A stretch of 52,992 bases of DNA from Planctomycetaceae bacterium (GTDB lineage Bacteria; Planctomycetota; Planctomycetia; Planctomycetales; Planctomycetaceae). Shown here one piece after another: positions 1-52,992 of the stretch. The notes beneath the pieces were generated by a model. The model was not told where the DNA came from and made no database searches. It was given only the letters and a program-made list of their open reading frames with translations. Numbering within the stretch: position 1 is the stretch's first letter; the number at the start of each line of letters is the position of its first letter. The stretch covers positions 1 through 52,992 of the forward strand of contig WFTL01000040.1 of NCBI GenBank assembly GCA_015485495.1. The letters run 5' to 3'. A program made the position numbers and the translations under genes.

Positions 1-395
1 ATCCTGGCGTATGATATGTACGGCTCGATGACGTCCCTCCGTCAGTGTTCTGACATAGCGGACAGGGCCGGTTGGCTGGCTCGGAGGGTTACATCGGACG
101 GGACAGAGCCCGTCCCTCCATCGGACAGTGGAGGGCCCCGCTCCGTCGGGGCCGTCGGGCGGGCCTGGATCATCAGGAGCGTGAAGGCAATGACTTCAGC
201 CGGCTGCGGGGCAGACCTGCGGGACGCCTCTTCGGTGACCCGCGCAGCCAGAAAACGCTCGACGAACGCCGTGTCGACTTCCGTGCTCTCGACAATCCCG
301 GCTGCACCGTCCATGATGCGTCCAGCAGAACCAGTTTCCCCGAATCCGCCAATACCGATCCCCACCAGGCTGAATGGTTACTCGGAGGAAAGGTC
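1..395. other. Left-edge stretch without a clear gene
   Basis: I cannot assign this stretch. Two readings compete over about 60-365: a plus frame that is open without a stop into the membrane-protein gene at 396, and a minus frame open from a GTG near 365 down to 42. Neither has a recognisable domain or a ribosome binding site, and the plus reading is unusually Arg-rich. Several short inverted repeats around 96-160 suggest untranslated or degenerate sequence. It may be intergenic, or the tail of a decayed gene. Confidence 0.3.
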
Positions 396-923
396 ATGAT
401 CGGCACCAGATCCTTTCTTCTCGAACTGGCGCCGCTTGTGTTCGTGCTGGTCATGTTCACGGCGGGTATCGTTGTGGCGATTCGGGACCGGAAAGTGTCC
501 GGCCTGGTCTTATCGGGATGCGTTTCAGTGATAGGCATCCTGATGGGAGTTCGGTTCTTCCAGCAGATGTCCGGTCACCGGTTCCTGGCGGATCTGAAAC
601 CCGAACAGGTCGCATCGATTGGGGTGGCCGGCACGGAGATCACAGATGCAAAACACATCGCCTCGATCGTGAAAGCCCTCAACGCGCGCCAGTGGTTTTC
701 GTCGAACCACGGCGGCTGGGCGCAGCCGGTCGAACTGATTCTGACGCTTCGAAACGGTGACGTGCGCCGATACAGAATCGCTCACTACCTGCGGGAACAC
801 GGAACCGTCATCATGTTCCGTCGAAACAGCGGAGGCATCCGGTGGGCGGACGGCTACGCGTTCGCCCACACGCTGCCGGACGCTCTGGCTGCGGCAGACG
901 TGAAACTTCCCGAACAGCCGTGA
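396..923 (+). CDS. Hypothetical small membrane protein (175 aa)
   Basis: I do not recognise the family. The ATG at 396 has a GGAGG at 384-388 eight bases upstream, and this decides the start even though the frame is open further upstream. Two hydrophobic segments (about residues 7-28 and 35-52) follow a short N-terminus. The remaining roughly 120 residues look soluble and mixed alpha/beta, with a Trp-Phe-rich motif near residues 105-115 (QWFSSNHGG) and a repeated Arg-Tyr pattern. A two-helix anchor carrying a soluble domain on the cytoplasmic or outer face is the simplest reading. It is convergent with the hydrolase at 1134 and has no obvious operon partner. Function unknown. Confidence 0.72.
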   Translation: MIGTRSFLLELAPLVFVLVMFTAGIVVAIRDRKVSGLVLSGCVSVIGILMGVRFFQQMSGHRFLADLKPEQVASIGVAGTEITDAKHIASIVKALNARQWFSSNHGGWAQPVELILTLRNGDVRRYRIAHYLREHGTVIMFRRNSGGIRWADGYAFAHTLPDALAAADVKLPEQP

Positions 924-1133
924 CGGCCGGCGGCAGAATGTTCCGACACGGTGGTTTCCTCCGGAATTCTGAGACGGCAGACCGCATTTCGCGCGACGCG
1001 GCGAAGTCCGGACGGCAGACAGGCAGTCGTTTTCCGGGCATCAGCAGGTGAAACAGAAGGCGTCCGCGGGTGAGTCTCTTCAGTCATCATTCTGCACAGA
1101 CATCCGGGGATCATTCCCGTTCACGGCAGGCGT

Positions 1134-2057
1134 TCAGTCGATGCGAACGAGCCCCCAGGCGGCCAGATAGTGATCTTCGACGTTCATGTCATTCATCCAG
1201 CCGCGAACGATGAGCGTCTGCCAGGATCCGGAATCGATTCCGTTGCCGTTGTCGTTGTTCCACAGCCAGGCGGGGGTGGGCCACAGGCAGAATCGGGGCC
1301 GCACAGCTTCGTAAAAATCACGGTCGACCCCGGCCTGGCCATGGTGGGCCATCTGCACGTAGTCGGAATCCAGCTCCTCACGGTACGGAGACCGCATCAG
1401 TTTCCGCCCGCCGGCCACTCCCAGATCGCCCGTGAACAGGACAGACTTTCTGCTGTCAGCAACCCGGAATACGAGACTGGAATTGTTGATCGCATTTCCT
1501 GTGATTTCCGGATTTCGGGCACCCAGAATGCGAATCTGCACGCCATCCAGATCGATCTGATCGCCCGGAGCCACATCGGTCACCGTCTGTTCGCTGTGAT
1601 CCAGTGCGCGATGGAGCTGCTGCAGTGTTTTCAGATGCTGCGGTTCGTGCTTCTGCACCCAGGAAACATCCGGCAGAGATCCATAGATCGTTTCGATCCT
1701 CAAAGAACCCGGTTCATTGAGAATGTCGATGAGGGCTTCCGCATGGTCGGGGTGAGGATGAGACAGGAACCAGGCATCGACCTGGTCGCCCAGAGCCGCA
1801 AGAAATCCCCGCAGGTATTCCGCATCGCCGCGGTTGCCGCCATCGACCACGATCACTTTTCCGCCGGCGGTTCGCAGCACATAGGCCATGTGCTGAACGG
1901 GGGTGCGGGGAGGAAGCTGCCAGAGTGTGAATGTGTTCCGCTGGTCGTCTGCAGGTTCGTCCGCCCCGTCCGCCCAGGGCTGCCCCAGCAGCATGCTCCC
2001 CAGAATGGTCGAAAACAGAAGGTTCCGTCGCGGTCGGTTCATGAGCGGTGTTGTCAT
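1134..2057 (-). CDS. Exported metallo-beta-lactamase-fold hydrolase (ComEC C-terminal-like)
   Basis: 307-aa protein with an N-terminal signal sequence (Arg-rich start, hydrophobic stretch about residues 13-25), so probably periplasmic or released. Motif HPHPDH (about residue 100) is the HxHxDH zinc site, followed by a GD in FTGDLG and a late AHHG. This arrangement is that of the MBL-fold hydrolases related to the ComEC C-terminal domain. Family members hydrolyse phosphodiester or related bonds; the substrate here cannot be told. I prefer the ATG at 2057, which has AGGA about eight bases upstream, over the GTG at 2096. It lies 87 bp downstream of purL on the same strand and may be co-transcribed, but nothing links it to purine synthesis. 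Confidence 0.85.
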   Translation of the reverse strand: MTTPLMNRPRRNLLFSTILGSMLLGQPWADGADEPADDQRNTFTLWQLPPRTPVQHMAYVLRTAGGKVIVVDGGNRGDAEYLRGFLAALGDQVDAWFLSHPHPDHAEALIDILNEPGSLRIETIYGSLPDVSWVQKHEPQHLKTLQQLHRALDHSEQTVTDVAPGDQIDLDGVQIRILGARNPEITGNAINNSSLVFRVADSRKSVLFTGDLGVAGGRKLMRSPYREELDSDYVQMAHHGQAGVDRDFYEAVRPRFCLWPTPAWLWNNDNGNGIDSGSWQTLIVRGWMNDMNVEDHYLAAWGLVRID

Positions 2058-2144
2058 ACGGCGAATCCTGTCGGTTGTCTGCGGAACACACGACACACGG
2101 CCTCCGGCTGCCGTCGGATGCGGCCAGGACCGGTCGGCGGTGCT

Positions 2145-5060
<2,916 letters not shown>

Positions 5061-5346
5061 GCCGTTCGTCTTCCTGTTCTTCCGCGCTGCAACCGTCTGT
5101 TCGCCTGCTGCCCCGTCTCACGGCGCGAAGTATTCCAGACCATCCCCGGCCCTGCCACCCTCGGCCACCCGATGGTCCGCTCCGGCACGGAATTCCCTGA
5201 AGTAAGGACGCCGGTCATCCGGAATCCGCCGTCAGAATCGGCGCTGAAACACCGGTATCAGAAAAGCCCGGCATCGGAAATGCTGTTCCGGCAGACGGGC
5301 ACGGCGTCCACGGCGATCATTGGGAATCCACCAGTCGCCGGCCGGA

Positions 5347-6123
5347 TCACCCAATCGGCCAGTCCAGATCGACCGAAACGGGAGCATGGTCGCTGACTTC
5401 CAGCCCGCCTTCCCGATGAACGGTCGTTCCCTGCACACGCGGTCGCAAAGCGGCATTGACCAGCAGGTAATCGATCCGCCATCCCCGATCCAGCTCCCGG
5501 GCCCGGCCGCGGTTCGACCACCAGGAATACGGACCATCGACATCCCCGGCCTGTTCCCGCACCACATCGTGCCATCCGGATTTCAACAGACGCCCGAACC
5601 ACGCTCGTTCGTGAGGCAGAAACCCGGACGTATTTTCGTTGGATTTCGCATAGAAAATGTCACGTTCGGTGTGCGCGATGTTCAGATCGCCGCCGAACAG
5701 GAAGGGAAGATCGCCCGTCCGCTGGCCTGCCCAGCGGCGAAATCGCCGCATCCATGCGTCTTTCACCTTTTGACGGTGTGCTCCCGAAGACCCCGAGGGC
5801 AGGTAGACGCAGGCCAGCGTCAGGCCGCAGACACGAGCTTCAATGATCCGACCTTCTTCGTCTTTTCGCCCACCGATTGCTTCAGAACACAGTTCAACCG
5901 GATGACGCGACAGAATGGCGGTCCCCGAATACCCTTTGCGGACAGCCGGATTCCACAAAACATGCCAGCCGTCGGACTCCGGCCAGCCCTCCGGAAGCTG
6001 TTCGCGAAATGCCCGAACTTCCTGCAGCATCAGGACATCGGGCTTCATGCGGGACACATGGTCAGTGAACCCTTTTCGCAAAGCCGCTCGGATTCCGTTC
6101 ACATTCCATGTCGTGATTCTCAT
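5347..6123 (-). CDS. xth: Exodeoxyribonuclease III
   Basis: 258-aa nuclease of the exonuclease-endonuclease-phosphatase fold. It acts as AP endonuclease and 3'-5' exonuclease in base excision repair. All expected motifs are present: TWNVNG at the N-terminus, QEVR, YLPSGS, GGDLNIAH, the Trp-rich YSWWSNRG loop, WRIDYLLV and the final SDHAPV. Length matches the family. I choose the ATG at 6123, which has GGAG five bases upstream, over the GTG two codons earlier. A 286-bp spacer with no gene separates it from purL. It may have its own promoter in the region shared with the divergent gene at 6316. Confidence 0.95.
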   Translation of the reverse strand: MRITTWNVNGIRAALRKGFTDHVSRMKPDVLMLQEVRAFREQLPEGWPESDGWHVLWNPAVRKGYSGTAILSRHPVELCSEAIGGRKDEEGRIIEARVCGLTLACVYLPSGSSGAHRQKVKDAWMRRFRRWAGQRTGDLPFLFGGDLNIAHTERDIFYAKSNENTSGFLPHERAWFGRLLKSGWHDVVREQAGDVDGPYSWWSNRGRARELDRGWRIDYLLVNAALRPRVQGTTVHREGGLEVSDHAPVSVDLDWPIG

Positions 6124-6315
6124 GGCCACTCCGACCAGCCACTTTCTGAGAAAGTGGGTGGATCAGTTAGATTGTGTGAATTTTGAGGTTTGGGTTTGCA
6201 ATGGGGATGTTTCCCACTGACAATGCGCATCTGCGGTGGGCTGTCGCGCACGTGGATCACACCGCTTTTGCTGTCGAGAACGCGTTTTACAGACTGGCAG
6301 ATGACGAGGCACGCG

Positions 6316-7548
6316 ATGCGAATCCTGAGAATGCTTTCACCGACTCTTCTGGCCCTGGTGATGTGCGTCGGGGTGACGGCCGGATCCATGTATGTCACTG
6401 TCAGCACGGCGGTGAACAAAGTGACCGACGTGACGGTGGCCGGTGAAGATCGTGAGGCAATACTGACGGAAGCCGATTCGGTCAATGCACGTCTGGAAGC
6501 GGTCACTGTGCAGCTCAGCGACGATGGTTCCCTGGCAGGCCGTGTCTCAGGAATCGACGAAGTGACCGGCGACCTCACGGCAGCCAGTCACACAACGGTG
6601 ACCCTGCTGTCTTCCGACGGCGATCAGTATGAAGCGCTGTCCGATGCCGGCGGCCAGTTCCGATTTGAGCGCATCGTTCCGGGACTGTACACCGTCAATG
6701 CCCGGGGACCGGCCGGTTCTCTGTCGTTCGGTCTGCGTGTGGTTTCTGCGGATTCTCCGGAGGTGGCCTTCGATGCATCGATCCCCGTCAGCCTGAACCT
6801 TGAGTTCGACGCCGCTCTGGCTCCGGTTCGTGACTACGCCCGACTCACGGAACTCATCAACAGCATCCATGTGGATCCGGTGACATCCCGAGCGGACGTG
6901 ATGGTGAATGAGACGGCTTTGATCCCGACATCCGGAGGCGGCGGGTCGGCAACGGGCAGTTTTCTGGCACATGACCAGACGCTGCTGGACGGCGATGGGT
7001 CCTATTCGGCCAATATCGTGCTGCTGGATCCCGAAACAGGATCGCCGGTCCCGGTGACGGATCTGAAAGTGTATTTCATCATCGACAACGAAGTGGTGGC
7101 CACCACGGAAGTCCAGCCGGACGGTTCCTTCACACAGCACAATCTGCTGCCCGGGATTTACTCCATGCTGGTCGCCGGTTCCGATGCGATCGCTTATGTG
7201 GCCGTGGATGTGACCGGAGGCATCGCAGCGGCAGATGGTGAGCCGACCGATGCGGTGCTGGCGTCCGCCTCACGGCGGCAGCCGCCTTCACTGGGAGTCA
7301 TTCAGGGGAGTTCTCCGATCGAAGACGCTCCCCTGGCCGGCGATGCCCCGGCTCCTGGCAGCGACGATGACGACCTGGGGGTCCCGTTCTTCGGTGACGG
7401 AGGCGGCGGAATGTTCGCAGGCGGAGGCGGTGGCGGCCTGGGAGGCGGTGGCGGCTGGGGTCTGCTGCTGGCCGGTGGTCTGGCAGCCGGAATTGCGGCT
7501 GCTGTCAGCGACAACAACGACACGGTCATCGTCAGCCCGAAAAACTGA
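6316..7548 (+). CDS. Secreted carboxypeptidase-regulatory-like protein with Gly-rich tail
   Basis: 410-aa exported protein of unknown function. The ATG at 6316 has GAGG six bases upstream and is followed by a signal peptide (hydrophobic residues about 8-25). The mature part contains at least one carboxypeptidase regulatory-like beta-sandwich (residues about 75-140, with GGQFRFERIVPGLYTV as the typical strand) and a second similar repeat around 255-315 ending PGIYSMLVAG. The C-terminus has an acidic patch, about 20 glycines within 35 residues, a short hydrophobic helix and a polar end (DNNDT...SPKN). Proteins with this layout are common in planctomycetes. A strong terminator directly follows, so it is probably monocistronic. 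Confidence 0.85.
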   Translation: MRILRMLSPTLLALVMCVGVTAGSMYVTVSTAVNKVTDVTVAGEDREAILTEADSVNARLEAVTVQLSDDGSLAGRVSGIDEVTGDLTAASHTTVTLLSSDGDQYEALSDAGGQFRFERIVPGLYTVNARGPAGSLSFGLRVVSADSPEVAFDASIPVSLNLEFDAALAPVRDYARLTELINSIHVDPVTSRADVMVNETALIPTSGGGGSATGSFLAHDQTLLDGDGSYSANIVLLDPETGSPVPVTDLKVYFIIDNEVVATTEVQPDGSFTQHNLLPGIYSMLVAGSDAIAYVAVDVTGGIAAADGEPTDAVLASASRRQPPSLGVIQGSSPIEDAPLAGDAPAPGSDDDDLGVPFFGDGGGGMFAGGGGGGLGGGGGWGLLLAGGLAAGIAAAVSDNNDTVIVSPKN

Positions 7549-7575
7549 CGCCGGTCCTCCTTCGTGAATTCAGAC

Positions 7576-7610
7576 GGGTCCGACAGCTTCACTGGCTGTC
7601 GGACCCTTTT
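7576..7610 (+). terminator. Rho-independent terminator after the Gly-rich protein gene
   Basis: A perfect 11-bp stem (7576-7586 with 7596-7606) closes a 9-base loop and is followed by TTTT at 7607-7610. It lies 28 bp past the stop codon at 7548 and reads on the plus strand. This is the clearest terminator of a protein gene in the window. Confidence 0.85.
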
Positions 7611-7843
7611 CACTGGCACAGCGGCACAGCGGTGTGTGATCATCAGGTCGCTGATCGGGACAGGCCGGGCGGATTACTGATTTGGAACCAGTCTGCGACC
7701 GGCTGTGCCCCGCCGGCGGATTTCCCGTCCACCGGTCTGTTCTGTCTCTTTCGCCACGGTGGCGATTCTCCGGCATCATGATCGCGTCCGTTTCGCGACA
7801 CACACGGATTGCCGGTCCCGCGGGATTCATTCAGGCAGGTTTC

Positions 7844-9754
7844 ATGTCGCGTGTGTTCACACCTGGTGTTCTGCTGGCCGTCTTTCTGCTGTCACCGGCT
7901 TTCTGTGCAGATTGGTCAGGTTCCGAGCTGATCCTGTCGGAAGACTATCAGATGGAGCATCTGAAGCGCATGCCGGTCGCGTCCCGTGTGGACGGCATGT
8001 GCTTCAGCCGACACGATGATCCCGACCTGGGAGCCGTCGAGTGGCGTGTGGAACTGGCTGTTCCTGCAGGGAAGCCGGCGATTCAGTATGACGGATGTCC
8101 GTCTGCTGATTTCGTGGTGCGGTTTCCGACAGCCGCTCCGGTGACGCTTCACTGGAATCGCGGATCGCAGTCGAAGCCGTCCGATTTTCAGCCGTTGTCG
8201 ACGCTTCTGGCGCCGGAACAGCCGGTCACGTTCGTGCCGTTCGGAGGTCGGTCTTCGGACGGCGTCCTGCCGTATTTTCATCTGGCTGCCGACGGAGGCG
8301 GACTCATCGCGGCTGTCGGATGGACCGGAAGCTGGAAAGCCGTGTTCACGGAAACAGCCCCGGGGGTGGTCCGCGTGACGATCGGACTGCAGGAAGCGCG
8401 ATTCGAACTGCCCGCGGGAGACCGGGTGCGTCTGCCGTCGGTTCTGCTGATGAGTTATTCCGGAACGCGGATGGACGGGCAGAATCGGTTTCGCCGCCTG
8501 ATGAAGCATCTTTCCACACCGGCCGGTTCTTCAGCAGTGGCACGGATGCCGGTGGCCGCCAGTGTGCACGGACTGGTGGGATTCAACGACACCACGGAGA
8601 AAAACCTGACGGAACTGGTCGATATCCTGTCCGACCTTCAGCTTCCTGTGGACACATTCTGGCTGGATGCCGGATGGACGGTCGGCGGGTTTCCGTTTGG
8701 CCAGGGAAACCCGGACGCGGATCCGGCGCGTTTTCCGGACGGTCTGGCGCCGCTGGGACGGGCCGTGCAGGATGCCGGCTGGAAGTTTCTGGTGTGGTTC
8801 GAACCGGAACGCGTCATGGCGGGAACCTGGCTGGACCGCAGCCACCCGGAATGGCTTCTGCACCCCGGGAAACTGCCGGACGGACTGAGTTATCTGGAAC
8901 GCGATGGATTTCGACTGCTCGACATGGGCAGTTCCGCGGCGCGCCGCTGGGCTCTGAACCGAATCTCCCGGATCATCGATCAGGCCGGCGTGTCGATCTA
9001 CCGGCAGGATTTCAATGCTCCGCCCGCTTTTTTCTGGAGTGCGCACGACGATCCGAACCAGCCGGGACTGACCGAAGTCCGATACATCACCGGCCTGTAT
9101 AAGTTCCTCGATGAACTGCAGCAGCGGCATCCGGCTGTTCTTCTGGACAACTGCGCCTCCGGCGGTCGCCGCCTGGATTTCGAAATGATGCGGCGCTGCG
9201 TGGTTCTGTGGCGGAGCGACAACTGCTGGGACGATCCGTCGTTCCCCCGCAATGTTCAGGCCATGACATACGGTCTGTCTCTGTGGCTGCCTCTGCATGG
9301 TCTGGGAGCGTACACAACCGACGACGTCGCACTGCGCAGCGGCATGGGAACCTGCGCATCGTTTCCTGTGAATTTCCGAGATCCCCAGGCGGTGGCTGCG
9401 CTGCGGCGTCACCTGGATCGTTATCTGAAAGTGCGGCATCTGTTCGCCGCCGACTTCTATCCGCTCAGCGACTGGAGTCTCGATCCGGGCCGGTGGCTGG
9501 CCTTCCAGTTCCATGACCCGCAGCATCACGAAGGACTCATTCAGGCCTTCCGTGGCGACGATGCAGACCTGCCGTCGCAGACACTGTACCCGCGCGGTCT
9601 GGATCCGGAACGGATTTACCAGATCACAGACTGGGATGATCCCGATTTCGTGGTTCGCCGAACCGGACGGGAACTGACCAGCGACGGTCTCACGGTGCGA
9701 GCCGGTCCGACCGCTCAGGCCATCGTCATCCGGTACTGCGAAGCACCGCACTGA
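7844..9754 (+). CDS. Exported GH36-type alpha-galactosidase-like glycoside hydrolase
   Basis: 636-aa protein with a cleavable signal peptide (cleavage after FCA, about residue 22). An N-terminal beta-sandwich (about residues 25-230) precedes a TIM barrel. The candidate nucleophile is Asp389 in YRQDFN and the acid/base is Asp459 in WRSDNC, about 20 residues after DNCASGGRR, the pattern of clan GH-D (families 27/36/31). WFEPERV and TFWLDAGW are further barrel motifs. It probably releases terminal alpha-galactose or a related sugar from polysaccharide outside the cytoplasm; exact specificity is unknown. The upstream frame is open, but the ATG at 7844 places the signal peptide at the N-terminus. 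It follows a terminator and has no sugar transporter beside it. Confidence 0.88.
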   Translation: MSRVFTPGVLLAVFLLSPAFCADWSGSELILSEDYQMEHLKRMPVASRVDGMCFSRHDDPDLGAVEWRVELAVPAGKPAIQYDGCPSADFVVRFPTAAPVTLHWNRGSQSKPSDFQPLSTLLAPEQPVTFVPFGGRSSDGVLPYFHLAADGGGLIAAVGWTGSWKAVFTETAPGVVRVTIGLQEARFELPAGDRVRLPSVLLMSYSGTRMDGQNRFRRLMKHLSTPAGSSAVARMPVAASVHGLVGFNDTTEKNLTELVDILSDLQLPVDTFWLDAGWTVGGFPFGQGNPDADPARFPDGLAPLGRAVQDAGWKFLVWFEPERVMAGTWLDRSHPEWLLHPGKLPDGLSYLERDGFRLLDMGSSAARRWALNRISRIIDQAGVSIYRQDFNAPPAFFWSAHDDPNQPGLTEVRYITGLYKFLDELQQRHPAVLLDNCASGGRRLDFEMMRRCVVLWRSDNCWDDPSFPRNVQAMTYGLSLWLPLHGLGAYTTDDVALRSGMGTCASFPVNFRDPQAVAALRRHLDRYLKVRHLFAADFYPLSDWSLDPGRWLAFQFHDPQHHEGLIQAFRGDDADLPSQTLYPRGLDPERIYQITDWDDPDFVVRRTGRELTSDGLTVRAGPTAQAIVIRYCEAPH

Positions 9755-9891
9755 CACGGAAAACCTGCCGCACGGTTCTGCGGACGGGGAACTCCGGAGG
9801 GCCATTTCAAACGCAGTTCCGGTGCTGATCAGAGGATCTTCACCGGCCGGAAGGGGACTTCTGTTCGATGGCCCGCGGGTGATTCGGCGAT

Positions 9892-9975
9892 CGCTGTTCG
9901 ACAATCGCTGTTCGACAATCGCTGTTCGACAATCGCTATTCGACAATCGCTGTTCGACAATCGCTATTCGACAAT
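9892..9975. repeat. Six tandem copies of a 14-bp unit overlapping the korB stop
   Basis: The plus-strand unit is CGCTGTTCGACAAT. Copies start at 9892, 9906, 9920, 9934, 9948 and 9962; copies 4 and 6 carry A in place of G at position 5. The last copy overlaps the final codons of korB and supplies its stop: on the minus strand that A creates TAG. The unit is not a multiple of three, so copy number and this single base set where the protein ends. No spacers occur, so this is not CRISPR. Confidence 0.95.
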
Positions 9976-10983
9976 CCAGGTGTCGCCGCTGTTGAACAGA
10001 GCGTCCAGATCGCCTTCTCCCAGGCGTTCTGTTGCTTCCTGGACCTGCTGGCGGACGGATTCGTCGTATACCGGACGTTCCACATTCCGCAGGACACCCA
10101 GCGGTTCGGGGAAGTCCGGGTAGCGCATCCGTGCCAGGAGAAACGCGAGCGACGGATCTTCGGCCTTCGAATCGTGAAACAGGAGATCATCTTCGGAAAT
10201 GCCGGAACTGAGTTCCACGACTTCCGGACGTCCGTAGGCGTTCAGACGAACGCCTTTGTCGCGATTTTTTCCGAAGATGAGCGGTTTGCCGTCTTCCAGA
10301 TAGACGACGTGGTCTTCTTTTTCGCCTTTCTTCGACGCGTAGCGGAAGGCGCCCGAATTGAACACATTGCAGTCCTGGTACACCTCGACGAACGACGTGC
10401 CTTTGTGGTGCGCTGCCTGCGTGAGGACACCGGCCAGGTGCCGGATATCCACATCGACCGACCGGGCCACGAACGTCGCTTCGCAGCCGATGGCCACGGA
10501 CAGCGGGCACAGTGGATTGTCGACAGAACCGTACGGAGTGCTCTTGGTGCGTGAACCGCGCGGGCTGGTTGGCGAATACTGCCCCTTCGTCAGTCCGTAG
10601 ATCTGGTTGTTGAACAGCACGATGTTCAGATCGATGTTGCGGCGGATGGCGTGCATCAGATGGTTGCCGCCGATCGACAGGGCATCGCCGTCTCCGGTGA
10701 TCACCCACACCTGCATATCCGGATTGGCCAGTTTCAGCCCCGTTGCCACGGCCGGGGCGCGGCCGTGAATTCCGTGGAAGCCATACGTGTTCATGTAATA
10801 CGGAAAGCGGCTGGAACAGCCGATGCCCGAAACGAAGCAGAACTTTTCCCGCGGGATCCCCAGTTCCGGCAGCACCTTTTTCATCTGTGCCAGAATGGAA
10901 TAGTCGCCACAGCGGGGACACCAGCGGACTTCCTGGTCACTGGCGAAATCTTTGGCCGTCAGTTGCGGCAGAAGACTGGACAT
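9964..10983 (-). CDS. korB: 2-oxoacid:ferredoxin oxidoreductase, beta subunit
   Basis: 339-aa TPP- and [4Fe-4S]-binding subunit. With KorA it decarboxylates a 2-oxoacid, most likely 2-oxoglutarate, to the acyl-CoA while reducing ferredoxin. WCPRCGDY and SGIGCSSRFPYY give the cluster cysteines; GDGDALSIGGNHL and the following NNQIYGLTKGQ form the TPP-Mg site. The ATG at 10983 has AGGA nine bases upstream; the ATG three codons earlier has no room for a binding site. It lies 70 bp after korA on the same strand, so the two are surely co-transcribed. The last codons ATT GTC GAA TAG fall in a 14-bp tandem repeat, so the C-terminus may vary between strains. Pyruvate is an alternative substrate. Confidence 0.93.
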   Translation of the reverse strand: MSSLLPQLTAKDFASDQEVRWCPRCGDYSILAQMKKVLPELGIPREKFCFVSGIGCSSRFPYYMNTYGFHGIHGRAPAVATGLKLANPDMQVWVITGDGDALSIGGNHLMHAIRRNIDLNIVLFNNQIYGLTKGQYSPTSPRGSRTKSTPYGSVDNPLCPLSVAIGCEATFVARSVDVDIRHLAGVLTQAAHHKGTSFVEVYQDCNVFNSGAFRYASKKGEKEDHVVYLEDGKPLIFGKNRDKGVRLNAYGRPEVVELSSGISEDDLLFHDSKAEDPSLAFLLARMRYPDFPEPLGVLRNVERPVYDESVRQQVQEATERLGEGDLDALFNSGDTWIVE

Positions 10984-11053
10984 GATGGGCATTCCTGAGG
11001 TTCCGTCGATCAGACCGGAAACCGGTGGTCCGGCGCAACCTCCTGTTTGGTTA

Positions 11054-12925
11054 TCAGTTGCTGAGAATCTCTTTGATCTTCGACGCCACTTCACCGACTT
11101 TGAACGGTTTCCCCTGAATTTTATTCAGAGAAATCACGTCGGTCAGGTACCTGCTGCGAATGATGAAGGAAAGCTGTCCCAGATTCAGTTCCGGAATCAG
11201 CACGTGCCGGTACCGGGACAGGACCGTTTCCAGATTGGCCGGAAACGGATTCAGATACCGGACATGAGCATGGGCCACAGACAGACCGGCTTCCTGACAC
11301 TTCCGGACAGCCGTCCGAACGGCTCCGAAGGTGCCTCCCCAGCTCACCACCAGCAGATCGCCGGATTCCGGACCGTCCACTTCCTGTTCGGGGATGAAGC
11401 GGGCGATGCCTTCCACCTTGCGGCGTCGCACATCGGACATGTGCTGGTGGTTTTCCGGACTGTATTCCACGTCCCCTGTGATATCGGCCTTTTCCAGTCC
11501 CCCCACACGATGTTCCAGACCGGGAGTTCCGGGCACCGCCCAGGGACGCACCAGGCGCTCATCACGCAGGTAGGGACGGAATCCGTCTTCGGTATTGGGT
11601 TCGACCGGATGTTCCACCCGAATCGGCTGCAGATCGTCCACCTTCGGCACCCGCCACGGTTCGGCCCCGTTGGCGATGTACCCGTCGGACAGAAGCACGA
11701 CCGGCGTCATGAATTCCACGGCAATCCGCAGGGCTTCCTGCATGGTCCAGAAACAGTCGCCGGGCGTGGCGGCTGCCAGCACCGGCAGCGGAGACTCTCC
11801 GTTGCGGCCAAACATGACCAGAAGCAGATCCGACTGTTCGGTCTTGGTGGGCAGCCCCGTACTCGGTCCGCCCCGCTGCACATCGATGATCACCATGGGC
11901 AGTTCGGTGATCATGCCCAGGCCCATGGCTTCGCCTTTCAGGCAGATGCCCGGTCCGCTGCTGGCAGTGACCGCCAGAGCACCGCCGAAAGCCGCTCCCA
12001 CGGTGGCCGACATGGCGGCGATCTCGTCTTCTGCCTGAAACGTCGTCACGCCGAAATTCTTCAGCCGCGACAGTTCGTGCAGCACATCACTGGCCGGAGT
12101 GATGGGATACCCGGAAAACACGAGATTCAGTCCCGACACCTTCGCCGCAGTCGCCATTCCCATGGCCAGTGCTTCGTTGCCGGTGATCTTGCGGTATTTT
12201 CCTGGAGCCAGACGGGCCGGGGGCACTTCGTAGTGCACCGTGAACGATTCGGTGGAAAATCCGTAGTTGGAACCACCTTTCAGGGCGCGCAGGTTGGCTT
12301 CCGCGATGACCGGCTTGGATGCAAACTTCGCCTTCACCCATTCTTCCGTGGGTTTGGGATCACGGTCGTACAGCCAGTACACGAGTCCCAGTGCGAAGAA
12401 GTTCTTGCAGCGATCGGCTTCCCGCTGAGACAGCCCCAGCCCTTCCACGGAATCACGCGTCAGCCGGGTCATCGGCACGCGATGCACACGGTATCCGGCC
12501 AGAGCCTCCCCGTCTTCCAGCGGGTTGCTGTCGTATCCGGCCTTCTGCAGGTTGGACTTTTCGAAGGCGTCTTCGTTGACGATGAGGGTTCCGCCGCGTT
12601 TCAGATCCTGCAGATTGGACTTCAGGGCGGCGGGATTCATGGCGACCAGCGTGTCGACTTCGTCGCCCGGAGTGTAGATGTCGTGGCTGGAAAAACAGAT
12701 CTGGAATCCGCTGACGCCGGCAATTGTGCCGGCGGGAGCCCGAATTTCCGCGGGAAAGTCGGGCAGAGTGCTCACATCGTTGCCGAACGCGGCCGACACG
12801 TTGGTGAACTGCGTTCCGGCCAGCTGCATGCCGTCGCCGCTGTCTCCGGCAAAACGAACGACAACCGTGTCCAGCGTTTCATGATGACGGCCCGCAGGAG
12901 GGGACGGGGTATCAACTGCCGACAT
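11054..12925 (-). CDS. korA: 2-oxoacid:ferredoxin oxidoreductase, fused gamma-alpha subunit
   Basis: 623-aa subunit with the gamma domain first (residues about 18-195, starting [16 protein letters not shown]) and the pyrimidine-binding alpha domain after (about 220-600, with [31 protein letters not shown] and [10 protein letters not shown]). This gamma-alpha order is typical of bacterial 2-oxoglutarate or related ferredoxin oxidoreductases. No ferredoxin-like 4Fe-4S domain is present, so electrons must pass from KorB to a separate ferredoxin. The start at 12925 has no strong Shine-Dalgarno sequence, but the N-terminus length fits the family. It heads a two-gene operon with korB, probably serving the TCA cycle. 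Confidence 0.94.
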
Positions 12926-13469
12926 GAATCAAGCCTGTTGGTATGCGAAAGAACGCCAAAGCCGAACGAAATCCGGAACCGCCTGTCCTGGTTCTGATGC
13001 GTTCTCGGTCATGGCAGGTGCTGTTCGGACCGAAAACCGGGAAAAACACACCGCTTCTGATTGTTCAGATCGACCAGACGTGTCCGGAAAACACGGAGAA
13101 ATCCGTCGAGTTTTGATCCGGCAGACACAGTTGTCCGCTCCGGTCGCTGTATGATACCGGAACAGGCAGATCCTGCGGAGTTTCGCCAGCTTCAAATCCC
13201 CGAATCCCGGCCTTGTATCTTTCTGCTGTTGCGGAGGCAACTTCAAAGTACGATTCGTTGGCGGTTGTTGCAAATCCAGGACAAATTCGGTCCCGCGGGA
13301 GATTCAGCGGCCATCACTCCAGACCGGCCGCCGGGAATCCTGGCGGTCCGGCGTGTCCGGATGGGAGCCGTTCCGCTGCCGTCCATCCGGCATCCATGCC
13401 ATTCCGCATCGGCAGGCCCGTCAGGAACACCGCGTGTTCTGAATCCCGGCCACCGGAGAACCAGACATC
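12926..13469. other. 544-bp divergent intergenic region
   Basis: This lies between korA (minus) and the PQQ-repeat gene (plus) and must hold both promoters. I see no convincing ORF: the readings present are rich in Arg, Pro and Ser and have no binding site. A TATGAT at 13150-13155 is a possible -10 element but lacks a well-spaced -35. A short imperfect inverted repeat (GTTGCGGAGGCAAC) occurs near 13225. No RNA gene was recognised. Confidence 0.5.
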
Positions 13470-14729
13470 ATGCGATCTTTGCGAATACTCACGTGCGACG
13501 GGATTCGATGCGCGGCGGCTGTGCTGCTCGGATTTTCGGCCTGCAGCCGGGCCGCCGACTGGACTCAGTGGAGAGGACCGCTGCACAACAACGTGGCGCC
13601 GGAAGGTGAGCAGGCGGCCACAAAGTGGTCTGCCTCACAAAACGTCCGCTGGAAGGCCCAGGTACCAGGACGTGGCCACTCGACTCCCGTCATCGCCGGA
13701 GACCTCATCGTGCTCACCACAGCCGATGAACGCAGTCAGGCTCAGGGATTCGTCGCCTACCGCCGCAGCACGGGCGAACAGCTCTGGCTGGCGGGAATCA
13801 GCCAGGGAGGGTTCCCCAAAATCCACGTCAAAAACACGCATGCGTCGTCCACACCGGCCTGGGCGGACGGTCTGTTCTTCGCCACGTTCTGTCACCACGG
13901 ACAGATCGAAGCCGCGGCCGTCACGGCTCAGGGGAAGGTGCGCTGGAAGAAAAACATCGGACCGTTTTCGCCGCGCGCCTACGAATACGGATACGGGGCG
14001 TCTCCCACAGTGTACGGAGACACCCTGATCGTGACGGCCGAATGCGATACCAGCTCCTGGATGAAAGCCCTCGATGTGAAAACCGGCCGCGTTCTCTGGC
14101 AGCAGCGTCGTCCTCAGTCGCTCAACTGGGCATCACCCATCGTGGCAGAGCTGGGAGGCCGGGAACAGCTCGTCATCAGCGGCGGTCACATGATCGCCGC
14201 CTACGATCCGGCATCCGGGCAGCCCCTGTGGACGGCACGCTGCCTGACGATGGCCACCTGCGGCACCTGCGTATGGGACGATGGAATCGTCGTGGCCAGC
14301 GGCGGATTTCCCGATGCCGAAACAGCCGCTGTGGCGGCGGACGGGTCAGGGCGGGTGCTGTGGTCCAACCGCGTCAAATGCTACGAACAGTCGATGCTCT
14401 GCCACGACGGCCATGTGTACGCTCTGGCCGACAGCGGCGTCGCTTACTGCTGGGATGTTCGTTCCGGGCGGGAAATGTGGAAAAAACGTCTGGCCGGACC
14501 CGTGTCTGCTTCGCCCCTTCTGGTGGGAGACACGATTTATGCATCGAACGAAAAGGGAACGACGTTCGTCTTCCAGGCGTCGCCTCAGCGTTTCCGCCTC
14601 ATCGCCCGCAATCAACTGGGACAGGAATCCTTCGCGTCTCCTGTGGTGGCCGATGGAGTGCTGTACCTGCGCGTCGCCGAAGGCCGCCGCAGTCGCCGGC
14701 AGGAATGGCTGTACGCCATCGCCGAATAA
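13470..14729 (+). CDS. Exported PQQ-like beta-propeller repeat protein
   Basis: 419-aa protein with a signal peptide (residues about 1-28, ending SRAADW). The mature part opens with DWTQWRGP, the usual start of planctomycete PQQ-repeat proteins, and carries propeller blades marked by ALDVKTGRVLWQ, AYDPASGQPLW, AADGSGRVLWSN and CWDVRSGREMW. These are structural repeats; the dehydrogenase active site of true quinoproteins is not evident, so it is more likely a binding or scaffold protein in the periplasm than an enzyme. It appears to be a single-gene unit, divergent from korA and followed 165 bp later by thiO. A second member of the family is at 49528. Confidence 0.9.
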   Translation: MRSLRILTCDGIRCAAAVLLGFSACSRAADWTQWRGPLHNNVAPEGEQAATKWSASQNVRWKAQVPGRGHSTPVIAGDLIVLTTADERSQAQGFVAYRRSTGEQLWLAGISQGGFPKIHVKNTHASSTPAWADGLFFATFCHHGQIEAAAVTAQGKVRWKKNIGPFSPRAYEYGYGASPTVYGDTLIVTAECDTSSWMKALDVKTGRVLWQQRRPQSLNWASPIVAELGGREQLVISGGHMIAAYDPASGQPLWTARCLTMATCGTCVWDDGIVVASGGFPDAETAAVAADGSGRVLWSNRVKCYEQSMLCHDGHVYALADSGVAYCWDVRSGREMWKKRLAGPVSASPLLVGDTIYASNEKGTTFVFQASPQRFRLIARNQLGQESFASPVVADGVLYLRVAEGRRSRRQEWLYAIAE

Positions 14730-14894
14730 CCGATCGGCGGCCGATTCCTGATGCCTCCCGCCTGTTCTTTCCGGTTTCCCCTTTTTTCTTCCTCGAAACC
14801 TTCGATTCTTCTGTCCGTCCGTTCCGGACTGCGGTGAATTCCTCTGTGGTGAATTCCCATCCTGTCCGGTTCCGCAGATCTCCCGCCTGACGCC

Positions 14895-16022
14895 ATGCCT
14901 GCTTCTCAACCTGATGTCCTTCTTGTCGGCGGTGGAGTCATTGGCCTGACGACCGCTCTGGACCTCGCAGAACACGGTCTTTCCGTGACGGTCATCGATC
15001 GACAGGCCATCGGCCAGGAAGCGTCGTGGGCCGGTGCCGGAATGCTGCCCCCCGGGACGGCTGAAGGAGATCCGGCCGACAATTCCCGCGCAGCCGTGGA
15101 ACGGTTTCTGCGATGCCGCAGCAACAAAGAATGGGGCGCCCTGTCGGAACGACTCCTGGAGAAAACCGGAATCGACAACGGCTTCCGCCAGTGCGGTGCG
15201 GTGGAACTGGGTCTGTCCACGGACCAGCTCCGGGAGCAGACGGCCGTCTGGGATACCGAAGGCGTTCAGTATGAAGTGCTGGAAGACCGGTCAGGTCTGC
15301 AGACGCACGTTCCGGCCCTGGCCGACGAATACCGGCAGGGCGTGTGGCTTCCCGAATTTCGCCAGGTCCGCAATCCCCGGCATCTGAAGGCTCTGCTGAC
15401 GGCCTGCCGGATGTCCGGAGTCGGTATTGTCGAAGGAGCTTCGGACCTGACGCTGCAGTCTGCCGGTCGTCGGGTGCAGGTGACCGCCGACCAGCGTCGT
15501 TTCGATGCCGCCCGGGTCTGTGTGACGGCCGGCTGCTGGAGCGGCCGGCTGCTGAATGGTCTGGGAATCGACCTGCCGGTTCGTCCGGTCCGCGGCCAGG
15601 TCGTTCAACTGCGGGTCGACCGGCTGCCTTTTCGATGTGTTCTGGAACACGGACGACGTTATCTGGTTCCTCGCCCCGATGGCCTCATTCTGGTCGGGTC
15701 CACCGAAGAGGATGCGGGATTCGACCGGCGAACCACCGGCCGGGCTGTTGAAGAGCTGCTGCGATTCGCCATCAGCGTGGTTCCGGAACTGGCGGATGCG
15801 GAACCGGTCCGGCAGTGGGCCGGGCTGCGGCCGGCATCGGCCGACGGCCTGCCGTACGTGGGACAGGTGGAGCATCTGGACAACCTGTTCGTTGCGGCCG
15901 GACATTTTCGTTCCGGGCTGCAGATGTCTCCCGGCACGGCCTCCGTGCTGCGACAGATGATGCTGGAGCAGCCGGAGCCTGCGGTCCGGGCGCTGTTTCC
16001 GCCGCCTGGCCGGGCGATCTGA
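14895..16022 (+). CDS. thiO: Glycine oxidase ThiO
   Basis: 375-aa FAD-dependent amine oxidase of the DAO family. It oxidises glycine to iminoglycine, the precursor for the thiazole ring of thiamine. The Rossmann FAD motif VGGGVIGLTTALDLAEHG is at residues 11-28, EASWAGAGMLPP follows at about 42-53, and the C-terminal substrate/FAD segment AGLRPASADGLPYVG...AAGHFRSGLQMSPGTA is complete. Length is normal. No thiS, thiG or other thiamine genes are adjacent, so the ThiO assignment rests on family resemblance; a related D-amino-acid or sarcosine oxidase is the alternative. It is convergent with the lipoprotein gene, with only 39 bp between them. Confidence 0.88.
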   Translation: MPASQPDVLLVGGGVIGLTTALDLAEHGLSVTVIDRQAIGQEASWAGAGMLPPGTAEGDPADNSRAAVERFLRCRSNKEWGALSERLLEKTGIDNGFRQCGAVELGLSTDQLREQTAVWDTEGVQYEVLEDRSGLQTHVPALADEYRQGVWLPEFRQVRNPRHLKALLTACRMSGVGIVEGASDLTLQSAGRRVQVTADQRRFDAARVCVTAGCWSGRLLNGLGIDLPVRPVRGQVVQLRVDRLPFRCVLEHGRRYLVPRPDGLILVGSTEEDAGFDRRTTGRAVEELLRFAISVVPELADAEPVRQWAGLRPASADGLPYVGQVEHLDNLFVAAGHFRSGLQMSPGTASVLRQMMLEQPEPAVRALFPPPGRAI

Positions 16023-16061
16023 CGGGACTCCGGCCGATTCGGCCTCCTGCCGCAATTTCGC

Positions 16062-16979
16062 TCAGTACCGGCTGTAACGCACCTGGACGGACGGACGTCC
16101 CTCCACCAGTTCCAGCTCATTCAGTTGCAGGACCAGCAGAACTTCATCTGCCGATGTCAGCCGGCTGGTGCGAAAAAAGAACTGCCCCCACGTCCAGTCC
16201 GATCCCGGATGGTATCCCAGAATAACGGCGTCTTTCGTGTGCAGTTTCACTTCGAACTGCTGATCGAACAGAGGGACGATCTTCTGACGAACGGGCAGTT
16301 CCTGGCGGCCCTCCCGGACAGTCAGCCGCATGGCCGGACGGCCGAAATGCAGTTCCGGCAGGAACTGAAAACGCACCCAGCCGCTGCCGCTGTCCACTGT
16401 GCGGATGCGAAACAGACACCGCACCTGGTCGGACGGTGCGGCATTCTGCAGCCCGGGCAGAGTCTGTGACTGAGGGATTTCTGCGACGGTACCGGTCCGC
16501 ACTTCGATGATCGATTCGCCTCCTTCCGGAATGACCACGGTCGATCCGGCTTCTCCCGACGCCGAAAAATACAGACGTCCGTCCCGCGGGGCAGAAGAAG
16601 CGCTCCGAGAACGGTCGCCAGCGGCTGTCAGCAGACTGGACAGAGCCCATGGGAAGGGGCTGCCCGTGACTCCCACGCGGAAACCGTTTTCATTGAGCCG
16701 CTGCCGCTCCTGAGGTTCCCGAAAGACGATTTCGCACAGATCCGACCAGACATGGCGGCGAATGCGTTCGTCACGAGCGGGGCGAATGATGTGAGTCGCT
16801 TTGAGGCGGGCGATGCGTTTGACAGGAGGCGTCGGAACGTCCGACTGGCGAATACCGCTTTCCGGACGATCCGCTTTCCGGACAGGATCGGATGGCACCA
16901 GGGAATCGGCCGTGAACAGAGCGCACCCCGGAACGGCGACCAGCAGCAGCAGGCTCAGAAGTTCACCCAGAATACGCAT
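16062..16979 (-). CDS. Hypothetical lipoprotein (305 aa)
   Basis: The N-terminus is a lipoprotein signal: hydrophobic residues about 5-17 and lipobox VPGC with Cys19, followed by an Ala-Leu-Phe rather than an Asp, so outer-membrane sorting is plausible. A disordered Pro/Arg-rich stretch (residues about 25-60) leads to a soluble domain with conserved-looking segments such as RRHVWSDLCEIVFREP (about 75-90) and a beta-rich C-terminal half. No enzyme motif is visible and I do not recognise the family. It is divergent from ispF with a 196-bp spacer and convergent with thiO. Confidence 0.82.
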   Translation of the reverse strand: MRILGELLSLLLLVAVPGCALFTADSLVPSDPVRKADRPESGIRQSDVPTPPVKRIARLKATHIIRPARDERIRRHVWSDLCEIVFREPQERQRLNENGFRVGVTGSPFPWALSSLLTAAGDRSRSASSAPRDGRLYFSASGEAGSTVVIPEGGESIIEVRTGTVAEIPQSQTLPGLQNAAPSDQVRCLFRIRTVDSGSGWVRFQFLPELHFGRPAMRLTVREGRQELPVRQKIVPLFDQQFEVKLHTKDAVILGYHPGSDWTWGQFFFRTSRLTSADEVLLVLQLNELELVEGRPSVQVRYSRY

Positions 16980-17175
16980 GGACGCCAGTCGTCAGGTATG
17001 ACACGATGCTGCCGAACGATCGGCGCAGTCCGGGAGCCGCCCGGGACATCGCCGCACGCTAAGCTGCACGCGGACGCGCGGCAACGTCAGAAACTGCGGA
17101 ACCGCAGACGGTCTGCCGCACGTTCACAGTCCATGCCGCCTGATTCGTCCCTTCTCTCAGGAGCACCGTGTTCAG

Positions 17176-17700
17176 ATGCAGAAAATGCCGGTTTATCGCA
17201 TCGGTCAGGGAAGTGACGTCCATCGCACCCGGCCGGGTGGTGTTCTGCGGCTGGGCGGTGTGGAAATCGACGCCCCGTTCGGGCTGGACGGCCACAGCGA
17301 TGCCGATGTGCTGCTGCACGCGGTCATCGATGCTCTGCTGGGCGCAGCAGGGCAGGGCGACATCGGCGAATGGTTTCCGAACACCGACGCCCGCTGGAAG
17401 GGAGCGGATTCCGCGGCACTGCTGCGACATGTCCTGGAATCCGCCATCTGTCCGGCGTGGGACATTCAGAACCTGGACTGCACGATTTCAGCCGAACAGC
17501 CTCGGCTCACCCGATGGAAGCCCCGGATCCGCCGTCGGCTTGCAGAACTGCTGGAAGTGAGCGAATCTGTGGTCAATGTGAAGGCGAAATCGGCAGAACA
17601 GGTCGGTCCCGTCGGACGGGGAGAAGCCATCGCAGCGGATGCGAGTGTCCTTCTGCGCCTCCGGCAGCCGACAAAGAAGACAGCGGAAGCGGACGACTGA
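17176..17700 (+). CDS. ispF: 2-C-methyl-D-erythritol 2,4-cyclodiphosphate synthase
   Basis: 174-aa cytoplasmic enzyme of the MEP isoprenoid pathway that cyclises CDP-methylerythritol phosphate to MEcPP with release of CMP. The zinc ligands Asp14 and His16 (GSDVH) and His48 (DADVLLHA) are present, as are GDIGEWFP, the AKSAEQVGPVGRGEAIAADA segment and normal trimer-family length. A second ATG at 17185 is also possible; CAGGAG at 17159-17164 is rather far from either. It is the first of three closely spaced genes with ruvC and ruvA, which are probably co-transcribed though unrelated in function. Confidence 0.95.
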   Translation: MQKMPVYRIGQGSDVHRTRPGGVLRLGGVEIDAPFGLDGHSDADVLLHAVIDALLGAAGQGDIGEWFPNTDARWKGADSAALLRHVLESAICPAWDIQNLDCTISAEQPRLTRWKPRIRRRLAELLEVSESVVNVKAKSAEQVGPVGRGEAIAADASVLLRLRQPTKKTAEADD

Positions 17701-17746
17701 CCCCCATCCGGCCCCCATCGGGTGAACCTCACCGGCGGACGACTCC

Positions 17747-18274
17747 ATGTCATTTGCAGAACCTGCAGGCCTCAGCTCTCCGGAAACGCATTCGCGCTAT
17801 CTGGGAATCGATCCGGGGCTCAATCGCACCGGTTATGCGCTGGTGGAACGGCACCCGGCCGGTCCGGTGCTGCTGGAAGGCGGCATCATCCGGACCCGTT
17901 CGAAGCAGGCTTTGCCACAGCGTCTGCACGAAATCGCATCCGGCATCCGGGAAGTGGTCCGCGACCTGCACCCCGGCGCAGCCGCCATGGAAGAAGTGTT
18001 TGCCCATGCCCGCAATCTGAAAACGACCCTGTTGCTGGCTCACGTGCGGGGAGCGATCCTGACGACTCTGGCCGACACGGCCATCCCGGTCGTCCACTAT
18101 TCGCCCACACAGGTCAAACGGCTGCTCACAGGCAGCGGACGGGCTCCCAAAGAGCAGATTCAGCATGCCGTGCGTGCCGAACTGAACCTGGCGACGGTTC
18201 CGGAACCGAACGATGTGGCGGACGCTTCCGCCGTCGCCCTGTGTCTTTATCATTCCGTACGATTCGCCGCATGA
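17747..18274 (+). CDS. ruvC: Holliday junction endonuclease RuvC
   Basis: 175-aa dimeric resolvase that cuts Holliday junctions during recombinational repair. The four acidic residues of the RNase H-like site are seen: Asp22 in LGIDPGLNRTG, Glu in MEEVF (about residue 85), and two Asp in DVADASAVALC near the C-terminus. A 16-residue N-terminal extension precedes the usual start of the fold, so initiation a few codons later is possible. It lies 46 bp after ispF and 115 bp before ruvA. RuvB is not in the window, so the ruvAB pair is split here. Confidence 0.95.
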   Translation: MSFAEPAGLSSPETHSRYLGIDPGLNRTGYALVERHPAGPVLLEGGIIRTRSKQALPQRLHEIASGIREVVRDLHPGAAAMEEVFAHARNLKTTLLLAHVRGAILTTLADTAIPVVHYSPTQVKRLLTGSGRAPKEQIQHAVRAELNLATVPEPNDVADASAVALCLYHSVRFAA

Positions 18275-18294
18275 AGCGGCCGGAGGGCCGCTTC
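18273..18294 (+). other. Hairpin at the ruvC stop codon
   Basis: A perfect 9-bp GC-rich stem (18273-18281 with 18286-18294) with a 4-base loop overlaps the ruvC stop. No T-tract follows, so it is a weak candidate for termination. It may instead attenuate or stabilise the transcript ahead of ruvA. Confidence 0.4.
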
Positions 18295-18389
18295 CGCGGC
18301 CCCGAAGAACCGCCCGTGCAGACTGATGGTCCGTTTCCGTGCGGCCTGACAGTTTTCGTTCTGGTTCACTCAGGTGAGGATACACGATC

Positions 18390-19007
18390 TTGATCACCCG
18401 CATTACGGGACAGCTTGTGGCACTCAGCGACGCCGCCGCCACGGTGCGCATCGGCGGCATGGACTATGAAGTCCTGCTTCCGGATCTGGTGCGTCGTCAG
18501 CTTCAGGCAAAACTGAATGAAAACGTCAGTCTTCGAACCATCGAGTATCTGGAAGGCAATCCCCAGAAAGGCCGCCTGGTCCCCCGCATGGTGGGATTTG
18601 CCAGCGATGCCGAGAAGGAATTCTTCGAACTGTTCTGTTCGGTCGACGGCGTGGGGGTGCGCAAAGCGCTGCGGGCCATGATTCGCCCGGTGCGGGAAGT
18701 GGCCGAAGCGATTGAGGAACGCGACGTGAAACAGCTCAGCACCCTGCCGGGAATCGGCCCGGCCGTGGCCGAACGCATCGTGGCCAAGCTGAGACGAAAA
18801 ATGGTCAAGTTCGCCATGATGGTTTCCGGCGATGTCCCTGATGGTGAGGCAACAGACCTGTTCATGGATGCCTGCGAGGCTCTGGTCAGTGTGGGACACA
18901 CCCCGCAGGACGCGCGCAACCGCATCGATGCCGTCCGCGCCGCCGGAAAGACATTCCGCTCAGTCGAAGAAATCCTGACCCAGGTCTATCAGAATCAGCG
19001 AAACTGA
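18390..19007 (+). CDS. ruvA: Holliday junction DNA helicase subunit RuvA
   Basis: 205-aa junction-binding protein that loads RuvB on Holliday junctions. The N-terminal OB fold (residues 1-65, ITRITGQLV...), a central helix-hairpin-helix pair ([11 protein letters not shown] and [16 protein letters not shown], about 85-140) and the small C-terminal domain that contacts RuvB (about 155-205) are all present. The start is a TTG at 18390, supported by GAGGA at 18376-18380 nine bases upstream; no in-frame ATG lies close enough. It is the last gene of the ispF-ruvC-ruvA run. Confidence 0.95.
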
Positions 19008-19393
19008 CCGACTCTTTGCCGAACTGTCCATCCGGACACGATCATTCGTTCTGCCAGTCCTTCACCAGACCACAGAAGTTCCGGCACACGAATCGGACGG
19101 TCGACAGTCACCATCCGGTCTGCCCGTCCGGTGTCTGTATCCGGGCTCCCTGACTTTGTGAGTTACAGCGGCTGAGGATGCCGGTTCCGTGGAAAAACGC
19201 GAATTCGCCTGGTAGGGTGACCCGCCTGCCGGTCCGGAAATGCTTCGTGACATGTGTCCGCAGCGTGCTGTGTTCGTTCAGCGCGGATTCAGCCGGATCC
19301 GGAATCCCGGCGTCCGGTCCTTGTCGATTCGCATCGGCTGTTTATCTCTGTTGATCATCGTCATCCGTTGTCGCTCAACGGCAGGAGCCATTC
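19008..19393. other. 386-bp intergenic region before the MFS gene
   Basis: No ORF with coding character is seen here. Just before the MFS gene a 6-bp stem (CCGTTG/CAACGG, 19369-19385) overlaps the CAGGAG ribosome binding site and could occlude it. A palindromic GAATTC lies at 19201. Otherwise I see nothing assignable; the promoter of the MFS gene must lie here. Confidence 0.45.
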
Positions 19394-21052
19394 ATGGATT
19401 CAAAGAAAGATCGTACCGCGCTGCTCATCGCCAGCTTTCTGACACTTGTGGCAGCCGGAGCCGGGACAGCCACGCGCGGGGCCGTTGCCCCGGCCTGGGC
19501 GACCAGCCTGAACATCGGACAGGATCAGTTCGGCAATATCATGGGACTGGGCTTCCTGGGATTCGGCCTGGTGATTTTCATCGGCGGAATCCTGGTGGAA
19601 GGGTTCGGGTACAAGAAGCTGCTGCTGGCCGCCGTCGCCATGCAGATGGCCAGTGCGGTCATGATGTTCATGGCGCCGGGCCTGTATGAAGGCTGGGTGG
19701 AATCGCTCGGACAGGAACAGGCCACGGAACGGGTCGTGACACTTCTGCAGATCAGCGTGCTGCTGTTCGCCATCTGCAACGGGCTTTATGAAGCGGTCAT
19801 CAACCCGCTGGTCGCTCAGCTCTATCCGGAAAACCAGACGCACTACCTGAATATTCTGCATGCCGGCTGGCCCGGCGGACTCATTCTCGGCGGACTGACG
19901 GCTGCCGCGTTCCAGAACAACACGGCCTGGATCACCGAGATCCCCTGGCAGTACGCTCTGAGCGGCTATTCGATCATTCTGGTCATCATCACGCTGCTGG
20001 TGATCGGCCGCGAATTCCCGCCGACCGTGTCGGCCAGCGGCCGCAGTTCCTTCGGTGTCCTGTTCAGTTGTTTCGCTTCCATCCCGTTTCTGGTGCTGAT
20101 CGTCCTGCACGCACTGATCGGTTACATGGAACTGGGAGTCGATTCCTGGCAGACCCGGCTCATGGAAAACCTCGTCGACAATTCCGTCATCGTGCTCATC
20201 TACACGTCCGCTCTGATGTTCGTGCTGCGGTTCTTCGCCGGCCCGATTGTGCATCGAGTCAATCCCATCGGACTGCTGTTCATCAGTTCGGTCATCGCCG
20301 TCATGGGCCTGCTGTGGCTGAGCATGGAAACGGACAGCATCGTCATGATTTTCGGAGCAGCCACGCTGTACAGTTTCGGCAAGGCGTTTCTGTGGCCCAC
20401 GATGCTGGCGGTCGCCGGGGAACGCTATCCGCAGAGCGGATCCGTGGCCATGAGTGCTCTGGGAGCGGCCGGGATGATTTCTGTGGGTACGATCGGCGGC
20501 ACAATGATCGGGGCTCAGCAGAGCGAACTGACCGTGGCGACTCTGGAAGGCACCGCTCCGGAAACTTTCGAACGCTATTACGAAGGGGAGGAAGATTCTT
20601 TTCTGGGATATCGCTATCGTTCGCTGCCTCCAGGACTGACACAGATCGCCATGGAAACCTGGAGGGCCATCCGGAATCAGGATGAAGCCACCCGTGAGGC
20701 AGAGATCCGCAGCCGCAGCGAGCTGGCGGTGCAGGCTGCCGGCGACGATGAATCGGCGTCGGCGGAGCGGCTGGAAAAGATTCGGGAACACTTCGAAGAA
20801 GACGCGCAGATCGTGGCCCGGGCCTACGACACCGGCAGTCGACGCACTCTGCGCAGAACGGCCATGATTCCGATCGCCATGGCGATCGGCTTCCTGGGCC
20901 TGGGCATCTACTACCACCTGATCGGCGGTTACAAAGTCATCCGACTGGATGAACAGGATCCGTCCGACGACACCGGCGAACCGACGGGATCAGCCGGCGA
21001 TTCTCAGCCGTCCGGCGACGACACCGGCGATTCGGACAGCCAGCAGCAGTGA
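19394..21052 (+). CDS. MFS-family transporter with long loop and acidic tail
   Basis: 552-aa inner-membrane protein. Helices start at about residue 8; the pattern of roughly twelve hydrophobic segments and a motif around GFLGFGLVIFIGGILVEGFGYKK places it in the major facilitator superfamily. Between the last two helices (about residues 385-500) there is a long soluble insert with a charged, probably coiled-coil stretch (ATREAEIRSRSE...EKIREHFEEDAQ), then one more helix (about 500-520) and a tail of Asp, Ser, Gly and Gln. The ATG at 19394 has CAGGAG upstream. Substrate cannot be inferred; sugar or nucleoside carriers are the nearest in feel. It stands alone and is convergent with the oxoprolinase gene. 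Confidence 0.88.
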   Translation: MDSKKDRTALLIASFLTLVAAGAGTATRGAVAPAWATSLNIGQDQFGNIMGLGFLGFGLVIFIGGILVEGFGYKKLLLAAVAMQMASAVMMFMAPGLYEGWVESLGQEQATERVVTLLQISVLLFAICNGLYEAVINPLVAQLYPENQTHYLNILHAGWPGGLILGGLTAAAFQNNTAWITEIPWQYALSGYSIILVIITLLVIGREFPPTVSASGRSSFGVLFSCFASIPFLVLIVLHALIGYMELGVDSWQTRLMENLVDNSVIVLIYTSALMFVLRFFAGPIVHRVNPIGLLFISSVIAVMGLLWLSMETDSIVMIFGAATLYSFGKAFLWPTMLAVAGERYPQSGSVAMSALGAAGMISVGTIGGTMIGAQQSELTVATLEGTAPETFERYYEGEEDSFLGYRYRSLPPGLTQIAMETWRAIRNQDEATREAEIRSRSELAVQAAGDDESASAERLEKIREHFEEDAQIVARAYDTGSRRTLRRTAMIPIAMAIGFLGLGIYYHLIGGYKVIRLDEQDPSDDTGEPTGSAGDSQPSGDDTGDSDSQQQ

Positions 21053-21102
21053 CCTCCGGCCTGCATCCGGCCTGAAGCTTTCCGGCTCCGGCCGGAACGA
21101 TC

Positions 21103-21132
21103 CGGGAGGATCGAACGGCGTCGATCCTCCCG
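21103..21132. terminator. Symmetric hairpin between convergent genes
   Basis: A perfect 12-bp stem (21103-21114 with 21121-21132) and a 6-base loop lie between the ends of the MFS gene (21052, plus) and the oxoprolinase gene (21214, minus). Its position suggests a bidirectional terminator. The T-tract is poor on both sides, which lowers confidence. Confidence 0.6.
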
Positions 21133-21213
21133 CTTCTGCGTCTCGCCGGCAGCCTGGCCGCTCGCTTCACGCCAGCTGCGTTCCGGACATGTTCCCTGTC
21201 GCCTGCCGATAAT

Positions 21214-24200
21214 CTACGGCATATCCCCGGCAGGATTCGCTCCGGCAGCGGCAGCGGAATCACCATCTTCCGGACCGAACGCGCCTCCGCCGGGCGTTTC
21301 GACCGTCAGCACGTCACCGGCCTGGACCGCGACGGAAAAGCTTCCCCCCAGGTCGGAAATCCGGCCGTCGCGCCGCTGCAGGGTGTTGCGTCCGCATCGA
21401 CCTGAGTCGCCTCCACGAAGTCCCCATGGAGCCACCGTGCGTCTTTGAGACAGCATGGACACGTTCAGATCCTTCAGAAATTCCAGCGAACGGACGATTC
21501 CGTCGCCTCCGCGAAATCGCCCCCGTCCGCCGCTGCCGTGACGAATTCCAAAGTGTTTCAGACGCACCGGATAGCGGTGTTCCAGCACCTCCGGATCCGT
21601 CAGACGGGTGTTGGTCATGTGCGTATGGACAGCGTCGGCACCACGGGCCGACGGAGTCGCTCCGGCACCACCGCCGATCGTTTCATAATATCCGAATGTC
21701 TCATCGCCGAACGTCAGGTTGTTCATCGTCCCCTGACTGGCTGCCGCCAGCTCCAGCGCTCCCAGCAGAACATCGACAATACGCTGCGACGTTTCCACGT
21801 TGCCGCCCACCATGGCGGGTGACTGTTCGGCAGTCGCCCCGGCCGGCGGATTCAGCAGTCCTGGAGGAATGATCAGGTCCAGAGGCTCCAGGACTCCGGC
21901 ATTCAGCGGCACATCTTCATCCAGGAGACAGCGGAAGGAATACAGCACAGCCGCCGTGGTGATGGCCCGATTGGCATTCAGATTTCCGGGATGCACATCG
22001 GCCGTGCCGCTGAAATCGATGACAGCGCGATCCCCTGAGACGCGAATCGAGACACGAATGACCGTTCCGTCATCGAGACGATCTTCGAAGGCGTGTTCGC
22101 CGTCATCCAGCCTGCTCAGTGCCTGCCGCATGCGGCGTTCCGCGGCCTGGTGAACAGCCCGCATATCCTCCAGAACCGCGTCCACTCCATGAACATCGCA
22201 CAGACGCTGCAGCAGAGCGGCGCCCTGAGCATTCGCTGCGGCCTGAGCGGCCAGATCGGCCAGATTGTCATTGATGTTTCGTGACGGATACGGGCCGCTG
22301 CCCAGCAGTTGCCTCAACGAATCCTCGCACGAAACGCCTCCGGCCACCAGATGCCGGCTGTCGATCCGGATTCCTTCTTCCGCAAGTTTCGTCGAAAACG
22401 GCGGCATGCTGCCCGGCACGATGCCGCCGATATCCGCATGATGCGCCCGGCTGGCCACAAAAAACGACGGAATCGGCCGACCGGTGAATACGGGCGTGAC
22501 CACGGTGATGTCCGGAAGATGCGATCCTCCACGATATGGATCATTGGTGACGAACACGTCGCCGGGTTCCATGCGCGGGTGATCGCGCCGTACAGATCGA
22601 ACAGTTTCGCCCATGGCACCCAGATGCACCGGCACGTGCGGAGCGTTCACCACCAGTCGGCCCTGGTCATCGAACAGAGCACAACTGTAATCCAGACGCT
22701 CCCGGACATTCGTGGACACCGCCGTTCGCCGCAGGGCTTCACCCATCTGTTCTGCGATCGATGTGAACTGACCGTTCATGAGTTCCAGACGCACCGGATC
22801 CGGACGATCCCCGCCCGGACAGAACGATGTCGAACCGGACGATGTCGTTCCGGACGAAACGGAATCATGACTGTCGACGGTGATGAGCACACCGGCGTTG
22901 TCCAGAATGCGGGCTGAGCAGCCAGGTTCCACACAGATCACAGACGTGGCTTCGTACAGAATGGCGGGCCCGGAAATCGTTTCACCGGCGGGCAGGGCTG
23001 TTCGTTCGAAGACGGCGGTCTGCATCGGCTGACCGTCGAACACTGCGGTCGTGAAAGAAGGCTCTGCCCTGCCGCCGGTGGCCGGCTGCGAAAAGTCCTG
23101 TCGCTCCTCGGACGACCGCCCCACGACTTCCACACTGACAGCCGCGATTTCAATCGGAGTCTGCGAACGGACGTAACCAAACTGCCGCCGATACTCCCGC
23201 TCGAATGTTTCCCGGGCGGTATCCGGATCCGCATGAGGAACGCTGACTGTCGATTCCGTGCCGCTGTACCGCAGTTCCAGTTCGACGAACGTGTCCAGAT
23301 CCTTCTCGGCAACCCCCTGACGAAGCACATGATGTCGGCCTTCATCAATGAGCCGGTCGATGGTGCGATCCAGTTCTTCCAGGGACTCCGGATGCAGAGG
23401 CCGCAGCACGCTGGCTGTCCGCCGACAGCGGATGTCGGCCTGTCCCATCCCCCAGGCACTCAGAATTCCGGCCAGCGGATGCAGGAGCACGCGGCGCATG
23501 CCCAGGGCCCGGGCCACGGCACACGCATGCTGACCGCCGGCCCCGCCGAAACAGACGAGCACATAATCCGCCGGATCGTAGCCGCGGGCCACCGAAATGC
23601 GACGGATCGCCCGCACCATGTTGTCATTGGCGATCTGCAGGAGTCCTTCGGCCAGAGACGACAGGGTCATCCCGTCCGGCCACGCTCCTGCCTGCTCCAT
23701 GTCGGACTGCAGCATCTTCAGACGCCGTTCCACGGCAGCCGTGTCCAGCGCCAATGGAAAGCAGTCCGGCAGCACCCGGCCGAGCCACACATTCAGATCG
23801 GTCACGGTCAGCGGACCGCCCGATCCGTAGCAGGCCGGACCTGGATCCGCACCGGCGCTGGCCGGACCGGCGAACAGACGGCCCCCATCGAAACCGCAGA
23901 TGCTGCCTCCCCCGGCTGCCACCGTCTCGATTGCCAGCACGGGAGTCATCACGCGGACGCCGGCGCGCATGGTTTCCTGTTCGTATTCGAACCGGCCGTC
24001 GAATCGCGCCACATCCGTGCTGGTGCCGCCCATGTCGAAACCGATGGCTCTCTGAAATCCGGCTGCCGCGGCCGCTCGTGAGAAGCCGACGATTCCACCG
24101 GCCGGTCCCGACAGGACGGAATCTTTGCCGCGAAACTGCGTCTGATCCACCAGGCCTCCGGCCGATGTCATCACAAGAATCCGGCTGTCCGGCAGATGGC

Positions 24201-25092
24201 GACGGATTTCCTCCAGGTACGACCGCAGCACCGGATTCAGCCAGGCATCCAGCACCGTGGTTTCGCATCGCGGTACGAAACGAATCTGCCGCGCCACGTC
24301 CGACGAACAGCTCACTTCCTGAAACCCCAGTTTCCGGCACAGGTCCTTCAGCAGCTGCTCATGTGCCGGTTCTGTCCAGGCATGCAGCAGGCAGATGGCG
24401 ACCGATTCGATCCCAGCATCCCGCAGGCGGGCCAGTTCTGCCTCAGCCTGCTGTTCATCCAGAGGTTTCAGAATCTGACCGTCGGCAGCCACGCGTTCGT
24501 CCACTTCCGCGACCGCTTCGAACAGAGGCTGCGGCCGGCGGATATCCAGTTCGAACAGATGGGGCCGTTCCTGGCTGCCGATTCGGGGCACATCGGCGAA
24601 ACCGCGCGTGGTGACCAGTGCGGTGCGGGACCCGGTTCGAGTGAGCAGGGCGTTGGTTCCGCGGGTTGTTCCGAAACGAACCTGCACGGCCGGGACGGGG
24701 GTCTCTGCATCCAGACGCATCAGCCAGCGGATGCCCAGAACAGGAGCCGGCAGGCCGGGATCCAGTTCGTAGGTCTGTCCCGGCTGCACGCACAGATCGT
24801 CTGCCAGATTCAGACATCCCAGACGGGCCGTGAAACCGATCACGGTGGTACGGGCCGTGACATCTCCGGCAGCACTCCGCAGCCTCAGCACGGCCCCGTT
24901 CCAGAAACCGTCCGGATCGTCCCGGCGTTTCGGATCGATCAGCAGACGGCCGCTGCTTCCTTCGGCGGCCGTTCCTCGGGTGCAGCCGGAACTGAGTGTT
25001 TTGAACTGGGTGAGTGTTCCATCCGGATGCAGGGCGATGCAGTCCGTGAAGGTTCCTCCCACATCGATCCAGAACTGTTCCGGGACCTTCAT
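21214..25092 (-). CDS. Fused hydantoinase A/B protein, 5-oxoprolinase-like
   Basis: 1292-aa cytoplasmic protein. The N-terminal HyuA-like ATPase part (about 1-720) has the phosphate motif DVGGTFTD (residues 10-17), FGTTRGTNALL and GFDMGGTSTDVARF. After a Ser/Thr/Gly-rich linker (about 740-765) the HyuB-like part (about 770-1285) has NMNGQ-type start LELMNGQFTSIAEQMGEALRRT and FVTNDPYRGGSHLPD. Full-length fusion of both halves matches eukaryotic-type 5-oxoprolinase, which cleaves 5-oxo-L-proline to glutamate with ATP. N-methylhydantoinase or acetone-carboxylase-like activity is the alternative. The start at 25092 overlaps the stop of the TAXI gene by ATGA, so translation is coupled. Confidence 0.9.
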   Translation of the reverse strand: MKVPEQFWIDVGGTFTDCIALHPDGTLTQFKTLSSGCTRGTAAEGSSGRLLIDPKRRDDPDGFWNGAVLRLRSAAGDVTARTTVIGFTARLGCLNLADDLCVQPGQTYELDPGLPAPVLGIRWLMRLDAETPVPAVQVRFGTTRGTNALLTRTGSRTALVTTRGFADVPRIGSQERPHLFELDIRRPQPLFEAVAEVDERVAADGQILKPLDEQQAEAELARLRDAGIESVAICLLHAWTEPAHEQLLKDLCRKLGFQEVSCSSDVARQIRFVPRCETTVLDAWLNPVLRSYLEEIRRHLPDSRILVMTSAGGLVDQTQFRGKDSVLSGPAGGIVGFSRAAAAAGFQRAIGFDMGGTSTDVARFDGRFEYEQETMRAGVRVMTPVLAIETVAAGGGSICGFDGGRLFAGPASAGADPGPACYGSGGPLTVTDLNVWLGRVLPDCFPLALDTAAVERRLKMLQSDMEQAGAWPDGMTLSSLAEGLLQIANDNMVRAIRRISVARGYDPADYVLVCFGGAGGQHACAVARALGMRRVLLHPLAGILSAWGMGQADIRCRRTASVLRPLHPESLEELDRTIDRLIDEGRHHVLRQGVAEKDLDTFVELELRYSGTESTVSVPHADPDTARETFEREYRRQFGYVRSQTPIEIAAVSVEVVGRSSEERQDFSQPATGGRAEPSFTTAVFDGQPMQTAVFERTALPAGETISGPAILYEATSVICVEPGCSARILDNAGVLITVDSHDSVSSGTTSSGSTSFCPGGDRPDPVRLELMNGQFTSIAEQMGEALRRTAVSTNVRERLDYSCALFDDQGRLVVNAPHVPVHLGAMGETVRSVRRDHPRMEPGDVFVTNDPYRGGSHLPDITVVTPVFTGRPIPSFFVASRAHHADIGGIVPGSMPPFSTKLAEEGIRIDSRHLVAGGVSCEDSLRQLLGSGPYPSRNINDNLADLAAQAAANAQGAALLQRLCDVHGVDAVLEDMRAVHQAAERRMRQALSRLDDGEHAFEDRLDDGTVIRVSIRVSGDRAVIDFSGTADVHPGNLNANRAITTAAVLYSFRCLLDEDVPLNAGVLEPLDLIIPPGLLNPPAGATAEQSPAMVGGNVETSQRIVDVLLGALELAAASQGTMNNLTFGDETFGYYETIGGGAGATPSARGADAVHTHMTNTRLTDPEVLEHRYPVRLKHFGIRHGSGGRGRFRGGDGIVRSLEFLKDLNVSMLSQRRTVAPWGLRGGDSGRCGRNTLQRRDGRISDLGGSFSVAVQAGDVLTVETPGGGAFGPEDGDSAAAAGANPAGDMP

Positions 25093-26504
25093 GAGCCGCT
25101 GTGGTCCTCAGAATGCGCCGCACCATCGTCGAAATCGTTCAGCGCCGTACGCAGGCAGTGCCGTGTGAGTTTGCCGCTGATCTTGTCGCTCAGGGCGTGA
25201 CACATTTCCACGAAGCAGTCGACCGCCTGATCTTCGTTCAGTTCATGAGCGTTGAATTCCGACAGTGCGGCCTGACGCAGGCGGGTGACGCGGTCGAGCA
25301 GTTCCTGAAGCTTCGGTTCGTCATCCGGCCGGTTGCCGTCGATGCCCACCTGATCCTCTTCGATTTTCAGCACAGCCCGAATGTATCGGTCCAGCCGATG
25401 TTCCTGGCTGAGAACCTGCCGTCGTTTCCACCAGCGGTGGGTCAGCCAGATCGCCGCCACGATGGACACCAGGAACGACCGGATGCCTTCCGTGCCTTCC
25501 ACGAAGTCCGGATTCAGCAGCGGACGCAGTTCCGGACTGTAAATGTGCGATGCCCCGGCATGCATGGGAAATTCCGGCCGTCCCCGTGCGTACTCGGTCC
25601 CGCCTTTGCTCAGTTCCGTCAGATGAACCCGTCGCTGAAATTCCGGATCCAGCACGATGCGTGTGGCGGCTTCAACAAGACGCACCGGAGCAGTGGGCGA
25701 TGCCAGCAGCCGGGCCTGAGTCGACACGGTGCGGAATTCCTGCTGCGGAATCGGATGCGGACGCACGGCGAAGTACCCGGCCGGAATGACCTGTCGTGTC
25801 AGCGCCGCGTGCTTCTGTTCGAACGCATCGGGAAAGGGAATCGGGAGCAGCCGGGCCTTCCCTTCGACCAGCAGGTGCTGCAGCACCGGAGCATCCAGAC
25901 CGCAACTGATGACCACTGCATCGACTGTGCCGTTTTCGAACGCTGCCGGCAGTTCGAGATAGGGAATCGTTCGGCATTCGTCCGGATCACGACCGATGTG
26001 CTCCAGCAGCAGCGTGAGCATGGCATGATCGCCCGACAAAAAGTCATTGCAGGCGATTTTCCGGCTGTCCGCCGTTGCCAGATCCACCGGTCGATCGGGA
26101 GGTGCCAGGGGGATGACGTATTCCGGATAGAGATTGGCCACGAACCGAGCCGTTTTTCGTTCTGAACGAATGTGCTGCAGGACAGCCCGGGTTTCGGACT
26201 GGTAGAGGCCCAGGACCGCTTCGCCCGATTCCAGAAGACGCAGGTTTTCCAGCGAACCGCGGGTGGACCGCACCTCCGTCGAAATCCCCAGCGTCCGCTG
26301 CAGTTCAGCGGCCAGGCTGCGGGCCAGCTGATCGTAACGGCCGTCCGGAGGACCGCCGGCGATCACGATGTGGTCCGGCAGTCGGGTCTGGTACCCGTAC
26401 AGACCGACCAGTCCGCCGAACAGCAGAACCAGGCCTGCGGCCAGCCACGGGAATTTCCATCGCGGACGGTCTTCACCATTCTGCTCAGTGGATTCCGATT
26501 GCAT
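25089..26504 (-). CDS. Membrane-anchored TAXI-family solute-binding protein
   Basis: 471-aa protein with an N-terminal membrane helix (residues about 17-37) and the TAXI (TRAP-associated extracytoplasmic) binding domain after it (about 42-330, starting IVIAGGPPDGRYDQLARSLAAEL, then LGLYQSETRAVL). A second helix near 345-365 and a roughly 105-residue charged C-terminal domain follow, an extension absent from ordinary TAXI proteins. Family members bind small carboxylates such as glutamate. No TRAP permease subunits are adjacent, so it may sense or tether a ligand rather than feed a neighbouring channel. Its stop overlaps the oxoprolinase start, which hints at an acidic amino acid or lactam as ligand (inference). 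It is divergent from the NhaC gene. Confidence 0.85.
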   Translation of the reverse strand: MQSESTEQNGEDRPRWKFPWLAAGLVLLFGGLVGLYGYQTRLPDHIVIAGGPPDGRYDQLARSLAAELQRTLGISTEVRSTRGSLENLRLLESGEAVLGLYQSETRAVLQHIRSERKTARFVANLYPEYVIPLAPPDRPVDLATADSRKIACNDFLSGDHAMLTLLLEHIGRDPDECRTIPYLELPAAFENGTVDAVVISCGLDAPVLQHLLVEGKARLLPIPFPDAFEQKHAALTRQVIPAGYFAVRPHPIPQQEFRTVSTQARLLASPTAPVRLVEAATRIVLDPEFQRRVHLTELSKGGTEYARGRPEFPMHAGASHIYSPELRPLLNPDFVEGTEGIRSFLVSIVAAIWLTHRWWKRRQVLSQEHRLDRYIRAVLKIEEDQVGIDGNRPDDEPKLQELLDRVTRLRQAALSEFNAHELNEDQAVDCFVEMCHALSDKISGKLTRHCLRTALNDFDDGAAHSEDHSGS

Positions 26505-26683
26505 GGCCGCATTCTGCCGCGGCGATTTCCCGGGATCCAGTCCGGACGGTCATGAGTCCGTATCCGGTCCCGACGGAACCGTTCGATTCGCATGCCGGCG
26601 AATTGTCCAGGTCGAATGGTCTGCAGAATCTGCTACGATCCGGGCCGGTCGTTTTCCCGCACAGCCTCTGTTTCCACAGCCCC

Positions 26684-28579
26684 ATGACCGGATTCCGGCG
26701 AACCTGTCTGCTTCTGATCTGGTGGACGGTCGCCTCCCTGCCTGTTTCCGCAGATCTTTCCGCAGATCTGGCTGAAAGCGATTCGGCCGCGGAGACCGTA
26801 CGCATCATTCTGGACAGTCCGACCGTCATTCCGGCCGGTACTTCCGCAGCCGTCTTTCGATTCCGCGCAGTCGGTGTTTCCGGACAGCCGCTGGAATCCT
26901 TTTCGGAACCGGCCGTCGTCTCGGGACTTCAGGTCCGATCACGAACATCGCCGCAGTGGACTCCCGTTGACGCCCGCGGCCGATTCGACCGGGGCGTTCT
27001 GGAAGTGACGGCAGAATCCCTGAAAGCCGATCGGATCACGGCGGCCGGTTCGGCACTGAGCGTCCGCATCGGCGATCAGACCACGCACATTCTCATCACG
27101 GTGCGCCCCCGCTGGACGCGGCTGCTGCCACCCGTTCTGGCCATCGTGCTGGCAATCGTTTTTCGCGATGTGATCGTCTCCCTTGTTCTGGCCACTCTGT
27201 CCGGCTGCCTGGTTTTTTTGCCCGTCTTTCAGTGGCCGAAAGGCATTGCCGATCTGTGTTCCACAGTCGTGCGGCAGATTGCCGATTCCGACCACGCGTC
27301 GGTGCTGCTGTTCACGGCGCTGCTGGGATCGATGGTGCGTCTCATGCAGGACAGCGGCGGCACTCAGGCCGTCATCTCCCGACTCACACAGTTCGCCCGC
27401 ACCCGGCGCCGCGGCATGGTCCTCACATGGATCATGGGGCTGTTCGTCTTCTTCGACGATTATGCCAATATGCTGCTCATCGGAGGCGCCATGCGGCCGC
27501 TGACGGACCGGCTGAACATTTCCCGGGCCAAGCTGGCCTTTCTGCTCGATTCCACGGCGGCCCCGATTGCCGGTCTGGCGGTGAGCACCTGGACGGCCTT
27601 CGAGATTCAGCAGACGGCCGCCGGACTGGATGCGGCCGGCATCGCGACGGATCCTGGAGCCTTCTTCTGGTCCACGATTCCCTACCGCATCTACCCGCTG
27701 CTGCTGATTCCCGTCGCCGGTCTGATCGCCTTCAGCGGACGGGATTTCGGCCCCATGCTGCAGTCGGAAACGGCATCGGCGAATCCTTCCGCTGCGTCCG
27801 TACCTGTCGCCGGCGGCAGCAGTGTCTGGCTGGCTGTCGTGCCGGTCTTCAGCCTGATCCTGATCACCATCACCGGATTCCTCCGGCAGGCGGATGCCTA
27901 TGAGATCCTGCTGATCGCTTCGTTCGTCGCATCGACAGCGGCCTATGCTCTGGCCTGGCTGACATCGCGACTGACGCTGGAAGAGTGCAGCCGAAGCTGG
28001 CTGGACGGTCTGGCTTCCATGACCACACCGATGGCCATTCTGGTTCTCGCATGGTCGGTGTCGTCGCTGTGCGGCGGCGACCGGCTGGACACGGCCGGTT
28101 ACATCATGGACCTTCTGGGAACCGCTCTGCAGCCCCAGCTTCTGCCGGCAGCCGCCTTTCTTTCTGCGGGCGCCATTTCCTTCGCCATTGGAAGTTCTTT
28201 CGCCACAATGGCCATCATGATACCGATGATCATCCCGCTGGCGTGGAACCTGCTGGGAGGAGCCGGCGCGGCATCCACGGCGGATCCCGTGTTTGCCGGC
28301 ACGGCAGGCGCTCTTCTGGCCGGCGCCATTTTCGGAGATCATTGTTCACCGATTTCCGATACAACCATTCTGTCTTCCGCGGCTGCCGGCTGCGATCATC
28401 TGGAACATGTGGCCACTCAGCTTCCCTACGCACTGCTGACGGCCGTCGGATCGCTGCTGCTGGGATACCTGCCGATCGGGTTCGGCGTTCCCTGGTGGGT
28501 CTGCCTGCCGGCCGCGGGAACCATGTGCTGCGGAACCGTCTTTTTTCTGGGTCACGACAAGGAACATCCGGAACCATGA
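26684..28579 (+). CDS. NhaC-type Na+/H+ antiporter with N-terminal exported domain
   Basis: 631-aa inner-membrane protein. A signal peptide (residues about 1-25, ending VSADLSADL) precedes a roughly 110-residue extracytoplasmic beta-rich domain, then about eleven hydrophobic segments of the NhaC antiporter family (e.g. [20 protein letters not shown] and [18 protein letters not shown], both characteristic). The extra exported domain is not part of standard NhaC (about 450-480 aa). I choose the ATG at 26684 because it places the signal peptide at the start; the frame is open to 26552. It probably exchanges Na+ for protons or carries an organic substrate. Its stop overlaps the next gene's start by ATGA, so the pair is coupled. 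Confidence 0.88.
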
Positions 28580-29598
28580 ACTCCCGTCGTCTTCAGGGCA
28601 TTTTCACTCCCAATCTCGTTCCCTACACCCCCGACGGCGACATCAACGAAGGGGAACTGCGCCGCTACGTGGACTGGCTCATCGAACGCGGCGTACACGG
28701 CCTGTATCCGAACGGATCCACGGGAGAATTCACGCGATTCACTCCGGAAGAACGTCGACGGATCGTGGCCATCATCGCGGATCAGGCCCGGGGACGTGTG
28801 CCGATTCTGGCCGGTGCCGCGGAAGCGAACGTTCGGGAAACGCTGCGGGCGTGCGAATATTACGCGTCGATCGGTGTCCGCGCCGTGGCCATCGTGGCTC
28901 CCTTCTACTACAGGCTGTCTCCGGCATCCGTTTACGCGTACTTCCGCGAGATCGGCATCAACACTCCCATCGACGTGACTTTGTACAACATTCCCATGTT
29001 CGCCAGTCCCATCGACGTTCCCACAGTCCAGCGGCTGTCGGAAGAATGCGAACGCATCGTGGCCATCAAGGATTCATCCGGAGAAATTCCACATATGATC
29101 CGCATGATCCAGGCGGTGCGCCCGAATCGTCCGGACTTCGCGTTCCTCACCGGCTGGGATGCCGCCCTGATGCCCATGATTCTCATCGGATGCGACGGCG
29201 GCACCAATGCGAGTTCCGGAGTCGTTCCGGAACTGACGCGCAAACTGTACGACACAACCGTCCAGGGCGACCTGACGACTGCGCGGCAGCTTCAGTACGA
29301 CCTGCTGCGACTGTTCGACGCCATGATTTATTCGGCCGAATTTCCGGAAGGCTTCCGGGCAGCCGTGAGCCTTCGAGGGTTCCGGATGGGGCAGGGGCGT
29401 CAGCCGATGTCCCCGGAACAGCGGACCGATCTGGCCACGCTGAGCAACGAACTGCAGTGTCTCCTGGCCGCTCACGGGTTCACCGACCAGCCGGTGGGCG
29501 GCTGCCCTCCGGATATGACAGCCACAACACCGAACCCGGCGGACGTGTCGGTCATCGTGCAGAACGTGCTGGCCGAACTGAAACGCCGCGGCCTGTAG
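28576..29598 (+). CDS. DHDPS/NAL-family class I aldolase
   Basis: 340-aa TIM-barrel enzyme of the dihydrodipicolinate synthase / N-acetylneuraminate lyase family. The Schiff-base Lys165 (VAIKDSSGE), Tyr137 (TLYNIP) and the GSTGEF loop (residues 47-52) are present, so it should be an active pyruvate- or 2-oxoacid-type lyase or synthase. The tail is about 45 residues longer than in typical DapA (about 295). Linkage to a transporter rather than to lysine genes suggests a catabolic aldolase, for example acting on a sugar acid or hydroxyproline-derived intermediate; this is inference. ATGA overlap with the NhaC-type gene shows coupling. Confidence 0.9.
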
Positions 29599-29786
29599 TC
29601 TCCGAGATCGCCTTCAGCCGGCACCGGCAGATTCTGCCGGCAGGCGTCACATGGCCGGCCATCAGGACTGCTCGTTCGTGCGAAATCGGCAATTCGACTG
29701 CAGTGTGTCTGCCGGTGTTCCGTACACTGCCGCGGTTTCATGAAAGACGACTGTGTGAAGGTTCCATCGCAGTGCGGGCACACCGA

Positions 29787-30608
29787 ATGTTCATGCGACG
29801 AGTTCTGCTGCTGGCTCTGCTGCTGGTTTTTCCCGGCTGCGGCACCACTCAGCAGCGATCCGGCACGGAACAGCTGTTGCTTTCGGATGCTGTGGATCGT
29901 TCCATCGACCGCATCGATCTGTCTGTTTTGAGTGGTGAGACGGTCTATCTGGACGCCACGTATATCGAGCCGGTCAAGGGGACCGGATACGTCAATTCCA
30001 GTTACATCATCAGTGCCCTGCGTCAGAAACTCATCACCGCCGGCTGTCTTCTGAAATCCGTTCCCGACGAAGCCGACTACATCGTGGAAGCCCGTGTGGG
30101 GGCGCTGGGAACCGACGCCGTTGAAGTCACCTATGGAATTCCGGCCAGCAATGCTCTGGGTGCAGCCGCGTCCCTGATTTCCAGTACGGCGGCCTTACCT
30201 TCGATTCCGGAAATCTCGGTGGGGAAGCGCAACGGCACCATGTCGACAGCCAAGGTCGTCTGCTTCGCCTACCATCGCGAATCCGGCCACCCCGTGTGGC
30301 AGTCCGGCACGGCCGTGGCGAAAAGCGACGCCAAAGAAAGCTGGTTCTTTGGAGCCGGTCCCTGGCAGCGGGGATCCATCTACGAAGGCACGCAGTTCGC
30401 AGGAGCGAAACTGTCTCTGTTCCGCCGCCGTCGCAAAGAAACCGACCGACCGAACGGAATCCGCATTGCCGATGCCCACCGGTTTGCCGACCCCGACGAA
30501 CTCGAGGAACGGCTGCAGATGGCAGAACAAAAAAGCGATGGTGCCGACGCCACCGACATCGTCCCGGTGGGACATCAGCAGCCGTCTGCGTCCGACAGCA
30601 GCCCCTGA
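29787..30608 (+). CDS. Hypothetical lipoprotein (273 aa)
   Basis: Short signal with lipobox VFPGC (Cys about residue 18) gives a lipid-anchored periplasmic or outer-membrane protein. The mature part has SDAVDRSIDRIDLSVL and GETVYLDATYIEPVKGTGYVNSSYIISALRQKL, a pattern of a small conserved planctomycete lipoprotein domain, then a Gly/Ala segment near 120-145 and an acidic, Gln/Ser-rich tail. No catalytic motif is visible. Two ATGs two codons apart (29787, 29793) are both possible starts. It is monocistronic, and the tRNA terminator that follows reads on the opposite strand. Confidence 0.8.
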   Translation: MFMRRVLLLALLLVFPGCGTTQQRSGTEQLLLSDAVDRSIDRIDLSVLSGETVYLDATYIEPVKGTGYVNSSYIISALRQKLITAGCLLKSVPDEADYIVEARVGALGTDAVEVTYGIPASNALGAAASLISSTAALPSIPEISVGKRNGTMSTAKVVCFAYHRESGHPVWQSGTAVAKSDAKESWFFGAGPWQRGSIYEGTQFAGAKLSLFRRRRKETDRPNGIRIADAHRFADPDELEERLQMAEQKSDGADATDIVPVGHQQPSASDSSP

Positions 30609-30686
30609 CCGGTCGCATCGGCCGTCCCCTCAGACACGGCCGCATGCCGACCGCCGCATGCCAACCGCCGGCGGCGTGCGTCAATG

Positions 30687-30717
30687 AAAAAAAGGACCCT
30701 GGACCAGTCCAGGATCC
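30687..30717 (-). terminator. Terminator of the left tRNA-Cys copy
   Basis: Reading on the minus strand, a 10-bp stem with one mismatch (30717-30708 with 30703-30694) and a 4-base loop is followed by seven T residues (30693-30687). It begins six bases after the tRNA 3' end, showing that this tRNA copy is or was its own transcription unit. Confidence 0.85.
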
Positions 30718-30723
30718 TTCAGG

Positions 30724-30796
30724 AGGCGCGGGCGGGATTCGAACCCGCGAATGACGGATTTGCAATCCGTTGCCTTAGCCACCTGGCGATCGCGTC
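30724..30796 (-). tRNA. tRNA-Cys(GCA) copy with damaged acceptor stem, possibly a pseudogene
   Basis: 73-base tRNA with anticodon GCA in a TTGCAAA loop, a sound anticodon stem (ACGGA/TCCGT) and T-arm, and discriminator U as expected for cysteine. It matches the tRNA at 32976-33048 over its 3' 59 bases but differs at four of the first 14. Two changes, at tRNA positions 2 and 7, turn G-C acceptor pairs into A-C mismatches, and A14, which normally pairs with U8, is G. CCA is not encoded. The terminator is intact. It may be non-functional or poorly aminoacylated. Confidence 0.75.
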
Positions 30797-31099
30797 GTCG
30801 CGGCTGCCGACTGTCGCCATTTTTTCTTACAAACTGATCTTCCGGTGGCGCGCTGTGTGCACCCGCCTTCCTCCAGAAAACACCCCGCACACCTGCAATG
30901 TTCCGTAGTCTTCAGAACGTATGAGCGCCAAGTTTTGGGGACGCACAGCGCTCGGATTCTGGACGCCAACAACAGTTTCCGTATCATAAATGGGTAGTCC
31001 GCTCGATTCGGATTCGGCACTTTTCCGTCTGGGAAAAATCGACTGACGCTGCTGCCAGGAATCTGCCGCACGTCGTTTGTTTTTGTTCTGGACTTAGTC
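30797..31099. other. 303-bp region upstream of the protease gene
   Basis: No gene is seen. The stretch is AT-richer than its surroundings and includes a run of T residues near 30820 and ATAAATGGGT near 30985. It must hold the promoter of the protease gene on the plus strand and that of the left tRNA-Cys copy on the minus strand. The 5' flank of this tRNA shares nothing obvious with that of the right copy. Confidence 0.4.
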
Positions 31100-32917
31100 A
31101 TGACTCGACACACTGTATGGGCAGGCGCCGTTTCGCTCTTCCTTTTTTCGGTGTTTCCGGCCGTTTCATCGGCGGACGATCTGCCGGTCGCCACCCTGGA
31201 TGAAATTGACGGTCTGGATCGGCAGGCTCGCCAGCAGACAACAGCACGGGAAGCAGACGCGCTGTACGATCGTTTTCTCCGCACACATTCCGTCCCGGAA
31301 ACGTATCAGAAAAAGTTCTCAAAACGACGAAAACAATGGGAAGACCGCGCCCGAAAGAACCTCGTTCGGCTGGGAAGGCAATGGGTTACTGAGGAAAAGC
31401 GGGAGCAGGCCGCGCGGGAGGCCCAGCAGATGATCCGTGATGCACTCGGCCTGCTCAGAAATAACGACAAAGAAGGAGCGCACAAGATGCTCCTGAAAGC
31501 ATCGCGGACCAACCCGAACGCGATCGTTGCGGACTATCTTCTCGGCCTGTTCAATTCCGGACGCTTTCTCAGGTTCTCACACAGTCATCCGGAAATGGCA
31601 ATCAGGCATTTCCGAGTCGTCCTGACCCGTTCGCCGCGACACCACGGCGCCATGAATAACCTTGCTGTGGCATATTTCAAGGAAAAGGAAGTCTCTCGCG
31701 CCATCCGCTACTGGCGAGAAGCGAGGGAGATTTCACCGAATGACCCGTTCGTCAAACACAACATCCGCCGTGCTCTGCGCGAAGCCGTTCAGGGAACGGT
31801 CTCAGTCCGCAGAAAGCATCTGACGGATCTCAGAGAGATGGCAGCAGCGTACGGTGAACTGGCACCGATCGAAGAGAGCCCACGGGCATGGGCCATTGTT
31901 CCGCTGGTTGTTCCGGATGCCGAACGACCTGATCGAATGGAACAGCCGGAAGGAGAAGAACAGCGACAGGACAACCGCACCAGTCGCACAAAAGTTCCGA
32001 CATTCGGCGGAAGCGGGACCGGTTTCGTTATCAGTGAACGACACATCCTCACGAATCGCCACGTTGTCTGGGAACAGGCGTTCGGCACTGCAGACGAAGT
32101 TGAGGTCCATTTCCCACATGCCGAACGCAGGCCCATTCGGGCGGACATCGTGTCGATCTCACAGGAGCATGACCTGGCACTTCTGGAATGCGACGGTCTG
32201 GACGTCCGCCCATTGAAACTCACAACAGCAAAGCCCAGACTCGGGTTAGAAGTCATGGCCCTGGGCTTTCCCGCAGTGACCAACATTCGTGAAACGCGAC
32301 TGACGGCAACTCGTGGCAGCATTTCTGCATTGCCCACAGAATCTGAGTCGACTCTGATTTACGACGTCGCACTCAATCCCGGCAACAGTGGAGGTCCTCT
32401 TCTTGGTCAGGACGGCCTCGTCGTGGCTGTCAATACATTTGGGTACGTACCCTCAGGTCAGGTCCTTCAGCCGCTTTCCGGAGGTGTTCCCGCTGCGAAC
32501 GCGATCGAGTTCGTCTCTGAGAATCTTCCTGGGTTCACGGGCTCACCAGAAGCACCGGTCATTCCCTGGGAGCAGATCGCTGAAACCTCGGCGCCCCCGA
32601 CAGTCCTGGTGAAAGTTGCGTATTTCGATCGAACACCGGCCATGGTGCACGGAGACGACACCCCGCAGGCCGCAGAATGTTTCCTCGATCAATCCTGCGC
32701 ACACTGCAAAGGATGGGGAAAAACAGCGTGTCCAAATCCCCGCTGCAGCGGCGGCGGCGTCCTCAGTTACCGAACCTACAGTCGAATTGTTGCGTCTTCC
32801 CGACTCGGCACCGTAGTCAGGAATGGCAAACAAAGCTTTCGCACGAGGTGTCCAACCTGCAATGGACGCAACGCCGTGGACTGCCGGTTCTGTGGCGGGT
32901 CGGGAAGGGCACGGTGA
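31100..32917 (+). CDS. Exported TPR / trypsin-like serine protease with DnaJ-type zinc-finger tail
   Basis: 605-aa protein with a signal peptide (residues 1-25). A charged helical region (about 35-130) and two TPR-like units (about 140-225) precede a chymotrypsin-fold domain with the full triad: His321 in TNRHVV, Asp358 in EHDLALL and Ser430 in NPGNSGGP, typical of the DegP/S1C type. No PDZ domain follows. Instead the last 77 residues hold four Cys pairs, CAHCKGWG, CPNPRCSGGG, CPTCNGRN and CRFCGGSG, like the CxxCxGxG zinc finger of DnaJ. Codon use (many AAA, CAA, AGG and A/T third positions) differs from neighbours. It lies alone between two tRNA-Cys copies. Role is probably extracytoplasmic protein quality control (inference). 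Confidence 0.9.
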   Translation: MTRHTVWAGAVSLFLFSVFPAVSSADDLPVATLDEIDGLDRQARQQTTAREADALYDRFLRTHSVPETYQKKFSKRRKQWEDRARKNLVRLGRQWVTEEKREQAAREAQQMIRDALGLLRNNDKEGAHKMLLKASRTNPNAIVADYLLGLFNSGRFLRFSHSHPEMAIRHFRVVLTRSPRHHGAMNNLAVAYFKEKEVSRAIRYWREAREISPNDPFVKHNIRRALREAVQGTVSVRRKHLTDLREMAAAYGELAPIEESPRAWAIVPLVVPDAERPDRMEQPEGEEQRQDNRTSRTKVPTFGGSGTGFVISERHILTNRHVVWEQAFGTADEVEVHFPHAERRPIRADIVSISQEHDLALLECDGLDVRPLKLTTAKPRLGLEVMALGFPAVTNIRETRLTATRGSISALPTESESTLIYDVALNPGNSGGPLLGQDGLVVAVNTFGYVPSGQVLQPLSGGVPAANAIEFVSENLPGFTGSPEAPVIPWEQIAETSAPPTVLVKVAYFDRTPAMVHGDDTPQAAECFLDQSCAHCKGWGKTACPNPRCSGGGVLSYRTYSRIVASSRLGTVVRNGKQSFRTRCPTCNGRNAVDCRFCGGSGRAR

Positions 32918-32943
32918 ATTCCCGCTCCGCGGACACCAAAACG

Positions 32944-32971
32944 AAAACGACTCCGGCAGAAACCGGAGTCG
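32944..32971 (-). terminator. Terminator of the right tRNA-Cys
   Basis: On the minus strand a perfect 9-bp stem (32971-32963 with 32956-32948) and 6-base loop are followed by TTTT (32947-32944) and, after CG, another T-run. It starts four bases after the tRNA 3' end. The protease gene ends 26 bp away on the other strand and may use the same hairpin. Confidence 0.88.
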
Positions 32972-32975
32972 AAGG

Positions 32976-33048
32976 AGGCGCGGGCGGGATTCGAACCCGC
33001 GAATGACGGATTTGCAATCCGTTGCCTTAGCCACTTGGCTACCGCGCC
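32976..33048 (-). tRNA. tRNA-Cys(GCA)
   Basis: 73-base tRNA. The acceptor stem GGCGCGG pairs fully with CCGCGCC; the D-arm has GCC/GGC, U8-A14 is intact, the anticodon loop TTGCAAA gives GCA, the T-arm GCGGG/CCCGC encloses TTCGAAT, and the discriminator is U, the main identity base for cysteine. CCA is not encoded (CCT follows). This is the intact copy of the two. Confidence 0.95.
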
Positions 33049-33458
33049 CCGAAATGCCGGCACACCACGTTCCGTGGCGGCCGCAGGCACCGCTCTGTTC
33101 TGCCCGACACCGAAAAACCAGGAATTCTGGGCGGGGCACAGCATCTGGTGCGATTCGATTGATTCTAGGGAGAATATCGGCGTTTCATCCAGCCTGCTGA
33201 AGGCAAAAACGGGCTTTCCCCGGGAAGTCCCTGGCCTCCGGGCTGCCCACATTCGCCCTCAGGCCCCCGTCGTTCGGCAGTCCGTCGATGCCGTCCGGGC
33301 GGTCTGGCTGGACGCGGTCGATCAGACCGAACCAAATTTCGCGTTCCGCGTGCGGCCGGTAGAACACCGTGACGGCCGACGATAGCATGGCCCGCCTTCT
33401 GAACTGCGAACCCTGCAGGTCCCCTGTCTGAGACCAACGGATACCGGGAGAAATCATC
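33049..33458. other. 410-bp intergenic region
   Basis: It lies between the right tRNA-Cys (minus) and a hypothetical gene (plus). The frames open here are Arg/Pro-rich and lack binding sites, so I call no gene. It should contain the tRNA promoter; TAGAAT (minus strand, near 33165) is a possible -10 for an upstream start. Nothing else was recognised. Confidence 0.4.
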
Positions 33459-34256
33459 TTGGCCGAATCTGAAGAATCGCTCATTGCTCAGGCCCGCGAC
33501 GCTGTCAGCCAGTGCAACTGGATCGTCGGAGAATGCGCATCCCGCTGGACCGAAAAATACGCTCGGGGACGGACCGACCATGATTTCGGACAACTGGTGG
33601 GACTGAGTGGTGATCAGATCTACCAGAGACGCCGCGTGTGGATGCGATTCGGGGCGATTCATGAGCGTTTTCCGAATCTCAAATGGTCCTTCTTCTATGT
33701 GGCTCTCAACTGGGACGACGCCGAAGAATGTCTCACCTGGGCCAGTGAAACATCGGCCACGGTCGCTGAAATGCGCGCCTGGCGCCGGGCTCGTCACGGC
33801 GAAGATCTCACGGCCGAACCGGAAGAAACCTATTCTGAATGGGCTGCTCCTCTGATCGTGGACACCGCCACCACGCCGCTGACGGCCGTCGTCGATCCGG
33901 CGGAGTTTGTTCCGAGCGGCCAGGGCGACCGTGCCGGACTGCCGTCGGCGGCCGAAAACGCCCCGGAAACACTGACGGCCGCGGCGCGGGAATCCGGAGA
34001 CTATGCCCCGTTTCGTTCCGGCGCAGCCAGCCCGCCTCCTTCAGAACAGCCTGCGGAAGTCGCTGTACTCGAACGCCCGGAACCGGATCCTGACCAGGTC
34101 TGGAAGCGAACCGCGGCCCTTCTGGAACGCGTGGAAAAACAACTGACCCCTCAGGTGATGCAGGCCTTTTCCGCCCAGCCGGACCGGATCCGCAATCGCA
34201 TCACCGCGGCCTTCGATCGCCTCAAAACGACTCTGGAAGACGTTCTGAACGACTGA
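33459..34256 (+). CDS. Hypothetical protein, possibly DNA-associated (265 aa)
   Basis: I do not recognise the family. The TTG at 33459 has CCGGGAG eight bases upstream and no ATG follows closely. The N-terminal roughly 110 residues are compact and helical, with DHDFGQLVGLSGDQIYQRRR (about residues 40-59) resembling a helix-turn-helix, and LKWSFFYVALNW (about 73-84) as a hydrophobic core. A Pro/Ala/Glu-rich linker (about 115-210) leads to a C-terminal helical segment (about 215-262) that could form a coiled coil. This layout would suit a regulator or partner of DNA, but no partner or operon shows which. No transmembrane or signal sequence. Confidence 0.75.
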   Translation: MAESEESLIAQARDAVSQCNWIVGECASRWTEKYARGRTDHDFGQLVGLSGDQIYQRRRVWMRFGAIHERFPNLKWSFFYVALNWDDAEECLTWASETSATVAEMRAWRRARHGEDLTAEPEETYSEWAAPLIVDTATTPLTAVVDPAEFVPSGQGDRAGLPSAAENAPETLTAAARESGDYAPFRSGAASPPPSEQPAEVAVLERPEPDPDQVWKRTAALLERVEKQLTPQVMQAFSAQPDRIRNRITAAFDRLKTTLEDVLND

Positions 34257-34284
34257 GCACAACTGCCGAGTGCTCCCTGAGACA

Positions 34285-35652
34285 TCAGGCCGCCGACTCC
34301 TCGACCTTTTCCGTGTCGCCCGGCATCCACAGACCGACCTGAATGTCCATGACATTCGTATGCGTGGGCCCCGTGACGATCAGACCGTCCAGGGCATGAA
34401 AGAACGACCAGGAATCGGCAGCCTCCAGAAAGGCCGCCGGATCCAGTTTTTTCTGCCGCATCCGCTGAACCAGATCCCGATCGGCCACGGCACCGGCGGC
34501 CGGAGTCGGTCCGTCCTCCCCGTCCGTTCCGGCCGACAGCAGCGTGATGCCCCGCCACTGTTCGGGATCCTGGATCGCCGCGATCGCCGCCAGGACCAGA
34601 TGCTGATTGCGTCCTCCGCGTCCGGACGCATCCGTGACGCGCACGGTCGTTTCTCCACCGGCCACCAGACACCAGGGAGCCTCCTGGCCCAGCTCATCCC
34701 GCCGCTGCTGCAGTCGATGCAGAAGGGCCTGTCCCAGATCTGCAGCCGGTCCCTTGTTGGCTGATCCCAGTGATTCCACGATGTATCCGAGCTGTGCCGC
34801 ATGAGCGGCGGCAGCATCGACGGCACGGGCGTTGCTGCCGATCACATGATGCGTCACCGGCACCGCAGCAGAAGAACGCGACGGCCTTCGCTGCAGGGCC
34901 TGCACGACCGCTGACGGAACGGACATCTTTCCGGTGTCGTAACGTTTCAGAATCTCCAGAGCGCAGGCAGCATCCTCGGGCCGTTCTGATACGAATGTCG
35001 GCCCGGACGCGATCACATCCAGCGGGTCTCCGATCACATCGGAAATGATGAGCGTGATGATGCGGCCGGCCCGGCAGGCCCGAGCCAGACCACCGGCCTT
35101 GATTCGCGACAGTCGGGCCCGGACCGCGTTCAGTTCCCCGATCGATGCCCCCCCGGCCGCCAGCAGCCGTGTGACCAGGCGTTTGTCATCCAGGGAGACT
35201 CCTTCTACGGGAGCCGGAAGCAGAGCACTGCCGCCGCCGGACAGCAGAACCAGACAGAGATCCTTCGGCCCCAGATCGGCAGCCCGGCGCAGGATTTCCT
35301 CTGTGCCCCGAACACCGGCTTCGGTCGGTTCGTTCACGGAAGCCGGACGCGCCGGATGCAGATGAATCCAATCCAGAGATTCCGCGCAGTCATCGGGAAC
35401 GTTGACCCAGCCGGAACAGGTGACCGTCGGCGGGCGTGCAGCCAGAACGGCTTCCACACCGCGAGCCATCCCGGCGCCCGCCTTGCCGCCCCCGATCACT
35501 TCGATGTGTCGCACATCGGTCAGCGGCACCCGTTCTTCCGCTATCTGCAGAACGCCGTCCGTCACCCGCATGCTGTCGCGGACAAGCCGTTCCGAATCGA
35601 CCGCCCGAACGGCCGCTTCCCAGATGGCCAGTGCATCATCCCGAGAAGACAC
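34285..35652 (-). CDS. Glycerate 2-kinase (MOFRL family)
   Basis: 455-aa cytoplasmic enzyme that phosphorylates D-glycerate to 2-phosphoglycerate with ATP. The N-terminal DUF4147-type domain has IEVIGGGKAGAGMARG (about residues 47-62), LVLLSGGGSALLPAP (about 136-150) and LNAVRARLSRIKAGGLA. The C-terminal MOFRL domain has VAGGETTVRV, GRGGRNQHLVLAA and SAGTDGEDGPTPAAGAV. Length is normal. It lies downstream of a 74-aa gene on the same strand, and the spacer holds a tandem 7-bp repeat 59-93 bp before its start. Hydroxypyruvate or serine metabolism is a likely context; glyA lies 5.4 kb away. Confidence 0.93.
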   Translation of the reverse strand: MSSRDDALAIWEAAVRAVDSERLVRDSMRVTDGVLQIAEERVPLTDVRHIEVIGGGKAGAGMARGVEAVLAARPPTVTCSGWVNVPDDCAESLDWIHLHPARPASVNEPTEAGVRGTEEILRRAADLGPKDLCLVLLSGGGSALLPAPVEGVSLDDKRLVTRLLAAGGASIGELNAVRARLSRIKAGGLARACRAGRIITLIISDVIGDPLDVIASGPTFVSERPEDAACALEILKRYDTGKMSVPSAVVQALQRRPSRSSAAVPVTHHVIGSNARAVDAAAAHAAQLGYIVESLGSANKGPAADLGQALLHRLQQRRDELGQEAPWCLVAGGETTVRVTDASGRGGRNQHLVLAAIAAIQDPEQWRGITLLSAGTDGEDGPTPAAGAVADRDLVQRMRQKKLDPAAFLEAADSWSFFHALDGLIVTGPTHTNVMDIQVGLWMPGDTEKVEESAA

Positions 35653-35710
35653 ATGCAGTTTCCCACGCTGCAGCCCGATCGTGCAGGTCCCAGGCCGCTC
35701 GCCGATCCCG

Positions 35711-35745
35711 TGTCCCGTGTCCCGTGTCCCGTGTCCCGTGTCCCG
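35711..35745. repeat. Five tandem copies of a 7-bp unit
   Basis: The unit TGTCCCG is repeated exactly five times, preceded by a partial copy ATCCCG. It lies 59-93 bp upstream of the glycerate kinase start, in the spacer after the 74-aa gene. Slippage would change the spacing of any promoter or attenuator located here. Confidence 0.95.
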
Positions 35746-35802
35746 AAATTCGTGCCGAATCGACCGCGTGCTGCACCTGACTCCGCTCAGACACCCGCCC
35801 CG

Positions 35803-36027
35803 TCAGGCGCGGACCTGATGGATTTCATCGTACAGTCGAATGATTTCATGCAGATCCTGCGACACCACAACCTGCTCTTCTGAGAAATCTTTCAGCCAGG
35901 TGCGATTCCATTCAACGGCATCGGCGATCACGCGAGCAAATTCCGCCAGAGGGACCGAGGCCTGCTGAGTCGATTCCTCCGGCGTCTGTTCGTCGCTGCC
36001 GACGAACAGTTTCAAACGAGTCCTCAT
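35803..36027 (-). CDS. Small conserved-looking protein (74 aa)
   Basis: The start at 36027 is preceded by AAGGGG seven bases upstream; a longer start at 36054 is also possible. The protein is acidic and helical, with a basic N-terminal strand (MRTRLKLFVG) and core AEFARVIADAVEWNRTWLKDFSEEQVVVSQDLHEIIRLYDEI. Composition and codon use look genuine, and I believe similar short proteins occur in other planctomycetes, but the function is unknown. It is upstream of glycerate kinase on the same strand with a 150-bp spacer and divergent from the FAD oxidoreductase. Confidence 0.72.
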   Translation of the reverse strand: MRTRLKLFVGSDEQTPEESTQQASVPLAEFARVIADAVEWNRTWLKDFSEEQVVVSQDLHEIIRLYDEIHQVRA

Positions 36028-36438
36028 TCGGCCGCCCCTTCCGTGACTCTTCATCGGCAGCCCCGGCCCCGTCGCGGAACCGCTGCAGATGATTGTTCTT
36101 TTGGCTCTGATTCCATTATCGGGCACGCTCCGGCCGTCCCTTCATCGAAAATCCCGATTGTACCGGTCAGAAAAAACACGCAGGCTGTACAGCAGAAACC
36201 GCTCAGAAACAGCGTTCGCTCCGAACACGTATGCCGGCTCACCAATCTGCGAAAAACGGCCGTTTCCCCGGAATATCCCGGTTGCCGGAAGCGTCTGCGG
36301 CTTCCCAGCGGAGATCCGTTTCTGTAAGAAAACCACAGCGGCAGCGTCTGAACTGTCAGCCCTGCCAGCCCCGGAACAGAAGTTCCGCGTCCGGACCGCT
36401 GCCGGGACTTCCGGCGGAATCCGCAGTCGAGACGACCG
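36028..36438. other. 411-bp divergent intergenic region
   Basis: It should contain promoters for the 74-aa gene (minus) and for the three-gene oxidoreductase operon (plus). GATAAT on the minus strand (36121-36116) could be a -10 element for the small gene but lacks a clear -35. No ORF of coding quality is seen. Confidence 0.4.
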
Positions 36439-37695
36439 ATGACGCATCCGACACGAACGCCCGTCGCTCACCGAGGATCCGACAGAACACGATCGGAAGA
36501 GCGGCGTCTGGTGATTGCCGGAGCAGGCCCCGTGGGTCTGCACGCCGGACTGCGTGCCCTTCAGGATGGTTACGATGTGACCATCCTCGAACAGGGAACC
36601 ATCGCTCAGGCCGTCCGGCAGTGGCAGACGGTCACGCTGTTCACTCCGTTCCACATGAACAGCACCGCTGCCGGTCGCCAGGCGGCTGCCGCCGCAGGTG
36701 CCGACCTGCCGTCTCCGGACTCGCTGCTCATCGGCAGCGACTACATCGATCGCTACCTGCAGCCGCTGGCCGATGGTCCTCTTCTCGCAGACCGCATTCG
36801 CACGCACACACGTCTGGCCGCAGCCGCGCGGTGCGGCTGTGGAAAATCGGATCTTCCCGGTCGTCCGGAACGCGGACGGCTTCCGTTTCGCCTGCTGACC
36901 GAAACGCCGGCCGGCGAAGACGTTCTGGAATGCGATCTGCTTCTGGACTGCACCGGTTTCGTCACGCGACAGCGGCCCATCGGACCGGGCGGCATTCCCT
37001 GTCCCGGAGAACGATCGTGTCTGAAGGCAGAGGATTACCGGATTGCCGAAGTTCCGCGCAGGCCGCCGCGCGGACGGATTCTCGTCGTGGGCAGCGGCTA
37101 TTCCGCGGCCACGTCGGCCTGTCGCCTGCGGGCGGGCGGAGCGGCCGTCACCTGGATCACGCGTCCCGGATCGACTCCCGTTCCCATCGTTCCGGAAGAC
37201 CCGCTGTCCGAACGCAGCCGACTCACCCGGGAAGCCGCCGATCTGGTGTTCCGCGGAGACCCCGATGTCCAGTGGCTGCCCGGTTACGAAATCCACGCGA
37301 TTCGGAAGTCCCATGAAGGATTCCAGGTCACCCTGGCAGGCCCCGGCGAACACACATCGGTGCGGACATTCGAACGGGTCGTGGCCAATGCAGGCAGCCG
37401 ACCGGATGCGGCACCGTTCCAGGAGCTGCAGATTCACCGCTGCTACGCCACCGAAGGCACCATGCCGCTGGCAGCCCGTCTGCTCGGACAGACCACCGGG
37501 GACTGTCTGGCAGTGGAAGCGTCCGGAGCCGATCTGCTGCGTCATCCGGAACCCGGCTTTTTCACACTGGGAGCCGCCAGCTACGGACGCGATTCCCGGT
37601 TTCTGCTGCACCACGGCCTCAGCCAGATCGATTGTCTGTTCGACAGTCTGCAGACGTCCGGTCCATCGGCAGTCGTACAGGATCTGAATGCATGA
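36439..37695 (+). CDS. YpdA-like FAD/NAD(P)-binding oxidoreductase
   Basis: 418-aa soluble flavoprotein. The FAD Rossmann motif VIAGAGPVGLHAGLRAL is at about residues 25-41, LEQGTIAQAVRQWQTVTLFTPFHMNSTAAG follows as in the YpdA/flavin-monooxygenase branch, and the second Rossmann motif for NAD(P)H is ILVVGSGYSAATSACRLRAGG (about 214-234). There is no CxxC redox pair as in thioredoxin reductase. The substrate is unknown; reduction of a disulfide or other small molecule, or oxygenation, are possible. Its stop overlaps the start of the radical SAM gene (ATGA), so it is the first gene of a coupled three-gene operon. Confidence 0.85.
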   Translation: MTHPTRTPVAHRGSDRTRSEERRLVIAGAGPVGLHAGLRALQDGYDVTILEQGTIAQAVRQWQTVTLFTPFHMNSTAAGRQAAAAAGADLPSPDSLLIGSDYIDRYLQPLADGPLLADRIRTHTRLAAAARCGCGKSDLPGRPERGRLPFRLLTETPAGEDVLECDLLLDCTGFVTRQRPIGPGGIPCPGERSCLKAEDYRIAEVPRRPPRGRILVVGSGYSAATSACRLRAGGAAVTWITRPGSTPVPIVPEDPLSERSRLTREAADLVFRGDPDVQWLPGYEIHAIRKSHEGFQVTLAGPGEHTSVRTFERVVANAGSRPDAAPFQELQIHRCYATEGTMPLAARLLGQTTGDCLAVEASGADLLRHPEPGFFTLGAASYGRDSRFLLHHGLSQIDCLFDSLQTSGPSAVVQDLNA

Positions 37696-38609
37696 TGCCG
37701 ACTCCCGAAACATCTCCGCACATCGAACTGCGGTCTCTGGACGAACTGTGGTTTCAGGTCGCCGGAACCGTATGCAATCTGACCTGCCACCACTGTTTCA
37801 TCAGCTGCAGTCCCCGGAATCACAGTTTCGAATTTCTTTCGTACGATCAGGTGGAACGCACTCTTCGGGAATCCCTGGAATATGGTGTCCGTGAGTACTA
37901 CTTCACCGGAGGCGAACCGTTTCTGAACCCGGACCTGACACGGATGCTCATCCGCACACTGGACTTCGGCCCGACGACCGTCCTGACCAACGGAACGGTT
38001 CTTCAGGACGACTGGCTGGACCGGCTGCGTCGGGCCGAACAGAACAGCCGGTACAGTCTGGAATTTCGGGTATCGATCGACGGTCCGTCCCCGGACATCA
38101 ATGACCCGATCCGCGGGAACGGCACGTTCGTTCGGGCCATGCGGGGTGTGTCCCGGCTGTGCAGAGCCGGTTTTCTGCCGATCATCACCATGACTCAGAC
38201 ATGGGACGATCGACAGACCGGCCCGATTCTGAGCCGTTTTCGCGACATTCTGAAACAGCACGGCTGCGACCGACCGAGGCTGAAGATTCTGCCGCGTCTG
38301 AAACTGGGAGCCGAACAGCAGCGGACGGAGGGGTACGGCGTCACCGAACGGGTGACGCCGGACATGATGCGCGGCTTCGACCGGGATCAGCTTCTGTGTC
38401 ATCACAGCCGCATCGTGACCAGTCGCGGCGTGTTCGTCTGTCCGATCCTGATCGAATCGCCGGATGCCCGCATGGGATCCGATCTGTCCGACAGCATGCA
38501 GCCGTTCGAAATGAAACACGGAGCCTGCTGGACGTGCTGGCAGTACGGAACGATCTGCACCAATACCACATGGATGAAATCGCCGACGGTGGAGGCACGC
38601 AGCTCATGA
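37692..38609 (+). CDS. Radical SAM enzyme
   Basis: 305-aa enzyme. Cys28, Cys32 and Cys35 (CNLTCHHC) form the CxxxCxxC site for the [4Fe-4S] cluster that cleaves S-adenosylmethionine, and GGEP (residues 73-76) is the usual SAM-binding strand. A C-terminal Cys group (LLCHHSR, VCPI, ACWTCWQYGTIC) may bind an auxiliary cluster, as in SPASM or twitch proteins. The substrate cannot be told from sequence. ATGA overlaps on both sides tie its synthesis to the flavoprotein upstream and the phosphoesterase-like protein downstream, so the three probably act in one pathway. No precursor peptide was found nearby, which argues against RiPP maturation but does not exclude it. Confidence 0.9.
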   Translation: MMPTPETSPHIELRSLDELWFQVAGTVCNLTCHHCFISCSPRNHSFEFLSYDQVERTLRESLEYGVREYYFTGGEPFLNPDLTRMLIRTLDFGPTTVLTNGTVLQDDWLDRLRRAEQNSRYSLEFRVSIDGPSPDINDPIRGNGTFVRAMRGVSRLCRAGFLPIITMTQTWDDRQTGPILSRFRDILKQHGCDRPRLKILPRLKLGAEQQRTEGYGVTERVTPDMMRGFDRDQLLCHHSRIVTSRGVFVCPILIESPDARMGSDLSDSMQPFEMKHGACWTCWQYGTICTNTTWMKSPTVEARSS

Positions 38610-39418
38610 AGCTGGCTCTGTTCGGTGGAATCTACAGCAACGCCCTGGCCCTGACAGAAGCGATCCGCGATGCCCGGCAGCGTGGAGCCGACGCCATGTA
38701 CTGTCTGGGAGATCTGGGAGCATTCGGTCCGCACCCGGACCGCGTGTTTCCTCTGCTGCACGAACACGACATCGCCTGTGTTCAGGGAAACTACGACGAC
38801 AGCATCGGGAACGAACGCGACGACTGCCAGTGCGGTTATACGGATCCCCGCGACAACCATTTCGCTCAGATCAGTTACGACTACACGCTCGCCCGAACCA
38901 GTGATGCCGGAAAACGGTGGCTCCGACAGCTTCCCCGGGAAATCCGTCTGTCCGTCGACGGGCTTCGGATTCTGCTGTGCCACGGAAGCCCCCGCCGCAC
39001 CAACGAATTCCTCTGGGAATCGACCACGAGTACGGCATTCCTGGAACGCCTGTGCCGCCAGGCGGACACCGACATCATCGCCGGCACGCATTCGGGAATC
39101 CACTGGATGCGGCGTCTTTCCGGCGGACGGTGTTACGTGAACGCCGGTGTGCTGGGACGCCCGGAAAACGACGGAAAAACGAATGTCTGGTACGCGATGC
39201 TGCGAACCGGTCCGGACGCCGACCGAAGCGACCGCATGTCCGGCAGACCGGCCTGGTCCGTCGATTTCGTCCCTGTGTCGTACGATTTTCGTCAACTGGC
39301 CGAACAGATGCGTCAGGAATCGCTGCCGGACGAATTCATCGAAACGATTCTGACCGGCTGGTGGACGACCTGTCTGGAAATCCTGCCGTCCCGCGAACGG
39401 CGGGCCGGACGCTGGTAG
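38606..39418 (+). CDS. Metallophosphoesterase-like protein lacking the first metal motif
   Basis: 270-aa calcineurin-like fold protein. GDLGAFGPHPD (35-45), GNYD (61-64), LCHGSPR (124-130) and AGTHSGIHW (159-167) correspond to the later metal motifs of the YfcE/MJ0936 type. The first motif, normally DxH in a context like SDIHGN, reads GGIYSN (7-12): both metal ligands are replaced. It could bind a single metal, use other residues (it has a Cys pair in CQCGYTD, 74-80) or be catalytically inactive. Its start overlaps the radical SAM gene's stop by ATGA. It is the last gene of the operon and convergent with the BRCT gene after 47 bp. Confidence 0.87.
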   Translation: MKLALFGGIYSNALALTEAIRDARQRGADAMYCLGDLGAFGPHPDRVFPLLHEHDIACVQGNYDDSIGNERDDCQCGYTDPRDNHFAQISYDYTLARTSDAGKRWLRQLPREIRLSVDGLRILLCHGSPRRTNEFLWESTTSTAFLERLCRQADTDIIAGTHSGIHWMRRLSGGRCYVNAGVLGRPENDGKTNVWYAMLRTGPDADRSDRMSGRPAWSVDFVPVSYDFRQLAEQMRQESLPDEFIETILTGWWTTCLEILPSRERRAGRW

Positions 39419-39465
39419 GCCGATGTCCGGTCGTCCGCCCGCTGCCGCATCCGCAGCGACCTGTG

Positions 39466-40917
39466 CTACAGAAAAATTCCGGATCCTTCCTGCAGACGCC
39501 GCCGGGCATGTTCCGCCCAGGGACCTCGCGAATCATGACTCAGATATTCCCGCCAGTATTCACAGGCTTCTTCCGAACGTCCCATTTCGTCCAGAAGCTG
39601 AGCATAGTGCAGCAGTGCATCGGGATTCGCACTGTGAATGGCGATGGCCGTCTGAAAGGCTTCTTCGGCCGCTTCCACCGCACCGGTTTCTGACAGCAGA
39701 CATCCCATCTGCGTCCAGGCCTCGATGTAATCCGGAGCGAATTCGATGGCGCTGTGATACCGTTCGATGGCCGCGTCCGTCTTTCCGGACCGGTACAGGG
39801 CATCTGCCAGGTGGAAATTCACATCCGCCGGATCGGGATTTCCGTCGACCGGATGCGGCGCGTGTCGGCGGGCCGACCATTCCGTCCCCAGAATACTCAG
39901 ACTGTTCCGAAACGCATTGATGGCCGATTCGAACTCGGACTCATCCGCCAGGCGGCATCCTTCGTGGAACCATTCGTCAGCCGTCCATTCTTCCATGTTG
40001 CGGTCCCGCAGCCGCAGACTGGCTTCCGCGAACGAAATCGTCGCCGGTGTATCCGATTCCTCGTTCCGTGCGGGCCCGTTCGATGCCGCCACATCCGCGT
40101 CGGGTTCGCGGCGGATCGTCAGGTCGGGGGCATCGCCGAAATCCAGCAGCCGCTGCCCGGTTCGCGGATTCATCACTCCATGCTGATCGCGCACGATGAC
40201 CTGATTGTCCTGCACGAGCAGATTGAGCTGAGACAGGGTTCGTTCCGTTCGATCCAGATCGTGACTGAAACGAGACAGACTGGCTTCGATCGTGGCCGGC
40301 CGGACTCCCTGATCGATCAGTCGCACCAGACTGCGAGCGGCCGACACTTCCCGATAATCGAAATACGGCAGACGGCACACCCGCCGCACCGGCCGGATCA
40401 GGCCGATGCGTTCCCAGCGCCGAATGAGGCTGACCGGGACGTTCAGCAGACGGCTGAGCATGGCGGGCGTATGGGCGCGGCGAATCTCATCGCGCTGTTC
40501 GTTCAGTCCGATCAGGTGCAGCCAGTCCGATTCGGTCACGATGCGCAGTTCCGCTCCGTCGGCAATCAGCTGACTGGCAGCCAGCAGCTTCTGTGAAGCC
40601 CGGCCGTCGTCTTCCAGGGGCCATCCTTCTTCGCCGACCACCAGCATCGAAACGACACGAGACACCGACTGCACACAGCGGCCGCCGTACTGTTCCACGA
40701 ATTCCGCCGCCTGGCGATGCGTCATGGAAGCCAGCGTCCCCGTGAATGCCACACATTCGCCGCTCAGCGGCAGCGAACTCTGCAGATGAGCCGGTCGGCG
40801 GGAAGATGCAGATGTTGGTCCGGACTTCGCTGGCATCAGAATCCGTATTTCCGGTGAAACAAAGGAGGACATCGGATTCGCCCGAAGATACCGTGCCGGT
40901 CTGCCATTCGGTAGCAA
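39466..40917 (-). CDS. BRCT - MerR-type HTH - TPR protein
   Basis: 483-aa protein with an unusual domain order. A BRCT domain (residues about 50-125: LSGECVAFTGTLASMTHRQAAEFVEQYGGR) is followed by a MerR-like winged helix (about 150-220: LSRLLNVPVSLIRRWERIGLIRP), a linker (about 230-330) and TPR units (about 335-475). BRCT domains bind DNA ends or phosphopeptides, and MerR-type helices bind DNA; TPRs bind proteins. A DNA-damage-linked or checkpoint regulator is possible (inference). The TTG at 40917 has GGAGG five bases upstream; ATGs at 40872 and 40836 lack binding sites. It is divergent from glyA. Confidence 0.87.
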   Translation of the reverse strand: MLPNGRPARYLRANPMSSFVSPEIRILMPAKSGPTSASSRRPAHLQSSLPLSGECVAFTGTLASMTHRQAAEFVEQYGGRCVQSVSRVVSMLVVGEEGWPLEDDGRASQKLLAASQLIADGAELRIVTESDWLHLIGLNEQRDEIRRAHTPAMLSRLLNVPVSLIRRWERIGLIRPVRRVCRLPYFDYREVSAARSLVRLIDQGVRPATIEASLSRFSHDLDRTERTLSQLNLLVQDNQVIVRDQHGVMNPRTGQRLLDFGDAPDLTIRREPDADVAASNGPARNEESDTPATISFAEASLRLRDRNMEEWTADEWFHEGCRLADESEFESAINAFRNSLSILGTEWSARRHAPHPVDGNPDPADVNFHLADALYRSGKTDAAIERYHSAIEFAPDYIEAWTQMGCLLSETGAVEAAEEAFQTAIAIHSANPDALLHYAQLLDEMGRSEEACEYWREYLSHDSRGPWAEHARRRLQEGSGIFL

Positions 40918-40965
40918 TCCCCCCCTCCGGTGCTATAAGAGACGCGAATTGTCGATTTCCGTTTT

Positions 40966-41003
40966 CCCGGTCCGATGCGCGATGCGGATCGGTCGGACCC
41001 GGG
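40966..41003. other. Hairpin upstream of glyA
   Basis: A 10-bp stem (40966-40975 with 40993-41003, one bulged C) encloses a 17-base loop 73 bp before glyA. It may lie in the glyA leader or in the BRCT gene's promoter region. I could not match it to a known riboswitch. Confidence 0.35.
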
Positions 41004-41075
41004 ACGCGGTCACCTTTCCACATCCGGTGCGCTGCGTCCTGCCGTTTTCCTGACATGGTTTTGTGAACGCCTGCG

Positions 41076-42344
41076 ATGTCCGTACTTGAATCGGCCGATC
41101 CGGCCGTCTGGGAATCCATCTGCCTGGAACAGCGCCGTCAGACGGACGGTCTGGAACTGATCGCCTCCGAAAACTACACGAGTGCCGCCGTCATGGAAGC
41201 GGCCGGGACGGTTCTGACCAACAAATATGCCGAAGGCTATCCGGGGCGCCGCTACTACGGCGGCTGCGAACACGTCGATGCGATCGAAGATCTCGCCCGC
41301 CGGCGGGCCTGCAGTCTGTTCGACGCCGAACACGCCAACGTGCAGCCGCATGCCGGATCTCAGGCCAACATGGCCGTGTATCTGACGGTCCTGCAGCCGG
41401 GCGACACGATTCTCGCCCTGGACCTGGCACACGGCGGTCATCTGACACACGGCATGCACCTGAATTTCAGCGGCAGACTGTATCGGGCCGTTCACTACGG
41501 AGTGCGTCCCGACGATCACCGCATCGATTTCGACCAGGTGGCGGCTCTGGCCCGCGAACATCGGCCGCGGCTGATCGTTGCCGGAGCCAGCGCCTATCCC
41601 CGGGAAATCGACCACGCGAAATTCGCGGACATCGCCCGCGATAACGACGCGCTGCTGATGGTCGACATGGCCCATTACGCAGGACTGGTCGCAGCCGGCA
41701 TCCACAACAGTCCGGTCCCGGTGGCCGACTTCGTGACATCCACATCACACAAAACTCTGCGGGGCCCGCGCTCCGGATTCGTTCTCTGCCGCCAGGACCG
41801 GGCCCGCGATCTGGACCGGACCGTCTTTCCCGGCATGCAGGGCGGCCCGCTCATGCACATCGTGGCCGCCAAAGCAGTCTGTTTCGCCGAAGCCGCTCAG
41901 CCGGCCTTTCGAGAATACGCGCGGCAGATCGTGGAGAACGCCAGGATGCTGGCCGACGTGCTGCAGTCCGGCGGACTGCAGCTGGCGTCCGGAGGAACCG
42001 ACAACCATCTGATGCTCTGCGATGTCACGTCCATTGGCCTGACCGGCCGCATCGCGGAAACGGCTCTGGACCAGGCCGGCATCACGGTGAACAAAAACAT
42101 GATCCCGTTCGATCAGCGAAAACCTCTGGATCCCAGCGGCATTCGCATCGGCACGGCCGCTCTGACCACACGCGGCATGAAAGCCGACGAAATGAAACGG
42201 GTGGGATCCTGGATTCTGGATGCTCTGCAGCACGCCGACGACACCGATCACCTGCAGCGTCTGCGGCAGGACATCGCGGACTTCGCCCGATGCTATCCGG
42301 TCCCCGGAATCGATCCCGTCCCGTCCCAGGCCGGTCAGGACTGA
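41076..42344 (+). CDS. glyA: Serine hydroxymethyltransferase
   Basis: 422-aa PLP enzyme that interconverts serine and glycine and supplies methylene-tetrahydrofolate. [36 protein letters not shown] near the N-terminus, AHGGHLTHG and the PLP lysine in [12 protein letters not shown] (about residue 230) are all diagnostic. Length is normal. No good Shine-Dalgarno sequence precedes the ATG at 41076. The protein is cytoplasmic and the gene appears monocistronic, convergent with the acyltransferase fusion gene. Confidence 0.96.
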
Positions 42345-42396
42345 CCGGTCGAAAAGGACAGACACCGTTCCGAACCGGTGCTTCTTTCCGGCCGTC

Positions 42397-45300
42397 TCAT
42401 TTTCGGCACGAATCGGACGCCCGGTCTCTGCTGTTCTGGCTGTCCGTGCTGCCCTGGCCGCAGAAACACTGCATCGCCAGATCTTTGACGGCTTTCAGAT
42501 CGAGTTTTCCCGTACCCAGAACCGGAAGTTCGTCCACCTCACGAAAACTGTCGCGGGAAGGAATCCACAGATTGGGCAGTCCGGATTCCTTCAGTTTCTC
42601 GATCACGCAGGGGATGGGAACCCGGGTCGGCCGGTGCAGTACGACGATGCGTTCCCCTTTGCGGGAATCGGGCACTGCCGTCACGGCACACACGAGGCCC
42701 GGTTCATCATCGTCGTCTTCGTCGAGAATCCGTGTCAGTTCCTGCTCGATGCGGATGTGCGGAACCATCTCGCCGCCGATTTTCGAAAAACGACTCTGCC
42801 GTCCCGTGATTTCGATGAACCCGTCTTCGTCAATGCGGGCAATGTCGCCCGTGTTGTACCAGCCGTCCTGAATGACTTCGGCCGTTTTCTCCGGTTCATC
42901 CAGATACCCCAGCATCACATTGGGGCCTTTGACCTTCAGCAGGCCTTCCTGATTCGGCCCCAGCTGTTCACCGGTTTCAGGATGGAACACCGCCACCATC
43001 GTCCCCGGTGTGGCCCGACCGACCGTGCCGTGTCTGACGCCCTGGCCGCGCGGTCCGCCAGGACTCATGCGGCTGTCGGGAACGTTGAACGACACGACCG
43101 GAGACAGTTCCGTCGTGCCGTATCCTTCAATCGGTTCGTGTCCGAAGCGTTCTTTCCACGCCTGACGCAGTTCGGGAGGCAGTTTTTCGGCACCGGCGAT
43201 CGTCAGATTCAGCGTACGGAACTGCTCCGGTGTACAGCGTTTCAGATACGTGCGCAGAAACGTGGGCGTTGCCGCGATGATCGTCACGCCGTGCTTTTCG
43301 GCCAGTTCTCCCACCACACGCGCCTCCAGCGGGTTGTAGTGGTACGTGCCTGCCGGATCGGCACACAGCACCAGCCACAGCGTGACAGTGAATCCGAAGG
43401 AATGAAAAAACGGCAGGACTCCCAGAATCGTGTCCTCTTCCGTGAGATTGAAAATGCTGGTGACGGCATCCAGATTGGACACGATGTTGTTGTGAGACAG
43501 CATCACGCCTTTGGGTTCGCCGGTGGAACCCGATGTGAACACGATGGTCATCACATCATCCGGGCAGATGCGGTTCAGTTTCAGCCGCCGCACCAGCAGC
43601 CCCATGGGCATCAGCCGCGCTGTCAGCAGAGCACGGATGCGGTCGACCGTGGAAATCCGTTCCTTCAGGTCTTCCACGAACAGAATCTCCGCATCCAGCC
43701 GATACGGACGCTGTTCCAGAAAACGGCGGCTGGTCAGCACCTGTTTCACACCGGCTTTGCGAATGCAGAAATTCATCACGTCTTCTGACAGCGTGTAATT
43801 CAGATTCACGGTCACCCGCCCGGCCAGACTGAGGGCCGCATTGACCAGCGTGGCTCCGACCGATGGCGGCAGCAGAATGCCCACATGGTCGGCATCGGGT
43901 TTCAGAATGTCGCGCGTCAGCAGACGGTGAAATGCCAGAGCACCTGTCAGCAGACGTCCGCCGGTCAGTTCCGTCCCGCCGGAGTCGGAGCATTTCGTCC
44001 GCCCCCAGGCGCGTCGCGACTGCCGGATGAATCGAGCGGCCGGAATCATTCTGCGCTCCTTTCTGCGTTCGAAGGATGCCGCGCTGAGTTCCAGAACGGC
44101 CTGACGCACAACGTGCACGTCGTCCACACGGGAAATCGGTTTGCCAAAGCTGATCGAAACGGGATACGGGCGGAATCGGCGACTGCTGCGCCCTGTGTGG
44201 GTTCCGCCCGAACGAAAGACGCTTCCCCACAGTTCATCGAAATACACGGGAATCACCGGAGCGTCCGTGCCCCGAAGCACTTTCAGAATGCTGCGTTCGA
44301 ACTTCAGAAGCTGACCGGCAGGAGCCTTCTGCTGTTCGGCAAAGATACACACCAGTTCATCATTTCGCAGCGCTTCCTGAGCGGTCTTCAGAGACTTCAG
44401 GACAGACCGGGGACCGTCCTCCGGGCGCACGGGGATGATCCCGAACAGTTTCGCCAGCCGACCGATCACCGGACCTTCCACATGATCCGCCCAGACGATC
44501 ATGCGAATCGGCCGTGACCCGGACAGCAGAATGAGAATGCCGTCGATCCAGCCGACCTGATTCGACACCAGCAGAGCCGGTCCCCGTTCCGGAATGTTCT
44601 CGACTCCGTACGTCCGCACCCGGTACACCGTCCGACTGATCAGCCAGGCCACGAACCGCACCGTGGCCTGCGGAATCAGACAGCAGATGTAAACGAAAAT
44701 CGGCAGGGTGAACACCGCCGCAAGCAGGAACACCTCACTGGGAGCCAGATGCAGCCGCGTGCGCAAAAACGGAAACAGAATCGCCACCAGAACCATGCCG
44801 ATGGCAATGAGCTGATTGCCGGCCGCCAGAATGCTGCCCAGCGTCCCCGGCGGACTGCGTTCCTGAATGAAGGCATTCAGCGGCACATTGAACAGCCCGC
44901 CCCCCACGCCGATCAGCACCAGAGCCGCCGCGAACAGAACCTGCGAACTGCTGCTGAAATACGCCAGAACGCTGGCCGCGATCATCGTCAGAGTCCCCAA
45001 AGGAACCATGCCCAGTTCCACATGACGGCCCGACCACCAGCCGGCCAGTACGCTGCCCAGCCCCACGCCGACCGACAGGGCAGCCAGAAACGGACCGACC
45101 TGAAGCTGCTCCATCGACAGTTCGTGGATCACGAACGCGTCGATGTTCACCTGAGACAGCGATGCCAGAGACCAGAAGAACACGATTCCGAACGTCACGC
45201 GCCGAATCGCCCGGTTGCGGAACACCAGCTTCAGATCGCGCAGCGAATACCGAATCACATTCGCGGGAAACACGGCCTGCGGCGTGCTCGCCGGCACCCG

Positions 45301-45948
45301 TTCCATCGGAAACGATGCCAGCAGACCGGTCACCGCCACCCCCAGCAGAGCAGCCGCCGATATCCAGATGGATGTCGTGCCGTCCGGAGCCGTCAGACTG
45401 TACAGTCGGTTGCCGGCCACGGTTCCGGTGATGACGCCGATCAGCATGATCAGCCCCGCCAGCCCGTTCGCTGCCGACAGATGCTGGCGCGACACGAGTT
45501 CCGGAATCATGCCGAATTTCGTCGTGGTCAGCAGGGCACTTTGCGTCCCCATCAGAAACAGCACCAGAAACATGGCCGGCAGAACACCCAGAAGGATGGC
45601 GACGATTCCCAGAGCCAGAATGATGATTTCGGCCACCTTCAGTCCGATGGTGACACGCCGCTTGCTGAATCGCTCCGCCAGCCACCCGGCCCACGGCGAA
45701 AACACGATGAACGGCAAAATGAAACAGCCCAGCCCCAGCCCCATCATGAGCGATTCACGGCCCGGGATATCATCCGCCGGCAGGCCGCGGGTCGCCCGAA
45801 ACTTGGCAATCGGCACCATGTACCAGCGAAACATGCTGTCGTTGATCACGGTCATCAGATTCATCAGCAGATAACTGACGAACGAGACCGACCAGAGACC
45901 TCCAGCGCACGACGAGGGTGAATCACCGGATGAAGTCCTGTCAGACAT
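42397..45948 (-). CDS. LplT - acyltransferase - acyl-ACP synthetase fusion (Aas-like)
   Basis: 1183-aa membrane protein joining three parts that in E. coli are LplT and Aas: an MFS lysophospholipid flippase (residues about 20-425, twelve helices), a PlsC-like acyltransferase domain (about 445-630) and an AMP-forming acyl-ACP/CoA synthetase (about 660-1160; ATP motif TSGSTGEPKG at 805-814, then YGTTELSP and GWYNTGDIA). Together they take up and re-acylate lysophospholipids. The acyltransferase part lacks its key residues: the NHxxxxD motif reads SNQVGWID (Gln464 for His) and the FxEG motif reads FAEQQ (about 537-541). Start at 45948 gives the normal LplT N-terminus; the frame is open upstream. 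Three phased CGTGAC sites precede it. Confidence 0.93.
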   Translation of the reverse strand: MSDRTSSGDSPSSCAGGLWSVSFVSYLLMNLMTVINDSMFRWYMVPIAKFRATRGLPADDIPGRESLMMGLGLGCFILPFIVFSPWAGWLAERFSKRRVTIGLKVAEIIILALGIVAILLGVLPAMFLVLFLMGTQSALLTTTKFGMIPELVSRQHLSAANGLAGLIMLIGVITGTVAGNRLYSLTAPDGTTSIWISAAALLGVAVTGLLASFPMERVPASTPQAVFPANVIRYSLRDLKLVFRNRAIRRVTFGIVFFWSLASLSQVNIDAFVIHELSMEQLQVGPFLAALSVGVGLGSVLAGWWSGRHVELGMVPLGTLTMIAASVLAYFSSSSQVLFAAALVLIGVGGGLFNVPLNAFIQERSPPGTLGSILAAGNQLIAIGMVLVAILFPFLRTRLHLAPSEVFLLAAVFTLPIFVYICCLIPQATVRFVAWLISRTVYRVRTYGVENIPERGPALLVSNQVGWIDGILILLSGSRPIRMIVWADHVEGPVIGRLAKLFGIIPVRPEDGPRSVLKSLKTAQEALRNDELVCIFAEQQKAPAGQLLKFERSILKVLRGTDAPVIPVYFDELWGSVFRSGGTHTGRSSRRFRPYPVSISFGKPISRVDDVHVVRQAVLELSAASFERRKERRMIPAARFIRQSRRAWGRTKCSDSGGTELTGGRLLTGALAFHRLLTRDILKPDADHVGILLPPSVGATLVNAALSLAGRVTVNLNYTLSEDVMNFCIRKAGVKQVLTSRRFLEQRPYRLDAEILFVEDLKERISTVDRIRALLTARLMPMGLLVRRLKLNRICPDDVMTIVFTSGSTGEPKGVMLSHNNIVSNLDAVTSIFNLTEEDTILGVLPFFHSFGFTVTLWLVLCADPAGTYHYNPLEARVVGELAEKHGVTIIAATPTFLRTYLKRCTPEQFRTLNLTIAGAEKLPPELRQAWKERFGHEPIEGYGTTELSPVVSFNVPDSRMSPGGPRGQGVRHGTVGRATPGTMVAVFHPETGEQLGPNQEGLLKVKGPNVMLGYLDEPEKTAEVIQDGWYNTGDIARIDEDGFIEITGRQSRFSKIGGEMVPHIRIEQELTRILDEDDDDEPGLVCAVTAVPDSRKGERIVVLHRPTRVPIPCVIEKLKESGLPNLWIPSRDSFREVDELPVLGTGKLDLKAVKDLAMQCFCGQGSTDSQNSRDRASDSCRK

Positions 45949-46815
45949 ACAGATTTCGCAGAAAAAACGGGAGATTCGCGTCCGTCGCCGGCCCGAATCA
46001 GAATGGACCTGCTCCATCTGTGCAACCAGTGATTTTCTCCGTGACCCAAAACATGCCGTTTCGTGACACTCCTTTGACGAAATCGGCCTGTTTCGTGACA
46101 CAACAGAAACACACGCGCTGAACGACCTGCCGCGATCGAGCCAAACGATTCGGCCGCCATCCCGCGTCCACTGAAACCGACAGCCGCTGCAGAGAACCCC
46201 CGCCCCGATACGGGACCACATTTTTCAACCCGGCGCTCATAAATCCTCGAAGAGTCCAAATGAACAGTTTGCCTCGATCTGTCGTTGTGCTTCTGTCTGT
46301 TGTGGGAAGCACCTGTGTCGTGAACGGGATTGCCCTGGAGGGAGGGTGCGGTGAACAATCCTGTTCATGCTGACCACGGACGGCGCGGTGGCGAGCATGA
46401 CAGAACCATCGAACACTGTGGTCGCGCGGTGAACGACAGCCCGCCGGCCGGAACCAGGACCAGCGGTGCGGGACAGCGCAGGGCAGCGGAGCGGCGCCAG
46501 CCGTCCGGTTGTTATGCGGGCGAGTGTACTCACCGGAGGCCTTTCGGCCTTCCGCTGTGATTTCTGGTCGCATCGGGAAACTCGGCAGGCCGGAACCGGG
46601 AACGGAGCGACGCCGATACGGCAGTCCGGTACCGTCGCGTGCACACTTGACCGAAAACAGCGGTCGTTGTACGGAAAAGTGTTCGCTGGTCGGATGCACC
46701 GGACGCGGGCATTCCATGCTGTGGACGGAATATGCCGGGCCGGGCTCCAGGCGGGTGCCTTTCCGGAGGCATGCGTGCGCGTGGACAAAGCAGGTTGTAT
46801 GGAAAGCGGTGTCTC
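45949..46815. other. 867-bp gene-free divergent region
   Basis: This is the longest stretch without a gene in the window. No frame has a signal peptide, domain or binding site. It contains three CGTGAC sites (46040-46101), a hairpin around 46531-46552 (GGAGGCC/GGCCTTCC with no T-tract) and many short GC-rich inverted repeats from 46430 onward. It could hide an unannotated structured RNA, but I matched none of the common ones (RNase P RNA, tmRNA, SRP RNA, 6S). Confidence 0.45.
46040..46101. promoter_or_regulatory. Three phased CGTGAC repeats upstream of the Aas-like gene
   Basis: Two exact 12-bp copies of GTTTCGTGACAC lie at 46058-46069 and 46090-46101, 32 bp apart. A weaker copy with core CGTGAC at 46040-46045 lies 22 bp before the first core. 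These distances are about two and three helical turns, so the sites would face the same side of the DNA. They are 92-153 bp upstream of the fusion gene's start. They could be an operator; the binding protein is unknown. Confidence 0.5.
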
Positions 46816-48648
46816 GTGAATGCGGGTCAGCAAAACAATACGGACAGGGCGATGCCGCCCGGCCGGTTCCCCACGGTCATCCTGATGACACTCATGCTGG
46901 TTCATTCCGCCCTGCTGGCCGAACAGGGACTGCGCAATGCACCGAATCTGAATGAATCGGCTCATCTGGCGTCCGGGTATTCTCACTGGAAATTCTGGAA
47001 CTTCACTTTGTATCGGGTCAACCCGCCTCTGATTCGCATGTGGGCCGCGCTGCCGCTGCTGATCACGCGGCCGAAAACGGACTGGACGCAGTTTTCTGAT
47101 ACACCGTTCAGTCGCGCCGAATTTTCCATCGGGAGTGCGTTTCATGAAGCCAACGGGATGCAGGCGTTCTGGTACTGCACCCTGGCACGATGGGCCGTCG
47201 TTCCCGTGTCGCTGCTGGGAATGTGGGTGTGTTACCGCTGGAGTACCGAACTGTTCGGACGCAGTGCGGGAATCGTTGTTGCGGTGCTGTGGTGTTTCTG
47301 CCCCAGCCTGCTGGCGTGGGGAGCGTCCATCACTCCTGATATGGGATCGGCGACGTTCGGGATTCTGGCGGCCTGGCGATTCTGGAAATGGCTTCAGCGG
47401 CCATCCTGGAGGAATGCGGCGATCGCCGGAATCACGCTTGGTCTGGCGGAACTGACCAAAACCACCTGGGTCATCCTGTTCGGGCTGTGGCCGCTGCTGT
47501 GGGGCGTGTGGCGATTCGCTCCCGGGCTGTCCGGTGCAGCCGTTCCGCCGTTTCGGCAGTTGTGCTGCATTCCCGCTCTGGCGCTGTATCTGCTGAATCT
47601 GGGCTATGTCTTCGAAGAAACGGGGCTGCCGCTGAAGGACTTCACGTTCATCTCTGAAACTCTGGGGGGCGACGGGGCTCACGACCAGGGCGGGAATCGG
47701 TTCCAGGACACCTGGCTGGGGCGCATTCCCGTCCCGGTGCCGGCCAACTGGCTGCGGGGCATCGACGTGCAGAAGTACGACTTCGAACGCGGCAAGCCGT
47801 CGTACCTGCGCGGCGAACACAAAAAGGGCGGCTGGTGGTACTACTACCTGTATGCCTTTGCGGTGAAGACTCCCGTCGGATTTCTGGCGATGACGGCTCT
47901 GGCCGCGTGCCTGTTCACAGTCCGTCGGAAGTACCGTGCCGGATGGCGCAACGAGATGCTGATCATCGTGCCGGGGCTGGCGGTGTTCGTTCTGGTGAGT
48001 TCTCAGACCGGTTTCAATCGGTACCTTCGCTATGTGCTGCCGGCATTTCCGTTCGTGTACATCTTTGCATCGCGTGCTGCGATCGCTTTCCGTGAGCGCA
48101 GCCGACTGCTGTCGGTGACTGTGGCGGGACTGCTGGGTGCCGGGGTGGTCAGCAGCCTGTCCGTCTTCCCGTATTCGATGTCGTATTTCAATTATGCGGT
48201 GGGAGGACCGGAGGGCGGCCGGTACCACCTGCTGGATGGCAACATCGACTGGGGGCAGGATCTGCTGCGGCTGAAGGCCTGGCTGGACGATCATCCGGAC
48301 GTGAAGCCTTTGTATACGGTACTGACGACCTTCGTGCCGCTGAAATCCGCCGGGATCGAAAGCGAAGGATTTCCCGTGTCTGATGAATCCGACGGGGAAG
48401 AAGGCGCGCGACGTCTGCCGCCGGGCTGGTATGCGATCAGCGTGAATCATCTGATGGGGTACCGACTGTTCGGGGCCATCTCGGCGCACATCGTCCCGTT
48501 TCAGCAGATGGAGCCTGTTGCCAGGATCGGGTATTCCATCTTCATCTATCATATCGGTGAAACGGAAGGGGACGGTTTCGAAACAGGAGGTTCTGCAGAG
48601 CCGGACGGAAAGGCGGTGTCTGCCGCGGATGAAACGGTTCCGCCCTGA
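46816..48648 (+). CDS. PMT/ArnT-like membrane glycosyltransferase
   Basis: Roughly 610-aa integral membrane protein with about ten hydrophobic segments and a first periplasmic loop carrying NESAHLASGYSHWKFWNFTLYRVNPPLIRMW (residues about 38-70), the pattern of the GT39/ArnT superfamily, where an acidic residue after the first helix is catalytic. It probably moves a sugar from a polyprenyl-phosphate carrier to lipid or protein on the outer face of the membrane. A soluble C-terminal domain of about 120 residues (with GNIDWGQDLLRLKAWL) follows the helices and is common in planctomycete members. Start is uncertain: GTG 46816 (GGAAAG nine bases upstream) or ATG 46852. It stands alone. Confidence 0.86.
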   Translation: MNAGQQNNTDRAMPPGRFPTVILMTLMLVHSALLAEQGLRNAPNLNESAHLASGYSHWKFWNFTLYRVNPPLIRMWAALPLLITRPKTDWTQFSDTPFSRAEFSIGSAFHEANGMQAFWYCTLARWAVVPVSLLGMWVCYRWSTELFGRSAGIVVAVLWCFCPSLLAWGASITPDMGSATFGILAAWRFWKWLQRPSWRNAAIAGITLGLAELTKTTWVILFGLWPLLWGVWRFAPGLSGAAVPPFRQLCCIPALALYLLNLGYVFEETGLPLKDFTFISETLGGDGAHDQGGNRFQDTWLGRIPVPVPANWLRGIDVQKYDFERGKPSYLRGEHKKGGWWYYYLYAFAVKTPVGFLAMTALAACLFTVRRKYRAGWRNEMLIIVPGLAVFVLVSSQTGFNRYLRYVLPAFPFVYIFASRAAIAFRERSRLLSVTVAGLLGAGVVSSLSVFPYSMSYFNYAVGGPEGGRYHLLDGNIDWGQDLLRLKAWLDDHPDVKPLYTVLTTFVPLKSAGIESEGFPVSDESDGEEGARRLPPGWYAISVNHLMGYRLFGAISAHIVPFQQMEPVARIGYSIFIYHIGETEGDGFETGGSAEPDGKAVSAADETVPP

Positions 48649-48988
48649 ACGGTTGCCGGCTGCGGCACGTGGTTTCGTTGAGACGCCAGGTGCGGGCATG
48701 TAGGATGATTTTTCGTACTGCAGGCTGTTTTTCGCGGAATCCCTGCCCCAACCGGCACTCTCATAACCCCTGGTACAGAAAATGGGGGTACGTCATCCCC
48801 GCTCACCGGATTCGACACGGTCCGCGGCAGTTGCCTCCGTTGCCGATCGAAAAACCTGAATGCGAGCCGGCGCGTGCAGCGGATTCCCACTCGACACACA
48901 ACACACCGATCCCGGATAATAGGATCAGGCGTGCCTCGGCCGCCTTCGAATTGCCCGGAATGTTCCTGTTGCCGTGTGAGATTCCCGG
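48649..48988. other. 340-bp intergenic region
   Basis: No gene is seen between the glycosyltransferase and the DCC gene. It contains a possible promoter near 48891-48920 (given separately) and an inverted repeat GGGGGTACGTCATCCCC at 48784-48800. Nothing else was assigned. Confidence 0.4.
48891..48920 (+). promoter_or_regulatory. Possible sigma70-type promoter of the DCC/PQQ unit
   Basis: TCGACA (48891-48896) and GATAAT (48915-48920) are separated by 18 bp and lie about 70 bp before the DCC gene. Both deviate from consensus, and planctomycete promoters are poorly defined, so this is only a candidate. Confidence 0.25.
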
Positions 48989-49447
48989 ATGCCTGATTCC
49001 GGCACACTGTCCGAACACGCGTCCTCCACTGCCGAATCGACCGCCGCGTCCCTGCCGCAGCGGATCGTGCTGTTCGACGGGGTCTGCGGCTTCTGCAATC
49101 GGACCGTCGATTTTCTCCTGAAGCATGATCCTGCCGGGAAGCTGACGTTCGCTCCGCTGCAGGGAACGACGGCTGCCCGGCTGGTGCCGTCGGACGTGCG
49201 TTCTGACCTGAGCACTCTGGCTTACTGGCGCAGCGGACGTCTTTATTACCGTTCCGGTGCTGTCGTCCGGATTCTCAGAGATCTTGGAGGTCCGCTCAGT
49301 GCAGCTGCCGCCATCCTGTGGCTGATTCCGGCTCCTCTGCGCGATCTGGGGTACCGGCTGGTGGCCGCGGTCAGATACCGGGTTTTCGGCCGACACGAAT
49401 CCTGCCGTGTACCGAGCCCGGAAGAACGTCAGCGGTTCCTGGACTGA
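48989..49447 (+). CDS. DCC-family thiol-disulfide oxidoreductase (DUF393)
   Basis: 152-aa protein of the DCC family, named for the motif DxxCxxC seen here as FDGVCGFCN (Cys33 and Cys36). The family is predicted to be thioredoxin-like, but its substrates are mostly unknown. A Ser/Ala-rich N-terminal extension of about 23 residues precedes the domain, so a later start is possible. The rest of the domain is intact (APLQGTTAARLV, YRSGAVVRILRDLGG, ending with the R-x-P-x-P-E region). It precedes the PQQ-repeat gene by 80 bp on the same strand, so the two may be co-transcribed. Confidence 0.9.
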   Translation: MPDSGTLSEHASSTAESTAASLPQRIVLFDGVCGFCNRTVDFLLKHDPAGKLTFAPLQGTTAARLVPSDVRSDLSTLAYWRSGRLYYRSGAVVRILRDLGGPLSAAAAILWLIPAPLRDLGYRLVAAVRYRVFGRHESCRVPSPEERQRFLD

Positions 49448-49527
49448 ACCGGAATCGCCGGGACTCTGAGAAAGCGGTTCGGACGAACCTTGTTTTTGCT
49501 CTCCTTTCTTTTCCCGGACAGCTCCAC

Positions 49528-51234
49528 GTGACCGACGCTGACACGCCCGAAGCCCCGGAATCGCCGCCGCAGGATGCTCCTGCCACCGGCCCGGACCGTC
49601 CGGCCGGGAATGAACACTGTTCTTCGGTCCGCTTCCGCTGGAAATCGGGACTCGTACTGGGCACCGCAATCGCCGTCAGTCTGGCCGCCGCCAACAGTCT
49701 GGCTCCGGACGAAACATTTCGCGTGATTTTTCTGTACCGGACGGTCGGAGTCTCGCTGGTCGCCGTGGTGGTGTGGTGGCTGCTGATGTCCGGTGTTCCG
49801 CTTCGGCAGCGCGTGACGGTTCTTCTGGCTGCCGCGACGATCAGTGCCGCGGCCGGCATCGGTCTGATTCGCCGCATCGACTTCAATGGCGCGATGATTC
49901 CGAAACCGGTGTGGCGCTGGCAGAGTTCATCGCCGGAGCGGCTGCAGGAGTTTTTACCGCCGGACGGTCCCACCGGATTCCCGGCCGATGAACCGGTCCG
50001 TGTAACGGCCGCCGACTGGCCTCGCTACTGCGGCCGCGACGGAAGCCGTGTGATCTCCGAACCAATGATCGATCGGGACTGGACACACCACCCGCCGCAG
50101 CTTCTGTGGCGGCGTCCTGTCGGAGACGCCTGGTCGTCTTTCGCGGTCGTCGGACCACGTGTGTTCACTCAGGAACAACGAGGTGACCAGGAATGCATTG
50201 TGTGTTACCACGCCGATACCGGACACGAACTGTGGATTCATGCGTCTTCGGCACGGTATGAAACGGCCATGGGCGGCATCGGCCCGCGGGCCACTCCCAC
50301 TGTCACGGACACCCGCCTGTTCGCTCTGGGCGCCACCGGACTGCTCACCTGTCTGAATCCGCAGACCGGACGGCTGCTGTGGCAGCAGAACATCACAGAA
50401 ACGGCTGACGGAGTCATGCCCATGTGGGGATATTCCGGATCGCCCCTTCTGTATGGAGACACGGTCATCGTGATCACCGGCGGTCAGTCCGGCACGGCGG
50501 CGTTTTCGGTGGATGACGGATCGATCGTGTGGCGCAGCGAACCGCATCCGGCCGGCTACTCCAGTCCCCGGCTGGAACGTGTCGGCGGCCGAGTGATCCT
50601 TCTGGCGTTTCACGGGGACGGGCTGACGGCCCTGAATCCCCGGTCCGGTCAGCCTCAGTGGCATTACCCGTTCACCAACATGTATCACGTCAATGCCGCT
50701 CAGCCGATTTTCACAGAAGGTCTCATCTTCATCGGCACCGGATACGACGGACAGTGCGTGGCACTGGATCCGGCATCCGTCACCGACGGCGTTCCGGCGG
50801 AAGCCTGGCCGCCCAATAAGAATCTCAACCTGAAATTCAACGAAGCAGTCGCCCGGGACGGTTTCGTTTACGGTCTGGACGACGGCATTCTCACGTGCGT
50901 GGAAGCGGCCACCGGACGGCGGCGCTGGAAAGGCGGCCGCTATCGCCACGGTCAGGTGCTGCTGTGGGAGGATGTGCTGCTGGTTCAGGCGGAAAAAGGA
51001 TACGTCGCTCTGGTCGCTGCCGATCCGGACCGATTTTCGGAAATCAGCCGGTTTCCGGGTCTGAGTGAACCGGATGACGGCATCGCCGTGCGGGCCTGGA
51101 ACGTTCCGGTGGTCTGTCGCGGGCGGCTTTACATGCGAACGGATCGACAGGCCGCCTGCTTCCGGCTGCCGCTTTCGACGCAGTCAGCCCTCTCCGGCGA
51201 CAGCCCGGTTCGTCGGGACACGATGTCCCGATGA
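49528..51234 (+). CDS. Membrane-anchored PQQ-like beta-propeller protein
   Basis: 568-aa protein starting with GTG at 49528; the frame is open upstream into the DCC gene, but no other start is close. A disordered acidic/Pro-rich cytoplasmic N-terminus (about 1-35) is followed by three membrane helices (about 40-115) and a periplasmic domain opening with ADWPRYCGRDGSR, then propeller repeats such as CYHADTGHELWIHA, CLNPQTGRLLWQQ, SVDDGSIVWRSE, ALNPRSGQPQWHY and CVEAATGRRRWKG. No quinoprotein active-site motif is evident, so a scaffold or sensor role is as likely as dehydrogenase. It follows the DCC gene and resembles the PQQ-repeat protein at 13470, which is simply secreted. Confidence 0.9.
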   Translation: MTDADTPEAPESPPQDAPATGPDRPAGNEHCSSVRFRWKSGLVLGTAIAVSLAAANSLAPDETFRVIFLYRTVGVSLVAVVVWWLLMSGVPLRQRVTVLLAAATISAAAGIGLIRRIDFNGAMIPKPVWRWQSSSPERLQEFLPPDGPTGFPADEPVRVTAADWPRYCGRDGSRVISEPMIDRDWTHHPPQLLWRRPVGDAWSSFAVVGPRVFTQEQRGDQECIVCYHADTGHELWIHASSARYETAMGGIGPRATPTVTDTRLFALGATGLLTCLNPQTGRLLWQQNITETADGVMPMWGYSGSPLLYGDTVIVITGGQSGTAAFSVDDGSIVWRSEPHPAGYSSPRLERVGGRVILLAFHGDGLTALNPRSGQPQWHYPFTNMYHVNAAQPIFTEGLIFIGTGYDGQCVALDPASVTDGVPAEAWPPNKNLNLKFNEAVARDGFVYGLDDGILTCVEAATGRRRWKGGRYRHGQVLLWEDVLLVQAEKGYVALVAADPDRFSEISRFPGLSEPDDGIAVRAWNVPVVCRGRLYMRTDRQAACFRLPLSTQSALSGDSPVRRDTMSR

Positions 51235-51274
51235 AGCCGGCAGCACCGACACCGGCAGCCCGCACGGCAGTCGA

Positions 51275-52114
51275 TCAGGCGGTGTCCCGGGAGAACTGCT
51301 GAAACAGATTCGAAAGAAGCTGTTCCAGCCGTTGTCCCCCTTCAGCCGCCACTTCCAGAATGCGCTCGATGTCGACCGGTTCCAGAGCGTCCGGCAGACA
51401 CAGGTCGGTGACCACAGAAAAGGCCAGCGTTTTCATCCCTGCATGCACGGCCACGATGATCTCCGGAACGGTCGACATTCCCACCACATCAGCTCCGAAG
51501 TGCCGCAGCATTCGGTATTCCGATCGCGTCTCCAGATTCGGCCCGGGGACTGCCACGAGAACACCGGTGTGTGCCGGCAAAGACAGTTTCAGAGCCGTCT
51601 GACGGGCCTGTTCCACAAGATCACGGGTGTACGGTTCACTCATATCCGGAAACCGCGGTCCCAGCCGATCATCATTGATTCCCCGCAGCGGATTGTCCGG
51701 CATCAGACTGATGTGATCTTCCAGAATCACGATGTCAGCCAGACGATACTGCGGATTCATGCCTCCCACCGCACTGGTCACGATCAGCGTGTGAACCCCC
51801 AGCGCCTGCATCACACGGACCGGAAAGGTCACATCGGCCAGCGAATACCCTTCGTAGTAGTGCAGACGCCCTTCCATGGCGACAACGGGAACCTGGTGCA
51901 GCGTCCCGCAGACCAGTTTTCCCGCGTGAGACGGCGCAGTGGACTGCGGAAAATGAGGAATATCGCTGTAGGCCAGCGTGGCGGCCGCATCGATCTGTTC
52001 CGCCAGTCCGCCCAGTCCGGTGCCCAGAATGAGGCCATACGGCGGTGACCTGTCGGGCCAGTGGCTGCGGATATATCCGGCCGCTTCTTCAGCCTGCTGT
52101 CGAATTCCCTGCAT
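51275..52114 (-). CDS. punA: Purine nucleoside phosphorylase
   Basis: 279-aa trimeric-type (class II family) phosphorylase that splits purine nucleosides with phosphate to base and ribose-1-phosphate. [11 protein letters not shown] (about residues 28-38), [21 protein letters not shown] (about 80-100) and the substrate segment [28 protein letters not shown] (about 190-217) are characteristic. The ATG at 52114 has AGGA nine bases upstream; the frame opens to 52156 without another good start. It would serve purine salvage and could be mistaken for methylthioadenosine phosphorylase. It is convergent with the PQQ-repeat gene, with only 40 bp between them. Confidence 0.93.
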
Positions 52115-52249
52115 GGGGCGGTTCCTGCTGTCTGGTTTTTGCTGTTGTCCGCGCAAAGAAGAAGGACGCCCCGGCAGCAGAGCGTCCGCAGAGCTTACCT
52201 GTCCGTCCCGGCGCCTGCGGTCCGGAACAGATCCTCATTCAGACGTCAC

Positions 52250-52546
52250 TCAGAAATCATCATCATCGTCGTCGAAGTCATCCAGGTCGTCATCCAGATC
52301 GTCATCGTCGTCGTCTTCGAAATCGTCTTCGAAATCATCCTCGAAATCGTCATCATCTTCGAAGTCGTCGAAGTCGTCGTCTTCGTCATCTTCGAAATCA
52401 TCCAGGTCGTCATCCACATCGTCATCGAAATCGTCGTCCAGCGAGCCTGTCGCCGGACGGACAGCTTCTGCAGACCCGCTTCCGAATCCCCACACCGGAT
52501 CTTCCGTTCGATCCCGATCCGCACTCGATTTCAATGTGAGCAACAT
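52250..52546 (-). CDS. Small protein with Asp-rich C-terminal tail
   Basis: 98-aa protein starting at ATG 52546 with GAGG six bases upstream. The first roughly 40 residues are ordinary (LTLKSSADRDRTEDPVWGFGSG), then about 55 residues made almost only of Asp with Phe, Leu and Glu (repeats such as DDDFDDFED). No Gly-containing calcium-loop consensus is visible, but a polyanionic tail could bind metal ions or basic proteins. The underlying DNA is a GAT/GAC trinucleotide repeat, so length probably varies by slippage. No signal peptide. It is about 135 bp upstream of the phosphorylase gene on the same strand. Confidence 0.7.
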   Translation of the reverse strand: MLLTLKSSADRDRTEDPVWGFGSGSAEAVRPATGSLDDDFDDDVDDDLDDFEDDEDDDFDDFEDDDDFEDDFEDDFEDDDDDDLDDDLDDFDDDDDDF

Positions 52547-52901
52547 GAATGCCCTCGTCCTGGTTCCTGCCGTTTTCAGTGATCCGGAAGCAGCACAGCG
52601 GTGCTTCCGGAACCATGGTGGTTTGATAGCCACACCGTGAAGCTCTTGTCAAGCCGTGCCTCGGCAGCCCACCGGGAAAAATGCTCGTCGGTCCACCCGC
52701 GGTTTCCGGTTCGCTCTGCTGCGATCCGGATCGAATTCCTGTTCCCCTGGCAGCCGCCGGAACGCTACCTTTGTCTCCACGGCCGCAGCGCCTCCGGCAC
52801 ATCGGCCGGGCCTGTCTGTTCGTTCGGCTTTCCCTGCGTTCTGCTTCAGGAAAGTTTCTGACCTCAGCCGTCGACTTCCCGACCCGTTTTCGTCCACAGC
52901 C
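52547..52901. other. 355-bp region near the right edge
   Basis: Upstream of the Asp-rich gene on the minus strand and of a possible gene start on the plus strand. No ORF of coding quality was seen. CCGGAAGCAC / GTGCTTCCGG at about 52586-52610 is a perfect 10-bp inverted repeat that could be an operator or a small hairpin. Confidence 0.4.
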
Positions 52902-52992
52902 ATGCACGCTTCGTGCGCCCATCACCAGAGGCCGACGGCCCCCAACGAAATCGTCCTTTGCGACACCGCCTGGTGGATCGTGGCCCGCGGGC
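52902..52992 (+). CDS. Possible 5' end of a gene running off the right edge
   Basis: An open frame begins with ATG at 52902 and runs to the window end (30 codons). Codon choice from APNEIVLCDTAWWIVARG looks genuine, and this segment could be a first strand and helix of a soluble domain. No Shine-Dalgarno sequence is visible and the fragment is too short to name a family. Confidence 0.4.
   Translation, partial: MHASCAHHQRPTAPNEIVLCDTAWWIVARG

Follow-up and report, generated by a model that had tools for sequence, protein, structure and literature searches.

Three adjacent genes of a Planctomycetaceae bacterium, g1, g2 and g3 (here the trio), which encode an oxidoreductase, a radical SAM enzyme and a protein with a metallophosphoesterase fold, are a real conserved unit in planctomycetes, both where the genes are linked and where they are not. 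Relatives of each of the three occur in arsenic gene clusters. The trio is probably a so far undescribed route that converts arsenic to another chemical form; a role in arsenic metabolism is proposed because the closest known relatives sit in arsenic-handling gene clusters. A literature search on radical SAM enzymes together with metallophosphoesterases in Planctomycetes returned nothing, and one on the two enzymes together with arsenic returned a single paper that, judged from its title and abstract, concerns iron in Bacteroidetes.

The features of the locus are listed in Table 1. The window, i.e., the whole stretch of DNA analysed, comprises 52,992 nucleotides. The reading frames of all three genes are open on the plus strand, and the overall coordinates and both successive ATGA overlaps given in the initial annotation were confirmed; the word ATGA occurs 31 times against 30.2 expected and is thus not in excess. 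In a Pfam scan, g1 matched Pyr_redox_3 (1.5e-12), g2 Radical_SAM (PF04055, 1.3e-21), and g3 Metallophos_2 (9.4e-11).

Table 1. Features of the trio locus (positions in the window)
Feature	Coordinates	Strand	Description
g1	36439..37695	+	FAD/NAD(P)-dependent oxidoreductase, 418 aa
ATGA overlap g1/g2	37692..37695	+	
g2	37692..38609	+	radical SAM enzyme, 305 aa
CNLTCHHC	37773..37796	+	radical SAM cluster motif (Cx3Cx2C) at residues 28-35 of g2
g2 C-terminal Cys region	38397..38558	+	C236, C250, C279-x2-C282-x6-C289; SPASM/twitch-like
ATGA overlap g2/g3	38606..38609	+	
g3	38606..39418	+	metallophosphoesterase-fold protein, 270 aa; GGIY for DxH, THSG for GHTH
g3 CxC	38825..38833	+	Cys74/Cys76, numbered as in Car1 Cys74/Cys76

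Conservation of the trio across planctomycetes

A search with g2 returned 281 relatives, and the best 80 of their loci were retained for neighbourhood counts. Of these 80, 57 have g1 upstream of g2 in the same orientation (54 at no more than 120 bp), and 60 have g3 downstream, again in the same orientation (50 at no more than 120 bp), with one further g3 on the opposite strand. A gap of exactly -4 occurs in 22/57 g1/g2 pairs and 12/60 g2/g3 pairs. The complete trio is present in 43 of the 80 loci, some of the contigs stopping too soon to judge. For the 37 incomplete loci, 22 of the genomes behind them were tested for the missing genes; all 22 possess g3 and 19 possess g1. When missing from the locus, g3 was found elsewhere in the genome in 11 of 11 cases and g1 in 12 of 15, which leaves three of the 22 genomes devoid of g1. 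In the cultured planctomycete Thalassoglobus neptunius (L010), for example, g2 and g3 share a locus and g1 is encoded at another site.

A survey of 294 genomes of the phylum gave the same picture: strong matches to g1, g2 and g3 all fall in the same 14 genomes, and partial sets are confined to g2 alone in one genome (G076) and g1 alone in two (G203 and G205). At 1e-20, g3 matched in 33 of the 294 genomes, but the 19 beyond the 14, at 1e-45 or weaker, were excluded as other metallophosphoesterases; three of these were inspected, two with a canonical DxH motif (L106, L108) and one without it (L103/G187). The g1 of L032, whose coordinates were wrongly placed, was left out of set A3, and the L108 protein was later dropped. 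Because the sample and the loci share genomes (the L010 genome and G194 have identical coordinates, and L012 reads like the G266 region), the survey and the test of incomplete loci partly overlap; moreover, Fisher values for gene co-occurrence ignore kinship.

Since g1, g2 and g3 co-occur phylum-wide, unlinked cases included, the data support the earlier proposal that they belong to one uncharacterised pathway. Rather than being restricted to close relatives or divided among different known pathways, the trio is found in many planctomycetes, with 32-74% identity per gene, and the relatives of all three genes point to arsenic. The titles of some of the planctomycete records refer to marine samples.

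Relatives of the three proteins in arsenic gene clusters

The description of g3 as metallophosphoesterase-like holds for its fold: the AlphaFold model (pLDDT 87) has the Ap4A hydrolase SapH as its closest solved structure (TM 0.75). Its motifs, however, are altered throughout the family. The DxH metal motif is replaced by GxY in 61/61 orthologues (one a fragment), and in 60/60 GNH reads GNY and GHxH has Gly at its second His. One half of the metal site (D36, N62, H126 and H162) is retained, as is the CxC pair, Cys74 and Cys76, in all 60 orthologues that extend that far. In a 2025 paper (PMC12124457), both cysteines at these positions are described as essential in the arsenate reductase Car1, and a work cited there refers in its title to Car1 as a metallophosphoesterase evolved to catalyse redox reactions. 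Car1 of Rufibacter tibetensis thus has in common with g3 both the metallophosphoesterase fold and the CxC at 74/76.

The direct comparison was made with Car1-like proteins: CxC metallophosphoesterases of ars operons are 29-34% identical to g3. Three of them come from Hymenobacteraceae, to which Rufibacter belongs. The DxH-type ars-operon relatives retain both DxH and the second histidine of GHxH, whereas g3 has neither, and because of these losses g3 may not act like Car1. In addition, the conserved C-terminal part GWWTTCLE is a feature of g3 and not of the Car1-like proteins, and the genomic partner of g3 is a radical SAM gene, whereas that of the Car1-like proteins is ArsR/ACR3/ArsC. Fourteen plasmid-borne relatives of g3 were hand-picked from 104 records (best hits first, then a spread of genera, hence not a random sample); eight of these lie near arsenic-named genes, seven of them with CxC, and five do not, four of them without CxC. 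Among individual relatives, a Flammeovirga protein of an ars operon is devoid of CxC, and a Picosynechococcus protein has CxC and no annotated ars neighbour. A Roseomonas protein with CxC adjoins a TIGR04282 'arsenosugar' glycosyltransferase and a relative of g2. The G187 protein, which like g3 is without DxH and the second His of GHxH, is encoded downstream of ArsR, an aquaporin, an ArsC match and ArsM; it falls into one group with the Roseomonas protein and g3 (99/98, subject to a long-branch warning).

The radical SAM enzyme with an extra C-terminal Cys group, as g2 was initially annotated, was found as described. The Cx3Cx2C motif and the core domain place g2 in the radical SAM superfamily; all three motif cysteines are invariant in 26/26 aligned sequences, and so are C236, C250, C279, C282 and C289. 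The same five C-terminal cysteines are present in 8/8 aligned proteins comprising g2, one orthologue and six distant relatives. Set against the SPASM/twitch reference pattern, g2 has C-x9-G-x3-C and C-x2-C-x6-C and is without the last SPASM Cys. For 11 of 16 relatives of g2 outside trios (counted by genome and compared by hand), an ArsM match lies in the same open frame or within 0.5 kb, and in planctomycete family f44 the radical SAM proteins fused to ArsM carry the C-terminal Cys and a CNLxC motif as g2 does. Similarity to ArsS (TIGR04167) is weak beyond the common radical SAM core, with 44.1 bits against a cut-off of 300. The best curated match is the Rv1681 family radical SAM protein (NF049973), at 110.8 bits, far under the cut-off of 380. 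ArsL of arsinothricin synthesis serves as a functional model for g2 in the arsenic proposal, since it is described (PMC8552651) as a radical SAM enzyme that joins carbon to arsenic starting from As(III) that has not first been methylated. By the same account, ArsL has 428 aa, a motif at 194-201 and no more than three conserved cysteines; g2, with 305 aa, the motif at residues 28-35 and at least five further invariant cysteines, falls outside that description.

The FAD/NAD(P)-dependent oxidoreductases of ars operons (ArsO-/ArsV-like) can be aligned with g1 over almost its entire length (HPEPGFFTLGAASYGR region), with 29-33% identity over most of it. The likeness consists of a common HPE...G.KSYGR region and one conserved Cys, while the Cys-containing tail of the ars-operon proteins is absent from g1. 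The ArsO model (NF040505) gives g1 19.2 bits, below the cut-off of 425, and five ars-operon relatives of g1 likewise score only 44-65 bits. Of the original assignment as a YpdA-like FAD/NAD(P) oxidoreductase, the enzyme class stands, and the YpdA label goes back to the FAD motif only, where the model for YpdA bacillithiol disulfide reductase (TIGR04018) scores 34.8 bits against a cut-off of 339.9. Ten plasmid-borne relatives of g1, picked by hand from 121 records in the same non-random manner (best hits, then a spread of genera), include seven near arsenic-named genes, two near an ArsR-type regulator only and one near neither.

A proposed arsenic pathway and competing explanations

In our view the trio more likely than not constitutes a module for arsenic biotransformation in which g3 carries out a thiol step, g2 forms a C-As bond and g1 contributes redox chemistry; the order of the steps and the product are guesses. 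As a thiol CxC protein resembling Car1, g3 would reduce arsenate taken up with phosphate, or might instead bind arsenic. Subsequently, g2 would form the C-As bond by transferring a radical fragment derived from S-adenosylmethionine, for which ArsS (5'-deoxyadenosyl) and ArsL (3-amino-3-carboxypropyl) offer models, and g1 may determine, via NAD(P)H and FAD, in which oxidation state the product is left. The outcome would be a less toxic organoarsenical, produced without ArsM in at least some trio genomes, in hosts most of which lack the arsenite pumps ACR3 and ArsB.

The Flammeovirga and Picosynechococcus exceptions, the genomes with g1 or g2 alone, the three genomes devoid of g1 and the modest 29-33% identity behind the g1 and g3 links count against this proposal, and so in part do searches for ars genes. 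At 1e-5, thirteen queries (ArsM, ACR3, ArsC, ArsR, ArsH, ArsA, ArsJ) gave no clear match to an ars gene, whether in the window or in 80 trio loci (1.27 Mb), apart from one weak methyltransferase match (L041); the same queries gave 42 matching lines in seven control loci. The earlier observation that no known pathway genes lie beside the trio is thus correct for the source genome as far as these 13 queries reach, and arsenic genes, which had been suggested as neighbours, accompany the relatives of the trio genes but were not found beside the trio itself. In the source genome as a whole, ArsM was not found at 1e-40 nor ArsB at 1e-20, and ACR3 gave a single 30-bit match and nothing above the cut-off. 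Across the survey, ArsM is not associated with the trio (8/14 vs 122/280 genomes; Fisher p 0.41, kinship ignored) and was rejected as a required partner. In favour of the proposal, ACR3 is rarer with the trio (1/14 vs 116/280 genomes; p 0.010, kinship ignored), and ArsB occurs in 0/14 trio genomes at 1e-20.

A more specific form of the arsenic proposal can be advanced tentatively: an ArsM-independent organoarsenical pathway, with a distinct C-As-forming radical SAM family and a half-site metallophosphoesterase turned thiol enzyme or arsenic carrier, might take the place of arsenite efflux across a broad group of planctomycetes. If true, this would be a third radical SAM route to carbon-arsenic bonds, beside ArsS and ArsL, found in planctomycetes. 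The shift of a fold from hydrolysis to thiol chemistry would then be traceable in living relatives, from canonical motifs through gain of CxC to loss of half of the metal site.

The arsenic link could, however, reflect ancestry instead of present function. Families derived from arsenic operons might now serve another small molecule (e.g., a compound of selenium, antimony or phosphorus, or a cofactor), g3 being a thiol- or metal-binding protein and not an arsenate reductase. The absence of ars genes beside the trio, the failure to detect ArsM, ACR3 and ArsB in the source genome and the occurrence of the trio regardless of ArsM are all consistent with such a change, as is the alteration of g3 motifs in 61/61 orthologues, unlike the DxH-keeping Car1-like proteins. 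On the other hand, the G187 protein shows the same motif losses, yet is encoded in an arsenic gene cluster and belongs to one group with the Roseomonas protein and g3; moreover, all three families have relatives that indicate one element, arsenic. A present role outside arsenic metabolism is considered rather unlikely.

Much less probable is a phosphorylated-metabolite pathway with g3 as the phosphatase. The fold, the SapH match and the four retained residues suit it, but the motif replacements, in 61/61 orthologues for DxH and 60/60 for the other two, argue against it; the initial suggestion of a phosphorylated small molecule as substrate is not supported, and g3 resembles a metallophosphoesterase turned arsenate reductase. 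Maturation of a ribosomally synthesized peptide (RiPP), in which g2 would process a short peptide as a SPASM-type maturase, is more doubtful still. Among the best matches to the g2 structure model are BlsE and two peptide maturases, SkfB and SuiB (query-normalised TM 0.56-0.62), and the five C-terminal cysteines follow a SPASM/twitch-like pattern. No peptide gene was recognised, however, among the 15 largest short-ORF families common to at least five loci, which by strand and position look like shadow frames of long genes, thiO and dtd among them; the Pfam scan contained no RiPP domain, and ArsM is fused to distant relatives of g2.

Genes flanking the trio

Where present (34/80 loci), thiO usually lies directly upstream of g1, and thiO and dtd flank the trio in 19 of the 43 complete loci. 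A thiamine-related cluster, suggested by this arrangement and by a window thiO above the ThiO cut-off, is nevertheless the least credible explanation, as thiO is present in 17/17 sampled genomes of the source family (6 with the trio, 11 without), adjoins dtd without the trio in 11 loci of eight trio-negative genomes, and lies 20 kb from the trio in the window. Both thiO and dtd were accordingly rejected as pathway partners. A TIGR04282-like cluster (12 loci; one member scanned) was also set aside, since it mostly adjoins thiO and may follow it. Prolyl oligopeptidase (7 loci) and ApbE (6 loci) near the trio may reflect local synteny.

A conserved three-gene cassette

The trio is one conserved cassette of three families, each of which is tied to arsenic in relatives, and itself has no ars neighbour. 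It consists of g1, an FAD/NAD(P) oxidoreductase (Pfam Pyr_redox_3), g2, a radical SAM protein (Radical_SAM), and g3, a metallophosphoesterase-fold protein (Metallophos_2); among the matches listed (the best 25 for g1 and g2), no NCBIfam family exceeded its cut-off for any of them. The gene positions and ATGA overlaps described in the initial annotation were borne out (see table). Scanning a single genome of each species yielded 281 relatives of g2. Of the best 80 of these loci, nearly all with planctomycete record titles, 57 carry g1 on the strand of g2 and upstream of it (54 within 120 bp), and 60 carry g3 downstream (50 within 120 bp). The genes often overlap, the gap being exactly -4 in 22 of the 57 g1-g2 pairs and 12 of the 60 g2-g3 pairs, and 43 of the 80 loci hold the complete trio. 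For 22 of the 37 incomplete loci, whole genomes were searched: a g3 missing from the locus was present elsewhere in 11 of 11 cases and a missing g1 in 12 of 15; thus, the link between the genes is more than shared location.

The trio was also sought, as initially proposed, in a sample of 294 genomes spread evenly over the phylum, and co-occurrence was indeed found: strong matches (below 1e-100 for g3 and below 1e-120 for g2 and g1) coincide in 14 genomes representing ten genera and seven families. Outside these 14, g2 was matched in G076 (2.7e-119) and g1 in G205 (1.1e-115) and G203 (8.3e-87). In three of the 14, all from one genus, g1 is distant from g2-g3.

The trio is a discrete cassette: of the 43 loci that hold it complete, 19 place it between thiO and dtd. 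Among twelve loci from nine genomes without the full trio, thiO and dtd stand side by side in 11 (eight genomes); the twelfth, in G205 (L177), carries thiO and g1 and no dtd match. Since thiO also occurs in trio-negative genomes (in the window's family all 17 sampled genomes have it, six with the trio and 11 without), it is regarded as a flank and not as evidence of function. Unlike in many relatives, thiO does not border the trio in the window.

Features of the window and of related loci
Feature	Sequence	Position	Strand	Remark
Trio (g1, g2, g3)	window	36439-39418	plus
g1-g2 overlap	window	37692-37695	plus	ATGA
g2-g3 overlap	window	38606-38609	plus	ATGA
Glycine oxidase ThiO (thiO)	window	14895-16022	plus	~20 kb upstream of trio; over curated cut-off
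Very long open frame	window	42397-46221
g2-like/ArsM-like fusion gene	G195, L165	7643-9478
Arsenic gene row	G187, L170	4882-9203

Arsenic ties of the three families

The AlphaFold model of g3 (pLDDT 87) is closest to the Ap4A hydrolase SapH (TM 0.75). DxH is replaced by GxY in 61 of 61 orthologues. All 60 that are long enough have GNY in place of GNH and Gly in place of the second His of GHxH; D36, N62, H126, H162 and a CxC motif (C74, C76) are retained. By the usual assignment, these changes take away one of two metal sites and leave the other. On these motifs, g3 is predicted to be no ordinary phosphoesterase, and the reading of the initial annotation, in which the trio may modify a phosphorylated metabolite, is unlikely. 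A 2025 study (PMC12124457) describes arsM operons with a metallophosphoesterase gene approx. 40% identical to Car1 of Rufibacter tibetensis, an arsenate reductase in which Cys74 and Cys76 are essential; g3 has its CxC at the same positions.

Of 104 plasmid records matching g3, 14 were picked by the author for inspection. Eight relatives lie near arsenic-named genes, seven of them with CxC and one (Flammeovirga) without; for another five, the stretch contains no arsenic-named gene, and of these four lack CxC and one (Picosynechococcus) has it. In the Picosynechococcus locus, a second metallophosphatase follows the CxC protein, and an FAD/NAD(P)-binding protein is nearby. The Roseomonas relative has CxC and is clustered with a g2 relative and TIGR04282; this R. 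haemaphysalidis locus, in which TIGR04282, DUF547, two radical SAM genes and a phosphonate-type ABC transporter accompany the DxH-less metallophosphoesterase, is possibly an organoarsenical or arsenic-uptake cluster outside planctomycetes. In Mucilaginibacter and Pedobacter plasmids, tandem metallophosphoesterases follow ACR3, the first with CxC and the second without, possibly a reductase/partner pair. A tree places g3 together with the proteins of Roseomonas and G187 (support 99/98, with a long-branch warning), and all three have lost DxH and the second His of GHxH. In G187, ArsR, aquaporin, an ArsC match, ArsM and the DxH-less CxC protein are encoded consecutively, and a hemerythrin-domain protein comes next.

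Among 121 plasmid records matching g1, 10 of the 20 listed were inspected: seven of these relatives have arsenic-named genes nearby, two have only an ArsR/SmtB regulator, and one (Roseomonas mucosa) has neither. They align with g1 over most of its length and share motifs and one conserved Cys. Because the five scanned fall far below the ArsO cut-off, they are named only ars-operon FAD oxidoreductases. The flavoprotein ArsV is referred to in PMC11719878 and PMC10080717 as oxidising organoarsenicals.

Weaker g2 relatives (1e-30 or better) were compared by hand with ArsM matches in 16 non-trio genomes of the sample. In 11 (G195, G088, G267, G275, G106, G228, G116, G020, G046, G107, G001), an arsenic methyltransferase match shares the open frame of the g2 relative or is no more than 0.5 kb away; the other five (G076, G017, G023, G065 and G102) have no such match. 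The first five carry a single frame of approx. 610-630 codons fusing a g2-like radical SAM part to an ArsM-like methyltransferase, and both matches also occur in an 871-codon frame of G228 (contig C3, L176) and a 1372-codon frame of G116 (contig C35). A TIGR04283 glycosyltransferase follows the fusion gene in G195 and adjoins the g2 relative in G046, there with TIGR04282. All eight aligned sequences (g2, one orthologue and six relatives) share the five C-terminal Cys.

Candidate function of the trio

The simplest account, which we favour with some reserve, is an arsenic biotransformation module in which g2 would form a C-As bond; PMC12159101 and PMC8552651 describe such chemistry by radical SAM enzymes in arsenosugar and arsinothricin synthesis. 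That the trio constitutes a new ArsM-independent organoarsenical pathway is proposed more tentatively. Several results speak against the arsenic account. Thirteen ars queries at 1e-5 found no ars gene in either the window or the 80 trio loci, the sole hit being a weak methyltransferase match in L041, and gave 42 matching lines in seven control loci. In the genome of the window, which is 98% complete, no match reaches 1e-40 for ArsM, the cut-off for ACR3 or 1e-20 for ArsB. ArsM occurs in 8/14 trio genomes versus 122/280 others (p 0.41), ACR3 is rarer with the trio (1/14 versus 116/280; p 0.010, the genomes not being independent), and ArsB is found in none of the 14 at 1e-20. The rarity of ACR3 and absence of ArsB fit a pathway that replaces efflux and, equally, a trio unrelated to arsenic. 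The nearest folds to the g2 model, at modest scores, are BlsE and peptide maturases, and a role of the trio in peptide modification is unlikely.

Elsewhere in the window, a very long open frame, read by eye, apparently joins a permease, an acyltransferase and an AMP-ligase.
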